64,000 nt of DNA from Acidovorax sp. GTDB taxonomy: Bacteria > Pseudomonadota > Gammaproteobacteria > Burkholderiales > Burkholderiaceae_C. Each line of letters opens with the position of its first letter. The first letter of the stretch is position 1. Position numbers and translations under genes: made by a program. Shown in pieces: positions 1 to 64,000 of the stretch. The notes under the pieces were generated by a model. The model was not told the origin of the DNA and did no database searches. It saw only the letters and a program-made list of their open reading frames with translations. The stretch spans positions 62,001 to 126,000 of the forward strand of contig JAITLO010000027.1 of NCBI GenBank assembly GCA_031277855.1, read 5' to 3'.

Positions 1-1263
1 GAACTGGCCTACCAACTACTGGTCAGCGAGGGCTATTTGCAGCCACGCGGGCCCGCCGGCACTTTTGTCACCCCCAGGTTGGCGTCGCTGACGGCCTCCG
101 CCTCCCGGCCCACGCCACAGCCCGTACCCCAGGCCCAGATGCACAGCCCCATCGTGCCCGGCCAGGTGCTGCCTTTTCAGCTGGGCCTGCCAGCGCTCGA
201 TGCCTTCCCGCGCAAGACCTGGGCGCGACTGCTGGCCCGCCATGCACGCGGCATGGACCTGGCCGGCATGGTCTACCCCGACCCTGCGGGCCACGCCGGT
301 CTGCGCCAGGCCATTGCCAGTTATCTGGGCATTGCGCGCGGCATCGTCTGTGCACCGGAGCAGGTCTTTGTCACCGCAGGCTATTACGGGGCGCTGGAGC
401 TGGTCTGCCGCACACTGCTGCAGCCCGGCGATTGCGGCTGGTTCGAGGAGCCCGGCTACCGTTTTGCCCGGCAGTTCTTGCTGCGTGCCGGCATGCAGCT
501 GGCCCCCGTGCCCGTGGACGCGGAAGGCCTCCACGTGGCCCAGGGTCTGCAGCAGGCGCCCCAGGCCCGCTTTGCCGTGGTCACGCCCTCGCACCAAAGC
601 CCCATGGGCATGGCGCTATCGTTGCCGCGCAGGCTGGAGTTGCTGGAATGGGCCCGGCAACGCCAGGCCTGGATCGTGGAAGACGATTACGACAGCGAGT
701 TCCGCTACCACGGCCGCCCGCTGCCCGCCTTGCAAAGCCTGGACCGCCATGGCCGCGTGCTCTACAGCGGCAGCTTCAGCAAAGTACTGTTCCCCGGCCT
801 GCGCCTGGGCTATCTGGTGGTGCCCCACACATTGATCGCGCGCTTTCGCGAAGTGGCCCAGCACCTGCCCAGTGCCGGCGCCCTGCTGCTGCAGGCCACG
901 GTGGCCGACTTTATGGAGCAAGGCCATTTCGCACGCCATCTGCGTAAGATGCGCAGCCTCTATGCACAGCGGCGCAGCTATCTGAGCCATGCCCTGGCAC
1001 AGCAGTCTGGCCTGCAACAGCAACTCCAGCTGCACCTGCAACCACAGGCCGGAGGCATTCAGCTACTGGCCCGGCTAGAGCCAGGTGTGGATGACCAGGC
1101 CTGCGCCGCTGCGGCCCAGACCCAAGGCCTGGCCGTGCAAGCCCTGTCGGACTGGTGTCAGTGCCCGCCTGCACAGGGCGGCCTGCTGATGGGCTTCACC
1201 AATATGCCCACCCCGCAGGTGGCGCAAGAGCAAGTCCAGCGCCTGTACCGAGCCCTGCAATGA
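1..1263 (+). CDS. MocR/PdxR-type regulator with aminotransferase domain (5' truncated)
   Basis: The reading frame is open from the first base, and the first codons (ELAYQLLVSEGYLQPRGPAG) match the wing end of a GntR winged helix, so the true start lies outside the window. The rest is a class I PLP-dependent aminotransferase fold, as in MocR regulators: a YPDPAGHAGLRQAIASYL segment, an Asp in EDDYDSEF, and a PLP-lysine motif SGSFSKVLFPGLRLGY. MocR proteins are transcription factors that sense PLP or amino-acid derivatives; the target here cannot be read from the sequence. It ends about 350 bp before flhD on the same strand, with no sign of cotranscription. Confidence 0.9.
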   Translation, partial: ELAYQLLVSEGYLQPRGPAGTFVTPRLASLTASASRPTPQPVPQAQMHSPIVPGQVLPFQLGLPALDAFPRKTWARLLARHARGMDLAGMVYPDPAGHAGLRQAIASYLGIARGIVCAPEQVFVTAGYYGALELVCRTLLQPGDCGWFEEPGYRFARQFLLRAGMQLAPVPVDAEGLHVAQGLQQAPQARFAVVTPSHQSPMGMALSLPRRLELLEWARQRQAWIVEDDYDSEFRYHGRPLPALQSLDRHGRVLYSGSFSKVLFPGLRLGYLVVPHTLIARFREVAQHLPSAGALLLQATVADFMEQGHFARHLRKMRSLYAQRRSYLSHALAQQSGLQQQLQLHLQPQAGGIQLLARLEPGVDDQACAAAAQTQGLAVQALSDWCQCPPAQGGLLMGFTNMPTPQVAQEQVQRLYRALQ

Positions 1264-1617
1264 GGCACCAGGTAAAGCGGCCGTGCAGGCGCTCACACCA
1301 TGCGGCAATGTCCGCAACAATGCTTCACAAACTGCGCATCGGCTTTTCTACCGGGTTTTTTGCACATTTTTCTACGCTTCATCTGACCCCTTGGGCAGCT
1401 ACATTCTCTTCCGTGCCCTCCACAAGGCTTTCGCATCGTGTCAGAAGAAATCTGACAAGCCAGGTGAGGAAACCAGACCGCACGCACCGACGCGCCCCGA
1501 CTTCAGTTCCCAGGCCGGGTTTCGCACAATCCTTTCCAACAGATCGACACCAGCGCAAGACCGCAGCGATCTGCCAGCCCACTACCGTGACTGGACTCCA
1601 AAGGAAAGGAACACCCA
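1264..1617 (+). promoter_or_regulatory. flhD upstream region
   Basis: About 350 bp without a credible gene, and lower in GC than its surroundings. It should hold the flhDC promoter and long leader, typical of a flagellar master operon. The clearest internal feature is the palindrome at 1439-1457, listed separately. A purine-rich ribosome site (AAAGGAAAGGAA) lies just before the flhD ATG at 1618. I cannot place the -10/-35 with confidence. Confidence 0.5.
1439..1457. promoter_or_regulatory. Perfect palindrome upstream of flhD, candidate operator
   Basis: TGTCAGA-AGAAA-TCTGACA: 7-bp arms around a 5-bp centre, about 160 bp before flhD. The size suits a dimeric helix-turn-helix regulator. The sequence shows the symmetry; the regulator is unknown. 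Confidence 0.4.
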
Positions 1618-1944
1618 ATGAACAACGATCAACTGCTCGCCGAGATCCGCGAAGCCAACCTCACCTATCTGATGCTGGCACAAACGCTGATCCGCAAGGA
1701 CAAGGCAGAAGCCGTATTCCGTCTGGGCCTCAACGAAGAAGCCTGCGACACCCTGGGTGCTCTTTCCGCTGCACAAGTGCTCAAGCTGGCCTCCCGCAAC
1801 ACGCTGCTGTGCAGCTTCCGCGTGGATGACGAACTGGTCTGGAGCCTGCTGACCAACCACAGCAGCAACAAGATCGGCAACGAAGCCACCAACACGCTGC
1901 ATGCCAACATCCTGATGGCCAGCCGCGTCTCCGAAGTGCTCTGA
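1618..1944 (+). CDS. flhD: Flagellar master transcriptional activator subunit FlhD
   Basis: This 108-residue protein has the usual FlhD length and signature (LLAEIREANLTYLMLAQTLI at the N-terminus, a central NTLLCSFRVDD). With FlhC it forms the heterohexameric activator of class II flagellar operons. The ATG follows a strong purine-rich Shine-Dalgarno region. flhC starts 34 bp downstream, so the two are one operon. No motAB or che genes follow, unlike the enteric arrangement; ddl comes next. Confidence 0.95.
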   Translation: MNNDQLLAEIREANLTYLMLAQTLIRKDKAEAVFRLGLNEEACDTLGALSAAQVLKLASRNTLLCSFRVDDELVWSLLTNHSSNKIGNEATNTLHANILMASRVSEVL

Positions 1945-1978
1945 TCGACCTCGCATCACACTGACACCGGAGAAAACA

Positions 1979-2521
1979 ATGGCTACCACCGTCAAAAGCG
2001 TTCTGAACGAATCCAAGCAGATCGAGCGCGCCGCCATGCTGATCCAGATGGGTGCCCGCATGCAGGTGCTGGAGTCGGAGACCACGCTGTCTTACGAACG
2101 CCTGATCCGTCTGTACAAGGAAATCGCTGGCAAGTCGCCATCCAAGGGCCAGCTGCCGTTTTCCACCGACTGGTTTCTGACCTGGCAGGAAAACATCCAC
2201 AGCTCGCTGTTCCTGAACATCTACGAATACCTGGCCAAGGGCGTGGAGCTGGATGCGGTCGAACAGCTGACCAAGGCCTATCGCCTGTACAGCGAACAAA
2301 TCGAAGCGGCCGGCCTGGACCTGCTGCTGTCCTTCACCCGCGCATGGCGTCTGGTGAAGTTTGTGGACGCCAATATGCTGACGCGCACCAAATGCTCCAA
2401 GTGCACCGGCATGTTTGTGACCGAACCCTATGAAAATGCACGCCACTACGAATGTGGTCTGTGCACACCGCCGGCCCGCGCCGGTAAGAGCAAAAGCGCC
2501 GGCGCGCTGATGCTGCACTAG
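1979..2521 (+). CDS. flhC: Flagellar master transcriptional activator subunit FlhC
   Basis: This 180-residue protein matches FlhC in length. The zinc-binding cysteines are visible at about residues 139, 142, 159 and 162 (KCSKC ... ECGLC), which FlhC needs for DNA binding in the FlhD4C2 complex. A GGAG ribosome site precedes the ATG. The last codons fall inside a 94-95 bp tandem duplication that also contains the terminator (see 2498-2683). Expression presumably follows flhD from the shared upstream region. Confidence 0.96.
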   Translation: MATTVKSVLNESKQIERAAMLIQMGARMQVLESETTLSYERLIRLYKEIAGKSPSKGQLPFSTDWFLTWQENIHSSLFLNIYEYLAKGVELDAVEQLTKAYRLYSEQIEAAGLDLLLSFTRAWRLVKFVDANMLTRTKCSKCTGMFVTEPYENARHYECGLCTPPARAGKSKSAGALMLH

Positions 2522-2557
2522 TTCCCCTTTGGAAAACTCAACCCTTTCCGCTTCACA

Positions 2558-2588
2558 CCGTCTGGTCGCAAGACCCGGCGGTTTTTTT
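2558..2588 (+). terminator. Intrinsic terminator 1 of flhDC
   Basis: A stem CCGTCTGGTC / GACCCGGCGG with one mismatch and one G-T pair closes a GCAA loop and is followed by seven T. Confidence 0.85.
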
Positions 2589-2652
2589 ATGGCCGGCGCG
2601 CTGATACCGCACCCGTTTCCCCTTGGGAAAACTCAACCCTTTCCGCTTCACA

Positions 2653-2683
2653 CCGCCCGGTCGCAAGACCCGGCGGTTTTTTT
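2653..2683 (+). terminator. Intrinsic terminator 2 of flhDC (duplicated copy)
   Basis: A stem CCGCCCGGTC / GACCCGGCGG with one mismatch closes a GCAA loop and is followed by seven T. It is slightly stronger than the first copy. Confidence 0.85.
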
Positions 2684-2770
2684 CTTTGTAGGCCATAGTC
2701 CATCAATGCGCGGGGGCTCCGCGCGCTGCTTCAGAATCAGTGCATCGCAACCCGTCAGTTTTCCATCCGC

Positions 2771-3865
2771 ATGAAGCCCAAAATCCGCGTTGCTCTGGTG
2801 TGCGGCGGCCAGTCCGCCGAACATGAAGTCTCGCTGCAGTCCGCCCAAAACATTCTCGAAGCCCTGGACAAGGAACGGTTTGAGCCCGTGCTGCTGGGCA
2901 TAGACAAGCAAGGCCATTGGCATGTGCAGCCGGCAGATCACTTCTTGCTGCATGGCAACGACCCCGCACAGATTGCCCTGGCCCCCAACACCACGGAGCT
3001 GGCCCTGGTGCCCGGCCGGGCCGAGCAGCAGCTGACGGATATAGGCCACGGCACTGCAGCTGCGGCGCTGGGCCAGATCGATGTGGTGTTCCCCATCGTC
3101 CACGGCACGCTGGGCGAGGACGGTGCGCTGCAAGGCCTGCTGCGCCTGGCCAATCTGCCCTTTGTGGGATCGGATGTGCTGGGCTCGGCCGTCTGCATGG
3201 ACAAGGATGTGACCAAGCGCCTGCTGCGCGACGCCGGGCTGGAGGTTGCGCCTTTTGTGAGCTTTACCCGCTCCACCGCGCGCCAGGCCGACTTCGATGC
3301 GCTGAGTGCACAGCTGGGTCTGCCCATGTTCGTCAAGCCGGCCAACCAGGGCTCTTCGGTGGGCGTGAGCAAGGTTCGCAACCGTACGGAATTTGTGGCG
3401 GCCATGGCGCTGGCACTGCGCTATGACCACAAGGTGTTGGTCGAGCAAGCCATCACGGGGCGCGAGATCGAATGCGCCGTGCTGGGCAATGACGACGATG
3501 TGCAGGCCAGCGTCTGCGGCGAGATCGTGGTGCACGACGATTTCTATGCCTACGACACCAAATACCTGAACGCCAATGGCGCGGCCGTGGTCGTGCCCGC
3601 CGACCTGCCAGCCGATGTGCACATGCGCATACGCCAACTGGCACTGCAGGCCTTCCAGGTGCTGGGCTGCGCCGGCCTGGCACGTGTGGACGTGTTTCTC
3701 ACCGCCATGGGCCAGGTGGTGATCAACGAGGTCAACACCCTGCCCGGCTTTACCTCCATCAGCATGTATCCCAAGCTGTGGCAGGCCAGCGGCCTGGGCT
3801 ATACGGCGCTGCTGACCCGCTTGATTGAGCTAGCACTGGAACGCCATGTGCAACATGCGCGTTGA
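2771..3865 (+). CDS. ddlA: D-alanine--D-alanine ligase
   Basis: This ATP-grasp enzyme makes D-Ala-D-Ala for peptidoglycan. Visible motifs are [16 protein letters not shown] at the N-terminus, [19 protein letters not shown], the glycine-rich ATP loop [14 protein letters not shown], and the metal/substrate segment [20 protein letters not shown]. At 364 residues it has the DdlA length rather than the ~306 of DdlB, and it lies outside any mur/fts cluster. The start is the ATG directly before [14 protein letters not shown] bidirectional terminator separates it from convergent ffh. Confidence 0.95.
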
Positions 3866-3986
3866 AGCAGCCTCGCAAAATACATAGCACTTGGCGCCTA
3901 CAGGGGCTTGATTTTAAGTATTTTTCATACTGAAATACCTACCCCCTCTGCACAAGTAGCTCCTATTTTTTAGAGCTGCCACATAA

Positions 3987-4014
3987 AAAAACGCCTCGCA
4001 ATGCGAGGCGTTTT
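3987..4014. terminator. Bidirectional terminator between ddl and ffh
   Basis: The hairpin ACGCCTCGCA/TGCGAGGCGT is flanked by an A-run on the left and a T-run on the right, so it can terminate ddl (plus) and ffh (minus). Confidence 0.9.
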
Positions 4015-4031
4015 GCATGGGGCTGTGCCGA

Positions 4032-5423
4032 TCAGAACGGCAGCTTGGGCATGCCGCCGCCGCCCATCATGCCCTTCATGGCTTTCATGCCACCCATTTT
4101 TTTCATCATCTTCATCAGGCCGCCGCCCTTCATCTTCTTCATCATGGTCTGCATCTGCTCGAACTCCTTGAGCAGACGGTTGACCTCTTGCACCTGCACG
4201 CCAGCGCCGTCGGCAATGCGTTTTTTGCGGGTGGCCTTGATGATTTCGGGCTTTTTCCGCTCCTTGGCCGTCATGGAGCAGATGATGCCTTCCTTGCGTT
4301 TGATCTCACGCTCGGCCTTGTCCATATCGACCTGGCCGGCCTTGGCTGTCAGCTCGGAAGGCAGCTTGTCCATCAGCTGGGACAGGCCACCCATTTGCTT
4401 CATCTGCTGGATCTGGGCCAGGAAGTCGTTGAGGTCAAAGCCGTCGCCGCTCTTGAGCTTCTCGGCCATCTTCTGCGCGGCTTCCATGTCCACGCCCTTG
4501 GTAACCTGCTCCACCAAGGCCACGATGTCGCCCATGCCCAGCACGCGTTGGGCGTGGCGGTCGGCATCAAACACTTCCAGGCCGTCGATTTTTTCCGAGA
4601 CACCGGCGAACTTGATGGGCGCACCTGTGATCTGGCGCACCGACAGGGCCGCACCGCCGCGCGAGTCACCGTCGAGCTTGGTCAGCACGATACCCGTCAG
4701 CGGCAGCGCTTCCTTGAAGGCCTTGGCGGTATTGATCGCATCCTGGCCCTGCATGGCATCCACCACAAACAGGGTTTCAACCGGCTTGAGCGTGGCGTGC
4801 AAGTCCTTGATTTCGGCCATCAACAGCTCGTCGATGGCCAGGCGGCCGGCCGTGTCCACCAGCAGCACATCAAAGAAATGGCGCTTGGCATAGTCCAGCG
4901 CTGCGACAGCAATGTCGTGGGGCTTTTGATCGGGGGTGGAGGGGAACCATTCCGCACCAGCCTGGGCGGTGACGGTCTTGAGCTGTTCGATGGCCGCAGG
5001 GCGGTAGACGTCGCCCGACACCGTCAGCACTTTTTTCTTGCGCTTTTCGATCAGGTGCTTGGCAAGCTTGGCCGTGGTGGTGGTCTTGCCCGCGCCCTGC
5101 AGACCGGCCATCAAGATGATGGCGGGCGGCTGGGCATTCAGATTGATGTCGGCCACGCCCTCGCCCATGGTGGCGGAGAGCTCGGCATTCACAATGCCCA
5201 CCAGGGCCTGGCCGGGCTTGAGGCTACCCAGCACCTCCTGGCCCAGCGCTTTTTCCTTGACCCGGGCAATGAAGTCGCGCACCACGGGCAGGGCCACGTC
5301 GGCTTCCAGCAAGGCCATGCGCACTTCGCGCAGCATGTCCTGCACGTTGGACTCGGTGATGCGGGCCTGACCACGCATCTCCTTGACGAGTCGCGAGAGT
5401 TTGTCGGTGAGAGCGGATGCCAT
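4032..5423 (-). CDS. ffh: Signal recognition particle GTPase Ffh
   Basis: This 463-residue protein targets nascent membrane proteins with 4.5S RNA and FtsY. It has the N-terminal four-helix domain, a G domain with GLQGAGKTTTTAKLAKHL (G1), DTAGR (G3) and TKLDGDSRGGAAL (G4), and a C-terminal M domain ending in a methionine- and glycine-rich tail (MMKKMKGGGLMKMMKKMGG). A longer in-frame extension exists upstream, but MASALTDKLSRLVKEMRG is the canonical N-terminus, so 5423 is chosen. It diverges from the ypjD-like gene. Confidence 0.97.
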   Translation of the reverse strand: MASALTDKLSRLVKEMRGQARITESNVQDMLREVRMALLEADVALPVVRDFIARVKEKALGQEVLGSLKPGQALVGIVNAELSATMGEGVADINLNAQPPAIILMAGLQGAGKTTTTAKLAKHLIEKRKKKVLTVSGDVYRPAAIEQLKTVTAQAGAEWFPSTPDQKPHDIAVAALDYAKRHFFDVLLVDTAGRLAIDELLMAEIKDLHATLKPVETLFVVDAMQGQDAINTAKAFKEALPLTGIVLTKLDGDSRGGAALSVRQITGAPIKFAGVSEKIDGLEVFDADRHAQRVLGMGDIVALVEQVTKGVDMEAAQKMAEKLKSGDGFDLNDFLAQIQQMKQMGGLSQLMDKLPSELTAKAGQVDMDKAEREIKRKEGIICSMTAKERKKPEIIKATRKKRIADGAGVQVQEVNRLLKEFEQMQTMMKKMKGGGLMKMMKKMGGMKAMKGMMGGGGMPKLPF

Positions 5424-5781
5424 ATCTGTCGATTCCAGGGAAATGGGGTGGGTGGATGCTGCACGCCCTGCAACAAGGGCCGGGCACAGTCCCCACAAAA
5501 AAGGCGGGCGCGGCGCACCCTGTGTCATGTGCCAGCCAGGGCTAGGTGCTTGCAAGGCTTGCAGGTGTCCCGGGCCAGCCGGCAGCGCCAGCAAAGCTGG
5601 TCGATTTTACATGGCCCACCCTCCGCATGCCGTGGCAGCGGCCATGTACCCACGGCACGCGGCCCCGGCGGTCATGCCGGCAGGCCTGAGCCAGCTCCTC
5701 AGACAGTTTTTCAGCCGCATGGTTGATGCGGCCTTGCACTGCAGTCGCCGCACAGGCCCATGCCCCCGCTATCATCGCTGC
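5424..5781. promoter_or_regulatory. Divergent ffh / ypjD intergenic region
   Basis: About 358 bp between divergent starts, with no credible gene. It contains a small hairpin GCCGCAT-GGTTG-ATGCGGC at 5714-5732. TATCAT at about 5770 could be a -10 element for the rightward operon, with a very short leader. No clear -35 elements are visible. Confidence 0.4.
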
Positions 5782-6579
5782 ATGGTTTCGACCCCTTTCT
5801 TTCAGCTTGGCGGGCTGCTGTCCCTGGCCGCCATAGCTGCCTACGCCGTGCCCGCACTGGGTATACGCCGCCTCGACCCCGCCCAGGCCCGCCTGGCCTT
5901 GCGCGGTGCCTGGGTATTGCACGGCCTGGCACTGGCCGCCACCTTGCTGACCAGCCCGGCCCATTTCGGTTTTGCGCCGGCCCTGTCCATCACGGCCTGG
6001 CTGATGTTGACCGTGTACGCGGTGGAGCAGCAGCTGTTCCCGCAAATGCAGGCCCGCCGGGCATTGGCCGCTCTGGGCGCCGCCAGCGTGGCGCTGGCCT
6101 GGGTGTTTCCGGGCCAGCCCATGCATGTGCAGGCCTCGGCCTGGCTGCCGCTGCACCTGGCTTTGGGCATTGCCTGTTATGGGCTTTTTGCGGCGGCCGT
6201 GGTGCATGCCACCTTGATGAGCCAGGCCGAGCAGCGCATGCGCCGGGGCGCAGAATCCGACAGTGGCATGCCTTTGTTGCTGCTGGAACGGCTGACCTTT
6301 CGCTTCGTCACCGCCGGCTTCATCCTGCTCACCGCCACCTTGCTGGCCGGCTGGCTGTTTGGCGAGCAGCTTTATGGCCGCAGCTGGCGCTGGAACCACA
6401 AGGAAGTGTTTTCCCTGCTGAGCTGGCTGGTGTTTGCCGTGCTGCTGCTGGGCCGCAAACGCTTTGGCTGGCGCGGCCACCATGCCGTGCGCATGATTTA
6501 TGCCGGCGCCCTGCTGCTGCTGCTGGCCTATGTGGGCTCGCGCTTTGTGATGGAAGTGGTCTTGCACCGACTCGCATGA
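5782..6579 (+). CDS. ypjD: YpjD/CcsA-family inner-membrane cytochrome c assembly-like protein
   Basis: This 265-residue protein is almost entirely hydrophobic, with about eight membrane segments. Its C-terminal part ([20 protein letters not shown]) resembles the haem-handling WWD region of CcsA/HemX proteins. Family members are annotated as cytochrome c assembly or YpjD proteins and commonly lie next to ffh; the exact role is unsettled. I chose the ATG at 5782 ([15 protein letters not shown]), where the hydrophobic sequence begins; upstream in-frame sequence is low-complexity. It overlaps the next gene by 4 bp (ATGA). Confidence 0.85.
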
Positions 6580-6812
6580 AATACCTGCTCGTGATCGCCG
6601 TGGTGGTGATCTTCTACCTGTATTTGAAGAAGCAGCGCGCCCCACTGCGCCCTCCACCCAAGACCGGCACCTCCCTGGCGCCACCGCAGTCCATGCAGGC
6701 CTGCGCCCATTGCGGCCTGCATCTGCCCGCGCAAGACGCACTGCGGGATGCGGCGGGCCGGCCCTATTGCAGCGAAGCCCATCGCCTTTCCGGCCCCAGT
6801 CACGGCGGCTGA
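6576..6812 (+). CDS. PP0621-family small membrane-anchored zinc-ribbon-like protein
   Basis: This 78-residue protein has one N-terminal membrane anchor ([16 protein letters not shown]), a basic proline-rich linker, and a metal-binding-like tail with CAHCGLHLP and a later C-H pair (YCSEAHR). This layout fits the PP0621 family of unknown function, usually found between ypjD and the pilSR genes. Its ATG overlaps the ypjD stop, so translation is probably coupled. Confidence 0.85.
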
Positions 6813-6883
6813 ACCAACAGCCCGTCTTCTGCCTGGGCCCAGCCGACAGCCTGCGCTTCCCGCTGCACAGCGAACGTGGTGTG

Positions 6884-8314
6884 ATGCGGCGCATGCCTGC
6901 CACCGCTGCCACTCTTTTGCTTGTTGCCGACGACCCCGGTCTGCGCACTCTGTATGAGCTCACTCTGCTGCGCGAGGGGTATCGCGTGGAAACCGCGTCC
7001 AGCGTGCATGACGCCAAGGAGCGGCTGGCGCTCTGGCTTTTCGACGCTGTCATCACCGATATGCAGCTGCCCGACGGACTGGGGCTGGAATTGCTGCAGC
7101 TGCTGCACGCACAGCAACGCAGCGAGCGTTGCATTCTCATCTCCGCCGACCATATGGCGCAGACGCTGCACCCTGGTGTTTTTGGCCATCTGGACACTCC
7201 GGTTGATCTTTCACAGCTGCGCGCCCTGACAGCTTTGGCCGTGCGCCATACAGGCAACCAGACCCAGCCACGGCCCAGCGTCCAGCCCGTCTCCAGCATC
7301 ACACATGCCCAACAGGCATTGCAGCGCCTGACGGGCCCGTCGCCGGCCATGCAGCAGCTGCGGCAGCGCATACAGAAGATCGCCCCCAGCATGGCCTCCG
7401 TCCTGATCCAGGGCGAGTCGGGTACCGGCAAGGAATTGGTGGCCCGCGCCCTGCATGCTTGCAGCCACCGTGCCGATGGTGCCTGGGTGGCCGTGAACTG
7501 TGGCGCCATTCCCGAGCAATTGCTGGAGGCCGAATTCTTCGGTGTGCGCAAAGGCGCTTATACCGGCGCCACCAGCGATCGCGCCGGTTTTTTTCAGGCT
7601 GCCCATGGCGGCACTTTGTTTTTGGATGAGATTGGCGAGCTGCCGCTGTCCATGCAGGCCAAGTTGCTACGCGCTGTCCAGGAACGCCGCGTGCGCCCGC
7701 TCGGTGCCCCGCAGGAAGAGGCCGTGGATGTGCGCATCATCAGCGCCACCCAGCGCCCCCTGGCCGAAGAGGCCCTGGCCGGCCGCTTTCGCCAGGATCT
7801 GTACTACCGCTTGAACGTGATCGAGCTGCACCTGCCACCGCTGCGCGAGCGCCGCCAAGACCTGCAGCCCCTGTGCCAGGCCTTGCTGGAACGCATGGCC
7901 TGCGAGCAGCACATGCCCGTGCCACCACTGCCAGCCGCACTGCTGGCGCAATTGCAGCGGCACCCATTGAAAGGCAATGTGCGCGAGCTGGAGAACCTGC
8001 TGCAAAGGGCTTTGACCCTGGGCGATGATGTGGTGTCGGCCCTGAGCCTGCCCGCAAGCACCATGGGCTCAGATGTCAGTCCTGATCCGGTTTTTCCATC
8101 TTCTCACCGACTGCCTTTGCCCGAAGACCTGCCGGCCTGGCTGGACGAGCAGGAGCGCCGCATCCTGCAGCAGGCTTTGTATCTGCATGGCTATAACCGC
8201 TCCGCTGCGGCAACCCGCCTGGGCATCAGCCTGCGCCAGATGCGCTATCGTATTGCGCGACTCCACATTTCTTTGGTGCCCGAAGATACGGACCACCTTG
8301 CCCATGGACTTTGA
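6884..8314 (+). CDS. pilR: PilR-like sigma54-dependent response regulator with degenerate receiver
   Basis: Three domains are visible: receiver (1-115), AAA+ sigma54-interaction domain (about 150-385) and a C-terminal Fis-type helix-turn-helix ([18 protein letters not shown]). The AAA+ part has GESGTGKE (Walker A), a GAYTGA loop (Tyr where GAFTGA is usual) and [12 protein letters not shown] (Walker B). The receiver keeps Asp16-Asp17 and Asp59 but has Thr105 where the invariant Lys should be (LDTPVD instead of TKPVD), and the segment before it is shortened. No pilS kinase gene is adjacent. The start is the ATG at 6884; 6893 is an alternative. The call is by architecture and context. Confidence 0.82.
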
Positions 8315-8885
8315 TGCTCCCCGGTGGCATGACGGCTGGCTGGCCGGCGTGCGCCAACTGCCCTCTCCCAATTTCGGACCACGCCCTGAAGGCGCAGAGA
8401 TCGACCTGCTGGTGGTGCACTCCATCAGCCTGCCGCCAGGCCAATACGGCAGCGGCTGCGTGCAGCAGCTGTTCACCAACCAGCTGGACTGGGATGCCCA
8501 CCCCTACTTTCAAGGTATTCGCGGGCTGGAGGTCTCCTCGCACTTTTTCATCGAGCGCAGCGGTCAGATCTGGCAATTCGTCAGCGCCGATGCCCGCGCC
8601 TGGCATGCTGGCGCCTCCCGCTGGCGGGGCCGCGAGAACTGCAACGACGACTCCATAGGCATAGAGCTCGAAGGCCTGGAAGGCCTGACATTTGAAGATG
8701 CCCAGTACCAGTCGCTGCAACAGCTGTGCGAGGCCATTGGCAGCCACTACCCGCTGCGCTATGTGGCCGGGCATGAACATATTGCCCCGGGCCGCAAACA
8801 AGACCCCGGCCCCGGTTTTGACTGGCAGCGACTGCGCCGCCCGCTGCTGAAGGCCCACCCGGACTGGGAGTTTCCCGCAGGCTAG
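8304..8885 (+). CDS. ampD: 1,6-anhydro-N-acetylmuramyl-L-alanine amidase AmpD
   Basis: This 193-residue cytoplasmic zinc amidase cleaves recycled anhydromuropeptides. The zinc ligands are visible: His39 in [12 protein letters not shown], then His and Asp in [19 protein letters not shown]. Also present are the [16 protein letters not shown] and [11 protein letters not shown] segments. The ATG overlaps the end of pilR by 11 bp, suggesting coupled translation. No ampE or ampR is nearby. Confidence 0.95.
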
Positions 8886-8904
8886 GCCCGCCTGCGGAGG
8901 CCTT

Positions 8905-8930
8905 CACTGCCACCGGCAGTGCTATTTTTT
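8905..8930 (+). terminator. Terminator after ampD
   Basis: Stem CACTGCC / GGCAGTG with an ACC loop, followed by CTATTTTTT. Confidence 0.75.
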
Positions 8931-9295
8931 CGCTGCAAACACCATAGCTGCCCCTGCATCTCCGGGGCTAAAAACCTTGTACTTTCAGCCTCTATCCAAG
9001 GCTGTTATTGCACTGACCGCTCACATTTTTAGCACGCCCCTGGCTGCGCTACAGCGCTGACGCGCGCAGCGTCAAGTCAGACAGCAGCCTTATTTTTCGC
9101 ATCGGCCTGTTTCGGCCCCACCACTGCCTGCCTCAAGCCAGCAAGCAAGCGCTTGCAGGGCCCAAATCAGCGTGCAGACCGCAGCAGCGCTGGCCTGGTT
9201 GCAGCCCACCCGCATGCCCGCTGGGTTTGCCATGCATCGTGGTGTACATGCCGCACAACAATGGTAACAACGACGGCGCAAACAACCCGAGATGT

Positions 9296-9311
9296 ACACT
9301 ACCCCTAGTGT
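9296..9311 (+). promoter_or_regulatory. NrdR box 1
   Basis: ACACTACCCCTAGTGT: a 16-bp imperfect palindrome matching the NrdR box pattern (acaCwAtATaTwGtgt). NrdR is the ATP/dATP-sensing repressor of ribonucleotide reductase genes. Confidence 0.85.
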
Positions 9312-9326
9312 TTTTATACACAAAAA

Positions 9327-9342
9327 GCACTACATCTAGCGT
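9327..9342 (+). promoter_or_regulatory. NrdR box 2
   Basis: GCACTACATCTAGCGT: a second NrdR-like palindrome starting 31 bp after box 1, about three helical turns. Tandem phased boxes are the usual NrdR arrangement in front of nrd operons. Confidence 0.82.
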
Positions 9343-9420
9343 GCAACATCTTGTTGCAAATACAGCATATCGAGGCGAGGCACCCCCATCCAGCCTTGCG
9401 TTCCCATCCCAGAGGACTCC

Positions 9421-12324
9421 ATGCAAAACGCAGCCAACACCCTGTCTGACGCCCAGCCCACCACGACCACCGTGGCGCTAGAAACCTACCAGGTCATCCG
9501 CCGCAATGGCGATGTCGTGCTTTTTGCGCCTCAGAAAATCACCACCGCCGTGACCAAGGCTTTTTTGGCCGTGCGCGGTGCCCAGGGTGCGGCGTCGGCC
9601 AGCGTTCGTGAAACCGTGGATGGGCTGACGCACACCGTTATCCGGGCCCTGGTGCGCTCTCGCCCAGGCGGCGGCACCTTTCACATCGAAGATATTCAGG
9701 ACCATGTGGAGCTCAGCCTGATGCGCGGCGGCCACCAGGATGTGGCCCGCGCCTATGTGCTCTACCGTGAAGCCCGCCACCAGGAGCGCCTGGCCGCCCA
9801 GAAAAAGGCCGAGGAAGAAGCCGCTGCCGCCGCAGCCCCCAAGCATGTGCTGCATGTGAGCGACAACGGCCAACGCATTCCGCTGGATCAGCAACGCCTG
9901 CAAGCCCTGTTCGCATCCGCCTGCCGCAATCTGAACCCCGATATCTCGGCCGCACCCATCATGGCCGAGACCCTGCGCAATCTCTATGACGGCGTACCCC
10001 TGGCCGAGGTCTACAAGGCCGCCATCCTGGCTGCACGCACGCTGATCGAAACCGACCCCGACTACACCTATGTCACCGCCCGTCTGCTGCTGCACACCAT
10101 CGTGCGCGAGGTGCTGGGCCGTGATGTGCAACCCGCCGACATGGACGCGGCCTATGCCGACTACTTCCCCGGCTTCATCGCCAAGGGCGTGGAGCACGAG
10201 TTGCTCAACCCCGAGCTGCTGACCTACGACCTGCCCCGCCTGGGCAAGGCGTTGAGGGCCGAGCGCGACCAGCAGTTCGACTACCTGGGACTGCAGACGC
10301 TGTATGACCGCTACTTTTTGCATGTGCGCAAGACACGCATCGAGCTGCCCCAGTCCTTCTTCATGCGTGTGGCCATGGGTCTGGCGCTGAATGAAGATGA
10401 TCGCAATGCCCGCGCCATCGAGTTCTACGAGTTGCTGTCGTCCTTCGACTTCATATCCTCCACCCCCACGCTGTTCAACAGCGGCACGCTGCGCTCGCAG
10501 CTGTCCAGCTGCTATCTGACCACCGTGGCCGATGACCTGGGCAGCATCTACGACGCCATCAAGGAAAATGCCCTGCTGTCCAAATTTGCCGGCGGCCTGG
10601 GCAACGACTGGACGCGCGTGCGCGCTCTGGGTGCCCGCATCAAGGGCACCAACGGTGAGTCGCAGGGCGTGGTGCCTTTTCTGAAAGTGGTCAACGACAC
10701 GGCCGTGGCCGTGAACCAGGGCGGCAAGCGCAAGGGTGCGGTCTGCGCCTATCTGGAAACCTGGCACCTGGACATCGAGGAGTTTCTGGAGCTGCGCAAG
10801 AACACCGGCGATGACCGCCGCCGCACCCATGACATGAACACGGCCAACTGGATTCCCGACCTGTTCATGAAGCGCGTGCTGGAAAAAGGTGACTGGACGT
10901 TGTTCTCCCCCTCCGATGTACCCGAGCTGCATGACCTGTACGGCAAGGCGTTCGAGAAGGCCTACACCGCCTATGAAGCCCAAACCCACAGCGGCGCACT
11001 CAAGCTGTTCAAGCGCATACCCGCCGTGGACCTGTGGCGCAAGATGCTGTCCATGCTGTTCGAGACCGGCCACCCCTGGATCACCTTCAAGGACGCTTGC
11101 AACATCCGCTCGCCCCAACAGCATGTGGGCGTGGTGCACTCCTCCAATCTGTGCACCGAGATCACACTCAATACCAGCGAGAGCGAAACCGCAGTCTGCA
11201 ACCTGGGCTCGGTCAATCTGGCCCGCCACATTCGCAACGGCGCCCACGGCCCGGAGATCGACCACACCAAGCTGCGAAAGACCATCACCACGGCCATGCG
11301 CATGCTGGACAACGTGATCGACATCAACTACTACGCCGTAGACAAGGCCCGCGACTCCAATATGCGCCACCGCCCCGTGGGGATGGGCATCATGGGCTTC
11401 CAGGACGCGTTGTATGAAATGCGCACGCCCTACGCCAGCCAGGCTGCGGTGGAATTTGCCGACGCCTCCATGGAGGCCGTGTGCTACTACGCCTATTGGG
11501 CTTCGACCGAGCTGGCCAAGGAGCGTGGCAGCTATTCCAGCTACCAGGGCTCGCTGTGGTCGCAAGGCATCTTGCCGCTGGACTCGCTGGAGCTGCTGGC
11601 CAAGGAGCGCGGCGGCCATGTGGAGGTGGACCGCAGCATGCACCTGGACTGGGATGCGCTGCGCGCCAAGATCCAGCAAGACGGCATGCGCAACTCCAAC
11701 TGCGTGGCCATTGCCCCCACCGCCACCATCTCCAACATCGTGGGCGTGGATGCATCGATTGAGCCCTCGTTCGGCAATCTGTCCGTGAAGTCCAATCTGT
11801 CGGGCGAGTTCACCGTCATCAATCAGTTCCTGGTGCGTGATCTGAAGAGGCTGGGCCTGTGGGACGAGGTCATGGTCATGGACCTCAAGCATTTCGACGG
11901 CTCGCTGCGCCCCATAGAGCGCGTGCCCCAGGACATCAAGCAGTTGTATGCCACGGCCTTCGAGGTGGAACCACAGTGGCTGGTGGAAGCCGCCAGCCGC
12001 CGCCAGAAGTGGATTGACCAGGCCCAGAGCCTGAACATCTACATGGCCGGAGCCTCGGGCAAGAAACTGAACGACACCTATCTGCTGGCCTGGCAGCGCG
12101 GTCTGAAGACCACTTACTACCTGCGCACCATCAGCGCCACGCAGGTGGAAAAGTCCACCGTGCAAAGCCGTGTGCTGAACGCTGTCTCGGCCAATGCTCC
12201 TGCTGCCATGAGCGCCATGAGTGCATTGGAAAAGGCCGCAGCCACTGCCCGCGCCCAACAGGCGCCGGCCACCGACATCAAGTTCTGTGCGATAGATGAT
12301 CCGGGGTGTGAGGCCTGCCAATAA
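9421..12324 (+). CDS. nrdA: Class Ia ribonucleoside-diphosphate reductase, large subunit
   Basis: This 967-residue subunit reduces ribonucleotides to deoxyribonucleotides with NrdB. The N-terminus carries two ATP-cone regulatory domains in a row (about 18-120 and 137-235), explaining why it is ~200 residues longer than the E. coli enzyme. Catalytic segments are NSGTLRSQLSSCYL, SSNLCTEITLN and ESETAVCNLGSVNLARH, and the C-terminal redox pair is visible as GCEACQ. The start follows a ribosome site and two NrdR boxes. nrdB follows after a 217-bp gap that contains a dispersed repeat. Confidence 0.96.
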   Translation: MQNAANTLSDAQPTTTTVALETYQVIRRNGDVVLFAPQKITTAVTKAFLAVRGAQGAASASVRETVDGLTHTVIRALVRSRPGGGTFHIEDIQDHVELSLMRGGHQDVARAYVLYREARHQERLAAQKKAEEEAAAAAAPKHVLHVSDNGQRIPLDQQRLQALFASACRNLNPDISAAPIMAETLRNLYDGVPLAEVYKAAILAARTLIETDPDYTYVTARLLLHTIVREVLGRDVQPADMDAAYADYFPGFIAKGVEHELLNPELLTYDLPRLGKALRAERDQQFDYLGLQTLYDRYFLHVRKTRIELPQSFFMRVAMGLALNEDDRNARAIEFYELLSSFDFISSTPTLFNSGTLRSQLSSCYLTTVADDLGSIYDAIKENALLSKFAGGLGNDWTRVRALGARIKGTNGESQGVVPFLKVVNDTAVAVNQGGKRKGAVCAYLETWHLDIEEFLELRKNTGDDRRRTHDMNTANWIPDLFMKRVLEKGDWTLFSPSDVPELHDLYGKAFEKAYTAYEAQTHSGALKLFKRIPAVDLWRKMLSMLFETGHPWITFKDACNIRSPQQHVGVVHSSNLCTEITLNTSESETAVCNLGSVNLARHIRNGAHGPEIDHTKLRKTITTAMRMLDNVIDINYYAVDKARDSNMRHRPVGMGIMGFQDALYEMRTPYASQAAVEFADASMEAVCYYAYWASTELAKERGSYSSYQGSLWSQGILPLDSLELLAKERGGHVEVDRSMHLDWDALRAKIQQDGMRNSNCVAIAPTATISNIVGVDASIEPSFGNLSVKSNLSGEFTVINQFLVRDLKRLGLWDEVMVMDLKHFDGSLRPIERVPQDIKQLYATAFEVEPQWLVEAASRRQKWIDQAQSLNIYMAGASGKKLNDTYLLAWQRGLKTTYYLRTISATQVEKSTVQSRVLNAVSANAPAAMSAMSALEKAAATARAQQAPATDIKFCAIDDPGCEACQ

Positions 12325-12332
12325 AAGGCCTC

Positions 12333-12440
12333 ACCCCCTGAGGCGCTTTGCGCCTTCCCCCTCTCTCTCGCTAGCGCGGGAAGGGGGACGCCACCGGCGC
12401 CGACCAGGGAGCAAGGCGGCCCTTGCGCGGTGGCCCTGGT
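12333..12440 (+). repeat. Dispersed repeat R1, copy a (nrdA-nrdB gap)
   Basis: It begins CCCCCTGAGGCGCTTTGCGCC, contains an AGGGGGACG block and ends in GGCGGCCCTTGCGCGGTGGCCCTGG. The same blocks in the same order recur behind pncB, nadE, ruvC and elsewhere in this window. Confidence 0.75.
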
Positions 12441-12541
12441 GATTGGGGCAGCTGTAGCTCGCAACTTTGGAGCCAGCGCAAATCGATCCATGCATTGCAA
12501 GACAGGATGCGGCGCGCATCTGCTTTCACCCGAGGAACACC

Positions 12542-13633
12542 ATGCTGAATTTTGACGACGAGACCCTCTCCACTCCCAGCACTGCCGCCACTGGTGCCCC
12601 AGCTGCAGGCCGCCAGCACCGCGTGAATGCAGCGGACAAGCGCATCATCAATGCCAAGACCGACGTCAACCAGCTGGTGCCCTTCAAGTACAAATGGGCC
12701 TGGGAGAAATACTTGGCCACCTGCGCCAACCACTGGATGCCGCAGGAGGTGAATATGACGCGCGACATCGCGCTGTGGAAAGACCCCAACGGTCTGACCG
12801 AGGAGGAACGCCGCATCGTCAAACGCAATCTGGGCTTTTTTGTGACGGCCGATTCGTTGGCTGCCAACAACATCGTGCTGGGCACCTACCGCCACATCAC
12901 GGCCCCGGAATGCCGCCAGTTTTTGCTGCGTCAGGCCTTTGAAGAAGCCATACACACCCACGCCTACCAGTACATCGTGGAGTCCATCGGTCTGGATGAA
13001 GGCGAGATCTTCAACGCCTACAACGAGGTCAAATCCATACGCGAAAAAGACCAGTTCCTGATCCCCTTCATCGAGGCGATCATGGACCCCAACTTCCACA
13101 CCGGCACGCCAGAAACCGACCAGACCTTGCTCAAAAGCCTGATCGTTTTTGCCTGCCTGATGGAGGGGCTATTCTTCTATGTGGGCTTCACGCAAATCCT
13201 GGCACTGGGTCGTCAGAACAAGATGGTGGGCGCTGCCGAGCAGTACCAGTACATCCTGCGCGATGAGTCCATGCACTGCAACTTCGGCATCGATCTGATT
13301 AACCAGCTCAAGCTCGAAAATCCCCATCTGTGGACCGCTGCGTTCAAGCAGGAAATCGAAGACCTTTTCCGCAAGGCCGTGGACCTGGAATATGCCTACG
13401 CAGAAGACACCATGCCACGCGGCGTGCTGGGCATGAATGCATCGATGTTCAAGGGCTATCTGCGCTACATCGCCAACCGCCGCGCCACACAAATCGGTTT
13501 GGAAGAGCTTTTTCCCGGCGAAGAAAATCCATTCCCATGGATGAGCGAAATGATCGATTTGAAGAAAGAACGTAACTTCTTTGAGACACGCGTCATCGAG
13601 TATCAGTCCGGAGGTGCACTTTCTTGGGATTAA
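12542..13633 (+). CDS. nrdB: Class Ia ribonucleoside-diphosphate reductase, small subunit
   Basis: This 363-residue subunit is the diiron-tyrosyl radical protein. Iron and radical residues are in place: [12 protein letters not shown] (Glu, His and radical Tyr), MEGLFFY (Glu), and [10 protein letters not shown] (Glu and His). The start is ATG 12542 ([10 protein letters not shown]), after a GAGGAA ribosome site; the frame extends further upstream without a comparable site. Cotranscription with nrdA is likely. A strong hairpin follows the stop. Confidence 0.96.
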
Positions 13634-13666
13634 TCCCTCCCCAAGTGCTACAAGGGAATTCATAAT

Positions 13667-13716
13667 GCGCCCCATGCCATCAGCAGCTTTGTTTGGTGGC
13701 ATGGGGCGCTTTGTTG
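13667..13716 (+). terminator. Terminator after nrdB
   Basis: A perfect 13-bp stem GCGCCCCATGCCA / TGGCATGGGGCGC with a 17-nt loop, followed by TTTGTTG. Confidence 0.75.
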
Positions 13717-13802
13717 TGGTGCGTTGAATCCTCCACAGCGCACAGGAACCTGCTCAGCAAGCCGATAGCACAGGCGCTTTGTATAAACCAACGACGGAGA
13801 AA

Positions 13803-14396
13803 ATGATGGCAACTGCAAAGAAGACCACTGCCAAAAAGGCGGTGACCACCACAACCGAAACCACCCCCAAAGCCGCAGCAAAGACAGCTGTGAAAAAGGC
13901 TGCAGCACCCAAGGCAGCTGCAAAGCCTGTAGCCGCTAAGAAGGCTGCAGCGCCCAAGGCAGCCGCAAAGCCTGTAGCCGCCAAGAAGGCCGCAGCTCCC
14001 AAGGCAGCCGCAAAGCCCGCAGCCAAGAAGGCCGCAGCGCCCAAGGCAGCCGCAAAGCCCGCAGCCAAGAAGGCCGCAGCTCCCAAGGCAGCCGCAAAGC
14101 CTGTAGCCGCCAAGAAGGCCGCAGCGCCCAAGGCAGCCGCCAAGCCCGCAGCCAAGAAGGCCGCAGCTCCCAAGGCAGCCGCCAAGCCCGCAGCCAAGAA
14201 GGCCGCAGCTCCCAAGGCAGCCGCAAAGCCTGTAGCCAAGAAGGCCGCAGCGCCCAAGGCAGCCGCAAAGCCCGCAGCCAAAAAGGCAGCTACCAAAAAG
14301 GTGGCAGCTCCTGCCGCAGAAGCTGCTGCACCCGTGGCCCAGACCGTGCTGGCTCCCCAAGCTGCATGGCCTTTCCCCACTGGCGGCAAGCCCTGA
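13803..14396 (+). CDS. Histone H1-like Lys/Ala-rich DNA-binding protein (HctB type)
   Basis: This ~197-residue protein is made almost wholly of Lys, Ala and Pro. After a short threonine-rich start, about nine copies of a 14-15 residue unit (KKAAAPKAAAKPVA or ...PAAK) run to residue ~175. The end is acidic and alanine-rich, then WPFPTGGKP. This matches bacterial histone H1/HctB-like proteins thought to coat or compact the chromosome. The start is ATG 13803 (a second ATG follows at once), after an ACGGAG ribosome site. The repeat number is expected to vary between strains. Confidence 0.85.
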   Translation: MMATAKKTTAKKAVTTTTETTPKAAAKTAVKKAAAPKAAAKPVAAKKAAAPKAAAKPVAAKKAAAPKAAAKPAAKKAAAPKAAAKPAAKKAAAPKAAAKPVAAKKAAAPKAAAKPAAKKAAAPKAAAKPAAKKAAAPKAAAKPVAKKAAAPKAAAKPAAKKAATKKVAAPAAEAAAPVAQTVLAPQAAWPFPTGGKP

Positions 14397-14417
14397 TCAG
14401 CGTTCGCGCTAGCCCAT

Positions 14418-14446
14418 AAAAAAACCCGGCACTGCCGGGTTTTTTT
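14418..14446. terminator. Bidirectional terminator between hctB-like gene and PfkB gene
   Basis: Hairpin ACCCGGCA-CT-GCCGGGT with A-run before and T-run after. Confidence 0.9.
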
Positions 14447-14503
14447 ATGTCGACCTGCCGCCACCGCAACAGGTCTGCCTTCAGCGGCATGGATGCCTCA
14501 GGA

Positions 14504-15415
14504 TCAGGCAGCAGCCACCTCGGCACGCAAGGCATCCAGTTGGTAGTTCTGTGGGCCACGGTGGGCCACCTTGATAGCGCCCACACGGTTGCCCAGCTCT
14601 GCACAGCGCAGCAGCGACCAGCCGTGCTCCAGGCCATACAACAGGGCCGCGCGCCAGGCATCACCGCAACCCGTGGGGTCGACCACGGCTTCAGGCGTGA
14701 CTGCAGGCACCAGCGTGCGCACGCCCTGCTCCCAGACTTCGCAGCCCTCGGCACCCAGGGTCACCACCAGGCCACGCACCTTGTGCGAGAGGGCCTCGAT
14801 CGACAGGCCTGTGCGCTCGCTCAGCATCTTGGCTTCGTAATCGTTGACCGTCACCCAGGTGGCCTGTGCGATGAACTGCAGCAGCTCTTCCCCATTGAAC
14901 ATGGGCAGGCCTTGACCCGGGTCGAACACAAAGGGAATGCCTGCGGCATGCAGCTGCGCGGCGTGCTGCAGCATGGCGTCACGGCCATCGGGCGAGATGA
15001 TGGCCAGGCTGGCTCCGCAATCCGCGGTGATCACATTGCCATGGGCTTGCGACATGGCACCGGGGTGAAAGGCCGTGATCTGGTTATTGTCACGGTCGGT
15101 CATGATCATGCACTGCGCGGTGTGCGTGTCCTGCACCTGGCCCACATGGCGCACATCGATGCCCTGCTCGCGCATGCGCTGCAGATAGTCAGCACCATCG
15201 CTGCCCACCATGGCCATGGGCAGGGGCTGGCCACCGAGCTGCTGCAGCGCATAGGCGATATTGCCGGCGCAGCCACCGAAGTCACGACGCAGCGAGGGCA
15301 CCAGGAACGAGACGTTCAGAATGTGCAGCTGCTCGGGCAGGATCTGGTCGGCAAACCGTCCCTCGAAGTTCATGATGTTGTCAAAGGCCAAAGAGCCACA
15401 GATCAAAGCGGGCAT
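14504..15415 (-). CDS. PfkB-family carbohydrate/nucleoside kinase
   Basis: This 303-residue protein has the ribokinase fold: N-terminal ALICGSLAFDNIM, FGGCAGNIAYALQQLGG, and the C-terminal anion-hole/catalytic motif DPTGCGDAWRAALLYG, with the catalytic Asp in GCGDA. The unusual GCGDAW (versus GAGDAF) and overall sequence resemble the adenosine-kinase-like branch, so adenosine or a related nucleoside is a plausible substrate, but this is inference. It stands alone between a terminator and the DUF3426 gene on the same strand (43 bp gap). Confidence 0.85.
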   Translation of the reverse strand: MPALICGSLAFDNIMNFEGRFADQILPEQLHILNVSFLVPSLRRDFGGCAGNIAYALQQLGGQPLPMAMVGSDGADYLQRMREQGIDVRHVGQVQDTHTAQCMIMTDRDNNQITAFHPGAMSQAHGNVITADCGASLAIISPDGRDAMLQHAAQLHAAGIPFVFDPGQGLPMFNGEELLQFIAQATWVTVNDYEAKMLSERTGLSIEALSHKVRGLVVTLGAEGCEVWEQGVRTLVPAVTPEAVVDPTGCGDAWRAALLYGLEHGWSLLRCAELGNRVGAIKVAHRGPQNYQLDALRAEVAAA

Positions 15416-15458
15416 GGAAGCTGTCCTTGGAAATAAAAGAATGCAGAAAAAAAAGAGA

Positions 15459-16763
15459 TCAGGGGTAGAACAGCAGCACGCGATAGCCCGCCACCTGCAG
15501 ATTCAGGCCCTGGGTGGTCACGGGCAACACGCCGCTCCACTGCGCACCGGCGCGCAGCTCATGCGGTGCGCCCAGCTCCTTGGCGGTGATGATCTTGCGT
15601 GCAATCGCCTGGTCCTGGGCATCGGTCAAGGTCAGCTCCACGGCAGGCATGCCTACCGGTGTACGCCCCTGGTTTTGTATGCTCAGGCTGAGTTCATAGC
15701 TGCGCTCGCCCTCGGTCTTGGTAAAGGCCGAGCCCGAAACCACCAGGGCAGCGATCTGCTGGCGCGGCCCCAGCTTGCATTGCAAGGCCGTGCACATGAA
15801 TTCCAGCGCCGGCCGCAAGCCGGGCTGCCAGGCCACCAGGGCATTGCGCTCATGCAGGGCCACCTGCAGTACCAGGGCCACGGGCAGCAGCACCACGGCG
15901 GCCCCCATGGCCACGCGTACCAGTGGTTTTTGCCACCAGGCCTGGCGGCGAGCCGCACGCACAAAGCCGGGCTCCAGATCGGGATCGATGTCGGCCAGCT
16001 CGGCGTCCACATCCTGCGATGCAAACGGCGCGGGTATGGCAGGCGGCGCACCCACGGCGCGGGTCTCTGCCTGCATCAACTTCTGGGCCGCTGACTCGAT
16101 GGCATCTGCCGTGGTCAGGGCCTCCACCGCTGGGACAGGCGGCGCATCTGCTATCGCCAAGGCCTGGGCCGGCTCTGGGTCATGGTCATGCCATTCCGGC
16201 TCGCTGGGCGCTGGGGTCTCAGCGGGTTCCTGACACACCATGTCGCCGGGCTCAGCGCGGTCCAGCGATGTGGCCTGCTCCTCGATAGAGAGCGGCTCGT
16301 GCGCACCCTCTGTGCCTGGCAGACTGTTTTGATCCCAAACCGGCTCGGTAGCCTCGGGCTCTGCAGGTGCAGGTGCAGATACTGATGCGGGTGTGGGAGC
16401 AGAGGCCACGGTCGGCTCTTCGAAACCCTGGTTCTCCCTCAGGCCCTCTGCATCGGGGACTTCGCTGTCCTCGCTCCACTCGGGAACGGGGAGCTCATAG
16501 CCCGGACTGGCTGCGGGCGCCCTCTCCACGGCCGGAGCCTGTGGCACGGCGGCGATAGTGGGTACAGGTGCGGGTACAGGTGCGGGTACAGGTACAGGTG
16601 CGGGCAGCACCTCAGCCTGCGCAGGTGCCGCGTCCAGGTGCTGGCCAGCGTCAAAAACATCCTGGCACTGACCGCAGCGCACCCAACCTTCGGAGATGCG
16701 CAGCTGGTCTGCGACCACGCGAAAACGCGTACCGCAGGAAGGGCAGGTGGTGATCAGGCTCAT
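15459..16763 (-). CDS. Zinc-ribbon / DUF3426 membrane protein
   Basis: This 434-residue protein begins with an MJ0042-type zinc finger (CPSCGTRFRVVADQL...VRCGQCQDVF, four Cys). A long acidic, proline/valine/alanine-rich linker follows (about 45-270, with VPAPVPAPVPV repeats), then one membrane segment (VAMGAAVVLLPVALVLQVAL) and a DUF3426 domain (QNQGRTPVGMPAVELTLTD). The function is unknown. It follows prmA by 88 bp on the same strand, a pairing common in beta-proteobacteria. Confidence 0.88.
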   Translation of the reverse strand: MSLITTCPSCGTRFRVVADQLRISEGWVRCGQCQDVFDAGQHLDAAPAQAEVLPAPVPVPAPVPAPVPTIAAVPQAPAVERAPAASPGYELPVPEWSEDSEVPDAEGLRENQGFEEPTVASAPTPASVSAPAPAEPEATEPVWDQNSLPGTEGAHEPLSIEEQATSLDRAEPGDMVCQEPAETPAPSEPEWHDHDPEPAQALAIADAPPVPAVEALTTADAIESAAQKLMQAETRAVGAPPAIPAPFASQDVDAELADIDPDLEPGFVRAARRQAWWQKPLVRVAMGAAVVLLPVALVLQVALHERNALVAWQPGLRPALEFMCTALQCKLGPRQQIAALVVSGSAFTKTEGERSYELSLSIQNQGRTPVGMPAVELTLTDAQDQAIARKIITAKELGAPHELRAGAQWSGVLPVTTQGLNLQVAGYRVLLFYP

Positions 16764-16851
16764 GGCGCACTGATTGTAGAAGCAGGACGCCCAGGCGCCG
16801 CACCGGCTGCAAGCCGGCAGGACTCCCAGAGGGTCATGCCATGCTGCAGCT

Positions 16852-17739
16852 TCAGGCCTTGTGGGCCGTCATCAGAATCCAACCGTCTTCGCTGTCGGCC
16901 ACTTCCAGGCGCACATAGGGCGCGTAAGCGGCTTTGAGCTCGTCGGCCTGGCGCTCCAGAATGCCTGCCAGCACCAGATGGCCACCGGCTTGCACATGGC
17001 TGCACAGCAGCGGTGCCAGCACCTTCAGCGGCGTGGCCAGGATATTGGCCAGCACGGTCTGGTATTCGCCCGCAGCCTTGTCGGGCAGGCCTGCGTTCAG
17101 CGTGACCTCGTTGGCCTGGGCATTGAGCTCGCAGGAGGTGACGGCATCGGCGTCAATGTCCACGGCGTCAATAGCGGGAGCACCGAATTTGGCAGCACCA
17201 ATGGCCAGGATGCCGGAGCCGCAGCCATAGTCCAGCGTACGGCCCAGGCTGTCCGCAGGCTGGGTGGCAATCCAGCGCAGGCACATGCGTGTGGTGGGGT
17301 GGGTGCCTGTGCCAAAAGCCAGGCCCGGGTCCAGGCGGATGCTGACCTTGGCAGCCTCCGGCAGCTCGTGCCAGGTGGGCACGATCCAGAACTCCGGCGT
17401 GATCTCCACCGGTTGGAACTGCGACTGCGTCAGGCGCACCCAGTCCTGCTGCTCCACTTCCTGCACGCCCAGCACCTGGCAGCCGTCGAAGAAGTCCTGC
17501 AGCATTAGCAGGGCTTGGGCCTGCTGCGCGGCCTCTTCAGAGGGGAACAGGGCCACGATGCGGCTGCGGTTCCAGCCTTCCTTGGGCGGCGGCATGCCAG
17601 GCTCGCCAAACAAAGCCTGCTCGGCCTCGGTCTGGGCGTCCATGTCTTCCACGGACACGCTCAGCGCATCCAGCGCGTCGAGCGCATCGCTCACATCTTC
17701 CACCCGGTCTTCCGGGCACATCAGGCTCAGCTCATGCAT
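16852..17739 (-). CDS. prmA: Ribosomal protein L11 methyltransferase
   Basis: This SAM-dependent enzyme trimethylates L11. The SAM site is visible as DYGCGSGILAIGAAKFGA, followed by VDIDADAVTSCELNA; upstream is DPGLAFGTGTHPTTRMCLRW, the PrmA signature. At 295 residues from MHELSLMCPED it has normal length; an in-frame extension to 17802 is rejected as the N-terminus fits the family better. It lies 84 bp after accC on the same strand. Confidence 0.95.
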   Translation of the reverse strand: MHELSLMCPEDRVEDVSDALDALDALSVSVEDMDAQTEAEQALFGEPGMPPPKEGWNRSRIVALFPSEEAAQQAQALLMLQDFFDGCQVLGVQEVEQQDWVRLTQSQFQPVEITPEFWIVPTWHELPEAAKVSIRLDPGLAFGTGTHPTTRMCLRWIATQPADSLGRTLDYGCGSGILAIGAAKFGAPAIDAVDIDADAVTSCELNAQANEVTLNAGLPDKAAGEYQTVLANILATPLKVLAPLLCSHVQAGGHLVLAGILERQADELKAAYAPYVRLEVADSEDGWILMTAHKA

Positions 17740-17823
17740 GAGACAGCTCCTTGGGGGCTTTGAAAAAACGAAATGCTGGCCCCCGTTGCCAAGGGCCAGC
17801 ATGTACTCATCTGGTGCGACGGA

Positions 17824-19182
17824 TCAGCGCTTGTTGCGGTGTTCCAGCCATTGCTCCAGATAGTGGATGTTGGTGCCGCCTTCCATGAACTTGGCGTCCA
17901 CCATCAGATCCTGGTGCAGGGGCACATTGGTCTTGATGCCTTCCACCACCACTTCGGACAGCGCCGTACGCATGCGGGCCAGGGCCTGCTCGCGGGTGTC
18001 GCCATACACGATCAGCTTGCCGATCATGGAGTCGTAGTTGGGCGGCACAAAGTAGTTGTTGTAGACATGGGAGTCCACCCGCACACCGGGGCCACCGGGC
18101 ATATGCCACATGGTGACACGGCCGGGCGAGGGGATGAACTTGTACGGATCTTCCGCGTTGATACGGCATTCGATGGCATGGCCACGCGTTTGCGTATTGA
18201 TCTGACGCTGGGTGAACGGCAGCTTTTCGCCGGCCGCCACCATGATCTGGGTGCGCACAATGTCCACGCCCGTGACCAGTTCCGTCACCGGGTGCTCCAC
18301 CTGCACGCGGGTGTTCATCTCGATGAAGTAGAACTCGCCGTTTTCGTACAAGAACTCAAAGGTGCCCGCACCGCGGTAGCCGATCTTCTTGCAGGCAGCC
18401 ACGCAGCGCTCGCCGATCTTGTCGATCAGGCGGCGGGGAATGCCAGGGGCCGGAGCCTCTTCGATCACCTTCTGGTGGCGGCGCTGCATGGAGCAGTCGC
18501 GCTCGCCCAGATACACGGCGTTCTTGTGCTGGTCGCACATCACCTGGATTTCGACGTGGCGCGGGTTCTGGAGGTATTTCTCCATGTACACCGCGGGATT
18601 GCCGAAAGCAGCACCAGCCTCGGCCTTGGTCATTTGCACGGCATTGACCAGGGCAGCTTCGGTATGCACCACGCGCATGCCACGGCCACCACCACCGCCA
18701 GCAGCCTTGATGATCACCGGATAGCCAATGGCCTTGGCGATGCGGCGGATCTGTGCCGGGTCTTCGGGCAGCTCGCCATCGGAGCCGGGCACGCAGGGCA
18801 CGCCGGCCTTGATCATGGCTTGCTTGGCCGAAACCTTGTCACCCATGACGCGGATGGAGTCGGCCGTGGGGCCGATGAAGGCAAAGCCGCTTTGCTCGAC
18901 ACGCTCGGCAAAGTCAGCGTTTTCCGCCAGGAAGCCATAGCCGGGGTGGATGGCTTCCGCATCGGTCACCTCGGCTGCCGAGATGATGGCCGGCATGTTG
19001 AGGTAGCTCAGCGGCGATGGGCCCGGGCCAATGCACACGGCTTCATCGGCCAGCTTGACGTACTTGGCGTCGCGGTCGGCTTCAGAGTAGACCATCACGG
19101 CCTTGATGCCCATCTCGCGGCAAGCACGCTGGATGCGCAGGGCAATTTCGCCCCGATTGGCAACCAAAATTTTCTTAAACAT
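17824..19182 (-). CDS. accC: Biotin carboxylase subunit of acetyl-CoA carboxylase
   Basis: This 452-residue ATP-grasp protein carboxylates the biotin on AccB. Visible are [20 protein letters not shown], the glycine loop [28 protein letters not shown] and the catalytic [17 protein letters not shown] segment. A GAGG ribosome site precedes the ATG. accB lies 90 bp upstream on the same strand; the two form the usual accBC operon. Confidence 0.97.
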
Positions 19183-19272
19183 GGAGGTCCTCGTTGTTCA
19201 TCGCCCGCAGGGGGCGAACCGTGGAATCCGCAGGGCAGCGGCGCAATGCCAGCCCCGGCGGGCCCTGGCAGA

Positions 19273-19737
19273 TCACTCGATCACGAACAACGGTTGTCCG
19301 TATTCCACGGCTTGGCCGTTGTCGGCCAGGATGCGGGTCACGGTGCCCGACTTGTCGGCCTCGATCTCGTTGAGGATCTTCATGGCCTCAATAATGCACA
19401 GCGTGTCGCCTTCCTTGACCTGGGCGCCCACGTCCACGAAAGCCTTGGCTCCGGGGCTGGACGAGCGGTAGAAGGTACCCACCATGGGGGACTTCACCTG
19501 GTGGCCGCTCACGGCGGCAGGTGCGGGCAGCTCGGCCACAGGGGCTGCGGCAGGCGCAGCAGCGGCAGGTGCGGCGGCTACTGGAGCAGCTTGCACCGGC
19601 GCAGCCACAAACTGCTGCACCACGGCGCCACCGCCTTTGACGATACGGACTTTGCCTTCGGCTTCGGTGATCTCCAGTTCCGAGACATTCGATTCGGACA
19701 CCAGGTCGATCAGGGTTTTGAGTTTTCGCAGATCCAT
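19273..19737 (-). CDS. accB: Biotin carboxyl carrier protein of acetyl-CoA carboxylase
   Basis: This 154-residue protein has an N-terminal [13 protein letters not shown] segment, an Ala/Pro-rich swinging linker (about 50-75) and a C-terminal biotinyl domain with the biotin lysine in [14 protein letters not shown]. It carries the carboxyl group between AccC and AccAD in fatty acid synthesis. The control region probably lies in the 136-bp gap before it, which contains a short inverted repeat. Confidence 0.97.
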
Positions 19738-19763
19738 GGAAGCTCCAACGGCTAAAACTAAGT

Positions 19764-19792
19764 AGGGCGCGAATTTACCCTAATTTCGCCCT
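19764..19792. promoter_or_regulatory. Inverted repeat upstream of accB
   Basis: AGGGCG ... CGCCCT arms with AATT inside each, 27-55 bp before the accB start. It could be an operator; the symmetry is imperfect. Confidence 0.3.
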
Positions 19793-19873
19793 TCTTCGCA
19801 CATTGGATCGCAATTTTCGAGAACGTCAGTGTGGTGAACACCCACTTTGTGCAGCGGGATTGCGCCAAATCAG

Positions 19874-20413
19874 CTATATCGCCCGCGCCCAGGCTTGCAA
19901 ATCTGCTTCGGACAACTCGCCCATTTTACGTTGCTTCACATTTCCATCCGCATTCAACAGCATGGAAAAGGGTAATCCCCCCTGCACATTGCCCAACGAA
20001 CGGGTCAACCCAGAGCCTCCAGCCCCTGCCATGGCCACGGGAAAAGCCAGGGGCTGGCGGGCCAGAAACTTCTGCACCGGTGCTGCCTGGTCCACGGCCA
20101 GCCCCAGCAATTGCAGCCCGGGCTGCTGCTGGGCAAAGGCGGAGAGCATGGGCAGCTCGCGCACACAGGGCGGGCACCAGGTGGCCCAGAAATTCACCAG
20201 CAGCGGCTTGCCGGCAAACTGCTGCAGGGCCAGCGGTGCGCCGTCGGGGGTTTGCAGCTGCAGCGCCCAAAAGGCCTGCAGCGCCACATCATTGGGAGAG
20301 GGCTTTTGGCTGCGCCACCAGGCCCAGCCGGCACCGGACAGGGCAGCAGCCGCAGCCACTCCGGTCACCAGCTTGCGGCGGCCCGCCATGGAAGATGGGG
20401 TGGGTGTAGTCAT
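19874..20413 (-). CDS. TlpA-type periplasmic thiol-disulfide oxidoreductase
   Basis: This 179-residue protein has an N-terminal export signal with a twin-arginine-like start (RRKLVTGVAAAAALSG), then a thioredoxin fold with active site NFWATWCPPCVRELP. Such proteins reduce periplasmic disulfides, often for cytochrome c assembly or stress defence; the partner here is unknown. Its ATG overlaps the stop of the upstream gene by 4 bp. Confidence 0.9.
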   Translation of the reverse strand: MTTPTPSSMAGRRKLVTGVAAAAALSGAGWAWWRSQKPSPNDVALQAFWALQLQTPDGAPLALQQFAGKPLLVNFWATWCPPCVRELPMLSAFAQQQPGLQLLGLAVDQAAPVQKFLARQPLAFPVAMAGAGGSGLTRSLGNVQGGLPFSMLLNADGNVKQRKMGELSEADLQAWARAI

Positions 20414-21012
20414 TCGGCCTCCTCGGTATCCATCAGGGCGCGAAGCGCCGCCGCATCGCCGCGCTGGGTGCGGCCTTGGGCATCGGGCTTGAGGGCGCCG
20501 CGCAAATCGTCAAAGTCATACACCATCAGGTGCACGCCTATGGCCTCATTCAAGGGCTTGCAAAAGTGGCTGATGCTCAGCGCATCCACGGCTTCACCAT
20601 GAAAGCCCGTGACTTCGGTCACGTCGTATTGCACGTTGTGGTCAATCAGCGCGATTTCCGCCGATTTGGGGTCATCGCAGAACATCTGGATATAGACGTC
20701 CGACAGCCTGGTGGCCGTGCCGCGCCACACGGCGCCAGACAGATAGGGCCTGAAGGCCTGCATGCGCTCCATCCACACCAGGGCCAGCTCGCGCAGGGCA
20801 CGCAGCTCCTGGGGCTGGGTGTCGGCACAAAACAATGCGATGTATTCACGCACGGCTGCTTCCAGCGCGTCGTTGTCCGGCAAGGCGGTGCGCTGCGGCA
20901 GCCCCAGCTGGCGCACGGCGCGCCGCTTGGCCGGCCCCCATTCCAGCCCCTCCTCCACCACCAGGCGGGCAGCGGTTTGGGCGATTTCGTAGGCAATAGA
21001 CGAAGCATGCAT
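20410..21012 (-). CDS. Conserved hypothetical protein upstream of tlpA
   Basis: This 200-residue soluble protein has no signal peptide or membrane segment. The first half is helical and Ala/Glu-rich; the middle (VWRGTATRLSDVYIQMFCDD) faintly resembles a nucleotidyltransferase G-x-SD pattern, but that is too weak to assign. Its 3' end overlaps the tlpA start, so the two are cotranscribed; it diverges from mpl. I do not recognise the function. Confidence 0.75.
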   Translation of the reverse strand: MHASSIAYEIAQTAARLVVEEGLEWGPAKRRAVRQLGLPQRTALPDNDALEAAVREYIALFCADTQPQELRALRELALVWMERMQAFRPYLSGAVWRGTATRLSDVYIQMFCDDPKSAEIALIDHNVQYDVTEVTGFHGEAVDALSISHFCKPLNEAIGVHLMVYDFDDLRGALKPDAQGRTQRGDAAALRALMDTEEAE

Positions 21013-21234
21013 AGCCCCATTGTGGAGCAGACTGGAATGCCCTCTGCGTCACCTGCGGTGCCCTGCCTGGATAAAACAGGAGCAGCTACCGCTTTGTCCG
21101 TCTACATTTCCATGCATTTCCCTCATGAAATCAAGTCAATACAAGCACTAAAAGCTACGAAAAACAGAGCAACCGCACAGGCAGGCGCCACGCCAGCCTG
21201 TGGCAGGCCTTGGCAGCCCCGTAGAATCCCCGGC

Positions 21235-22629
21235 ATGCATATTCATATCCTGGGGATTTGCGGCACCTTCATGGGCGGGGTAGCCGCGTTGGCACGCGAG
21301 GCGGGCCACAAAGTGACCGGTTGCGATGCGGGGGTCTACCCGCCGATGAGCGACCAGCTGCGTGCCCTGGGCATCGAGCTGATCGAGGGCTATGACGCCA
21401 GCCAGCTCGACTTGAAACCCGATATGTTTGTGGTGGGCAATGTGGTCAGCCGCGTGCGCCTGGCCGACGGCTCCCCCAAGTTCCCGTTGATGGAAGCCAT
21501 TCTGGATGCCGGCCTGCCCTATACCAGCGGGCCACAATGGCTGAGCGAGCATGTGCTGCAAGGCCGCCATGTGCTGGCCGTGGCCGGCACCCATGGCAAA
21601 ACCACCACCACTTCCATGCTGGCCTGGATTCTGGAGTGCGCCGGCCTCACCACCGGCTTTCTGGTCGGCGGCGTGCCGCTGGACTTTGGCGTCAGCGCCC
21701 GACTGGGCCAGGCCGTGGCCGGCCAGCCGCGCCCGCTGTTTGTGATCGAGGCCGATGAATACGACACCGCCTTTTTCGACAAACGCAGCAAGTTTGTGCA
21801 TTACCGCCCACGCACCGCCGTGCTGAACAATCTGGAATTTGACCACGCCGATATCTTTGATGATCTGGCCGCCATCGAACGCCAATTCCACCACCTGGTG
21901 CGCACCGTGCCGGCTGCGGGCCGCATCGTGGTCAATGGCCTGGAAGAGTCGCTGACCCGGGTGCTGGGCCAGGGCTGCTGGAGCGAGGTCAGCGATTTCG
22001 GCAGCGCCGTCTCCGAATTCAGCGCCCAGGGCCCGGCCCATGCTTTCGATGTGCTGCAGCGCGGCCAGAAGGTGGGACGCGTGGAATGGGATCTGAGTGG
22101 CGATCACAACCAGCTCAATGCCCTGGCCGCCATCGCCGCCGCAGAGCATGTGGGCGTGGCACCGGCTGTGGCGGCCGAGGCCCTGGGTCGCTTTCACAAC
22201 GTCAAGCGCCGCATGGAGCTGCGCGGCACGGTGCGGGACATCACGGTCTACGACGATTTTGCCCACCATCCCACAGCCATACGCACCACGCTGGAAGGCC
22301 TGCGCAAGCGCCTGGGCCAAAGCCCGCGCATCCTGGCCGTGTTCGAACCGCGCAGCAACACCATGAAGCTGGGCGCAATGAAGTCCCAACTGCCCTGGGC
22401 GCTGAAAGAAGCCGATCTGGTGTTCTGCCATACCGCCGGCCTGGACTGGGATGCAGCCGCCGCCCTGGCGCCGCTGGGCGATGCCGCTTTTTGCAGCAGC
22501 GAACTGGCTGCGCTGGTGGAGACCATTGCGGCGGCGGCCCGCCCGGGTGACCACATCGTCTGCATGAGCAATGGCGGCTTTGGCGGCATCCACGCCAAGC
22601 TGCTAGCGGCGCTGGAAGCGACAGCCTAA
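21235..22629 (+). CDS. mpl: UDP-N-acetylmuramate:L-alanyl-gamma-D-glutamyl-meso-DAP ligase
   Basis: This 464-residue Mur ligase attaches recycled tripeptide to UDP-MurNAc. Visible are MHIHILGICGTFMGGVAALA at the N-terminus, the ATP loop AVAGTHGKTTTTSMLAW, VIEADEYDTAFFDKRSKF and the C-terminal VFEPRSNTMKLGAM. The start at 21235 is canonical; a much longer in-frame extension overlaps the divergent gene and is rejected. With AmpD at 8.3 kb the window encodes two steps of murein recycling. Confidence 0.96.
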   Translation: MHIHILGICGTFMGGVAALAREAGHKVTGCDAGVYPPMSDQLRALGIELIEGYDASQLDLKPDMFVVGNVVSRVRLADGSPKFPLMEAILDAGLPYTSGPQWLSEHVLQGRHVLAVAGTHGKTTTTSMLAWILECAGLTTGFLVGGVPLDFGVSARLGQAVAGQPRPLFVIEADEYDTAFFDKRSKFVHYRPRTAVLNNLEFDHADIFDDLAAIERQFHHLVRTVPAAGRIVVNGLEESLTRVLGQGCWSEVSDFGSAVSEFSAQGPAHAFDVLQRGQKVGRVEWDLSGDHNQLNALAAIAAAEHVGVAPAVAAEALGRFHNVKRRMELRGTVRDITVYDDFAHHPTAIRTTLEGLRKRLGQSPRILAVFEPRSNTMKLGAMKSQLPWALKEADLVFCHTAGLDWDAAAALAPLGDAAFCSSELAALVETIAAAARPGDHIVCMSNGGFGGIHAKLLAALEATA

Positions 22630-22655
22630 ACCTTGCGCCCCGCAGCGCCCCATCA

Positions 22656-22686
22656 AGCCCTGGAGCCAAGTTCCAGGGCTTTTTTC
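22656..22686. terminator. Terminator between mpl and aroK
   Basis: Hairpin AGCCCTGGA / TTCCAGGGCT followed by T6. It mainly serves mpl, and may also stop transcripts from the converging aroK. Confidence 0.85.
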
Positions 22687-22707
22687 ATCTCACCGGTGAC
22701 AGCAGGC

Positions 22708-23256
22708 TTAGCTGGTGGTGCGTGGCGCAATGCCTGCCATTTCGGCCTGCATGGCCACACGGTGCAGCAGCTGGTGCGAGGTGAGGCGCGCCGAGTCGAT
22801 GACGTAATGCGCCGTCTGCGCATACAGGGCATCGCGTGCGGCAAACAGCTCGCGCAGGCGTTGGGCCGGGTCGGCCACCTGCAGCAAGGGCCGGGTCTTG
22901 TCGTGGCGCAGGCGCTGGTACAGGTCTTCCGGCGAGGCCTTGAGATAAAACACCTGGCAATGCTGGTGCAGGGTCTGGCGGTTGGCGGCGCGTAGCACCG
23001 CACCGCCGCCGGTGGCCACGATCTTGGGGCCGGGGTCTGTACAGAGCTCGGCAAGCACCTTCTGCTCCAAATCGCGAAACGCGTCTTCCCCATACAGCGC
23101 AAAAAAATCACGCACCGCACCACCGGTGCGCTGCTCGATCACATGGTCAGAGTCCAGAAAAGGAATGCCCCAGCGCTTGGCCAATTGCCGCCCTACCGTT
23201 GATTTACCCGAACCGGGCAAACCTATCAATGCCACCACTTTGCTGTTGGATTCCAT
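22708..23256 (-). CDS. aroK: Shikimate kinase
   Basis: This 182-residue enzyme phosphorylates shikimate in aromatic biosynthesis. The P-loop ALIGLPGSGKSTVGRQLA, the DSDHVIE substrate segment and ATGGGAVL are visible. It lies 23 bp after pilQ on the same strand, the usual pilMNOPQ-aroK arrangement, but no aroB follows; mpl converges on it instead. Confidence 0.95.
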   Translation of the reverse strand: MESNSKVVALIGLPGSGKSTVGRQLAKRWGIPFLDSDHVIEQRTGGAVRDFFALYGEDAFRDLEQKVLAELCTDPGPKIVATGGGAVLRAANRQTLHQHCQVFYLKASPEDLYQRLRHDKTRPLLQVADPAQRLRELFAARDALYAQTAHYVIDSARLTSHQLLHRVAMQAEMAGIAPRTTS

Positions 23257-23279
23257 GTACCTACCTTCAAGCGCTGCCC

Positions 23280-25400
23280 TCAGCGTTTGATGCCATTTTC
23301 CGTCAACATGCGCGGCGTGATGAAAACCAGCATCTCGCGCTTGGCGGTCTCGCGGGTCTGGTGCTTGAACAAATGCCCCAGCACCGGCACATCGCCCAGC
23401 AGCGGAACCTTGCTCTCCTGCCGGGTTTCTTCCATCTCGAAGATGCCGCCAATCACCACGGTGCCACCGTTTTCCACCAGTACCTGGGTCTGGATATGTT
23501 TGGTGTCTATGGCAATGCCCTGGTCGGTTTTCTCGCCACGGCTGTCCTTGTTCACATCCAGGTCCAGGATGATGTTGCCCTCGGGGGTGATCTGCGGCGT
23601 CACCTCCAGCTTGAGCACGGCTTTCTTGAATGCTGTCGTGGTGGCGCCGTTGGGTGCCGTGATGGAATAAGGAAACTCCGTGCCCTGTTCGATCAGCGCC
23701 TTGCTCTGGTCGGCCGTCACCAGGCGCGGGCTGGAGATGATCTTGCCCTGGCCATCTGCCTCCATGGCCGACAGCTCCAGCGCCAGAAAGCGGGTGCTGG
23801 CACGGTTGAAGATGGAAAACGCCACCGAACCCACGCTGCCCACGCCCGACAAACTGGCCGGCAGATTGACAAAGGGCGAAGCCGCGGGAGCCGCACCACT
23901 GGTGACATCGCCATAGTTGCCGCCCACATTCCAGGCGTTGTGCCCCAGGAAATTGCCCTTGGTTCCGGCGCCGAACTTCACGCCCAGCGACTGGCCAAAA
24001 CTGTCACGGGCCTCGACGATGCGCGCTTCGATCATCACCTGGCGCACCGGCACATCCAGCTTGAGCAGCAACTGTTCCAGCTCGGCCAGCTTGCTGCTGG
24101 TGTCGGTGACAAAAATCTGGTTGGTCCGGTTTTCCGCAATGGCGCTGCCGCGGGGAGACAGAAAGCGGGTGGAAGTGGCACTGCTTGCGCCCTGCATACC
24201 GAGCTGTGCGTGGTGGTTTGCCGCCAGCTGCTTGAGCACATCTGCAGCCTTGATGTAGTTCAGCTGAAAGCCCTGGGTGCGCAAGGGCTCCAGTTTTTCC
24301 AATGCCTGTGCGGCCTCGTAGTCTTTGCGTGTGCGGGCATCGATCTCGTCTTTCGGCGCAATCCACAGCACCGAGCCATTTTTCTTCACCCCCAGGCCCT
24401 TGGCATCCAGAATGATTTGCAGCGCCTGGTCCCAGGGCACATCCTTGAGGCGCAGCGTCAGCGCGCCGCTCACGGTGTCCGAGGTCACGATATTGAAGTT
24501 GGTGAAGTCCGCAATCACCTGCAGCAGCGCGCGCACCTCGATGTTCTGGAAATTCAGCGACAGCCGCTCTCCGCTATAGCCTGGTCCCTGGTGCAGCTTG
24601 CTGGGGTCGGCCTTTTTCTGCCGCACCTCCACCACCAGGCGCTTGTCGCTTTGGTAGGCACTGTGTTCCCAGTCCCCGGCAATATCGATGCGCATGCGCA
24701 CACGGTCGCCCTGCTGGGTGGTGGCAATGCTTTGCACCGGCGTGCCAAAGTCCACCACATCCAAGGTGCGCCGCAGGCCTTCGGGCAGGCTGGTGCGTAC
24801 AAACTCCACCACCAGCCCCCGCCCCTCCTCGCGCACATCAATGCCCACCGCATCACGGCCCAAGCCAACCACCACGCGGCCGGCGCCATCGCTGCCACGG
24901 CGAAAGTCCACATCGGACAAGGGCTGCACTTCCATCCCGGCCAGCACAGGCGTCGCCAATACCGGGGACTGACCAGCGCTCCTGGGCAGGGCAGCTGGAA
25001 GCAAAGGGCTCAGCCACACCAGCAGCGACTTCTCTTGCAGCTCGGTGCGGTAGCTGGCAGCGGCTTTCAGATTGAGCACCACCCGGGTGCGACCGGCAGC
25101 CTCCACCACCTGCACCGTACCCAGCAAGCCTTTGGCGATAGGGAACATCGTCTGCCCCAGGCCATTGGTGGTCTGTACAAAGTCCAGCGCAACACGGGGC
25201 GGCGACTGGGTGGCAAAGCCCGTGGGCAAGGCGCTCAAGGGTTCCGAAAAGTCGATGCGCAGCACCTCGCCCCCCGCCTGGGTGAATGCGGTCACGGCCT
25301 CTATGGCCCCGCCGGCCCAGCTTGCCGTGCCCCAGTACAGGGCGATCGCCAGGGCCACCCAGCACCTCCAGAGCTTGCTCCGCGCGGGCTTGCCCATCAT
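23280..25400 (-). CDS. pilQ: Type IV pilus outer-membrane secretin PilQ
   Basis: This 706-residue protein forms the pore through which the pilus exits. A signal peptide (ALAIALYWGTASWA) is followed by AMIN-type domains, a secretin N0/N1 region (LSLNFQNIEVRALLQVIADF) and a C-terminal secretin domain with VPLLGDVPVLGHLFKHQ. The start is one of two adjacent ATGs just after an AAGGAGG site; the first (25400) overlaps the pilP stop, so translation is coupled. Confidence 0.95.
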   Translation of the reverse strand: MMGKPARSKLWRCWVALAIALYWGTASWAGGAIEAVTAFTQAGGEVLRIDFSEPLSALPTGFATQSPPRVALDFVQTTNGLGQTMFPIAKGLLGTVQVVEAAGRTRVVLNLKAAASYRTELQEKSLLVWLSPLLPAALPRSAGQSPVLATPVLAGMEVQPLSDVDFRRGSDGAGRVVVGLGRDAVGIDVREEGRGLVVEFVRTSLPEGLRRTLDVVDFGTPVQSIATTQQGDRVRMRIDIAGDWEHSAYQSDKRLVVEVRQKKADPSKLHQGPGYSGERLSLNFQNIEVRALLQVIADFTNFNIVTSDTVSGALTLRLKDVPWDQALQIILDAKGLGVKKNGSVLWIAPKDEIDARTRKDYEAAQALEKLEPLRTQGFQLNYIKAADVLKQLAANHHAQLGMQGASSATSTRFLSPRGSAIAENRTNQIFVTDTSSKLAELEQLLLKLDVPVRQVMIEARIVEARDSFGQSLGVKFGAGTKGNFLGHNAWNVGGNYGDVTSGAAPAASPFVNLPASLSGVGSVGSVAFSIFNRASTRFLALELSAMEADGQGKIISSPRLVTADQSKALIEQGTEFPYSITAPNGATTTAFKKAVLKLEVTPQITPEGNIILDLDVNKDSRGEKTDQGIAIDTKHIQTQVLVENGGTVVIGGIFEMEETRQESKVPLLGDVPVLGHLFKHQTRETAKREMLVFITPRMLTENGIKR

Positions 25401-25918
25401 CGACCTCCTTGCTGCAAGTCGAGCGTGGTGTTTCTCTCCACCCATGCTCCGGCTTCATCCGGAATCAGCTCACGCAGCGCGATGCGGTCTTCCAAGATCT
25501 GCGTGACCCGCCCCTGGTGCGGCCCCAGATACTGGCCCACCTGCACCTGGTAGAGCAGCTGATCAACCCGCAGCAGCGCTGTTCTCCGCCCCTGCCGCTC
25601 CAGGCTGCCGACCATGGTCATGGCATCCAGCGGAAACTGCTCCAGCACCTGCGGATCGCGTCCACGCTCCGGTGCTGCCAAGACGGCCTGATGCTCACCC
25701 CAGGCTGCGCCGTGCAGGAGCCGACCCTGGTCGAAAGGGTCTGCCAGCGATGCAACCGGATAGGTTTGCGGATGAAATACCCCAGGGCTCTGCAGCGCCA
25801 TGCGCTGCGGCTGAACCGCCGCACGCTGCGCCTGCAACCAGGCCTGCAGATCACGCTCCGGCGCGTCCGAGCACCCGGCCAATGCCAGCGCCAGCCAGCC
25901 CATAGGCCACCACTGCAT
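25397..25918 (-). CDS. pilP: Type IV pilus inner-membrane lipoprotein PilP
   Basis: This 173-residue protein has a lipoprotein signal (GWLALALAGCSDAPE, lipobox LAGC). The C-terminal part (VGQYLGPHQGRVTQILEDRI) is the PilP beta-domain that contacts the PilQ N-domain. It overlaps pilQ by 4 bp and shares one base with pilO. Confidence 0.93.
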   Translation of the reverse strand: MQWWPMGWLALALAGCSDAPERDLQAWLQAQRAAVQPQRMALQSPGVFHPQTYPVASLADPFDQGRLLHGAAWGEHQAVLAAPERGRDPQVLEQFPLDAMTMVGSLERQGRRTALLRVDQLLYQVQVGQYLGPHQGRVTQILEDRIALRELIPDEAGAWVERNTTLDLQQGGR

Positions 25919-26628
25919 CAGCCGCCCCCTTTCTGATGGCTTGCCGCCGCTTTCTGCGCGGCGACCTCCTCGCCATCGAGTGCGCGAAAGACAAGCACCG
26001 TGGCATCCATCACCACATGGCCGGGGGCCGGCCTGGGGGCAGAGCCAGCAACGGCATCCACCCGTGCCATGCGGATATCGCCCAGCGTGACGAGGTAGGG
26101 CAGCTGTGCCAGCTCGGCCGCAAATATCCCCATATCGTGGTAGCTGCCGCTGAGCCGCACGGTGATGGGCTGCTCAGCGTAATAGTCCCTCAGCACCACT
26201 GTTCCCGGGCGAAACAGCTCGAACTGCCCTCCACGCCCTTGCCCGCCCTGGTGAATGCCGGAGAGCAAGGCCGCCATCTCGGTCTTGCTGGGCAATTGCT
26301 TTTCCCATTGGGCTACATAGGCCTGTGCCTGCGTGCGCTGCTGCTGCAAGGCCGCCAGGTGCGCAGCCTTGGCCAGCTTCTCGCGATAGCGTTCTTGCCA
26401 CAGCCGCTCTTGTTGACCCATGGCTTCCAACTCAGCCGCGTAGTGGCTCAGGTACAGCCACCACGCCAGCGCCATGCCCAAAGCGGCCATGGCCGTACAC
26501 AGCAGCAGCCTGGGGGCTGCGGGCCATTCCGCAGGCGTCCGTAGGTTCAGATGGCGAAACTGGCCGGCCAGCCGCATTGGCAGGGCAGAAAATCCCTGCA
26601 GCCATGGCGTATGCCGGTGATTTGGCAT
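25918..26628 (-). CDS. pilO: Type IV pilus alignment subcomplex protein PilO
   Basis: This 236-residue protein has one membrane segment (LLLCTAMAALGMALAWWLYL) after a cytoplasmic tail of about 45 residues, a coiled coil (residues ~75-125) and a C-terminal ferredoxin-like domain with SGSYHDMGIFAAELAQLPYLV, typical of PilO. It pairs with PilN. The N-terminal tail is somewhat long. Confidence 0.92.
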   Translation of the reverse strand: MPNHRHTPWLQGFSALPMRLAGQFRHLNLRTPAEWPAAPRLLLCTAMAALGMALAWWLYLSHYAAELEAMGQQERLWQERYREKLAKAAHLAALQQQRTQAQAYVAQWEKQLPSKTEMAALLSGIHQGGQGRGGQFELFRPGTVVLRDYYAEQPITVRLSGSYHDMGIFAAELAQLPYLVTLGDIRMARVDAVAGSAPRPAPGHVVMDATVLVFRALDGEEVAAQKAAASHQKGGG

Positions 26629-27227
26629 CAGGCCCCTGCCTCGCTGCCCGCAGGCTCTGGCACTTCAGCCGCTCGCCCCAGCTGCACACGCAGCTGAAAG
26701 TTCACCACCTTGCGCGGCTCCTTGGCCGATGGCAACAGCACACCGGCCACCATCTCCTGCAGTTCGGGCTGCGCAAGCCCGGTCGTACCGGCGGCCATAT
26801 GGCGCAGCATGTCCGATACCTGCTCGCCGGACTGGGCCACCCCTTTGATCTCCAGGCTGCGCCCTTGCTGGCGCAACTGGCTCAGATACATGCCCTCCGG
26901 CACTTGCCGGGCCAGCTCGGCCAGCCAATACACGGGGAAATTGCGCTCGGTCTGCAACGCCTCCATGGCCTGCAGATGTGCCCGCAAGAAAGCGATTTCG
27001 CCTTCCAGGCCCGCCACGGTCTTGATCTGGGCGTCCAGCAGCGCGATCTCGGATTGCAGATAGCCGTTGCGCGCCTGCTGCCGCTCCACTTGCTGCTGCA
27101 GGTACCAGCCCTGCAGCAAGGCCAGCACCAGTCCGGACAGCAATGACAGCAGCAACATGGCCCGCAACTGCTGGCGTCGCGCTTGGCGCGCAGCCTCTCT
27201 ATGGGGCAAGAGGTTGATCAACACCAT
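26628..27227 (-). CDS. pilN: Type IV pilus alignment subcomplex protein PilN
   Basis: This 199-residue protein opens with the conserved INLLPHREA motif that docks on PilM, then has one membrane helix (LLLSLLSGLVLALLQGWYL), a coiled coil and a periplasmic domain (VYWLAELARQVPEGMYLSQL). It overlaps pilM by 10 bp. Confidence 0.94.
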   Translation of the reverse strand: MVLINLLPHREAARQARRQQLRAMLLLSLLSGLVLALLQGWYLQQQVERQQARNGYLQSEIALLDAQIKTVAGLEGEIAFLRAHLQAMEALQTERNFPVYWLAELARQVPEGMYLSQLRQQGRSLEIKGVAQSGEQVSDMLRHMAAGTTGLAQPELQEMVAGVLLPSAKEPRKVVNFQLRVQLGRAAEVPEPAGSEAGA

Positions 27228-28291
27228 GCAAACCTCCGCATGGCCAGGCCACAGGCTGTCATATAGGCCGGCGCATCCTGCGCCCTGCAGTGCTGCTGCC
27301 TCTGCCCACCCCGCTGCATGCCCTCAAAGGGGTTGGCGACCGCCACAGGCAGTTGCAGCTGCTGGGCCAGGGTCTGCGCCATACCAGGCAAGGCCGCCAA
27401 GCCACCAAACACCAGCACCTGCTGCACGTTGTGCTGTCCGCTGCGACTGAAGAAAAACTGGAGGGCGCGCACCACCTCGCTCGCCAGGCTGTGCCACAAG
27501 GCATGGGCTGAGCGGTCTTCGCCCTCCTCTTCGCTTTTGCGGGACGACGCTGGGCCCGCTTTCTGCAACACGCGCTGGTGCAGGGCAAACAGCTGTGTGA
27601 GCTGCACACTCCCGGTCGCCAGCTCGCGTTCAAACACCAGCTCACCGTGCTGAACCAGCTGCAGATGGCAGCCATGCCCACCAATCTCGACCAGGGCCAG
27701 CAAGGCATTGCGACCCTCTTCCGGCTGTGCAGCCAGCAGATGCACGGCGGCCAACCTGGCCGCATGCGTCTCGATATCCACCACGCTGGCCTGCAAGCCC
27801 GCCGCCTGCGCCAGCGCCTGGCGCTCTTCCACTCTCTCACGGCGCGAAGCCACCAGCAACACATCCACGTCATCAGGGCTTTGGGCGTTCTGCCCCATCA
27901 CGCCGAAGTCCAGGCACACCTCGTCCAGAGCAAAAGGAAGGTAGCGGCCGGCCTCGGACTCCACCTGCTGCGCCAGCGCGCTCTCGTTCAATGGAGCAGG
28001 CAGTACCAGCCGCTGGGTGATGACAGCCGTAGGCGGCAGGGCCAGGGCCGCCAAGCGAGCCTTGCTACCCGACTGCTTGAGTGCGCGGCACAAGGTGTCG
28101 ACCACGACATCGAAGTGCTCGATGTGGCCATCAACCACACAGCCTTTTTCCAGGGCTTCCATGGCGCAGCACTCCAATACCCAGCGCCCCGGCGCCGGCC
28201 GGCCAAGCTCCACCAGTTGGATGCTGCACGCGCCGATGTCCACCCCCAGCATGGGTGGCGGCGATCGCCGGAACCAAGACCCCAAGCCCAT
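27218..28291 (-). CDS. pilM: Type IV pilus assembly ATPase-like protein PilM
   Basis: This 357-residue cytoplasmic actin-like protein contains LGVDIGACSIQLVELGR (phosphate 1), a central EIGGHGCHLQLVQHGELVFERE (phosphate 2) and VLVFGGLAALPGM (adenosine loop). It recruits PilN to the inner membrane. The start MGLGSWFRRSPPPML follows a GGGGAGG site. It is the first gene of pilMNOPQ-aroK and diverges from mrcA. Confidence 0.94.
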   Translation of the reverse strand: MGLGSWFRRSPPPMLGVDIGACSIQLVELGRPAPGRWVLECCAMEALEKGCVVDGHIEHFDVVVDTLCRALKQSGSKARLAALALPPTAVITQRLVLPAPLNESALAQQVESEAGRYLPFALDEVCLDFGVMGQNAQSPDDVDVLLVASRRERVEERQALAQAAGLQASVVDIETHAARLAAVHLLAAQPEEGRNALLALVEIGGHGCHLQLVQHGELVFERELATGSVQLTQLFALHQRVLQKAGPASSRKSEEEGEDRSAHALWHSLASEVVRALQFFFSRSGQHNVQQVLVFGGLAALPGMAQTLAQQLQLPVAVANPFEGMQRGGQRQQHCRAQDAPAYMTACGLAMRRFAWC

Positions 28292-28401
28292 CACGCCTCC
28301 CCTTCTGGGTAAAGCGGCCATCCGCCATGCGCACCATGCTAGGTCTTAGGCCCGCTACCGGCTCCATGCCAACGGCCGGCCGGTCCGCAGCAGGCGCCAG
28401 A

Positions 28402-28452
28402 GGGTAGGCCACAAACGCAGCGCGGTGTACGAATTCACCGTACGGCCTACCC
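28402..28452. promoter_or_regulatory. Nested palindrome in the pilM-mrcA divergent promoter region
   Basis: Outer perfect 9-bp arms GGGTAGGCC / GGCCTACCC (28402-28410, 28444-28452) enclose a shorter symmetrical element around GAATTC with GGTG/CACC arms. It sits between two divergent operons and may be a shared operator. Confidence 0.4.
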
Positions 28453-28546
28453 ACGACTAGGCTGCACACCAGATATGCGACAACCTGTTTCAGCCCCGCT
28501 TTCGCCGCCCTTCCTATAATGGCCGACCACTTTTGCGTGGAGCGAC

Positions 28547-30940
28547 ATGCCTACTTCTTCTTCCGATAACGCGAAGACCACCTCCAACGCCTCCTCCAAG
28601 TCCCCCCGAAAAATGCACTGGCTTCCCAAGTCGCTGCTGTGGCTCTTGGGTGCGGCTGTTGCTGGCGCGGTGGCCATTCTGTTGACCGTTGCCGTGGCCC
28701 TGTCCATGGCCTATCCCAACCTGCCCGATGTGTCCGAGCTGGCCGACTACCGGCCCAAGCTGCCTTTGCGCATTTATTCCACCGAGGGTGCCCTGCTGGG
28801 TGAATTCGGTGAGGAGCGCCGCACCCTGACCCCGGTGGCCGACATCCCCAAGGTCATGGTGGATGCCGTGCTGGCCATTGAAGACACCCGCTTCTTCGAA
28901 CATGGCGGCGTGGACTACAAGGGCATGCTGCGTGCGGCCCTGGCCAATCTGGGTCGGGTCAAAAGCCAGGGTGCCTCCACCATCACCATGCAGGTGGCGC
29001 GCAATGTCTATCTGTCTTCCGAAAAAACCTATACCCGCAAGATCTACGAGATCTTGCTGACCTTCAAGCTGGAGCATCAGCTCTCCAAGGAGCAAATCCT
29101 GGAGATCTATATGAACCAGATCTTCCTGGGCAACCGCGCCTACGGTTTTGCCGCAGCCAGCGAGGCCTATTTCGGTAAACCGCTGAAGGACATCACGGTG
29201 GCCGAAGCCGCCATGCTGGCCGGCCTGCCCAAGGCCCCATCGGCCTACAACCCCATCAGCAACCCCAAGCGCGCCCATATCCGCCAGCAATACATCATTG
29301 AGCGCATGGAGGAAAACGGCTTCATCACCCACCAGCAGGCCGAACAGGCCCGGGCCGAGCCGCTGCAGCTGAAAAGCGCCAATGCGGCCAACACCCGCGT
29401 GCACGCCGAGTACGTGGCCGAAATGGTGCGCCAGATGGTGTTCGCCCAGTACGGCAACGACGCCTACACCCGCGGCCTGAACGTCTACACCACGCTCAAT
29501 GCCGGCGAACAAGAGGCCGCCTACAAGTCGCTGCGCCAGGGCTTGATGGACTATGAGCGCCGCCAGCGCTATCGCGGCCCGGAGAAATTCATTGCCCTAC
29601 CTTCCGAGCCCCAGGCCCAGGAAGACGTGATCGACGACGCCCTGGCCGCCCATCCCGACAACGGCGATGTGCTGGCTGCCGTAGTGCTGGAGGCCTCGGC
29701 ACGCAAGATCGTGGCCCAGCGCCCCGACGGCGAAAAGGTGGAGATCACCGGCGACGGCCTCAAGCCGGTGCAGTCCGGCCTGAGCGACAAGTCACCGCCC
29801 AATATCCGCCTGCGCCCGGGTGCCATCATCCGCGTGGTCAAGACCGCCAAGGGCAGCTGGGAAGCCACGCAGCTGCCCGAAGTGGAAGGTGCTTTTGTCG
29901 CCCTCACCCCGCAGACCGGTGCCATCCGCGCCCTGGTCGGTGGCTTTGACTTCGACAAGAACAAGTTCAACCACGTGACCCAGGCCTGGCGCCAGCCCGG
30001 CTCCAGCTTCAAGCCCTTTATTTATTCGGCTGCGCTGGAAAAAGGCTTTACACCTGCCACCATGATCAATGACGCGCCGCTGTTCTTCAGCGCCGGCGTC
30101 ACCGGTGGCCAGCCCTGGGAACCCAAGAACTACGACAGCCGCTACGACGGCCCCATGACCATGCGCACGGGCTTGAACAAGTCCAAGAACATGATCTCCA
30201 TCCGCCTGCTGCAGGCCATAGGTCCCAAAGCCGGCCAGGAGTGGGTCACTCACTTCGGTTTTGACGCTGCCAAGCACCCGGCCTATCTGACCATGGCCCT
30301 GGGTGCGGGCTCCGTCACCCCCATGCAGATGGCCACGGGCTATGCGGTGTTTGCCAACGGCGGCCACCGCGTCAACCCCTGGGTGATTGCCAAGATCACC
30401 GACTTCAAGGGCCGCGTGCTGTCCGAGTACACCCCGCCGCCACTGGACCAGCTGCCCCAGGCCATTGATGCCCGCAACGCCTTCATCATGAGCACCATGC
30501 TCAACGATGTGGCCCGCGTGGGCACGGCCGCACGCGCCCAGGCCACGCTCAAGCGTCCCGACCTGTATGGCAAGACCGGCACCACCAATGACTCGGTGGA
30601 CGCCTGGTTCGCCGGCTTTCAGCCCACGCTGGCTGCCGTCTCCTGGATTGGCTACGACACGCCGCGCAATCTGGGTGCCCGGGAAACCGGTGGCGGCTTG
30701 AGCCTGCCGGTGTGGATCAGCTTTATGCAGCACGCCCTCAAGGGCGTGCCGGTGGCCGAAATGCCCGTGCCGCCTGGTGTGGTGAATATCGGCGGTGACT
30801 GGGCTTATGAGGAATACGCCCGCAGCGCCGGGGTCAGCAGCCTGGGGCTGGACGATGCACCCGCAGCCGGCGGCAATGCAGGTACGGCGCCTCCTGCCCC
30901 TGAAGAGCGCAGCAAGATCCTGGATCTATTCCGCAATTAA
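28547..30940 (+). CDS. mrcA: Bifunctional penicillin-binding protein 1A
   Basis: This 797-residue inner-membrane enzyme polymerises and cross-links peptidoglycan. After a membrane helix (LLWLLGAAVAGAVAILLTVA) come a GT51 domain (EDTRFFEHGGVDYKG, KSQGASTITMQVARNVYL) and a transpeptidase domain with SSFK (GSSFKPFIYSAAL), SKN and KTGTTN motifs. The intervening domain fits PBP1A length. A TATAAT at 28515-28520 may be its -10. Divergence from pilMNOPQ is the normal proteobacterial arrangement. Confidence 0.96.
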   Translation: MPTSSSDNAKTTSNASSKSPRKMHWLPKSLLWLLGAAVAGAVAILLTVAVALSMAYPNLPDVSELADYRPKLPLRIYSTEGALLGEFGEERRTLTPVADIPKVMVDAVLAIEDTRFFEHGGVDYKGMLRAALANLGRVKSQGASTITMQVARNVYLSSEKTYTRKIYEILLTFKLEHQLSKEQILEIYMNQIFLGNRAYGFAAASEAYFGKPLKDITVAEAAMLAGLPKAPSAYNPISNPKRAHIRQQYIIERMEENGFITHQQAEQARAEPLQLKSANAANTRVHAEYVAEMVRQMVFAQYGNDAYTRGLNVYTTLNAGEQEAAYKSLRQGLMDYERRQRYRGPEKFIALPSEPQAQEDVIDDALAAHPDNGDVLAAVVLEASARKIVAQRPDGEKVEITGDGLKPVQSGLSDKSPPNIRLRPGAIIRVVKTAKGSWEATQLPEVEGAFVALTPQTGAIRALVGGFDFDKNKFNHVTQAWRQPGSSFKPFIYSAALEKGFTPATMINDAPLFFSAGVTGGQPWEPKNYDSRYDGPMTMRTGLNKSKNMISIRLLQAIGPKAGQEWVTHFGFDAAKHPAYLTMALGAGSVTPMQMATGYAVFANGGHRVNPWVIAKITDFKGRVLSEYTPPPLDQLPQAIDARNAFIMSTMLNDVARVGTAARAQATLKRPDLYGKTGTTNDSVDAWFAGFQPTLAAVSWIGYDTPRNLGARETGGGLSLPVWISFMQHALKGVPVAEMPVPPGVVNIGGDWAYEEYARSAGVSSLGLDDAPAAGGNAGTAPPAPEERSKILDLFRN

Positions 30941-30960
30941 GGCTGGGCACCTTCACCCAC

Positions 30961-30991
30961 AAAACCGCATGCCTTGGCATGCGGTTTTTTT
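30961..30991. terminator. Bidirectional terminator between mrcA and cyaY
   Basis: Hairpin ACCGCATGCC-TT-GGCATGCGGT with AAAA before and T7 after. Confidence 0.9.
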
Positions 30992-30999
30992 GATGGCGC

Positions 31000-31335
31000 T
31001 CAGCCCTGGGCGCCGAACTGCAGCGGCAGGCCCGACTGCTCTGTCGCGTACTGGGTCAGGTTGGCAAAGAATTCGCCAGCACCCTTGGTGTCTTGCCAGT
31101 GCTGGCCATCAAAGCGGTAGTGAAAGCCACCCGCCTTGGCCGCCATCCAGATTTCCTGCAAGGGCTTTTGCTGGTTGATGATGATCTGGCTGCGGTTGGC
31201 AAACACCAGGGTCACCATGCCACCCACGCGCTGGGCGTCGATATCGGCATCGGTTTCATCGTTGATGCGGTCCACGCATTGCTCTACGGCCAGCAGCAGT
31301 TGCTCGGCACGGTCCTGGTATTCAAGGTCGGTCAT
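31000..31335 (-). CDS. cyaY: Frataxin-like iron-donor protein CyaY
   Basis: This 111-residue protein has the CyaY fold: an acidic first helix ([20 protein letters not shown]), [17 protein letters not shown], and [19 protein letters not shown], with HYRFDGQHW at the end. It modulates iron-sulfur cluster assembly by IscS. The start MTDLEYQ is preferred over an extension. Its start codon is only 12 bp from that of divergent lptM, so the promoters must overlap the coding sequences. Confidence 0.95.
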
Positions 31336-31347
31336 TACAATTCGCAC

Positions 31348-31548
31348 ATGTTGAAAGCTCCCCAAATTTTAGTCAGGACCATTGTCCTTGCCTCCTGTGC
31401 GGCAGCCCTGGCGGGCTGCGGCCAGCGCGGCCCCCTGTATCTGCCGCAAGATCCTGCAGCTTCCCAGCGTGCGACCTTGCCGGAAGCGCTCAACCCCATG
31501 GCGGATAAACCGGCCACGGAACAAGCGCCCTCGTCCACCGAGCGCTAA
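31348..31548 (+). CDS. lptM: LPS-assembly lipoprotein LptM (YifL)
   Basis: This 66-residue lipoprotein has a signal peptide ([20 protein letters not shown]; lipobox LAGC) and the conserved [11 protein letters not shown] motif directly after the lipidated Cys. In E. coli LptM helps LptD oxidise and fold. The tail is unstructured. It diverges from cyaY; msrQ converges on it. Confidence 0.9.
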
Positions 31549-31575
31549 AAACGCGTTCTAAGCCACAACCGTGCT

Positions 31576-32253
31576 TCAGCGGCCTGCCCGCCGCCACCAG
31601 CGTGCGCCCAGCAGCAAGACCAGCAAGGTAGCGTAGACCACCACCTCGGCCTGGTCATTCTTGCCGCTGCGCATCCAGTAAAAATGCAGTAGGGCCAGCA
31701 AAGCTGCGGCATAGACGGTGCGGTGCAGGCGCTTCCAGCGCGCTCCGCCCAGCCAGCGCAACACGGCGTGGGGCGACGTGGCAGCCAGCGTCAGCAGAAG
31801 CAAAAAAGTGAGCATCCCTACCAAGATGAATGGGCGCTGCAGCACATCCGCGGCCATATCGGCCCACGCCCAGCCCTGGTCCAGCCAGGCATAGCAAACC
31901 AGGTGCAGAACTGCGTAGAAAAACGCAAAAAGCCCCAGCAGCCTGCGCAGCCTGGCCAAGGCCGTCAGCTGCAGGCCCTGGCGCAGCGGTGTCACTGCCA
32001 GGGCCAGCCACAACGCACGCAAGGCCCAGTCGCCCGTGCCGCGTATCAAGGCCTCGGCCGGGTTGGCGCCCAGGTTGTCGCTCAGCACCGCCCAGACCAG
32101 CCAGGCCAGTGGCGCCAGCCACAGCAGCCACACCACGGGCTTGGCTGCGCGTGACAGCAAGGCCCGCTGCAGCGGTGCAGGCCAGCCGCTGGTGCTGGAG
32201 CTGGGGCTAGTGCTGGGGGTACTGCTATTGGTGCTGCGGCGGGGCACAGCCAT
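31576..32253 (-). CDS. msrQ: MsrQ, haem-binding membrane subunit of MsrPQ
   Basis: This 225-residue protein has about six membrane segments of the ferric-reductase-like type (GDWALRALWLALAVTPLRQG; RLLGLFAFFYAVLHLVCYAW; ending near RTVYAAALLALLHFYWM) with several haem-ligand histidines. It passes electrons from the quinone pool to MsrP. It shares a base with the msrP stop, so translation is coupled. Confidence 0.93.
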   Translation of the reverse strand: MAVPRRSTNSSTPSTSPSSSTSGWPAPLQRALLSRAAKPVVWLLWLAPLAWLVWAVLSDNLGANPAEALIRGTGDWALRALWLALAVTPLRQGLQLTALARLRRLLGLFAFFYAVLHLVCYAWLDQGWAWADMAADVLQRPFILVGMLTFLLLLTLAATSPHAVLRWLGGARWKRLHRTVYAAALLALLHFYWMRSGKNDQAEVVVYATLLVLLLGARWWRRAGR

Positions 32254-33233
32254 CAGAAATTCGCCCTCAAATCCATGCCGGCATACAGGCTGGCCACCTG
32301 CTCGGCATAGCCGTTGAAGGGCAGCGTCTTGCGCTTGGGGGCCAGCAGACCACCTTCGCCAATGCGCCGCTCGCTGGCCTGGCTCCAGCGCGGGTGGGGC
32401 ACATCGGGGTTCACATTGGAATAAAAGCCATATTCATGGCGCGCAGCCTTGTTCCAGGCCGTGGCGGGCATGGCCTCCACAAAGCGGATTTTGACAATGC
32501 TTTTGGCACTCTTGAAGCCATATTTCCACGGCACAACCAGCCGCACCGGCGCACCGTTTTGCTTGGGCAAGACCTCGCCATACATGCCGAAGGCCAGCAG
32601 GGTCAGCGGGTGCAGGGCCTCGTCCAGCCGCAGGCCTTCGGTGTAGGGCCAGTCCAGCACGCGCGAGCGCAGGCCGCGCATATGCTGGGCATCGGCCAGG
32701 GTGACGAACTGCACAAACTTGGCGCTGCCCAGGGGCTGCACCTTGCGGATCAGCGCCGCCAGCGAGTAGCCCACCCAGGGAATCACCATGCTCCAGCCTT
32801 CCACACAGCGCAGGCGGTAGATGCGCTCTTCCATGGGGCTGAGCTTGAGCAAATCTTCCAGCGCCCAGGTGCCGGGCCGCTGCACCAGGCCTTCGACCTG
32901 CACGCTCCAGGGCGTGATGGGCATGGCATCGGCATAGCGGGCCGGGTCGTCCTTGCCGGTGCCGAATTCATAGAAGTTGTTGTAGCTGCTGGCATCCCCG
33001 TAGGGGGTGATTTTTTCCATGCTGGCCGCACCCGCCACTACCGATGCCGCACCGGGCAAGGCCGGCAGCTTGCCGCTGCCCGGGCTGGCGGCGGCCAGGG
33101 CGCTGCCTGCCGCCCCGCTGGCCGCCCATTGCAGCCAGGCGCGCCGGCTGGCGTAGCTGGCTGGCGAGGTGATCTCGCTGGCGGGTGGCGTAGAGAAACC
33201 GGGGAGGCTGCGAGAAAGCTGTCGAGAGGCCAT
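32253..33233 (-). CDS. msrP: MsrP, periplasmic methionine sulfoxide reductase catalytic subunit
   Basis: This 326-residue molybdenum enzyme repairs oxidised methionine in the cell envelope. It has a Tat signal ([20 protein letters not shown]), the Cys molybdenum ligand in [17 protein letters not shown], and the sulfite-oxidase-fold segment [18 protein letters not shown]. The start MASRQLSRS at 33233 follows a CGGAG site; a 17-residue extension is possible but less likely. Confidence 0.95.
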
Positions 33234-33315
33234 GGTCACACTCCGGATACCGCGCACCGCGGCGGCACTGCAGGAATAGATCATGCCCGGGCCGGGCAGG
33301 TTCCATCCAATCTAG

Positions 33316-33404
33316 GACTTACGCAAACCAGGATGGAGCATGGCTTGTGCATTAAGAACGTGTTCAAAGGCGAAGCACTCGCCTTAAGCGAATTTGCGTA
33401 AGTC
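33316..33404. mobile_element. MITE-like 89-bp element with 12-bp terminal inverted repeats
   Basis: Perfect 12-bp ends GACTTACGCAAA (33316-33327) and TTTGCGTAAGTC (33393-33404) flank 65 bp without coding capacity, in the msrP-ccsB gap. I see no clear target-site duplication, so it may be a decayed or solo element. A smaller inverted repeat TCCATCC/GGATGGA spans its left end. Confidence 0.5.
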
Positions 33405-33418
33405 GTGAAATCAAAACA

Positions 33419-33498
33419 AGAGCGCCTTGTGCCTATCCCATCTTGGTTTCAAGCTGTTTTAAAGCTGAAACCCGCAGGATAAAAGCACAAGGCGCTCT
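33419..33498 (-). terminator. Nested hairpin / terminator after ccsB
   Basis: Perfect 14-bp outer arms AGAGCGCCTTGTGC / GCACAAGGCGCTCT enclose a second inverted repeat (GGTTTCA ... TGAAACC). It lies 18 bp after the ccsB stop and is followed on the minus strand by TTGTTTTG. It probably ends the resB-ccsB transcript. Confidence 0.65.
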
Positions 33499-33516
33499 GA
33501 TTTTTGTAGGACTGGT

Positions 33517-34851
33517 TTACAGCTCGCCGTAGCTGTGCAGACCCGACAGGAACATGTTCACCCCCAGGAAGGCAAAGGTGGTGACGGCCAGGCCGGTCAG
33601 TGCCCACCAGGCCGAGACCGTGCCGCGCAGGCCCTTCATCAAACGCATATGCAGCCAGGCCGCGTAGTTGAGCCAGACGATCAGCGCCCAGGTTTCCTTG
33701 GGGTCCCAGCTCCAGTAGCCGCCCCAGGCCTCGGCCGCCCACAGCGCGCCCAGCACGGTGGCGATGGTGAAGAAGGCAAAGCCCACGGCGATGGACTTGT
33801 ACATCACATCGTCCAGCACCTCGAAGGCCGGCAGGCGTGCCGCAATGGCCTTGCGCGTAGCCAGGATGGCGCCCACGATCAGTGCCGAAATACCGAAATA
33901 CACCAGCCAGTAGCTGCTGCCGCTCTCCTCGCTCTGGCGGAAGGCCAGGGGCTCGAAGCACAGGGCCACGCCCAGCAGCCACAGCGGTGCCAGCTTGTAC
34001 CAGCGGGTCTCTTCTGCCTGCTGCTTGATCAGATAGGCAAAGGCCACCATGGCCGCCATGGCAAAGGTGCCGTAGCCAATGAAGTTGGCGGGCACGTGCA
34101 GCTTCATCCACCAGCTTTGCAGCGCAGGCACCAGGGGCTGGATTTCATGCGCCTCGCGCACCACCGTGTACCACAGCAAAAAGCCCACGGCCGCGCTGAC
34201 CACCAGCATCACAAAGCCGCCCAGGGCGCGGGTGTTGTATTGCTCTTCGTAGTACAGATAGAAGACCGTGGTCATCCAGATGAACATCACGAACACTTCG
34301 TACAGATTGCTCACCGGGATGTGGCCGATGTCGGCGCCCAGCAGATAGCTCTCATACCAGCGCACCATGGTGCCCACCAGGGCCATGGTGACCGCAGCCC
34401 AGGCCAGGCGCGAGCCCAGCAGGCCCATGGTGCTGCGCTCGGCCTTGGAGAACAGGCCAAACCAGTAAAACACCGTGGTGATGAAGCACAGCACACACAT
34501 CCACAAAATGGCGGACTGGCTGGAGAGGAAGTATTTGAGGCCGAACACGGCATCGGCCCGGTCGATATGGGGCGCACCGTCCGGTCCCTGGTAGAGCCAG
34601 ATGGCCAGCAGCGACAGCGCGGCCACGCCCAGCATCAGCTTTTGCAGCGGGCGCCAGAACCAACCCAGCCAGATGGCGCAGGGCACCGTACCCACCAAAA
34701 TGGCTTTTTCGTAGCCATCCATAAAAGCGCCATAGCGCTGCAGTGCGACAGCACCACCGGCCAGCACCAGCAGGGCGAACACCCAGTCCTGCCAGTTGCG
34801 GCGGGCCAGAAAGCCTTCGTTCAAGGCCATGGTTGAAGTTGCGGTATTCAT
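33517..34851 (-). CDS. ccsB: Cytochrome c biogenesis protein CcsB (CcsA-type haem lyase subunit)
   Basis: This 444-residue multi-span protein has the haem-binding WWD motif (WGGYWSWDPKETWALIVWLN) and flanking conserved histidines typical of CcsA/ResC. With ResB it exports haem and attaches it to apocytochromes (system II). The start MNTATSTMALN overlaps the resB stop by 4 bp; the frame's longer extension lies inside resB and is rejected. Confidence 0.95.
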   Translation of the reverse strand: MNTATSTMALNEGFLARRNWQDWVFALLVLAGGAVALQRYGAFMDGYEKAILVGTVPCAIWLGWFWRPLQKLMLGVAALSLLAIWLYQGPDGAPHIDRADAVFGLKYFLSSQSAILWMCVLCFITTVFYWFGLFSKAERSTMGLLGSRLAWAAVTMALVGTMVRWYESYLLGADIGHIPVSNLYEVFVMFIWMTTVFYLYYEEQYNTRALGGFVMLVVSAAVGFLLWYTVVREAHEIQPLVPALQSWWMKLHVPANFIGYGTFAMAAMVAFAYLIKQQAEETRWYKLAPLWLLGVALCFEPLAFRQSEESGSSYWLVYFGISALIVGAILATRKAIAARLPAFEVLDDVMYKSIAVGFAFFTIATVLGALWAAEAWGGYWSWDPKETWALIVWLNYAAWLHMRLMKGLRGTVSAWWALTGLAVTTFAFLGVNMFLSGLHSYGEL

Positions 34852-37013
34852 GCGGCTCGCTCCTGGGATGCAGCATCTGCCGCCGGAGCGGCCCATAGTT
34901 TTTCTTGCAGCCGGGCGAACTCGCGGTCCGTATCCAGCATCTTGCGGTTGGTAGACAAGGCCATCTGGGCCTGGCTGCCGCCCTCGGTCGGTGTGAGCCA
35001 GATCCACAGGCGCCGGTCACGCACATAAATCATGGCAAACACCCCCAGAATCAGGAACAGACAGCCCAGATAGACCACGTTCTTGCCCGGAGCCCTGGCC
35101 ACCTGGAACACGCTGGCCTGCACCTGCTTGAAGTCTTCCATCATGAAGGCCATGGGTGCCGGATAGTACTGCGCATCGCTGAGCGAAAACACGGCCTGGG
35201 TCATAAAGGACAGGGTTTGCTCGCCCGGCTCCAGGGGCTTGAGGCCGGCTTTCTCACGCGAAAGCTGTGCCAGGTCGAACAGCACGCCGTTGAGGATGCG
35301 GATCAGCACCTCGCTGGCACGGTCACGCTCGGCTTCGGGCACATTGTCTTCCATGAACTGCGAGATGGCCTGCAGGCCGCCATTGGGCTTGCCATCGGCC
35401 GAGGCCGTGCCAGCAAACAGCGAGACGGCGCGCAGCGCGGATTGGGCCAGGGCTTCGCGCAGATCGGCCCTATCCTGGGGCACGGCCTGGCGTGCGTAGC
35501 GGCGCACGGCCTCCTCCAGCATGGCGGGGTCGCGCAGCGCAGAACGCAGGCGCATAAAGCCATCCATGGAACCCTGCTCATCCGCAGGCACGCGCAGATA
35601 GCGGAAGGGCTCGCTGGACGACTCACGCACGCCCAGCAGGAACACGGGCACGCCTTCTTCCATGTCCACGGGCACCATGTAGTTCTGGTATTCACGGGCC
35701 TGGCCCGAGGCATCGCGCAGCTTGTAGCCAATGCTGGGGCCTATGTTGCGCAGCTCTTTTTCGGTGGCCGTCTTGTGGCCCGCGCCCAGGCGCGACTCGA
35801 TGGAAGAGCGCAGGTCCACCTTGCGCACATCTACACCGCTACCTGCGCCGCCCTTTTTCTGGCCGGAGAAGTTCTCCACGTTGATGGTGCGCAGCTCGGT
35901 GAACTCCAGGTTCATTTGCTGCCCCGGCGCGGCACCCACCTGCTCCAGCTGGGCGCTGCCACCAATGATGCCCTCCACCTCGAAAGGCTTGCCACCGGCC
36001 GCAAACGGCACGGCACGCAGCTTGACGCTGGAGCCACCGTCATCAAAGCTGGATTGGTAAATCTCTATGCCTTTGTAGCTGGCCGGGTGGTTGACCTCGA
36101 TGCGCTTTTCCACCTGCTCGCCCGTGGCACGGTCGTGAATGATCACATCGCTGGCAAACAGCTTGGGCATGCCGGTGGAGTAGTACTCGACGATGAACTT
36201 CTTCAGCTCCACCGAGAACGGCAGCTCCTGCAGCAACACGCCATCCGACTGGGCCAGAATGGCCGTACCCGCCTGCGTGCCCTCGGCCACCATCAGATTG
36301 CCGCGGAAGGTGGGGTTGTTGACAGAAAGCCTGTGCTCTGCCGCCACATCGGAAATACGGCCAGCTCCGGCATAAGGTGTTTTGCCACCCAGCCACATCT
36401 GGGCACGCACGATCAAATCCCCATCCAGCAGCCCGCCCAGGCAGATCAGCACAATCGCCGAGTGCGCGGCGATATAGCCAATCTTGTTGGCCGCGCCGGA
36501 CTTGGCGGCCAGCATATAGCCCTTGCCTTGGGAGGTTTCGCGCTCCTGCAGCTTCACCTTCCAGCCACCGCCCACCAGCATGGCGCCCATGCGCTGGGCT
36601 GCGGCCTGCGGCGCTTCTGCCAGGCTGGTCTGTGCCTTGTGGTGAAAAGCCTGCAGGCTTTTCTCACGGATGTTTTCCTTGTAGTTGCGCAGATCCGCCA
36701 GGTATTTGGGGACATGACGCATCAGGCACAGCGTGGTGCTGATCACCAAAAACGCCAGGATCAGCAAAAACCACCAGGCGCTATAGACCGCATTGAGCTT
36801 GAGCGCCAGAAACAGCTCGGCCCAGAAAGGCCCGAACTGGTTGACATAGTTCACCGTGGGCTCGTGCTGCTTGACCACGGTACCTATGACCGAGGCAATG
36901 CAGATCACGGTCAGCAGCGCAATCGCAAAGCGCATGGAAGCCAGCAGCTCCAAAAAGGCACGCCCGTCAAAAGCGCGTGCCTTGTCGCTGGCAGGAGGAG
37001 AGTTTTCAGACAT
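34848..37013 (-). CDS. resB: Cytochrome c biogenesis protein ResB (Ccs1)
   Basis: This 721-residue protein has the ResB plan: N-terminal membrane segments (FAIALLTVICIASVIGTVV; AWWFLLILAFLVISTTLCLM), a third at HSAIVLICLGGLLDG, a large periplasmic domain (about 210-620) and a last membrane segment (VVYLGCLFLILGVFAMIYV). It is the partner of CcsB in system II cytochrome c maturation. Cytochrome c4, a likely client, is encoded just upstream. Confidence 0.95.
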   Translation of the reverse strand: MSENSPPASDKARAFDGRAFLELLASMRFAIALLTVICIASVIGTVVKQHEPTVNYVNQFGPFWAELFLALKLNAVYSAWWFLLILAFLVISTTLCLMRHVPKYLADLRNYKENIREKSLQAFHHKAQTSLAEAPQAAAQRMGAMLVGGGWKVKLQERETSQGKGYMLAAKSGAANKIGYIAAHSAIVLICLGGLLDGDLIVRAQMWLGGKTPYAGAGRISDVAAEHRLSVNNPTFRGNLMVAEGTQAGTAILAQSDGVLLQELPFSVELKKFIVEYYSTGMPKLFASDVIIHDRATGEQVEKRIEVNHPASYKGIEIYQSSFDDGGSSVKLRAVPFAAGGKPFEVEGIIGGSAQLEQVGAAPGQQMNLEFTELRTINVENFSGQKKGGAGSGVDVRKVDLRSSIESRLGAGHKTATEKELRNIGPSIGYKLRDASGQAREYQNYMVPVDMEEGVPVFLLGVRESSSEPFRYLRVPADEQGSMDGFMRLRSALRDPAMLEEAVRRYARQAVPQDRADLREALAQSALRAVSLFAGTASADGKPNGGLQAISQFMEDNVPEAERDRASEVLIRILNGVLFDLAQLSREKAGLKPLEPGEQTLSFMTQAVFSLSDAQYYPAPMAFMMEDFKQVQASVFQVARAPGKNVVYLGCLFLILGVFAMIYVRDRRLWIWLTPTEGGSQAQMALSTNRKMLDTDREFARLQEKLWAAPAADAASQERAA

Positions 37014-37043
37014 GAAAGAGAACGAACACAGCGCGTATATGCA

Positions 37044-37083
37044 AACAGGCGGGCCATCACCGCTGGTGATAGGCCCGCCTGTT
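37044..37083. terminator. Inverted repeat between cytochrome c4 gene and resB
   Basis: Perfect 12-bp arms AACAGGCGGGCC / GGCCCGCCTGTT with an inner TCACC/GGTGA stem. The stem is strong but the T-tail on the minus strand is short, so it may attenuate rather than fully terminate. Confidence 0.5.
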
Positions 37084-37143
37084 GGGGTGAATTATGGGCG
37101 GCAAGTTCCTGGCATGTGCAGCTTGCACACCGAGGAAAGCGAA

Positions 37144-37767
37144 TTAACGCAGGCCGGCGATGTAATCGGCCACGGCCTTGATTTCGCGGTCATTCATCTT
37201 AGCAGCCACGTCATGCATTTGCGTGCTGTTCTTGCGCAGGCCATCGCGGAAGGACTGCAGCTGCTTGACCGTGTAGTCGGCATGCTGACCGGACAGGCGC
37301 GGGTACTGCGCCGGGATGCCTGCACCATTGGGGCTGTGGCAACCCATGCAGGCAGCTACCTTGCGATCGGCAATGCCGCCGCGGTAGATGCGCTCGCCCA
37401 TCAGCACCAGTTCCTTGTCGGAGGCATAGCCTTCCTTGGCAGGCTGCTTGGCCAGCCAGGCGGCAATATTGTGCATATCGCCATCCGACAGCATGCTGGA
37501 GAAGCCCTTCATCACAGGATCAGCACGCTTGTCGTTCTTGAACTCCTGCAGCTGCTTGACCAAATACTCTGGATGCTGGTGTGCCAATTTAGGATTGGCG
37601 ACAATAGTCGAATTGCCATCCACACCATGGCAGGCCGCACACACGGCGGTGAAACTTGCCTCCCCTTTGACCAGATCTGGTTTGGCGATATTTTCACCGG
37701 CCGCAAAGGCCGAAAAAGCGGGTGCTGCCAATGCGGCAGCCGTCAGCAAAGAGGCAAGCAGCTTCAT
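37144..37767 (-). CDS. Dihaem cytochrome c4
   Basis: This 207-residue periplasmic protein has a signal peptide (ASLLTAAALAAPAFSAFA) and two haem c domains, with CAACHG and CMGCHS binding motifs and distal methionines in each half. Cytochromes c4 carry electrons to terminal oxidases. It is upstream of resB-ccsB on the same strand and diverges from engB. Confidence 0.94.
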   Translation of the reverse strand: MKLLASLLTAAALAAPAFSAFAAGENIAKPDLVKGEASFTAVCAACHGVDGNSTIVANPKLAHQHPEYLVKQLQEFKNDKRADPVMKGFSSMLSDGDMHNIAAWLAKQPAKEGYASDKELVLMGERIYRGGIADRKVAACMGCHSPNGAGIPAQYPRLSGQHADYTVKQLQSFRDGLRKNSTQMHDVAAKMNDREIKAVADYIAGLR

Positions 37768-37839
37768 AAATCGAGGGTCTGGTTATATGCGCGAAACCAC
37801 CGGATTCTACAATGAGGCCTCTTTGCCTACCTATACCCC

Positions 37840-38592
37840 ATGACCAACATCAACCCCGCCTTTGCTGCGGGTCAAGAAACTGCGTTGATTGACCCCAAAC
37901 AGGCGATGGGCTGGATGCACACGGCACGGTTTTTGACAACCGCCGCCCAGCTTCACCAATTGCCGCCCATCTCCGTGCCGGAAATTGCCTTTGTTGGACG
38001 CTCCAACGCCGGCAAATCCACGGCCATCAATACTTTGACGCAGCAAAAGCAATTGGCTTTTGCGTCCAAGAAGCCTGGCCGCACCCAGCACATCAATCTG
38101 TTTGCCCTGGGCAAGCAGGGTGTGACCGACGCCGTGCTGGCCGACCTGCCCGGCTACGGCTATGCCGCAGTGTCCCGCTCGGATAAGGAGCGCTGGCAGC
38201 GTGTGATGCTGAATTATTTGATGCAGCGCGAAAGCCTCTCGGCTGTGGTGCTGCTGTGCGATCCACGCCTGGGCCTGACCGAGCTGGACGAGGCCCTGCT
38301 GGACGCCATACGCCCGCGCGTGGCTGCCGGCATGAAGTTCTTGATCGTGCTGACCAAGGCCGACAAGCTGACCCGCGCCGAGCAGGCCAAGATTCTGTCC
38401 ATCACCAAGCTCAACGCCGGCGGCGGCGAGGTACGTTTGTTCTCGGCGCTGAAAAAGCAGGGCGTCTCCGACGTGGCCCAGCTGCTGTGGCATTGGTGCC
38501 ACCCCGAGGGGCTGCAGCCCGCCTCTGCCATCGCAGCTCCTGCGGCCGAAGCCGCACTGGACGCTTCGCAAGCAGGTACAGACCAGGCTTGA
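37840..38592 (+). CDS. engB: Ribosome biogenesis GTP-binding protein EngB (YsxC/YihA)
   Basis: This 250-residue GTPase acts in 50S assembly. G1 (FVGRSNAGKSTAINTL), G3 (DLPGYGYA) and G4 (TKADK) are present. The C-terminal ~35 residues are an Ala/Glu-rich extension past the GTPase core. It diverges from the cytochrome c4 gene, a common neighbour in beta-proteobacteria. Confidence 0.95.
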   Translation: MTNINPAFAAGQETALIDPKQAMGWMHTARFLTTAAQLHQLPPISVPEIAFVGRSNAGKSTAINTLTQQKQLAFASKKPGRTQHINLFALGKQGVTDAVLADLPGYGYAAVSRSDKERWQRVMLNYLMQRESLSAVVLLCDPRLGLTELDEALLDAIRPRVAAGMKFLIVLTKADKLTRAEQAKILSITKLNAGGGEVRLFSALKKQGVSDVAQLLWHWCHPEGLQPASAIAAPAAEAALDASQAGTDQA

Positions 38593-38652
38593 CACCCTAG
38601 CAGCCGCTTGCCGACTGGCCTGGCAGCAGCTGCACGCTCCGCTAAAAAGAGC

Positions 38653-38690
38653 AGCCTCTGCGCACCACCGTTGCGTCAGAGGCTTTTTTT
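38653..38690 (+). terminator. Terminator after engB
   Basis: Stem AGCCTCTG / CAGAGGCT with a 16-nt loop, followed by T7. Confidence 0.8.
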
Positions 38691-38719
38691 GCTTGAGATC
38701 AAAAAGAGTAGCGAAAGAA

Positions 38720-39595
38720 TCAGCGGTAAAGCGACGCCTGCCCATCTGGCCGGGTCTTAAAGCGCTTGTGCACCCAGTAGTACTGGGACGGCATGGTGCG
38801 GATCGCGGCTTCCAGCTCGCGGTTCATGCGGGCCGTGTCGGCCACATGGTCGTCGGTGGGGAAGTTGTCCCAGGCCGGGGTCAGCTCGGCCACATAGCCT
38901 TCGGGCGTCATGCGGTTGTACAGCGCCACCACCTTGGCCTTGCCCAGGCGGGCAAAGCGCGACAGCGAGGGGATGGTGGCCACCTCGGGCACGGCAAAAA
39001 ACGGCACAAACACCGAGTCGTTCTTGCCATAGTCCATATCGGGCAGCAAATACAGCAAGCCGCCCTTGCGCAGGCACTGGATGATGGGTTTGACGCCATC
39101 GGCGCGGTTGAGCATGCGCACATTGCCAAAGCGCTGGCGACCGGTCATGAACCAGGCATCCAGCACCGGATCGGGGTTGGTCGCGAAGATGGAGGTGAAC
39201 TCGCGCGCCGTAGAAAGCGGCAGCGCCAGGCCACCAGCGTCCATGCTGTAGAAATGCGGGGCAAAGACGATGGTGGGTGTGTCGCCCTCCAGCTCCTGCG
39301 TGGCGCCCACCAGCTTGATGCGGCTGCGCACCAGGGCTTCCGAGCCAAACCACAGCCAGCTGCGGTCCAGAAAGGTCTGGCAGAAGACCACAAAGCTTTC
39401 CCTGGCCCAGGCCTTGCGCTGCGCCTCGGGCACCTCTGGAAAGCACAGCTCGAAATTGCGCAGCGCCACCTTGCGCCGCGGCCGGGCCAGCACAAACAGC
39501 GCATTGCCCAGACCCCGCCCCAGGCCACGCAGCACCGGCAGCGGCAGCTTTGCCAGGCCATGCATCATGGCCACCCCCCAGCGACTCCAGCTCAT
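38720..39595 (-). CDS. Lipid A biosynthesis acyltransferase (LpxL/HtrB family), second copy
   Basis: This 291-residue membrane-anchored enzyme adds a secondary acyl chain to lipid A. The catalytic HX4(D/E) motif appears as HFYSMD. The start [18 protein letters not shown] overlaps the end of the upstream acyltransferase by 4 bp. It is a paralogue of its neighbour; which of the pair does lauroylation or myristoylation cannot be read here. Confidence 0.92.
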   Translation of the reverse strand: MSWSRWGVAMMHGLAKLPLPVLRGLGRGLGNALFVLARPRRKVALRNFELCFPEVPEAQRKAWARESFVVFCQTFLDRSWLWFGSEALVRSRIKLVGATQELEGDTPTIVFAPHFYSMDAGGLALPLSTAREFTSIFATNPDPVLDAWFMTGRQRFGNVRMLNRADGVKPIIQCLRKGGLLYLLPDMDYGKNDSVFVPFFAVPEVATIPSLSRFARLGKAKVVALYNRMTPEGYVAELTPAWDNFPTDDHVADTARMNRELEAAIRTMPSQYYWVHKRFKTRPDGQASLYR

Positions 39596-40455
39596 GCGCC
39601 CGCCTCCGGCGTGGTGGCGCTCGCAGGCGATTCCTGGCGCGGCTGCTTGTAGCGGCCATAGCCCCACAGGTATTGCTGCGGGCATTGGCGTATGGTGTGT
39701 TCCATGGCCTGGTTGATCTGCACCACGGCAGTGTCCAGCTCGGAGGAAAGCTCCATGGGAAGGCCTTCAAAAAACAATTCAAACCCGCGACCCCAGGACA
39801 GGCGCTCGCAGCGCGCCAGCACCACGGTGGCCCCGGTCTGCAGCGCCAGCCGGGCCGCCAGCGTCATGGTGTAGGCGTCTTTGCCAAAAAACGGTGCCCA
39901 TTGGCCTTGGCCCTCGGGCGGCACCTGGTCGGGTAGCAGGCCCACGGCCTCGCCCTTGCGTAGCGCCTTGATCATCTGGCGCACACCGGAGAGATTGGTG
40001 GGCACGGCCTGGATGCCGTCGCGGTTGCGCGCCGTCAGCATCAGCTCGGCCAGCCAGGCCTGCTTGGCCGGACGGTAGAGGATGGTGATGGGGCCATGTT
40101 CGCCAGACCATTGCTGGGCCGCAGCCTGCACCGACAGCTCGAAGCAGCCCAGGTGGGGCGTCAGATACAGAATGCCCTTGCCCCGCGCCCAGGCTGCCTC
40201 CACCACCTCGGCGCCATGGATGGTGTTGACCTGGGTGGTGCGCATCCACAGCCGAGGGGACTCCAGCACCATGCGCCCGGCATGGCCCACGGCAGCGGCC
40301 ACCTCTGCCCAGCGATAGCCCGCCTGGGCCGTGTTGACGCTAAAGCGCCGGCGATAAGTGGGTGACAGCAACCAGGCCATCCACCCCATGGCACCACCAA
40401 TGGCATGCAGCATGCCCAAAGGCAGTACGGACAGTAAGCGAAACAGGGAAAGCAT
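39592..40455 (-). CDS. Lipid A biosynthesis acyltransferase (LpxL/HtrB family), first copy
   Basis: This 287-residue enzyme has an N-terminal membrane helix ([18 protein letters not shown]) and the catalytic HX4E motif HLGCFE, then [12 protein letters not shown], a family signature. It is first in a two-gene operon and diverges from metK, with 130 bp between the starts. The start [10 protein letters not shown] is chosen because the longer open frame runs antisense into metK. Confidence 0.93.
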
Positions 40456-40585
40456 TAGAATAGGGGCTGTCGCCGAGTTAAAGAGCAACTTGCAGGGCGA
40501 CGTTAAAACAAGACTGCTAAAGCGTTCGCCAAGCTCCTGCAGCTCGGGTGACGCAATTGCCCGTGCAACCAGGAGTTTATTTTTT
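40456..40585 (+). promoter_or_regulatory. metK leader / divergent lpx-metK region
   Basis: 130 bp between divergent starts. An AGGAG ribosome site lies 10-15 bp before the metK ATG, followed by a T-rich stretch. Several short complementary segments (for example around CTGCAGCTC) suggest some folding, but I do not recognise a known SAM or SAH riboswitch. Confidence 0.35.
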
Positions 40586-41770
40586 ATGGCGAACAGCGAC
40601 TTTCTCTTCACCTCGGAATCGGTTTCGGAAGGCCACCCCGACAAGGTGGCGGACCAGATCTCTGACGCGATTCTGGACGCTATTTTCACCCAAGACCCGC
40701 ATTCCCGCGTGGCTGCCGAAACACTGACCAACACCGGTCTGGTGGTATTGGCTGGTGAAATCACCACCGGCGCCAACGTGGACTACATCCAAGTGGCCCG
40801 CGACACCATCAAGCGCATAGGCTACGACAACACCGACTACGGCATTGACTACAAGGGCTGCGCCGTGCTGGTGGCCTATGACAAGCAAAGCCAGGACATC
40901 GCCCAAGGCGTGGACAAGGCCAGCGACGACGAGCTGAACACCGGCGCCGGCGACCAAGGCCTGATGTTTGGCTATGCCTGCGATGAAACGCCCGAGCTGA
41001 TGCCCGCGCCGATTTACTACGCCCACCGCCTGGTGGAGCGCCAGGCCCAGCTGCGCAAGGATGGCCGCCTGCCTTTCCTGCGCCCCGACGCCAAGAGCCA
41101 GGTGACCATGCGCTATGTGGACGGCAAGCCCCACAGCATCGACACCGTGGTGCTGTCCACCCAGCACAGCCCCGACCAGTCGGAAACCGCCACCAAGATG
41201 AAGGCCTCGTTCACCGAAGCCATCATCGAAGAAATCATCAAGCCCGTGCTGCCCAAAGAGTGGCTGCAGGACACCAAGTATTTGATCAACCCCACCGGCC
41301 GCTTTGTGGTCGGCGGCCCCCAGGGCGACTGCGGCCTGACCGGTCGCAAGATCATTGTGGACACCTACGGCGGCGCCTGCCCCCACGGCGGCGGTGCTTT
41401 CTCCGGCAAGGACCCAACGAAGGTGGACCGCTCTGCCGCCTACGCCGCCCGCTACGTGGCCAAGAACGTGGTGGCAGCCGGCCTGGCACGCCAGTGCCAG
41501 GTGCAGGTGGCCTACGCCATTGGCGTGGCCCGCCCGATGAACATCACGGTCTACACCGAAGGCACGGGCGTGATACCCGATGCCGAAATCGCCAAGCTGG
41601 TGGCCGCGCACTTTGACCTGCGCCCCAAGGGCATCATCCAGATGCTGGACCTGCTGCGCCCCATCTACGCCAAGACCGCCGCCTACGGCCACTTCGGCCG
41701 CGAAGAACCCGAGTTCACTTGGGAGCGTACGGATAAAGCAGCAGTGCTACGCGCTGCTGCCGGGCTGTAA
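40586..41770 (+). CDS. metK: S-adenosylmethionine synthetase
   Basis: This 394-residue cytoplasmic enzyme makes SAM from methionine and ATP. Visible are [20 protein letters not shown], the [12 protein letters not shown] loop, [20 protein letters not shown] and [19 protein letters not shown]. The start [11 protein letters not shown] is canonical. The C-terminus [12 protein letters not shown] is the first unit of a tandem array in which the same tail is encoded three more times downstream; two of those copies carry an extra terminal Lys, suggesting the present end was acquired secondarily. Confidence 0.97.
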
Positions 41771-42138
41771 GCCCGCTGCGCGAAAGCGCAGTTTCCGTAC
41801 GCGGGCGAAGTTCATATCGCTTGCGATGTGAACGTAGACCAAAAGAACCGATAAGGCTGCAGCACTGCGTGCTGCAGCTGGTCTGAAGTAATTCACTTCA
41901 GACACCCTGCGCCAGCAGGGTATCGGTGAGCGGGCGAAGTTCATATCACGCAGTGATGTGAACGCAGACCAAAAGACGGATAAAGCAGCAGTGCTACGCG
42001 CTGCTGCCTGGCTGTAAGCCCGCTGCGCGAAAGCGCAGTTTCCGTACGCGGGCGAAGTTCATATCGCTTGCGATGTGAACGTAGACCAAAAGAAGCGATA
42101 AGGCAGCTGCGCTGCGCGCAGCTGCCGGCCTGAAGTAA
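41732..42138 (+). repeat. Tandem array of metK 3'-end units
   Basis: Units begin with GAT AAR at 41732, 41850, 41979 and 42097 (periods 118, 129, 118 bp). Each starts with codons for DKAA(A/V)LRAAA(G/W)L, with or without K, plus a stop (ending 41770, 41891, 42017, 42138). Units 1 and 3 are nearly identical; units 2 and 4 use different synonymous codons. Each first segment folds as a 10-bp stem with a 3-nt loop. Units 1-3 end in GCGGGCGAAGTTCATATC, a stem-loop, GATGTGAACG and AGACCAAAAGA. Unit 4 is followed by the terminator, so it may be the original gene end. Confidence 0.9.
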
Positions 42139-42158
42139 TTCTTCAGCCCCCTACCCAA

Positions 42159-42190
42159 AGCCACCTGGCCTCCAGCCCGGTGGCTTTTTT
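42159..42190 (+). terminator. Native metK terminator
   Basis: Stem AGCCACC / GGTGGCT followed by T6, 20 bp after the last metK-tail copy. Confidence 0.88.
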
Positions 42191-42259
42191 CATGCCTGCG
42201 TCAAAGCGGCAGCTAGCTGACCTCATACTGACGACACGGCCTCACAAGCCGTCAAAACA

Positions 42260-42273
42260 AAGGGTTAACCCTT
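42260..42273. promoter_or_regulatory. Palindrome AAGGGTTAACCCTT upstream of cstA
   Basis: A perfect 14-bp palindrome about 105 bp before the cstA ATG; candidate operator. Confidence 0.4.
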
Positions 42274-42330
42274 GGAAAAACAACACGCCATCGCTCTCGG
42301 CACTCAGGCACTTCCCTACACTGCATTCGC

Positions 42331-42344
42331 GGGTGCAAGCACCC
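42331..42344. promoter_or_regulatory. Second palindrome upstream of cstA
   Basis: GGGTGCAAGCACCC, 6-bp arms around AA, about 35 bp before the cstA start; operator or leader hairpin. Confidence 0.35.
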
Positions 42345-42378
42345 CCTTACCCATTCATTTCATATCAAAGGGTTCATC

Positions 42379-44457
42379 ATGCAGCAGCAAGGGAAAAGCT
42401 GGCTGAACCACGTTGGCTGGATTCTTCTCGCCATCGTGGGCGCCGGTTGCCTGGGTGTCGTCGCATTGCGACGCGGGGAAGCCATCAATGCCGTCTGGTT
42501 GGTTGCGGCGGCGGTCAGTCTTTATCTGGTGGCCTATCGCTACTACAGCTTGTTTATCGCCAACAAGGTGATGGGACTGGATCCACGCCGTGCCACGCCG
42601 GCCGTTTTGAACAACGACGGCCTGGACTATGTTCCCACCAACAAGCACATTCTGTTCGGCCACCACTTTGCCGCCATTGCCGGAGCCGGTCCGCTGGTGG
42701 GCCCGGTGCTGGCGGCGCAAATGGGCTATCTGCCCGGCACACTGTGGCTGATTGCTGGCGTGGTGCTGGCCGGCGCGGTGCAGGACTTCATGGTGCTGTT
42801 CATCTCCACCCGCCGCAACGGCCGCTCCCTGGGCGAGCTGGTGCGCGAGGAAATGGGCCAGGTGCCCGGCACCATTGCCCTGTTCGGCACCTATATGATC
42901 ATGATCATCATCCTGGCAGTGCTGGCCCTGATCGTGGTGAAGGCGCTGGCCGAAAGCCCCTGGGGCATGTTCACGGTGATGGCCACCATCCCCATTGCCC
43001 TGTTCATGGGCGTGTACATGCGCTATATCCGCCCGGGCCGCATCGGTGAAATCTCCGTCATCGGCCTGGTGCTGCTGATGCTGTCCATCTGGGCCGGCGG
43101 CAAGGTGGCGGCCGCCCCAGCCTGGGGCCCGGCCTTCACCTTCACCGGCGTGCAAATCACCTGGATGCTGATCGGCTACGGCGCCGTGGCCTCCATGCTG
43201 CCCGTGTGGCTGCTGCTGGCCCCGCGTGACTACCTGTCCACCTTCCTGAAGATCGGCACCATCATCGGTCTGGCTCTGGGCATTTTGTTTGTCGCGCCCC
43301 AATTCAAGATGCCGGCGCTGACCCAGTTTGTCGACGGCACAGGCCCGGTGTGGAAGGGCAGCATGTTCCCCTTCCTGTTCATCACCATTGCCTGCGGCGC
43401 GGTCTCGGGCTTTCACGCACTGATCTCTTCCGGCACCACGCCCAAGCTGCTGGACAACGAGGTCAACGCCCGCTACATAGGCTACGGCGGCATGCTGATG
43501 GAGTCTTTTGTGGCCATCATGGCCATGGTCGCGGCCTGTGTGATCGAGCCCGGCGTTTACTTCGCAATGAACAGCCCAGCCGCTTTGGTGGGCAGCGATG
43601 CGCAAAGCGTGGCCACCGCCGTCAGCAGCTGGGGCTTTCACATCACGGCCGACCAACTGAACCAGGTCGCCAAGGACGTGGGAGAGAACACCATCCTGGC
43701 CCGCGCAGGCGGCGCGCCTACGCTGGCCGTGGGCATTGCCTTCATCCTGCACCAGGTGCTGCCGGGTGAGAACACCATGGCCTTCTGGTACCACTTTGCA
43801 ATTTTGTTTGAAGCGCTGTTCATCCTCACGGCCGTGGACGCAGGCACCCGCGCCGGCCGCTTCATGCTGCAGGATCTGCTGGGCAACTTTGTGCCGGCGC
43901 TCAAGAAGACCGACTCCTGGGTGGCCAACGCCGTAGGCACCGGCGGCTGCGTGGCCATGTGGGGCTGGCTGCTTTACCAGGGCGTGGTCGACCCCCTGGG
44001 TGGCGTGAACACGCTGTGGCCGCTGTTCGGCATCTCCAACCAGATGCTGGCAGCCATTGCGCTGATGCTGGGCACCGTGGTGCTGATCAAGATGAAACGA
44101 GCCCGCTACGCCTGGGTCACGGCGCTGCCGGCCACCTGGTTGCTGCTGTGCACCACGGCCGCAGGCCTGATCAAGCTGCTGGATCCCAACCCGGCCGTGG
44201 GCTTTACCAGCCTGGGCAAGAAATACAGCGACGCCATCGCCTCCGGCCAAATCCTGGCCCCCGCCAAGAGCATGGAGCAGATGAAGGCCATTGCCTTCAA
44301 TGCCTACACCAATGCCACGCTGACGGCCATCTTCTTGCTGGTGGTCTTTAGCGTGCTGTGCTATGCCATCAAGGTGGGCCGCCAAGCCCATAGACAGACC
44401 GAGCGCAGCGACCGCGAAACCCCGTTCCAGCCCATGCCTTCGGGCTCGGGCGTCTAA
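42379..44457 (+). CDS. cstA: CstA-family carbon starvation / pyruvate transporter
   Basis: This 692-residue protein has well over a dozen membrane segments, beginning with HVGWILLAIVGAGCLGVVAL, and the family motifs FAAIAGAGPLVGPVLAAQMG and ISSGTTPKLL. CstA/BtsT proteins import pyruvate or peptides when carbon is scarce. The ATG at 42379 follows AAAGGG. It is followed after 20 bp by a YjiX-like gene, the usual pair. No BtsSR-type sensor is adjacent; the two upstream palindromes may mediate control. Confidence 0.95.
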   Translation: MQQQGKSWLNHVGWILLAIVGAGCLGVVALRRGEAINAVWLVAAAVSLYLVAYRYYSLFIANKVMGLDPRRATPAVLNNDGLDYVPTNKHILFGHHFAAIAGAGPLVGPVLAAQMGYLPGTLWLIAGVVLAGAVQDFMVLFISTRRNGRSLGELVREEMGQVPGTIALFGTYMIMIIILAVLALIVVKALAESPWGMFTVMATIPIALFMGVYMRYIRPGRIGEISVIGLVLLMLSIWAGGKVAAAPAWGPAFTFTGVQITWMLIGYGAVASMLPVWLLLAPRDYLSTFLKIGTIIGLALGILFVAPQFKMPALTQFVDGTGPVWKGSMFPFLFITIACGAVSGFHALISSGTTPKLLDNEVNARYIGYGGMLMESFVAIMAMVAACVIEPGVYFAMNSPAALVGSDAQSVATAVSSWGFHITADQLNQVAKDVGENTILARAGGAPTLAVGIAFILHQVLPGENTMAFWYHFAILFEALFILTAVDAGTRAGRFMLQDLLGNFVPALKKTDSWVANAVGTGGCVAMWGWLLYQGVVDPLGGVNTLWPLFGISNQMLAAIALMLGTVVLIKMKRARYAWVTALPATWLLLCTTAAGLIKLLDPNPAVGFTSLGKKYSDAIASGQILAPAKSMEQMKAIAFNAYTNATLTAIFLLVVFSVLCYAIKVGRQAHRQTERSDRETPFQPMPSGSGV

Positions 44458-44477
44458 GGCCAAGGAAAGGACACACC

Positions 44478-44681
44478 ATGCTCAAAAAACTGCAGCAAGC
44501 CGGCAGCTACCTCGGCCAGGCCGCACGCATGATGGTGGGCATGCCCGACTACGGCACCTATGTGCGCCATATGGAGCAAACCCACCCGGGCCAGCCCTAT
44601 ATGCGCTATGAGGAGTTCTTTAAGGAGCGCCTCAACGCCCGCTACGGCGGCGGCGCGGGCCGCCCGGTACGCTGCTGCTAA
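44478..44681 (+). CDS. YbdD/YjiX family small protein (DUF466)
   Basis: This 67-residue protein has the family signature MVGMPDYGTYVRHMEQTHPG and EEFFKERLNARYGGG, ending in a Cys pair. It almost always follows cstA or btsT and is needed for uptake in E. coli; the mechanism is unclear. A GGAAAGGA site precedes the ATG. Confidence 0.93.
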   Translation: MLKKLQQAGSYLGQAARMMVGMPDYGTYVRHMEQTHPGQPYMRYEEFFKERLNARYGGGAGRPVRCC

Positions 44682-44700
44682 AGCGACGGCCTTCTAACGA

Positions 44701-44727
44701 AAAAAGCATGCCTCGGCATGCTTTTTT
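44701..44727. terminator. Bidirectional terminator between yjiX-like gene and nrtR
   Basis: Hairpin AAGCATGCC-TC-GGCATGCTT with A and T runs on the two sides. Confidence 0.9.
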
Positions 44728-44769
44728 TACGGCCAGAAAATCTGGGATTGCGGCCTGAGTGAACCGGCT

Positions 44770-45450
44770 TTAAAGCCCACGCACGCTCAGCGCCAGCTCC
44801 TGGCGGTAAGGAGCCCGCACCCTATAGAGCTGTGCGGGTCTATGCGCCCCCCCGCTGTGCAAGGCACCGGGCACAGCCTCCAGCAGCGCCATTTCGTCCA
44901 TCTTGCGGCGAAAACTGACCTTGTTCAGCGGCTCACCCAGCAAATGTTCATACACCTGCTGCAGCTGCGGCAGCGTGAAGCTGGGGCCGCACAAATGCAC
45001 CGGCAGCGAGGAATACTGGCTTTTGTTGCGCACCCGATCCAGCGCAACATCGACGATGGCGCGGTGGTCAAAAGGCAGCGTGCCCAGCGCCTCCACGGGC
45101 CGCAGCTGCACATCGGCGCGCTGCGGTACCTGCTCCCAGGGCAGCAACGCGCAATAGGCAATGGCCACAGACCAGCCGCGCGGGTCACGCGCCGGGCCGC
45201 TGAACGTGGCCAGTTGCTCCAGATAGGCGCCGGTAATGCCCAGCTTGTCCTTCAACACGCGCAGAGCACTGGCCTTGGCATCGGCATCTTCATCGGCATG
45301 CACATAACCACCCGGCAAGGCCCACACCCCTTGAAACGGCGGCTGTGCCCGGCGCAGCAGCAAGAGCTGCAGCACGCCATCGCGCAGCGTAAACACCACC
45401 GTGTCCACGCTGACCAAGACCGTGGGATGAGCGTCAGCAGTTCGATTCAT
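44770..45450 (-). CDS. nrtR: NrtR-type Nudix-related regulator of NAD metabolism
   Basis: This 226-residue protein has an N-terminal Nudix fold (LVSVDTVVFTLRDGVLQLLL, WALPGGYVHADEDAD) and a C-terminal winged-helix part (FTLPQLQQVYEHLLGEPLN, KVSFRRKM). The Nudix box is degenerate: where an enzyme has REUxEExGU it reads RVLKDKLGI, so it likely binds ADP-ribose without hydrolysis, as NrtR does. It diverges from four NAD salvage genes, the expected regulon. The start is the ATG at 45450. Confidence 0.88.
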   Translation of the reverse strand: MNRTADAHPTVLVSVDTVVFTLRDGVLQLLLLRRAQPPFQGVWALPGGYVHADEDADAKASALRVLKDKLGITGAYLEQLATFSGPARDPRGWSVAIAYCALLPWEQVPQRADVQLRPVEALGTLPFDHRAIVDVALDRVRNKSQYSSLPVHLCGPSFTLPQLQQVYEHLLGEPLNKVSFRRKMDEMALLEAVPGALHSGGAHRPAQLYRVRAPYRQELALSVRGL

Positions 45451-45570
45451 TTTTTTACCAAGTCAACTTTCTCAGCCACACAGTATGCCTACATCTCGCG
45501 AATTTTCTTGTACTAATGGATCTGTCTTGATTGCAGCCCCATGCCATACATATTCAGCACAGCCTACGAG

Positions 45571-45666
45571 ACTGGCGCAACCCAAGTCAGTGGCAGCCAG
45601 CAAGGGCCGCCCCGCAGCAAAGGCTGCCGTCCCCCTTGGGGGAAGGCGCAACGCGCCTCAGGGGGT
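45571..45666 (-). repeat. Dispersed repeat R1, copy b (nrtR-pncA gap)
   Basis: Inverse orientation: ACTGGCGC, then CAAGGGCCGCCCCGCAGC, CTGCCGTCCCCC, GGGGGAAGGCGC and CGCCTCAGGGGG. It lies just before the candidate pncA operator. Confidence 0.75.
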
Positions 45667-45676
45667 AGTCGATCAG

Positions 45677-45701
45677 TTAGTTGCAAAATTAAATTAACTA
45701 A
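45677..45701. promoter_or_regulatory. Candidate NrtR operator before pncA
   Basis: AT-rich element with TTAGTT and AACTAA arms 13 bp apart, 32 bp before the pncA ATG, in an otherwise GC-rich gap. Position and symmetry suit an NrtR site; the match to a known motif is not verified. Confidence 0.4.
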
Positions 45702-45732
45702 ATTAAACTGCACCCAACACAGGAGAAATGCC

Positions 45733-46557
45733 ATGGCACAAACCCAGCTGCTGATCATCGACCCGCAAAACGATTTCTGCGATCTGCCTCGCGCCTGCTG
45801 GCCCACAGGCTCCACCGGCCCCGCCCTGCCGGTGGCTGGCGCCCATGCCGATATGCAGCGCCTGGCCGCCTGGATTCAGCGCCACGGCGCCCAGTTGGAT
45901 GGCATCTGCATCACGCTGGATTCCCACCAGGCTTATGACGTGGCCCATCCCGCTTTCTGGCAGCAGCGCGATGGGAGCGCTGTTTCACCCTTTACCGCGA
46001 TTGCCGCGGCCCAGGTGCGCGCTGGCGATTTCGTCCCACGCGATGCCAGCACCCTGCCCCGCGTGCTGCAGTATCTGGATGCGCTGGAGGCCGAGGGTCG
46101 CTACCAGCTGATGGTCTGGCCGCTGCACTGCGAGATCGGCAGCTGGGGCCATGGCGTGCATGCCGAGGTGTTGGCAGCCTGCCGCGGCTGGCAGGCCAGC
46201 CAGCACCGCGCCGTCCACCATGTGTTCAAGGGCATGAACCCCTGGACCGAGCACTACAGCGCCATCCGCGCCGAAGTGCCCGACCCGCAAGACCCCGAGA
46301 CCGGGCTGAACCAAGACCTGCTGGCCCGGCTGGCACGCTGTGAGCAGCTGGTGATCGCCGGCGAGGCCAGCAGCCACTGCGTGCGCGCCACCACCGAGCA
46401 CATCGTGCAGCACAGCGGCCTGGCGCCCGAGCAGCTGGTGTTGCTCACCGACTGCATGAGCCCGGTGGCCGGCTTTGAGGCCGCCCATGCCGCCTTTGTG
46501 CAGCAGATGGCCAAGCTGGGTGTACGCTGCACCCGCAGCGACGACTTCCATTTATAA
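45733..46557 (+). CDS. pncA: Nicotinamidase / cysteine hydrolase
   Basis: This 274-residue protein is in the isochorismatase-like hydrolase superfamily. Catalytic residues are visible: Asp in LLIIDPQNDFCD, Lys in HHVFKGMNPWTEHY, and Cys in AGEASSHCVRATTEHI; metal ligands appear in TLDSHQAYDVAHPAFW. The NAD-salvage context supports nicotinamide deamidation to nicotinate. It is longer than the ~210 residues of E. coli PncA. An AGGAGA site precedes ATG 45733. Confidence 0.87.
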   Translation: MAQTQLLIIDPQNDFCDLPRACWPTGSTGPALPVAGAHADMQRLAAWIQRHGAQLDGICITLDSHQAYDVAHPAFWQQRDGSAVSPFTAIAAAQVRAGDFVPRDASTLPRVLQYLDALEAEGRYQLMVWPLHCEIGSWGHGVHAEVLAACRGWQASQHRAVHHVFKGMNPWTEHYSAIRAEVPDPQDPETGLNQDLLARLARCEQLVIAGEASSHCVRATTEHIVQHSGLAPEQLVLLTDCMSPVAGFEAAHAAFVQQMAKLGVRCTRSDDFHL

Positions 46558-46623
46558 GAAAACAGCCGAAAACGCTTTCTGGATAAGCACCAGCAGCTCC
46601 CATTTTTGCAAAGAGACACCGGC

Positions 46624-47817
46624 ATGACGCCCATCATCACCAGCCTGCTCGACACCGACCTCTACAAGTTCACCATGTGGCAGGCCATGCTGCACCGCAA
46701 CCCGCAAACCTCGGCCCACTACCGCTTTGCCTGCCGCAACACCACCGCCTTTCCGCTGGCCGAACTGGCGGCCGAGGTACAGGCCGAGATTGACCAGCTG
46801 TGCAGCCTGCGCTTTACCAAGGACGAGCTGGATTACGTGGCCAGCCTGCGCTACATCAAAAGCGACTTCATCGACTTTCTGCGCCTGTTCCAGTACCAGC
46901 GCGACTTCATCACCGTCAAAGGCCAGGCCGACGGCAGCCTGTCCATCGAAGCCCACGGCCCCCAGGTGCATGTGATGGGCTTTGAGATTCCCGTGCTCTG
47001 CATCGTCAACGAGCTGTACTTCCGCCGCCTGCAGCAGCCCGGCACGCTCCATGAAGGCCGACAACGCCTGCAGGCCAAGATTGCGCAGCTGCGTGCCATC
47101 AAGAACGGCCCCACGCTGGCCCATCCCTTCGAGGTTTCGGACTTTGGCCTGCGCCGACGCTTTTCCGGCCCCTGGCAGCGCGAGGTGGTGAGCACGCTGG
47201 CACGCGAGGTGCCGCAGTGGTTCAAGGGCACCTCCAGCGTGCTGCTGGCGCGTGACCTGGACATCTCCCCCATTGGCACCATGGCCCATGAGTACATGCA
47301 GAGCTACCAGTCCCAGGGCGTGCGCCTGCGCGACTTTCAAAAGGCCGCGCTGGAAGACTGGGTGCAGGAATACCGTGGCGACCTGGGCATTGCGCTCACC
47401 GACACCGTGGGCATGAACGCCTTTCTGGCCGACTTCGATCTGTACTTTGCCAAGCTCTTCGACGGCCTGCGCCACGACTCAGGCGACCCTTTTGAATGGG
47501 GCGAAAAAGCCCTGGCGCATTACCGTCAGCTGCGCATCAACACCCACAGCAAACGCCTGGTGTTCTCCGACGGCCTGGACCTGGAGCGCGCCTTGGCGCT
47601 GTGGCGCCACTTTGGCCCGCATATCCAGCTGGGCTTTGGCATAGGCACCAACCTCACCAACGACCTGGGCCTGACGCCGCTGAACATTGTGATGAAGCTC
47701 ACCCACGCCAACGGCCAGCCGGTGGCCAAGATTTCCGACACGCCGGGCAAGACCTTGTGTGAAGACGAAACCTATTTGGCCTACCTACGCCAAGTATTCC
47801 AAATAAACACCCCCTGA
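46624..47817 (+). CDS. pncB: Nicotinate phosphoribosyltransferase
   Basis: This 397-residue enzyme converts nicotinate to nicotinate mononucleotide. Family motifs are [58 protein letters not shown] and [13 protein letters not shown] 46624 is chosen (a TTG lies six codons upstream). The last codons and stop (ACACCCCCTGA, giving Thr-Pro-stop) lie inside an R1 repeat, so the repeat has set the C-terminus. Confidence 0.95.
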
Positions 47818-47948
47818 GACGCTGCGCGTCTTCCCCCTCTCTCACGCAAAGCGTGGGAGGGGGACGGCACCGGCGCTGCGGGGCGGCGCGGCCGGCATAG
47901 GCCCTTGCGCGGTGCCCTGGCATGGGCCCGCGCCAGTTTCAAGCGCTG
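47808..47948 (+). repeat. Dispersed repeat R1, copy c (pncB-nadE gap)
   Basis: Starts with ACACCCCCTGAGACGC across the pncB stop, contains GGAGGGGGACGGCACCGGCG and GCCCTTGCGCGGTGCCCTGG, and ends with GCGCCAGTTT. About 140 bp, the longest copy. Confidence 0.75.
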
Positions 47949-48009
47949 CGGGTCATACACCGTGCTGCGAATTTGAGTCGAATTGCCAAGCACTTTTGAG
48001 GAGGCTTTT

Positions 48010-49716
48010 ATGCTGCGCATCACCCTGGCCCAACTGAATATGACGGTGGGCGACATTGCCGGCAATATCCGCAAGATGGAAGCCGCCGCGCGCCAGGCCC
48101 ATGAGGCGCAGGCAGATATGGTGGTGTTCTCCGAACTCTCGCTGTGCGGCTACTACCCCCAGGACATGCTGGACGAGCCCGCTTTTTTGCAGCGCTGCGA
48201 GCGCGGCCTGCAGGAGCTGCTGGCCACCACCCGCCAATGGCCGGCCCTGTACTGGGTGGTGGGCGCACCCACTGCGGCCCAGGGCCCGGGCAAGCGGCTG
48301 CACAACAGCCTGCTGGTGCTGCACAACGGCCAGGTGCGGTTGCAGTACGACAAGCAGCTGCTGCCCACCTACAACATCTTTGACGAGCACCGCCATTTCG
48401 AGCCCGGCCGCGATGTGGCCAAGGTGCTGCGTGTGGGCAATGCCCAGGTGGGCTTTCTGATCTGCGAGGACGGCTGGAACGACAGCGGCGCCGACTATGC
48501 GGTCAACCCCTTTGAGCGCATGGCCGACGCCGCCCCCGATGTGGTGGTCAGCATCAATGCCAGCCCCTCCAACACCGGCCGGCGCGAGCAGCGCCACCAG
48601 GTGTTCAGCGCGGCGGCTAAGCGCCATGGCCTGCCCATCGTTTTTGTGAACCAGGTGGGCGGGCAGGACCAGATCGTGTTTGACGGCGCCTCCTTCGCCG
48701 TGGAGCCCATGGCCGGCGTGGTGTTCGAGGCCGAGCGCTTTAGCGAACAGGTCGTCACCCTGCAGCTGGCACGTGGCTGTTTTGCCCAGGGCGACGGCAG
48801 CGTGCCCGAGCCGGTGGCCGCGCAAGGCCTGTCCACCATGGCGTTTTACCACGCGCAAATCCAGCTGGGCCTGCGCGACTACGCCCGGCGCTGCGGCTTT
48901 ACCCGCGCCGTGGTGGGCTGCAGCGGCGGCATAGACAGCGCCCTCACGCTGGCCCTGGCCGCCGAGACGCTGGGCCCGGACAACGTCACCGCCATCACCA
49001 TGCCTTCGCGCATTTCCAGCAGCGGCTCGGTGGAGGACTCCGTGGCCCTGTGCCAGCAGTTGGGCATTGCGCTGATTCAGCACCCCATTGCCGCCCAGGT
49101 GGACGCCTATGTCCAGCAGTTCCAGACCAGCTTTGGCCAGCCTCTTTCCGGCCTGGCGCTGGAAAACCTGCAGGCCCGCGTGCGCGGCACGGTGTTGATG
49201 GAATACTCCAACAGCTACGGCCATTTGCTGCTGACCACGGGCAACAAGTCCGAGCTGTCGGTGGGCTATTGCACGCTGTATGGCGACACCAATGGCGGCC
49301 TGGGCCTGCTGGGTGATCTGTACAAGACCGAGGTTTTTGCGCTGTGCCGCCACATCAACCAGGCCAGCGGCCGCGAGCTGATTCCCCAGCCCATCATCGA
49401 CAAACCACCTTCGGCCGAACTGGCCCCGGGCCAGACCGACCAGGACAGCCTGCCGCCCTACCCGCTGCTGGACGCCATGCTCAAGCTGCTGATCGAGGGC
49501 GAGCGCCTGTCCGCCGCCGAATACCGGGATGCACAAGAGACGGTGAACATGCTGCAGGTCACCCCCGAAGGCCGCGCCATGGTGCACAAGGTGCGCCGCC
49601 TGCTGCACGGCAGCGAGTACAAGCGCCACCAGACGCCCCCCATCATCCGCCTGCGCCCGCGCGCTTTTGGCAGCGGGCGGCAAATGCCCATCGCCGCCAG
49701 TTATGCATGGGATTAA
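48010..49716 (+). CDS. nadE: Glutamine-dependent NAD+ synthetase
   Basis: This 568-residue enzyme has an N-terminal amidase domain (ITLAQLNMTVGDIAGN, Lys in YDKQLLPTYNIFDE, Cys in FLICEDGWND) and a C-terminal synthetase domain with the P-loop VVGCSGGIDSALTLAL and LLTTGNKSELSVGY. It amidates deamido-NAD as the last step. A GAGGAGG site precedes ATG 48010. R1 repeats lie on both sides. Confidence 0.96.
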   Translation: MLRITLAQLNMTVGDIAGNIRKMEAAARQAHEAQADMVVFSELSLCGYYPQDMLDEPAFLQRCERGLQELLATTRQWPALYWVVGAPTAAQGPGKRLHNSLLVLHNGQVRLQYDKQLLPTYNIFDEHRHFEPGRDVAKVLRVGNAQVGFLICEDGWNDSGADYAVNPFERMADAAPDVVVSINASPSNTGRREQRHQVFSAAAKRHGLPIVFVNQVGGQDQIVFDGASFAVEPMAGVVFEAERFSEQVVTLQLARGCFAQGDGSVPEPVAAQGLSTMAFYHAQIQLGLRDYARRCGFTRAVVGCSGGIDSALTLALAAETLGPDNVTAITMPSRISSSGSVEDSVALCQQLGIALIQHPIAAQVDAYVQQFQTSFGQPLSGLALENLQARVRGTVLMEYSNSYGHLLLTTGNKSELSVGYCTLYGDTNGGLGLLGDLYKTEVFALCRHINQASGRELIPQPIIDKPPSAELAPGQTDQDSLPPYPLLDAMLKLLIEGERLSAAEYRDAQETVNMLQVTPEGRAMVHKVRRLLHGSEYKRHQTPPIIRLRPRAFGSGRQMPIAASYAWD

Positions 49717-49720
49717 GGCT

Positions 49721-49830
49721 CCCCCCTGAGTCGCCTACGGCGCCTTCCCCCCAGGGGGACGGCACCAGCGCGGCGGGGCGGCCCTTGCGCGGTGCCCCGG
49801 CGTGGGCAGCGCCAGTTTTATGCGCTGCGC
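49721..49830 (+). repeat. Dispersed repeat R1, copy d (after nadE)
   Basis: CCCCCCTGAGTCGCCTACGG, CGCCTTCCCCCCAGGGGGACG, GGCGGGGCGGCCCTTGCGCG, then GCGCCAGTTTTATGCGCTGC. It starts five bases after the nadE stop. Confidence 0.78.
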
Positions 49831-49888
49831 CCTGGCGAAAGGAGCATGCCATGCGACAGAGGTCGTTTGCACCATGCCTTGGGTGTTA

Positions 49889-49977
49889 CTCCTTCCCCCG
49901 CCGGGGGAAGGTGGGGATGGGGGCTGGCCCCGGTATTTCTCCCTCGCACCGAAGAGGAGAGGGTGGGGGTGAGGGGT
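49889..49977 (+). repeat. Dispersed repeat R2, copy a (before nadM)
   Basis: CTCCTTCCCCCGCCGGGGGA then GGTGGGGATGGGGGCTGGCC, and CTCCCTCGCACCGAAGAGGA with GAGGGTGGGGGTGAGGGG. Very similar to 60521-60610. Confidence 0.75.
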
Positions 49978-50155
49978 CTCCGGCATCGCCCAACACGGCA
50001 TGCGCCGCAACAAAACCTCTGCCCACGGCAAGCCGGCGCTCTACCAAATTCGCAGCAGCCTATGCTTGTGTAGACTGCTTGCAAGCCCGAAAACACTGAT
50101 ATTGCATCAACGCTCCGTCGCCACCGGCCACGGGCGCTGCACCAGGAGACTGCAT

Positions 50156-51241
50156 ATGCCACCCGCACAGACCACCAACGCCCCCCACACCGCCGTGCTG
50201 ATCGGGCGTTTTCAGCCGCTGCACCGTGGCCACCTGGCCCTGGTGCAACAGGCCCTGGCACTGGCCGAGCAGGTGGTGGTGGTGATTGGCAGCGCCTGGC
50301 AGGCACGCAACCCCAAGAACCCCTTTACCTGGCAGGAGCGCGCCGCGCTGCTGCGGGAGTCGCTGCCTGCGGCCGACCAGGCCCGGCTGCGCTTGGTGCC
50401 GCTGCGTGATTTTTATGATGAGCCGCGCTGGGTGGCGGCCGTGCAGCAGGCCGTGCAGGCCCAGGTGCCTGCGGGTGCCCGCGTGGCCCTGGTGGGTCAT
50501 TTCAAGGATGTGAGCAGCGCCTACCTGGCACGCTTTCCCGGCTGGGAGCTGCACAGCCTGGAACGCCAGGGCGACTTTGATGCCACGCCGGTGCGCGATG
50601 CCTACCTGGGCACGCCTGCCGAGCAGCTGTCCGCACTGTGGCCGGCGCTGGACACCCAGGTGCCGCCACCCGTGCTGCGCTTTTTGCAGGAATGGGCACG
50701 CACGCCGGAATATGCCGAGATGCAGCAGGAGTGGCAGATGATTCGCAGCTACCAGGCCGCCTGGTCGCATGCGCCCTATCCGCCAGTCTTCGTCACCGTG
50801 GATGGCTTTGTGCGCTGCGCCGGCCATTTGCTGCTGGTGCAACGCGGCCACCGCCCCGGCAAGGGCTTGTGGGCCCTGCCCGGCGGCTTTGTCGAGCCAC
50901 GCGACACGCTGTGGCAGTCCTGCCTGCGCGAGCTGCAGGAGGAAACCCAGTTCCCACTCAGCGAGGCTCAGCTGCGCGAGCGCCTGCAGGGCGTGGAGGT
51001 GTTTGACCACCCGGACCGCAGCCTGCGCGGGCGCACCATCACCCATGTGCATGCCCTGGACCTGGGCGCCGATTTGCCCTTGCCCGCCGTGGTGGGTGGT
51101 GACGATGCCGCACGCGCCGAATGGGTCCCCGAGTCGGCCCTGGCTGGAATGGAAGGGGAGTTCTTTGAGGACCATTTCCATATCGTGCGCCGCTGCATGG
51201 CCCGCTTTGCAGGGTGGGAACTGCCGCTGCGTGCAGAATAA
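50156..51241 (+). CDS. nadM: Bifunctional NMN adenylyltransferase / Nudix hydrolase
   Basis: This 361-residue fusion has an N-terminal nucleotidyltransferase domain (VLIGRFQPLHRGHLALVQQA with the GRFQPxHxGH motif; later WQERAALLRESL) and a C-terminal Nudix domain with GGFVEPRDTLWQSCLRELQE, continuing ETQF. The Nudix box fits an active enzyme, unlike that of NrtR. It adenylylates nicotinamide mononucleotide and the Nudix part probably cleaves ADP-ribose. It closes the pncA-pncB-nadE-nadM cluster. Confidence 0.93.
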   Translation: MPPAQTTNAPHTAVLIGRFQPLHRGHLALVQQALALAEQVVVVIGSAWQARNPKNPFTWQERAALLRESLPAADQARLRLVPLRDFYDEPRWVAAVQQAVQAQVPAGARVALVGHFKDVSSAYLARFPGWELHSLERQGDFDATPVRDAYLGTPAEQLSALWPALDTQVPPPVLRFLQEWARTPEYAEMQQEWQMIRSYQAAWSHAPYPPVFVTVDGFVRCAGHLLLVQRGHRPGKGLWALPGGFVEPRDTLWQSCLRELQEETQFPLSEAQLRERLQGVEVFDHPDRSLRGRTITHVHALDLGADLPLPAVVGGDDAARAEWVPESALAGMEGEFFEDHFHIVRRCMARFAGWELPLRAE

Positions 51242-51274
51242 ACTGGGCACTGCCCACTCTCATTTACATAGCTT

Positions 51275-51309
51275 CTGCAGCGCGCCCTGTATGCGCTGCA
51301 GCCATTTTT
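51275..51309 (+). terminator. Terminator after nadM
   Basis: Perfect 9-bp stem CTGCAGCGC / GCGCTGCAG, 9-nt loop, then CCATTTTTG. It ends only about 15 bp before the next start codon. Confidence 0.7.
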
Positions 51310-51324
51310 GACTGATAGCCTCCG

Positions 51325-51816
51325 ATGTCTTCTCTGCGCATCCGCCCCGCCACGCCGGGCGACACCGACACCATCTTGCACTTCATCCGCGAGCTGGCCA
51401 TCTATGAAAAAGCCGAGCACGAGGCCCAGGCCACGCCGGCGCACCTGCAGCGCACCCTGTTTGCGCCGCAGCCCGCAGTGTTCGGCCTGGTCTGCGAACT
51501 CGACGGCGCGCCCATAGGCTTTGCCGTCTACTTCTTCAACTACTCCACCTGGCAAGGCCAGCACGGCCTGTACCTGGAAGACCTCTACATCACCCCCCAG
51601 GCCCGTGGCGTGGGCGCCGGCAAGGCCATGCTGCAGCACCTGGCCAAGATTGCCGTGGACAAAGACTGCGGCCGCTTCGAATGGAGCGTGCTGGACTGGA
51701 ATACGCCCGCCATCGACTTCTACGACACCCTGGGCGCCCTGCCGCAAAGCGAATGGATTCGCTATCGCATGACGGGCAATGCTCTGCAAGACATGGCAGC
51801 GCAAGCCACGGTTTAA
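51325..51816 (+). CDS. GNAT family N-acetyltransferase
   Basis: This 163-residue acetyltransferase has the acetyl-CoA motif ARGVGAGKAMLQHLAKIA after the strand GLYLEDLYITP, and FEWSVLDWNTPAIDFYDTLG at the C-terminus. It resembles the spermidine/diamine acetyltransferase-like branch; the substrate is not certain. A bidirectional terminator follows. Confidence 0.9.
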   Translation: MSSLRIRPATPGDTDTILHFIRELAIYEKAEHEAQATPAHLQRTLFAPQPAVFGLVCELDGAPIGFAVYFFNYSTWQGQHGLYLEDLYITPQARGVGAGKAMLQHLAKIAVDKDCGRFEWSVLDWNTPAIDFYDTLGALPQSEWIRYRMTGNALQDMAAQATV

Positions 51817-51830
51817 AGCGTTTCATCCAC

Positions 51831-51866
51831 AAAAAAGCCCCGGTTGTTTTAACCGGGGCTTTTTTG
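51831..51866. terminator. Bidirectional terminator after GNAT gene
   Basis: Hairpin AGCCCCGGTT-GTTTT-AACCGGGGCT with A6 before and T6 after. Confidence 0.92.
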
Positions 51867-51966
51867 TGGGCACAGCCTATGCAGCTGGTGCAAGCCATAT
51901 CAGGGCGCTGCACAAGGGCTACCTCCCGAAAGAAGCTGCCATTTTCAGTAGCAACCTAGGTTCTTT

Positions 51967-52067
51967 AAAACTGGCGCGGCCCATACCAGGGGCAGCGAGC
52001 AAGGGCCGCCCCGCAGCGAGGCTGCCGTCCCCCTGGGGGGAAGGCGCCGTAGGCGACTCAGGGGGGC
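51967..52067 (-). repeat. Dispersed repeat R1, copy e
   Basis: Inverse orientation: ACTGGCGCGGCCC, GCAAGGGCCGCCCCGCAGCG, CTGCCGTCCCCCTGGGG, AAGGCGCCGTAGGCGACTCA, GGGGGG. It abuts the stop codon of the minus-strand gene at 52067. Confidence 0.78.
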
Positions 52068-52378
52068 TAAAAAGCTACAGCCATGCCGGGCACATCGACA
52101 CGGATCACGGGGCGCGCCAGCACAGCGGCGGCGGCACGTGCATAGCTCTCGCGCCAGGCGCTGTCTTCCTGCAGCTGACGCTGGGCCGCGCGCGCCACCA
52201 CCAGCACCTTGTCGGCCAGCAACACCTTGCCGCTGGGGCGCAGGGGCTCGCATTCCAGGGTGGTGAACTGCTCATCCAGCCAGCGGCGGCCGGCCTCATG
52301 CTCCATGGGGGTGGCATGGCTCAGGTCCACGCGCAATTCCACGCCCTGGGGCAGATTGATGATGACTTCGTGCTGCAT
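52067..52378 (-). CDS. Conserved hypothetical protein downstream of aroG
   Basis: This 103-residue soluble protein has no signal peptide. It begins MQHEVIINLPQGVELRVDL, has a charged centre (MEHEAGRRWLDEQF) and an Ala/Arg-rich helix near the end. I do not recognise the family. A GAAAGGCGAGAC region precedes the ATG. It is separated from aroG by a terminator, so it probably has its own promoter. Confidence 0.65.
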   Translation of the reverse strand: MQHEVIINLPQGVELRVDLSHATPMEHEAGRRWLDEQFTTLECEPLRPSGKVLLADKVLVVARAAQRQLQEDSAWRESYARAAAAVLARPVIRVDVPGMAVAF

Positions 52379-52455
52379 GTCTCGCCTTTCGTGATCAGAA
52401 ATCGGGTGTGGGCGCCCGGCATTCCCAGGCCTTGCCCCTGAGCGCAGTGTCCATG

Positions 52456-52485
52456 AAAAAAGGAGCTATCGGTGTTGATAACTCC
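52456..52485 (-). terminator. Terminator after aroG
   Basis: On the minus strand GGAGTTATC / GATAGCTCC (9 bp, one G-T pair) with a 6-nt loop, followed by T6; 88 bp after the aroG stop. Confidence 0.8.
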
Positions 52486-52573
52486 TTGTTTTCAGGGCAA
52501 TCACTGATGGAAATCAGCCACAGCAGCGCTTGTGAAGCTCTTGTTTTGGGAGCAAAAGTCGCCCCCATTACAT

Positions 52574-53734
52574 TCAAGCAGCCGCCAGCACCTCAGCCTT
52601 CTGGCCGGCGCGCGCGCGGCGGGCCTGCACGGCATCGGCCAGCACTTGCAGCGTGGTCACGGTGTCGTCCCAACCTATGCAGGCATCGGTAATGCTCTGG
52701 CCGTAGGCCAGGCCGCAGGCATCGTCCTTGCCCGGGGTGAACTTCTGGGCACCGGCCACCAGATGGCTTTCCAGCATCACGCCGAAGATCTGGGTGGAGC
52801 CGTCACGCATCTGGCCGGCGATATCGGCGGCCACATCTTTTTGGCGCTCGTGCTGCTTGGCGCTGTTGGCATGGCTGCAGTCCACCATCAGCGAGGCGGG
52901 CAGGCCGGCTTTTTCCAGATCGGCGCAGGCCGCAGCCACATGGGCGGCGTCGTAGTTGGGCGTCTTGCCGCCGCGCAAAATCACGTGGCAGTCCGGGTTG
53001 CCCGCGGTCTGCACAATGGCCACCTGGCCGTTTTTGTGCACCGACAGGAAATGGTGGCCGCGGCTGGCGGACTGGATGGCGTCGGTGGCGATGCGGATGT
53101 TCCCGTCCGTGCCGTTCTTGAAGCCTATGGGCGCCGAAATGCCCGAGGCCAGTTCGCGGTGCACCTGGCTCTCGGTGGTGCGGGCACCGATGGCGCCCCA
53201 GCTGATCAGGTCGCCGATGTACTGGGGCGAGATCACGTCCAGGAACTCGCTGGCCGCCGGCACGCCCAGGCGGTTGATGTCGATCAGCAGCTGGCGCGCC
53301 ATGCGCAGGCCTTCGTCGATGCGGTAGCTGCCGTCCAGGTAGGGGTCGTTGATCAAGCCCTTCCAGCCCACGGTGGTGCGGGGCTTTTCGAAGTACACGC
53401 GCATCACCACTTCCAGACTGTCCTTGAACTGTTCGCGCACCGCTGCCAGACGGCGGGCATAGTCCAGGGCCGCCGCCGGGTCATGGATGGAGCAGGGACC
53501 AACGATGACCAGCAGGCGGTCGTCCTGGTTGCGCATGATGCGCTGGATGCTCTGGCGGGTGCTGCTCACCAGGCCTTCCACGGGCGTGCCCTGGATGGGG
53601 AAGAAGCGGATCAAATGCTCGGGTGGGGGCAACACGGTAATTTCCTCAATGCGTTCGTCGTCGGTCTGGCCAGTCTTTTCTTGCACAGAGCCGCGATACC
53701 AAGCGTCGCCAGAGGAGTGGTGGTGAGCGTTCAT
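52574..53734 (-). CDS. aroG: 3-deoxy-7-phosphoheptulonate (DAHP) synthase, class I
   Basis: This 386-residue enzyme condenses erythrose 4-phosphate and PEP, the first shikimate-pathway step. AroAI motifs are LLVIVGPCSIHDPAAALDYA, MRVYFEKPRTTVGWKGLIND, IGARTTESQVHRELASG and MVDCSHANSAKQ. The N-terminus is ~25 residues longer than the E. coli enzyme. The 330-bp leader holds an aromatic-rich leader peptide and a terminator, so control by attenuation is likely. Which aromatic amino acid inhibits the enzyme cannot be read here. Confidence 0.96.
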   Translation of the reverse strand: MNAHHHSSGDAWYRGSVQEKTGQTDDERIEEITVLPPPEHLIRFFPIQGTPVEGLVSSTRQSIQRIMRNQDDRLLVIVGPCSIHDPAAALDYARRLAAVREQFKDSLEVVMRVYFEKPRTTVGWKGLINDPYLDGSYRIDEGLRMARQLLIDINRLGVPAASEFLDVISPQYIGDLISWGAIGARTTESQVHRELASGISAPIGFKNGTDGNIRIATDAIQSASRGHHFLSVHKNGQVAIVQTAGNPDCHVILRGGKTPNYDAAHVAAACADLEKAGLPASLMVDCSHANSAKQHERQKDVAADIAGQMRDGSTQIFGVMLESHLVAGAQKFTPGKDDACGLAYGQSITDACIGWDDTVTTLQVLADAVQARRARAGQKAEVLAAA

Positions 53735-53777
53735 ATCTGCCTCGTTCCTGATGGGGTGTTTTGGAAGTGAATGGGTG

Positions 53778-53814
53778 AAAAAAAACCGCCGGGCTTTTCA
53801 GCTTCGGCGGTTTT
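53778..53814 (-). promoter_or_regulatory. aroG attenuator terminator
   Basis: On the minus strand AAAACCGCCG, loop, CGGCGG and T8, ending 44 bp before the aroG ATG. Its 5' arm (CCGCC) can pair instead with GGCGG at the end of the leader peptide (53857-53861), a possible antiterminator. Confidence 0.8.
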
Positions 53815-53852
53815 CTTGGGAGGGTGTGTTCGTGTGTGCGAGCGCTGGCCTC

Positions 53853-53909
53853 TCATCCGCCTGGGACCGAGAACCAAAAGTAAAAATAGGAAGCGCTGCG
53901 TACTTGCAT
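53853..53909 (-). CDS. aroG leader peptide (aromatic-rich attenuator peptide)
   Basis: An 18-codon frame encodes MQVRSASYFYFWFSVPGG then a stop. Residues 8-13 are Tyr-Phe-Tyr-Phe-Trp-Phe, six aromatic codons in a row. About 40 nt later comes an intrinsic terminator before aroG. This is the classical layout of ribosome-mediated attenuation: stalling at aromatic codons would favour the antiterminator. The ribosome site is weak, and a TTGCGC-17-TACATT promoter candidate just upstream would give a very short 5' end. Confidence 0.75.
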   Translation of the reverse strand: MQVRSASYFYFWFSVPGG

Positions 53910-53990
53910 AGCGGTCAAATGTAGCACTGCTTATGCCGCGGCGCAACACAGACCCAACACCACCAAGCAGGAAAATTCCAAAATTCCCAT

Positions 53991-54030
53991 AAAAAAACGC
54001 CACCGCAATCGCATGCAGTGGCATTTTTTA
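53991..54030 (-). terminator. Terminator after tldD
   Basis: On the minus strand GCCAC ... GTGGC stem with extra internal pairing, followed by T7. Confidence 0.75.
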
Positions 54031-54064
54031 CATTTAACGCAGAAATATTGCGTATTTTGAAAAA

Positions 54065-55525
54065 TTAAGCGGTTCCACCCACCGTCAAACCATCGATGCG
54101 CATGGTGGGCTGGCCCACACCCACGGGCACGCTCTGGCCTTCCTTGCCGCAGGTACCCACGCCGCTATCGAGGCGCATGTCGTTGCCGATCAGGCTGACC
54201 TTTTTCATGCATTCCGGGCCGTTGCCCACCAGCGTGGCGCCCTTGACGGGGTACTGGATCTTGCCGTTTTCCACCCAATAGGCCTGGCTGGCCGAGAACA
54301 CAAACTTGCCGCTGGTGATGTCCACCTGACCGCCGCCGAAGTTGGTGGCGTACAGGCCTTTTTTGATAGAGGCAATGATTTCCTGCGGGTCCTTGTCGCC
54401 ACCCAACATATAGGTGTTGGTCATGCGCGGCATGGGCAGGTGGGCATAGCTTTCGCGGCGACCATTGCCCGTGGGCTTGACGCCCATCAGACGGGCATTG
54501 AGCGCGTCCTGCATATAGCCCTTCAGAATGCCGTCTTCGATCAGCACATTGGCCTGGGAGGGGCAGCCCTCGTCGTCCACATTCAGCGAGCCACGGCGAT
54601 CGGCCAGGGTGCCGTCGTCCAGAATGGTCACGCCCTTGGCCGCCACGCGCTGGCCGATACGGCCGCTGAAGGCGCTGGAGCCCTTGCGGTTGAAGTCACC
54701 TTCCAGGCCATGGCCCACGGCTTCGTGCAGCAATACGCCGGGCCAGCCCGGGCCCAGTACCACGGTCATCATGCCGGCAGGTGCCGGGCGCGAATCGAGG
54801 TTGACCAGGGCCTGGTCCACGGCCTCGTCCACATACTGGGCAATTTGTTCGTCGCTGAAGTAGGCCAGACCAAAGCGGCCACCACCGCCGGACGAGCCCA
54901 CCTCACGGCGACCGCCCTGCTCGGCAATCACCGTCACCGACAGGCGCACCAGGGGGCGCACATCGGCGGCCAGCGTGCCATCGGCGCGGGCCACCATGAC
55001 CACATCGTATTCACTGGCCAGACCGGCCATGACCTGCACCACACGCGGATCCTTGGCGCGGGCCAGTTTTTCCACCTTGCCCAGCAGCTCGACCTTGGCC
55101 GTGCTGTCCATGGAGGCGATCGGGTCCAGCTCTGGGTAGAGGCTGCGGCTGGGCGCAATCTTGGCCTTGGGGATGCGTACCTTGCGGCTTTGCGTGGCCG
55201 AGGAGATGGCACGCACGGCATGGGCCGCATCCAGCAGCGAGGCCAGGGAAATATCGTCGGAATAGGCAAACGCCGTCTTCTCGCCACTCACGGCGCGTAC
55301 ACCCACGCCCTGGTCGATGGAGAAGGAGCCGGTTTTGACAATGCCCTCTTCCAGGCTCCAGCCTTCGGCGCGTGTGTACTGGAAGTACAGGTCGGCATCG
55401 TCGACCTGGTGGGCCCGGATCTCGGCCAAGGCCTGGGCCAGGTGGCGCTCATCCAAGCCAAAGGGTTCAAGCAACAGTTGCCGGGCCGTGGCCAGGCGCT
55501 CAATGGTCGGTTCGCGGGAGATCAT
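54065..55525 (-). CDS. tldD: Metalloprotease TldD
   Basis: This 486-residue zinc protease acts with TldE/PmbA on peptides such as microcins and toxins. The HExxxH zinc site is visible in [19 protein letters not shown], and [13 protein letters not shown]-like and [17 protein letters not shown]-like segments fit the family. pmbA/tldE is not in this window. It follows rodA by 44 bp on the same strand. Confidence 0.95.
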
Positions 55526-55569
55526 TCACAGATTGTAGGCATGCGCCCATGTCCCCGCCATGCTGCCGG

Positions 55570-56742
55570 CTACAGTCTTTGCATGCTGTCCTTGGGCGCA
55601 CCGCGGTGGGTACGCGCCACCGCCATCAGCACGCCCAGCGCCAGCCCCAGCGTCACCATGGCCGTGCCGCCATAGCTCACGAATGGCAAAGGCACGCCCA
55701 CCACCGGCAAGATGCCGCTGACCATGCCCATGTTCACAAAGGCATAGGTAAAGAAAATCATGGCCACGGCGGCGGCCATCAGCCGCGTAAACAAGGTGTT
55801 GGCGTGCATGGCAATCGCCAGGCCGCGCCAGACCAGCAGCAAAAAGCCGGTGATCAGCACCAGATTGCCCAGCAGGCCGAATTCCTCGGAGTACGCCGCA
55901 AAGATAAAGTCGGTGGTGCGCTCGGGAATGAATTCCAGATGGGTCTGGGTGCCAGCCATAAAGCCCTTGCCCCAGATGCCGCCCGAACCAATGGCAATCA
56001 TGCCCTGGATGATGTGAAAGCCCTTGCCCAGCGGGTCGCGCGTGGGGTCCAGCAGGGTGCAGACCCGGGTGCGCTGGTAGTCATGCAGAAAATACCAGCT
56101 CACGCCGTCGGCGCACAAGGTGGGCTCGTTCCAGATGATGAGCGCAATACCCACCACGCCCAGCACCACCGGCGGCACGATCAGCTTCCAGGGTAGGCCT
56201 GCAAAAAAGATCACCGCCAGGCCTGCGGCCATCACCAGCAGCGAGGTGCCCAGGTCGGGCTGCTTCATGATCAGGCCCACGGGCAGCAGCAGCAGGGCGA
56301 AGGCGATGACAAAGTCCGAGGCCCTGCGCTGGCCCTCGCGCTTTTGGAACCACCAGGCCAGCATCAACGGCGTGGCAATCTTCAGCAGCTCCGAGGGCTG
56401 GATCACCACACCCACATTCACCCAGCGCTGTGCCCCCTTCTTGGTGATGCCAAACAGCAACACCGCCACCAGCAAGGCAATGCCCAGGCTGTACAGCGGC
56501 ACGGCCAGCAGCATCAGCCGCTGCGGCGGCACCTGGGAGACCAGGAACAAAATGCCGGCGGCCAGCAGCATATTGCGGCCATGGTCGACAAAGCGTGAGC
56601 CGTGGTCATAGCCGGCCGAATACATGGCCAACAAGCCCACGCTGGCCAATATCCCTATGAGCAACAGCAAGACGTAGTCAAAGTTGCGAAACAGCGGCAC
56701 AAAGCGCTGCAGCAGGGTCGGTTTGTCGATTTCGGCGGACAT
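55570..56742 (-). CDS. rodA: Rod-shape peptidoglycan glycosyltransferase RodA
   Basis: This 390-residue SEDS-family protein has about ten membrane segments. Family motifs are KKGAQRWVNVGVVIQPSELL, KQPDLGTSLLVMAAGL and LPFVSYGGTAMVTLGLALG. It polymerises glycan strands for cell elongation with PBP2. The usual upstream mreBCD-mrdA genes are absent; a plus-strand esterase gene lies there instead. Confidence 0.96.
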   Translation of the reverse strand: MSAEIDKPTLLQRFVPLFRNFDYVLLLLIGILASVGLLAMYSAGYDHGSRFVDHGRNMLLAAGILFLVSQVPPQRLMLLAVPLYSLGIALLVAVLLFGITKKGAQRWVNVGVVIQPSELLKIATPLMLAWWFQKREGQRRASDFVIAFALLLLPVGLIMKQPDLGTSLLVMAAGLAVIFFAGLPWKLIVPPVVLGVVGIALIIWNEPTLCADGVSWYFLHDYQRTRVCTLLDPTRDPLGKGFHIIQGMIAIGSGGIWGKGFMAGTQTHLEFIPERTTDFIFAAYSEEFGLLGNLVLITGFLLLVWRGLAIAMHANTLFTRLMAAAVAMIFFTYAFVNMGMVSGILPVVGVPLPFVSYGGTAMVTLGLALGVLMAVARTHRGAPKDSMQRL

Positions 56743-56840
56743 AGCCCGCCATTATCACGGGCCGCCTGCAGCCCTACAGCCCCACGGGGTCACCGCGCGC
56801 GCGTTCCAGCCCCGCCCCTGCCAACCGCTACCATGCGCGC

Positions 56841-57428
56841 ATGGCAACCACCACCCACCTGCTGTATTTGCACGGCTTTCGCTCCTCCCCGCAATCGGCC
56901 AAGGCCCAGGCCATGGCCGCTTATGTGCAGGCGCACCATCCTGATGTGCACTGGTGGTGCCCGCAATTACCGCCCTCCCCCCGGGAGGCCATGGACATGG
57001 TGGCCCAGGGCCTGCGTGACTGGCCCGCAGAACATATGGCAGTAGTCGGCTCCTCGCTGGGCGGGTTCTACGCCAGCTGGGTGGCCCACCTCAAGGGCTG
57101 CCCCAGCGTGCTGCTGAACCCGGCTTCCTACCCCGACCGCGATCTGGAACGCTATATCGGCGAGCACAGCAGCTGGCATGACCCGGAAACGCGTTTTTTC
57201 TTCAGGCCCGAATACATTGCCGAGCTGCAAGCCCTGAGCCTGCATGGCAAGGCACCGGCCGGCCCGGAGCTGGGGCTTTTCGCCAAGGGCGACGAGCTGC
57301 TGGACTGGCGCGAGATGCTGGCCCGCTACCCGCTGGCCGAGCACATTCTCATTGAAGGCAGCGACCATGCCCTGAGCGGATTCGAGGCCTATCTCCCCGA
57401 TATCTGCGACTTTTTACAACTGGCCTGA
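56841..57428 (+). CDS. YqiA-type alpha/beta-hydrolase esterase
   Basis: This 195-residue protein is a compact alpha/beta hydrolase of the YqiA/YcfP family: LLYLHGFRSSPQSAKAQAMA, nucleophile Ser in VVGSSLGGFYASWVA, Asp in GDELLDW and His in GSDHALSGFEAYLPDI. The family hydrolyses short acyl esters; the physiological substrate is unknown. It diverges from rodA. Confidence 0.9.
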   Translation: MATTTHLLYLHGFRSSPQSAKAQAMAAYVQAHHPDVHWWCPQLPPSPREAMDMVAQGLRDWPAEHMAVVGSSLGGFYASWVAHLKGCPSVLLNPASYPDRDLERYIGEHSSWHDPETRFFFRPEYIAELQALSLHGKAPAGPELGLFAKGDELLDWREMLARYPLAEHILIEGSDHALSGFEAYLPDICDFLQLA

Positions 57429-57461
57429 ACCGCTACAGCGCCTGCTGTCGCCCAGGGACAA

Positions 57462-57485
57462 GGGCGGCATGGGAAAATGCCGCCC
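57462..57485 (+). promoter_or_regulatory. Hairpin abutting the start codon of the RNase II-like gene
   Basis: Perfect 9-bp stem GGGCGGCAT / ATGCCGCCC with loop GGGAAA, ending at the base before ATG 57486. It would hide the ribosome-binding region and contains the alternative ATG 57477. Confidence 0.65.
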
Positions 57486-59561
57486 ATGCACGCATTGTTT
57501 GAAGACGCCGGCAAATTCCTGGCTGGCCGTATCCTGTCCGAGGCCGACGCCTCCTCCCAAATCGAGCTTGGCACCGGCAAACGGGTCAAGGTCAAGGCCG
57601 CTGCCATTCTGCTGAAGTTCGACAAGCCCGAGCCCGCAGCGCTGGTGGCCGAGGCCGAGTCCATTGCCGCCACCGTGGAGCTGGACCTGGCCTGGGAATT
57701 CGCCCCCGAGGAAGAGTTCGGCTTTGCCGACATTGCGCGCGACTATTTCTCCGAGAACGCCCCGCTGGCCCAGCAGGCCGGCATGCTGTTTGCGCTCTAT
57801 GGCGCGCCGCACTACTTCCGCCGCGCCGGCAAGGGCCGCTTCAAAAAGGCGCCGGCCGAAATCCTGCAGCAGGCCCTGGCCGCTATTGAAAAGAAAAAGC
57901 AGATCCAGGCCCAGATCGACACCTGGGCCCAGGAGCTGGCTGGCGGCAACTGCCCCCAGCCCATCCGCGAGCAGCTCTACAAGATTCTGTTCCGCCCCGA
58001 CAAGAACGCGCCCGAGTACAAGGCCGTGGTCGAGGCCAGCCGCAGCGCGCAAAAAGCGCCGCTGGATTTGCTGCAGGCCGCCGGTGCCATCGACTCGGCC
58101 TACCAGTTCCACTGGCAGCGCTTTCTGTTCGACAACTTCCCCAAGGGCACGGGCTTTCCCGCCATCACCGCGCCCCAGCCGCCACAAGACCTGCCGCTGG
58201 CTGAAGTCCAGGCCTATTCCATCGACGACTCCATGACCACCGAGATCGACGATGCCCTGTCCGTGCAAGGCCTGGGCAGCGGCAAGGTCACGCTGGGCAT
58301 TCACATTGCGGCCCCTGGCCTGGCGATCCAGCCCGGCTCCGATCTGGACAAGCTGGGCCGCAATCGCCTGTCCACCGTCTATATGCCGGGCTACAAGATC
58401 ACCATGCTGCCCGATGAGGTGGTGCAGATCTACACGCTGGACGAAGGCCGTGCCAACCCCGCCGTGTCGCTGTATGTGACCTATGACGAGGCCAGCTTCG
58501 AAGTTCTGGCCAAGGAGACCAAGCTGGAGCGCGTGCCGGTGGTGACCAACTTCCGCCACGACAAGCTGGACCACATCGTCACCGAGGAATGGCTGAGCGA
58601 CAGCAGCATTCAGGTCGAAAACACGCCACAGAGCTTGCTGGACGTGCGTGAGCAGCTCTGCTTTTTGCACAAGCTGGCCAAACACCTCAAGGCCCAGCGC
58701 GAAGTGGTGCGTGGCAAGCCCGAGAACTTCTCCCGCCCCGACTACAGCTTCCGCCTGGAAGGCAATGGCGACGAGGTGCCCAATGGCAGCGAAAAGGTCA
58801 GCATCACCGTGCGCAAGCGCGGCGCTGCCCTGGATCTGATCGTGGCCGAGGCCGCCATCGTGGCCAATAGCAGCTGGGGCCAGCTGCTGGCCGACTGCGG
58901 CGTGCCCGGCATCTACCGCAGCCAGGCCAGCCTGGCGCCGGGCGTCAAGGTGCGCATGTCCACCAAGGCCCTGCCCCACGCCGGCATCGGCGTGAAAAGC
59001 TATTCCTGGGCCACCTCGCCGCTGCGCCGCTATGTGGACCTGGTCAACCAGTGGCAAATCATTGCCTGCGCCCGCCACGGCGCCACGGCCGCACTGGCCG
59101 CGCCCTTCAAGCCCAAGGATGCCGAACTGTTCGGCATCATCAGCAGCTTTGACGGCGCCTACAGCGCCTACAACGGCTACCAGGCCGGCATGGAGCGTTT
59201 CTGGACGCTGAAGTATCTGGAGCAAAACGCCATCACCGAGCTGGACTGCGCCGTCATCAAGGACAACGGCCCCGGCGGCATGCTGGTGCGCGCCGACACG
59301 CTGCCGCTGGTGATCTCGGTGCTGGGCGCCCAGGCCCTGCCGCGCGGTGCGCGCCTGCGCGTCAAGCTGGGCGAGATCGACGAAATCACGCTGGACATCC
59401 ACGGCACGGTGCTGGAGCGCCTGGACGATCCGGATGACGCCAGCGACGACGCCCCGGTGGACGAAGTGTCGGATGAAGACGACAACGTGGCCGGCCCCAT
59501 CGCCATTGCCGTGGACATGAACGACAGCGAAGGCGCCAGCGCGGATAATCCCGCTCCGTGA
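57486..59561 (+). CDS. RNB-domain exoribonuclease (RNase II/R family)
   Basis: This 691-residue protein has an N-terminal region, an RNB catalytic domain with the acidic cluster YSIDDSMTTEIDDALSVQG and DLDKLGRNRLSTVYMP, and a C-terminal S1-like tail (RLRVKLGEIDEITLDIHG), ending in an acidic Asp/Glu-rich stretch. It degrades RNA 3' to 5'. Start choice is uncertain: ATG 57486 (MHALFEDAG) or 57477. A hairpin abuts the start. It overlaps the next gene by 4 bp. Confidence 0.92.
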   Translation: MHALFEDAGKFLAGRILSEADASSQIELGTGKRVKVKAAAILLKFDKPEPAALVAEAESIAATVELDLAWEFAPEEEFGFADIARDYFSENAPLAQQAGMLFALYGAPHYFRRAGKGRFKKAPAEILQQALAAIEKKKQIQAQIDTWAQELAGGNCPQPIREQLYKILFRPDKNAPEYKAVVEASRSAQKAPLDLLQAAGAIDSAYQFHWQRFLFDNFPKGTGFPAITAPQPPQDLPLAEVQAYSIDDSMTTEIDDALSVQGLGSGKVTLGIHIAAPGLAIQPGSDLDKLGRNRLSTVYMPGYKITMLPDEVVQIYTLDEGRANPAVSLYVTYDEASFEVLAKETKLERVPVVTNFRHDKLDHIVTEEWLSDSSIQVENTPQSLLDVREQLCFLHKLAKHLKAQREVVRGKPENFSRPDYSFRLEGNGDEVPNGSEKVSITVRKRGAALDLIVAEAAIVANSSWGQLLADCGVPGIYRSQASLAPGVKVRMSTKALPHAGIGVKSYSWATSPLRRYVDLVNQWQIIACARHGATAALAAPFKPKDAELFGIISSFDGAYSAYNGYQAGMERFWTLKYLEQNAITELDCAVIKDNGPGGMLVRADTLPLVISVLGAQALPRGARLRVKLGEIDEITLDIHGTVLERLDDPDDASDDAPVDEVSDEDDNVAGPIAIAVDMNDSEGASADNPAP

Positions 59562-60430
59562 CCCGGCTGCCCAGCTTTCTCCGTTCTGCCTCCCCCTTGA
59601 GCATTGCGCTGGGGGTGTCGATTGCCGTGCACGCCGCATTGCTGGGCCTGCGCTTTGCAGCGCCCGAGCATTTCAACCGCGTGTTCCAGGACACGCCGCT
59701 GGAGGTGATTCTGGTCAACGCCCAGACACCCACCCAGGTTGAGTCCCCGGAAAAAGCCCAGGCCATTGCCCAGGCCACCCTGGCCGGCGGCGGCGATGCC
59801 GCCCAGGGCCGGGCCACCAGCCCCCTGCCCTATTCAGCGCTGACGGCCGTGGGCGACGATTTTGAAAACCGCCAGCGCCAGATCGACGCCATGCAGACCC
59901 AGCAGGCCGTGCTGCTGACCCAGTTGCGCAAGCAGCTGGCCTCGCTGCCACAGACGGCCCCCAACCAGGCCGCCACCAGCCCGCAGCAGGCCCAGGAAGA
60001 GGAACGCCGCCAGCAACTGGTCAAGCTGCTGGCCGAGATCGAAAAGCGCATCAACGAAGAAAACGCCCGCCCCAAGAAGCGCTACATCAGCCCTGCCACG
60101 CGCGAAGAGGTCTACGCCGTCTATTACGACGCGCTGCGCCGCAAGGTCGAGGACAAGGGCACGGCCAACTTCCCCGAGCAGGGCGGCAAAAAACTCTACG
60201 GCGAGCTGGTGATGATTCTGACCGTGAACCACGACGGCAAGGTGCTCGCGACCGAGGTGGTCCAGGGCTCGGGCAACCGCCAGCTCGACACCCGCGCCGA
60301 GGCCATTGCCCGCGCCGCCGGCCCCTACGGCCACTTTGGCCCGGCCATGCGCGCCAAGGCCGACCAGATTGCCGTGGTCTCGCGCTTTAAATTCACCCGC
60401 GACCAGACTTTGCAGACGGATGTGCGGTGA
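59558..60430 (+). CDS. TonB-family energy transducer-like protein
   Basis: This 290-residue protein has an N-terminal membrane anchor (SIALGVSIAVHAALLGLRF), a Gln/Glu-rich coiled-coil spacer (about 105-180) and a C-terminal TonB-type domain (KLYGELVMILTVNHDGKVLA, TRAEAIARAAGPYGHF). The proline-rich spacer of true TonB is missing, and no exbBD is adjacent. The GTG start overlaps the RNase II-like stop (GTGA), so translation is coupled. An R1 fragment follows the stop. Confidence 0.85.
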   Translation: MTRLPSFLRSASPLSIALGVSIAVHAALLGLRFAAPEHFNRVFQDTPLEVILVNAQTPTQVESPEKAQAIAQATLAGGGDAAQGRATSPLPYSALTAVGDDFENRQRQIDAMQTQQAVLLTQLRKQLASLPQTAPNQAATSPQQAQEEERRQQLVKLLAEIEKRINEENARPKKRYISPATREEVYAVYYDALRRKVEDKGTANFPEQGGKKLYGELVMILTVNHDGKVLATEVVQGSGNRQLDTRAEAIARAAGPYGHFGPAMRAKADQIAVVSRFKFTRDQTLQTDVR

Positions 60431-60480
60431 ACACCCCCTGAGGCGCTGCGCGGTGTCCCTGACCTGGGAGCGCGCCAGTT
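60430..60480 (+). repeat. Dispersed repeat R1, copy f (internally deleted)
   Basis: ACACCCCCTGAGGCGCTGCG then CGGTGTCCCTG and GCGCGCCAGTTTTTT; the middle blocks of R1 are missing. Confidence 0.6.
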
Positions 60481-60520
60481 TTTTACGCCCTGCCCTGCTC
60501 CATTGCCCCCTTGGCTATTG

Positions 60521-60610
60521 CTCCTTCCCCCGCCGGGGGAAGGTTGGGATGGAGGCTTGGCCCCTGGTCTTACCCCCTCGCCCGCTTGCGGGAGAGGGCT
60601 GGGGTGAGGA
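60521..60610 (+). repeat. Dispersed repeat R2, copy b
   Basis: CTCCTTCCCCCGCCGGGGGA, GGTTGGGATGGAGGCTTGGC, CCCTCGCCCGCTTGCGGGAG, AGGGCTGGGGTGAGGA. Closely matches the copy at 49889-49977. Confidence 0.75.
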
Positions 60611-60640
60611 GCTCCTCGCCCTGCCCACATCTTTTCTCAT

Positions 60641-61498
60641 ATGACTGCAGCTCTTGATTCCTACTGCGTAATGGGCAACCCCGTGGCCCACAGCCGCTCG
60701 CCCTGGATCCATGCCCGCTTTGCCGCGTTGACCGGCCAGGCCGTGGCGTACGAGCGTTGCCTGGTGGCCTTGGATGGCTTTGCCCAGGCCCTGGCCGACT
60801 TTGCTGCTGCCGGTGGCAAGGGCTGCAACATCACCGTGCCCTTCAAGCTCGAGGCCGCCCAGGCCGCCACGCAGTGCAGCCCGCGCGTGGCCCTGGCCGG
60901 TGCGGCCAACACCTTGCTCTGGCAGGCCGATGGCAGCCTGTATGCCGACAACACCGACGGCCTGGGCCTGGTGGCCGACATCACACGCAACGCCGGCGTG
61001 GCGCTGGCGGATAAAGATATTCTCCTGATGGGCGCGGGCGGTGCGGCCGCCGGCGTGCTGGGCCCGCTGCTGGAGCAGGCACCGCGCCGCATTGTGGTCT
61101 GCAACCGCACGGCGGCCAAGGCCGAAGCCCTTGTGGCCCAGCATGCCGCCCTGGCCGCGCTCCATAAAGTGGAGCTGCAGGCGCAAGCACAGCAATCCTT
61201 AGGCGGCAGTTTTGATGTGGTCATCAATGGCACGGCTGCCAGCTTGCAGGGTGCGGGCGTGCCCGTGGCCGCCAGCGTGCTGCGCCCAGGCTCTCTGGCC
61301 TACGACATGATGTATGGCCCAGCTGCACAGCCTTTTCTGGACTGGGCCGCCCAGCATGGCGCCACCGGCCGCGATGGCCTGGGCATGCTGGTGGAACAGG
61401 CCGCCGAATCGTTTGCGCTGTGGCACGGCGTACGCCCACCTTCGGCCCAGGTGCTGGCCGAGCTGCGCGCCCTGCTCCACGCACAGGCCCCGCACTAA
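60641..61498 (+). CDS. aroE: Shikimate dehydrogenase
   Basis: This 285-residue NADPH enzyme reduces 3-dehydroshikimate. Visible are YCVMGNPVAHSRSPWIHARF (shikimate site), GCNITVPFKLEA with the catalytic Lys, NTDGLGLVADI and the nucleotide loop LLMGAGGAAAGVLGPLL followed by NRTAAKA. The NRT motif suggests NADP preference. It starts after R1/R2 repeats and is followed by mtgA after 24 bp. Confidence 0.96.
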   Translation: MTAALDSYCVMGNPVAHSRSPWIHARFAALTGQAVAYERCLVALDGFAQALADFAAAGGKGCNITVPFKLEAAQAATQCSPRVALAGAANTLLWQADGSLYADNTDGLGLVADITRNAGVALADKDILLMGAGGAAAGVLGPLLEQAPRRIVVCNRTAAKAEALVAQHAALAALHKVELQAQAQQSLGGSFDVVINGTAASLQGAGVPVAASVLRPGSLAYDMMYGPAAQPFLDWAAQHGATGRDGLGMLVEQAAESFALWHGVRPPSAQVLAELRALLHAQAPH

Positions 61499-61522
61499 AC
61501 CCATGGCCAACGGAGTCTGCAC

Positions 61523-62239
61523 ATGAAGGCATTCGAGCGTTGGCTGGGTCTGGCACTGCTGGCCTTGGTGGGCTTGCAGCTGTTTTTTGTGCTGCGCATT
61601 GCGCTGATGGTGGTGGTGGCGCCGGAGTCCACCAGCTTTCAACGCTCCGAAATGTGGCAGCAATGGAAAAACGGTGCCGAGCGCCCCTGGCAACAGCAAT
61701 GGGTGGATTACGGCCAGATTTCCGACCACCTCAAGCGTGCCGTGCTGACCTCGGAAGACGACCAGTTTGTGGAGCACGGCGGCGTGCGCTGGGATGCCAT
61801 AGAGAGGGCCATGGAGCGCAACGCCAAGGAAGAGTTGCGCGCGGCCCGCAAGCAGTCCACGCGCCCGGCCAGGGTGTTTGGCGGCTCCACCATCACCCAG
61901 CAACTGGCCAAGAATCTGCTGCTCTCGGGCGAACGCAATATGCTGCGCAAAGGCCAGGAGCTGGTGCTGTCCCAACTGCTGGAGCTGCTGCTTTCCAAGC
62001 GCCGCATTCTGGAGATTTACCTCAACAATGTGGAATGGGGCAACGGCATTTTTGGCGCCGAGGCCGCCGCCCAGCATTACTTTGGCAAAAGCGCTGCCCG
62101 CCTCAGCCCGGCCGAAGCCGCACGCCTGGCGGTGATGCTGCCCAATCCACGCCACTTTGAAGCCAATCCCCGCTCTGCCTATCTCAACCAGCGCAGCAGC
62201 GCCATCCAACGTAGGATGGGGAACACGCCGCTTCCTTAA
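61523..62239 (+). CDS. mtgA: Monofunctional biosynthetic peptidoglycan glycosyltransferase
   Basis: This 238-residue inner-membrane enzyme polymerises lipid II. One membrane helix (LALLALVGLQLFFVLRIALMV) is followed by a GT51 domain with SEDDQFVEHGGVRWDAIE, FGGSTITQQLAKNLLLSGER and RILEIYLNNVEWGNGIFGAE. No transpeptidase domain is present. It probably shares a transcript with aroE, as in many beta-proteobacteria. Confidence 0.96.
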   Translation: MKAFERWLGLALLALVGLQLFFVLRIALMVVVAPESTSFQRSEMWQQWKNGAERPWQQQWVDYGQISDHLKRAVLTSEDDQFVEHGGVRWDAIERAMERNAKEELRAARKQSTRPARVFGGSTITQQLAKNLLLSGERNMLRKGQELVLSQLLELLLSKRRILEIYLNNVEWGNGIFGAEAAAQHYFGKSAARLSPAEAARLAVMLPNPRHFEANPRSAYLNQRSSAIQRRMGNTPLP

Positions 62240-62410
62240 AACGGGCTGCATCATCTAAGAACGTGTTCTACGCGTTGTAGAGCATGACCCGCCGCCCAGA
62301 GGAAAGCTCAGGCCCACTCCGGCCAACCGCCTTCTGCGGGCAGCATTGAACCTAGAATCAACGTCTTGCGCATGGTCCATGCGCTGCAACAGCTATCAAA
62401 CCCAGAGCAC

Positions 62411-62968
62411 ATGCGCATTCTTGGCATAGACCCCGGCCTGCAAACCACCGGCTTTGGCGTGGTGGACCGCGAGGGCCAGCAGCTGCGTTATGTGGCCTGC
62501 GGCACCATACGCACCACCCGCACGCCGGGTGTGGAGCTGGGCGATCTGCCGGCGCGGCTGAAGATTCTGTACGAGGGCATTGGCGAGGTTATCTCCCGCT
62601 ACCAGCCCGAGACGGCCTCCATCGAAATCGTCTTCGTCAACGTAAATCCCCAATCCACGCTGCTGCTGGGCCAGGCGCGCGGTGCCGCCATTGCGGCCCT
62701 GGTCATGCACGGGCTGCCGGTGTCGGAATACACGGCGCTGCAGATGAAGAAAGCCATCACCGGCCATGGCCGTGCGGCCAAGGAGCAAATCCAGGAGATG
62801 GTCAAGCGCATGCTGCACCTGCCCAACCCGCCCGGCCCGGATGCGGCCGACGCCTTAGGCCTGGCCATCACCCATGCCCACGCCGGCCATGTGATGGATC
62901 GCCTGGCGCAGGAAACCTCGCTCCAGCGCCGCCAGCATGCTTTGTACAAGGGCGGAAGAACGTACTAA
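62411..62968 (+). CDS. ruvC: Holliday junction endodeoxyribonuclease RuvC
   Basis: This 185-residue nuclease resolves Holliday junctions. The four acidic residues are placed in [18 protein letters not shown] (Asp), [20 protein letters not shown] (Glu) and [18 protein letters not shown] (two Asp). ATG 62411 is canonical; a 15-residue extension is rejected. ruvAB is not adjacent in this window. An R1 repeat starts right at the stop. Confidence 0.96.
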
Positions 62969-63053
62969 CCCCCCTTGAGTCGCCTTCGGCGCCTCCCCCC
63001 CAGGGGGACGGCAAACTCGCTGCGGGGCGGCCCTTGCTCTTTGCCTCTGGCGA
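62969..63053 (+). repeat. Dispersed repeat R1, copy g (after ruvC)
   Basis: CCCCCCTTGAGTCGCCTTCG, GCGCCTCCCCCCCAGGGGG, ACGGCAAACTCGCTGCGGGG, GCGGCCCTTGCTCTTTGCC. It starts at the base after the ruvC stop. Confidence 0.75.
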
Positions 63054-63102
63054 AAGGGGCTCTGCATACGGTACACCAGTTTTGTGTGCAGCGCCCCGGT
63101 CT

Positions 63103-63145
63103 TGCTCCCTCGCCCGCTTGCCGGAGAGGGTGGGGGTGAGGGTGA
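63103..63145 (+). repeat. Dispersed repeat R2, partial copy c
   Basis: Only the right half: TGCTCCCTCGCCCGCTTGCC then GGAGAGGGTGGGGGTGAGGG. It lies between R1 copy g and an inverted R1 end at 63150-63172. Confidence 0.65.
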
Positions 63146-63149
63146 AGCG

Positions 63150-63172
63150 GCAAAGCCGCTCAGGGGGTGTGT
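63150..63172 (-). repeat. Inverted R1 end spanning the stop of the araC-type gene
   Basis: On the minus strand ACACCCCCTGAGCGGCTTTG, the R1 left end. It covers the araC-type stop codon, which like pncB ends Thr-Pro-stop. Confidence 0.6.
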
Positions 63173-64000
63173 AGCGTTTCCGAGGGCAGAGCCCCAAACA
63201 GGCGTTTGTAGTCCTGGGAAAAATGGCCCATGTGATAAAAGCCCCAGCGCGCTGCAATGTCCTGCACGGTTTGCGGGCCCTGGGCATCGCGCAGGGCGCG
63301 GCGGCAGGCGTTGAGGCGTACGGCCTTCAAAAAATCGGCCGGCGACTGCCCCAGCGTGCTTTGAAAATGGTTGTGCAGCGTGCGGCGGGTGACATGCAGT
63401 TGCTGGCACAGCGCGTCCACCCCCAGGGCCTGGTAGGCGCTGCTGCAGACCATGTCGCGCGCGGCCATGACCAGGGCCAGACGCCTTTGTGCAGCCTGTG
63501 CCTGCTGCTGCGGGCTGGCACTGCACAGCAAGGCCAGCAACTGGGGTAGCAAGGCCTGGGTGAGCACCAGGCGCCATGCCCCCTGGTCTGCCTGCTGCTC
63601 CTGCAAACGCTGGCCCAGTGCCAACAGCTGCTCCATCAGGCGGCACAGCGCCATATGCTGGCCCGGCTCCAGCAAGGCCACACAGGGGCTTGGCTCCAGC
63701 AGCACACGGTCGGGGTCTAAGCCCAGCCATTCCTTTTGCGCCTGTAGCCATTGCACGTCCATGACCACCCCGTAAATGCCGAAATGCGGGGGCGTACGCA
63801 ACGTAAAGCCTGCACTGGCGCTGGCGCACAACAAGCTGCGCATGGATCCTGTGCTGCCCGCCTGCTCACCACCGCAGAAATGCAGCGGCTGGTGGCTGTG
63901 CATATCGGCAAAACCCATCCACACCGATCCCGGCCAGGGCGTGCAACGCTGGCTGGTGGCCGGCAAGGTGTATTCATGGAACAGCTGAACACCTGCGCCA
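63160..64000 (-). CDS. AraC-family transcriptional regulator (5' truncated)
   Basis: The frame is open to the window edge, and residues read upstream of the first possible start (VQLFHEYTLPATSQ) continue the protein, so the start is outside. The last ~100 residues are an AraC/XylS DNA-binding domain: DALCQQLHVTRRTLHNHFQS and VQDIAARWGFYHMGHFSQDY, KRLFGALPSE. The N-terminal part is a ligand-binding-like domain without a recognised ligand. The C-terminus (LHTP, stop) is formed by an R1 repeat end. Confidence 0.88.
   Translation of the reverse strand, partial: GAGVQLFHEYTLPATSQRCTPWPGSVWMGFADMHSHQPLHFCGGEQAGSTGSMRSLLCASASAGFTLRTPPHFGIYGVVMDVQWLQAQKEWLGLDPDRVLLEPSPCVALLEPGQHMALCRLMEQLLALGQRLQEQQADQGAWRLVLTQALLPQLLALLCSASPQQQAQAAQRRLALVMAARDMVCSSAYQALGVDALCQQLHVTRRTLHNHFQSTLGQSPADFLKAVRLNACRRALRDAQGPQTVQDIAARWGFYHMGHFSQDYKRLFGALPSETLHTP

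Follow-up and report, generated by a model that had tools for sequence, protein, structure and literature searches.

The window, a 64,000-nucleotide stretch from Acidovorax sp. (positions 62,001 to 126,000 of contig JAITLO010000027.1) to which all coordinates below refer, contains metK and, after a Glu codon of this gene at 41723-41725, three units arranged head to tail. The order within each unit is metK-tail codons, a stop, a run of hairpins, a hairpin GTTCATATC..GATGTGAAC (the core hairpin) and a final GACC. The boundary of unit 1 was placed based on relatives with an empty site and on the point at which divergence between other metK genes stops. Core hairpins were identified using consensus pairs and R1, a covariance model that was built from 12 sequences and represents the right half of the type A unit. 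The features are as follows.

40586..41770, + strand: metK (methionine adenosyltransferase), reading frame matching TIGR01034 with E 6.7e-176
41726..41840, + strand: unit 1, with gene piece, inner hairpins, arm P1c, core hairpin and end GACC
41726..41733, + strand: 5' strand of stem P1 of unit 1 (CGTACGGA), pairs with 41794-41801
41794..41801, + strand: P1c, the reverse-complement arm of unit 1 (TCCGTACG), based on the fold and on the own-piece pairing test across loci
41810..41833, + strand: core hairpin P5 of unit 1, based on consensus pairs and R1
41841..41970, + strand: unit 2, stop at 41889-41891, based on fold z
41939..41963, + strand: core hairpin P5 of unit 2, R1 match
41971..42087, + strand: unit 3, stop at 42015-42017, based on its 94% repeat of unit 1 and fold z
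42057..42080, + strand: core hairpin P5 of unit 3, R1 match
42088..42138, + strand: displaced metK tail with stop at 42136-42138 and without a core hairpin after it (compare the empty sites below)
42157..42193, + strand: terminator-like hairpin and T run (inverted repeat 42157-42169/42175-42187)

Unit 1 now holds the last 14 metK codons and the stop, and unit 2 is an older, displaced unit. The initial annotation had described a tandem array of four metK tails in which units 1 and 3 are nearly identical and which ends in a terminator. The sequence, the repeats and the checked coordinates of the stops (41768-41770, 41889-41891, 42015-42017, and 42136-42138) agree that this array is real; a repeat search paired 41729-41894 with 41976-42141 at 94% over 166 nt, and the inverted repeat and T run at 42157-42193 lie downstream of the array. 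The four tails with their stops therefore stand, whereas the first unit does not start at 41732, as had been proposed, but directly after the Glu codon. Similarly, only three of the four proposed units are complete; the fourth is a displaced tail, because the core hairpin is missing and the terminator directly follows. The same repeat search found a 39-nt core family with copies starting at 41780, 41909, and 42027, while the array was absent from the output of Tandem Repeats Finder at a minimum score of 40. In a search of its own genome, the core was present in three copies, all at the metK array and none elsewhere. An Rfam search of 41400-42400 gave three weak matches, all below the gathering score, and 41729-42200 had no match in plasmid and phage collections.

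Compared to dinucleotide shuffles, the three units fold 5 to 8 standard deviations better, with z values for units 1, 2, and 3 of −6.9, −8.0, and −5.1 as RNA and −7.5, −7.3, and −4.6 as DNA, and none of 200 shuffles was as good. In control stretches of the window, z was −0.5 to −1.1 for four folded as RNA and −0.4 and −1.4 for two folded as DNA. A strong, though less stable, fold was likewise obtained for the reverse strand of unit 1 (z −5.9 and −5.8). Units 1 and 2 each form a single domain that is closed by stem P1, made of the first bases and the arm P1c, and followed by core hairpin P5; the inner hairpins consist of the coding palindrome and the stop region. In unit 3, the first P1 bases are gone, its first codon is mismatched to its own arm, and only the centroid retains the domains of unit 1, the best RNA fold having a rearranged structure. 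Among the units fetched from other genomes, G047.1, G004.1, G011.1, the decayed G041.1 and G022.1, and G040.2-3 had other best folds.

Both sides had changed in at least one sequence at 11 of 34 consensus pairs of type A units (n=11), and at 5 of 51 consensus pairs of type B units (n=6). At pair 5 of the hairpin, T.G was present in 73 of 81 scored cores out of 87 found with the model and A.C in none, and at the other seven pairs of the model-found cores, G.T outnumbered A.C by 20 to 2. The 73/81 count leaves out loci found by pattern, in which the pattern itself fixes the wobble and which a set of 155 cores had included. The preference for T.G over A.C supports that the top strand folds, with the caveat that the model search, too, favors the wobble. 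Strong folds of the mRNA strand, changes on both sides of consensus pairs, a preference for G.T over A.C on the mRNA strand and the existence of tandem arrays are also what would be expected of a structured RNA in the 3' UTR that takes in the final codons of the gene, was multiplied by tandem duplication and became patchy by loss. The comparisons of relatives and of other genes described below bear on this explanation.

Comparison of metK 3' ends across related genomes had been proposed as a check of mobility. metK is present in 52 of 53 genomes of the genus, and we judged the 52 3' ends by eye over ~420 nt each. Empty sites were frequent: 11 ends carry units (G000, G035, G046, G047, G014, G004, G037, G016, G023, G040, and G011), 5 carry decayed remnants (G041, G022, G009, G013, and G028), and 36 carry none. 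No core was seen by eye at the metK end of the empty relatives, and a 63-nt query consisting of the type A core and tail had matches in 7 of the 53 genomes. The idea that each unit supplies its own tail and displaces the old one is best illustrated by G023 and G040, in which type B units lie between metK and a tail plus terminator resembling those of empty G021. Over 36 positions, the old tail matches G021 at 33 (G023) and 34 (G040) positions and the new tail at 29. Compared to empty G015, the tails are inseparable (G023, new 32 and old 31; G040, 32 and 32). The old tail of G000 is closer to empty G008 (31 versus 26), while the order is reversed in G035, in which the new tail matches at 31/36 and the old, decayed tail at 22/36 positions. 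G035 encodes a MetK protein identical to that of the window, and its array consists of two units followed by a last tail that has decayed; compared to G035, the window has one extra unit on the metK side.

At the family level, R1 had matches in 81 of 399 genomes and 49 of 141 genera (E ≤ 0.01, strict filters), with 1 to 5 matches per positive genome. At one locus (L102, G201:C7), five units lie behind metK, 113 bp apart, and four of them are equal in model score; this array probably represents a recent tandem expansion. In a sample of 300 genomes of the order, for which the number outside the family is not given, R1 had four matches (E ≤ 0.001), namely, three family members and G617. G617 is a metagenome-assembled genome of another family (89% complete, 6% contaminated), and its metK unit (L228, G617:C46) may stem from contamination or from a transfer between families. 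A search of the genome collection for the exact core pattern gave 89 stretches, of which 80 are given as loci, and all but one of these are labeled as members of the Burkholderiales or unspecified Proteobacteria. The pattern was absent from viral contigs. We regard the exact match in a Myxococcales metagenome-assembled genome (L149) as a chance match, as no unit was visible there by eye.

For further analyses, we used a set of 163 distinct cores. The set excludes partial-model matches (rows 22-42, 14-50, and 21-43), echoes on the opposite strand and two repeats at L102, includes four added pattern hits (L202, L172, L208, and L171), and was freed of entries identical over 120 nt. Based on protein motifs, 85 cores lie at metK, 38 at acs, 19 at tRNA-Ser, 6 at proB, and 15 at other sites, some of the latter being metK or acs with little context. 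Target names are each based on a single representative: metK (the window), acetate-CoA ligase (L115), proB (L129), folE2 (L172), and lepA (L171). Additional targets are a reductase with Fer2, FAD, and NAD domains that scores under the NCBIfam cutoffs (L202), a racemase-like gene (L105), a site adjoining a PQQ dehydrogenase gene (L132), and a locus that, from its reading frames, we take to be infC/rpmI (L127). The search for the core at other gene ends, likewise proposed in the initial annotation, thus recovered it without a metK tail at acs, proB, tRNA-Ser, folE2, and other sites.

To the right of the core, the flank is similar to the gene piece of the same unit in 52 of 84 metK cores (control, 5/840), 35 of 38 acs cores (6/380), and 8 of 19 tRNA-Ser cores (2/190). 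No displaced copy was recognized in the remaining 32 of the 84 metK cores or at proB (0/6; control, 0/60). By eye, a gene copy is also present at folE2, at L202 (short), at the racemase-like gene, and at a gene ending KPRNL..TVE, while only core hairpins and no gene copy were seen at lepA, infC/rpmI, and L132. L202 represents the simplest unit, consisting of a tail, the reverse complement of this tail and the core. In the tRNA-Ser class, an intact gene lies to the right of the core and a 5' half to the left, without arm pairing. At the racemase-like gene (L105 and L174), the unit occupies the 5' end in opposite-strand orientation, and the core near lepA (L171) is also on the opposite strand. 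We note that, at L105 and L174, the racemase-like open frame starts within the antisense of the core hairpin (ATGAG) and may thus receive its start codon from the unit. Most units end with a motif typical of the class, i.e., GACC in 69 of 85 metK, CACC in 29 of 38 acs, AGGC in 16 of 19 tRNA-Ser, and AGCC in 4 of 6 proB units; the pattern used to define these ends requires [GC]C followed by A, and the A that follows is thus built in. At metK, 32 of 85 right junctions are CC|ACA and 53 are of other kinds, and the arms of the two kinds are mostly different. Unit lengths are 113-137 nt at metK (with ends up to 3 nt off) and 91-137 nt at acs.

These results speak against a structured 3'-UTR RNA, which we consider improbable: the same core lies at unrelated genes, it has opposite-strand orientation near lepA and at the 5' end of the racemase-like gene, it lies inside tRNA-Ser sequence, none was seen in empty relatives, and displaced copies decay, as in G035. 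They also speak against stepwise tandem duplication, accompanied by gene conversion, of the 3' end of metK. The 94% identity of units 1 and 3 and the near-identical scores of the L102 copies are in agreement with such duplication, and some array growth, at units 1 and 3 and at L102, is probably ordinary tandem duplication. However, no core was seen at empty relatives, the core occurs at other genes without a metK tail, and duplication accounts for the growth of an array and not for its origin; as a full explanation, it is therefore very improbable.

For 158 of the 163 cores, we compared the ten expected arm bases with the unit's own left piece, with pieces of other units of the same class and with pieces of other classes. 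At metK, at least 9 of the 10 bases matched the own piece in 50/85 cases, compared to 79/850 for other metK units and 39/850 for other classes. The corresponding fractions were 22/38, 65/380, and 10/380 for acs; 5/6, 6/30, and 0/60 for proB; 4/10, 2/90, and 4/100 for the class of other sites; and 1/19, 10/190, and 12/190 for tRNA-Ser. Because the arm pairs far more often with its own gene piece, piece and arm must travel together. In the sequences compared, arm and gene piece change in concert, and both filled and empty sites are represented. The possibility that P1c serves as a guide to the displaced copy was rejected, as own matches (metK, 4/85; acs, 2/38) did not stand out from the controls (32/850 and 48/380, respectively).

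To compare units with their hosts, we restricted the analysis to first units, taking the 330 nt of metK that precede the unit and at most 190 nt of the unit, and dropped L126, in which the metK stretch is out of register, and L066, a duplicate of G047.1. Among 65 first units (2080 pairs), unit and host identity were hardly correlated (Spearman 0.07), a value that partly reflects saturation because most unit pairs are ~70% identical. Four pairs stood out as having much more similar units than hosts (unit/metK identity): L157/L185 (0.949/0.752), L204/L185 (0.941/0.730), L204/L157 (0.958/0.867), and L199/L067 (0.983/0.894). L204 and L185 differ at 34 of 120 positions between −150 and −31 and at 6 positions among the final 30, the one nearest the unit being −7, while there are only 2 differences in the first 45 unit bases; divergence thus stops no more than 7 bases from the predicted insertion point. 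L199/L067 differ at 12/120 positions, 4 of the last 30 (the final one at −7), and 1/45 unit bases. L157/L185 differ at 33/120 positions, then at 2 of the last 30 and at 1/45 unit bases; with only 2 differences near the site, this boundary is merely bracketed to about 28 bases. For 29 acs units (406 pairs), unit and host identity correlated better (Spearman 0.38), and this comparison gave no transfer case as clear as those at metK. Based on this correlation, inheritance of acs units may be largely vertical. The greatest excesses of unit over host identity at acs all include L203. Its acs stretch is 0.54-0.61 identical to the others among the rows listed, while its unit is ordinary; the acs stretch may represent a paralogue, a misassembly, or a real transfer.

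Sharp unit boundaries could also result from homologous recombination, and we considered whether recombination after DNA uptake, with metK on the left and a tail on the right and no dedicated transposition, might explain the pattern alone. In agreement with this scenario, the stretch to the left of the site is conserved, with L157 and L185 differing at just two of its last 30 positions, tails are alike on the right side, and core flanks and ends vary with the target gene. However, L204 and L185 differ up to −7 and then hardly within the unit, and recombination leaves the presence of the same core at unrelated genes unexplained. We therefore regard recombination alone as unlikely. Less likely still is that the units are scars of a site-specific integrative element that carried the gene piece in its ends and lost its interior each time. 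Site-specific integrative elements commonly restore gene ends, and one target here is a tRNA gene. In 31 metK loci, however, the recognized tails and cores lie within about 500 nt, unit lengths are tight and folding is kept. No long inserts were seen between metK tails in these 31 loci, for which 295 to 7646 nt of downstream sequence were available (less than 700 nt in five) and a second tail was recognized in 15.

Altogether, we favor the interpretation, to which we assign a probability of about 0.7, that the metK-tail units are minimal mobile elements, part of a family that lacks an open reading frame and replaces the ends of genes. Frequent empty sites and cores without a metK tail, each the opposite of an outcome that the initial annotation had named as speaking against mobility, support this idea. 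In the sequences, the sites are sharp, units supply gene ends, piece and element are predicted to fold together, targets comprise several unrelated genes, and metK units have spread across host divergence. Entry of a small unit at the metK 3' end, as first suggested for this array, is thus supported and extends to other genes, with movement itself read from sequence comparison.

A unit would comprise (i) a copy of the part of the target gene that lies between the insertion point and the gene end; (ii) sequence that folds with this copy, including arm P1c, which is complementary to the start of the copy; and (iii) a hairpin that is conserved around TCATATCGC..GCGATGTGA and contains a fixed T.G wobble. 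At its right end, the unit would mostly finish with CC, followed by A-rich target sequence. Insertion would occur at a fixed site near the gene end, such that the unit's own copy replaces this end and the old end moves downstream; as the unit supplies the replacement, the gene would remain whole. Arrays would arise by repeated insertion plus ordinary tandem duplication, with repeated insertion at the same site giving arrays with different tails and unequal exchange giving near-identical neighbors. We infer that movement takes place in trans, with the unit present as a folded single strand. Single-stranded DNA handled by a recombinase is likelier than RNA, because sites on the opposite strand and at tRNA genes are independent of any single mRNA and because the genome of the window and 18 of 34 unit-bearing genomes gave no reverse transcriptase match. 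Genome assemblies can show no excised form of the units.

Screens for Y1 transposases and reverse transcriptases, together with surveys of loci, did not identify a mobilizing enzyme or an autonomous relative of the units. Y1 transposase matches, the type of which was unchecked, were present in 28 of the 34 genomes with units and in 24 of the 26 genomes without them (52/60 overall). With 6 of the 34 unit-bearing genomes lacking a match, a Y1 transposase as the mobilizer is without support; where present, it could act on units. The best R1 score around four Y1 loci, of which two (L135 and L138) are from unit-free genomes, was 10.8 bits. One genome without an R1 match (G067) has 20 Y1 transposase matches, several equal in score, and this set looks like an active IS200-type element. 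Non-autonomous IS200/IS605 derivatives would be recognized by guide sequences that base-pair with short sites of cleavage and by TnpA as the cleaving enzyme. A reverse transcriptase as the mobilizer is likewise without support; matches were present in 16/34 unit-bearing and 8/26 unit-free genomes, the genome of the window having none.

Several known systems share features with the units. In integrons, attC sites act as folded single-stranded substrates and form head-to-tail arrays; the units are likewise arranged in head-to-tail arrays and would act as a folded single strand, while an attC R-box pair (RYYYAAC ... GTTRRRY) was found in 1 of 77 units. MITEs are short, non-autonomous, and patchy; terminal inverted repeats (at least 8/10 bases) were found in 0 of 77 units, which, unlike MITEs, carry a gene piece. 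REP elements are described as short imperfect hairpins associated with the Y1 transposase RAYT (PMC2817692). At the 5' foot of the hairpin in the 163 cores, the REP tags GTAG, GTGG, and CGTC were each found 0 times and GGAG 10 times; in contrast to REP elements, the units have a low copy number (the 1 to 5 matches per positive genome given above), lie at gene ends, and occur also in the six genomes without a Y1 match. Mitochondrial double-hairpin elements of Allomyces and sponges are reported as small and patchy among close species, with mobility hypothesized (PMC2800124). The units are likewise small, hairpin-forming, and patchy, but they carry a piece of the target gene, of which the part of PMC2800124 available to us makes no mention.

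Closest in logic are the mobile ORFs (mORFs) of fungal mitochondria. They give a foreign C terminus to atp6, atp9, cox2, and nad3 in Glomus and to atp6 in Allomyces; the insert brings a diverged replacement gene end while the native end lies downstream, ~1000 bp away for atp6, and mORFs encode an endonuclease (PMC3630166). As with mORFs, a unit would supply a diverged gene end and displace the native one. The units differ in being ~120 bp long, lacking an open reading frame, residing on bacterial chromosomes and having the gene piece folded with the element, and the 113-137-nt metK units have no coding room for a homing endonuclease.

That relatives lie at several other genes suggests that the units are minimal bacterial mobile elements of a kind not yet described. 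In a literature search covering titles and the beginnings of abstracts, with preprints and most subscription papers outside its scope, such units were not described. We give roughly even odds to the more specific proposal that the units form a class of folded elements without an open reading frame that home to exact sites in conserved genes by means of a recoded copy of the gene end and retarget by acquiring a new piece with a matching arm. Retargeting would leave two kinds of right junction at metK with mostly different arms, as found. These considerations suggest that the element is new in kind, although identification of its mobilizing enzyme may reveal kinship with a known family. If this is correct, bacteria harbor a mobile element of ~120 bases that is tolerated inside essential genes because it carries the very sequence that its insertion would destroy. 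Gene-end replacement, familiar from fungal mitochondria in combination with an encoded endonuclease, would then be possible for a purely structural element, raising the question of which enzyme moves the unit, and the odd synonymous codons with which genes like metK and acs end would gain an explanation.

Two other repeats were observed in the window. At 2498-2683, two 95-bp tandem copies (91% identical) with a terminator-like hairpin and T run possibly represent another duplicated gene end. At 13866-14287, a long 42/129-bp tandem repeat would encode an Ala-Lys-Pro-rich stretch, presumably of the kind typical of histone-H1-like proteins.
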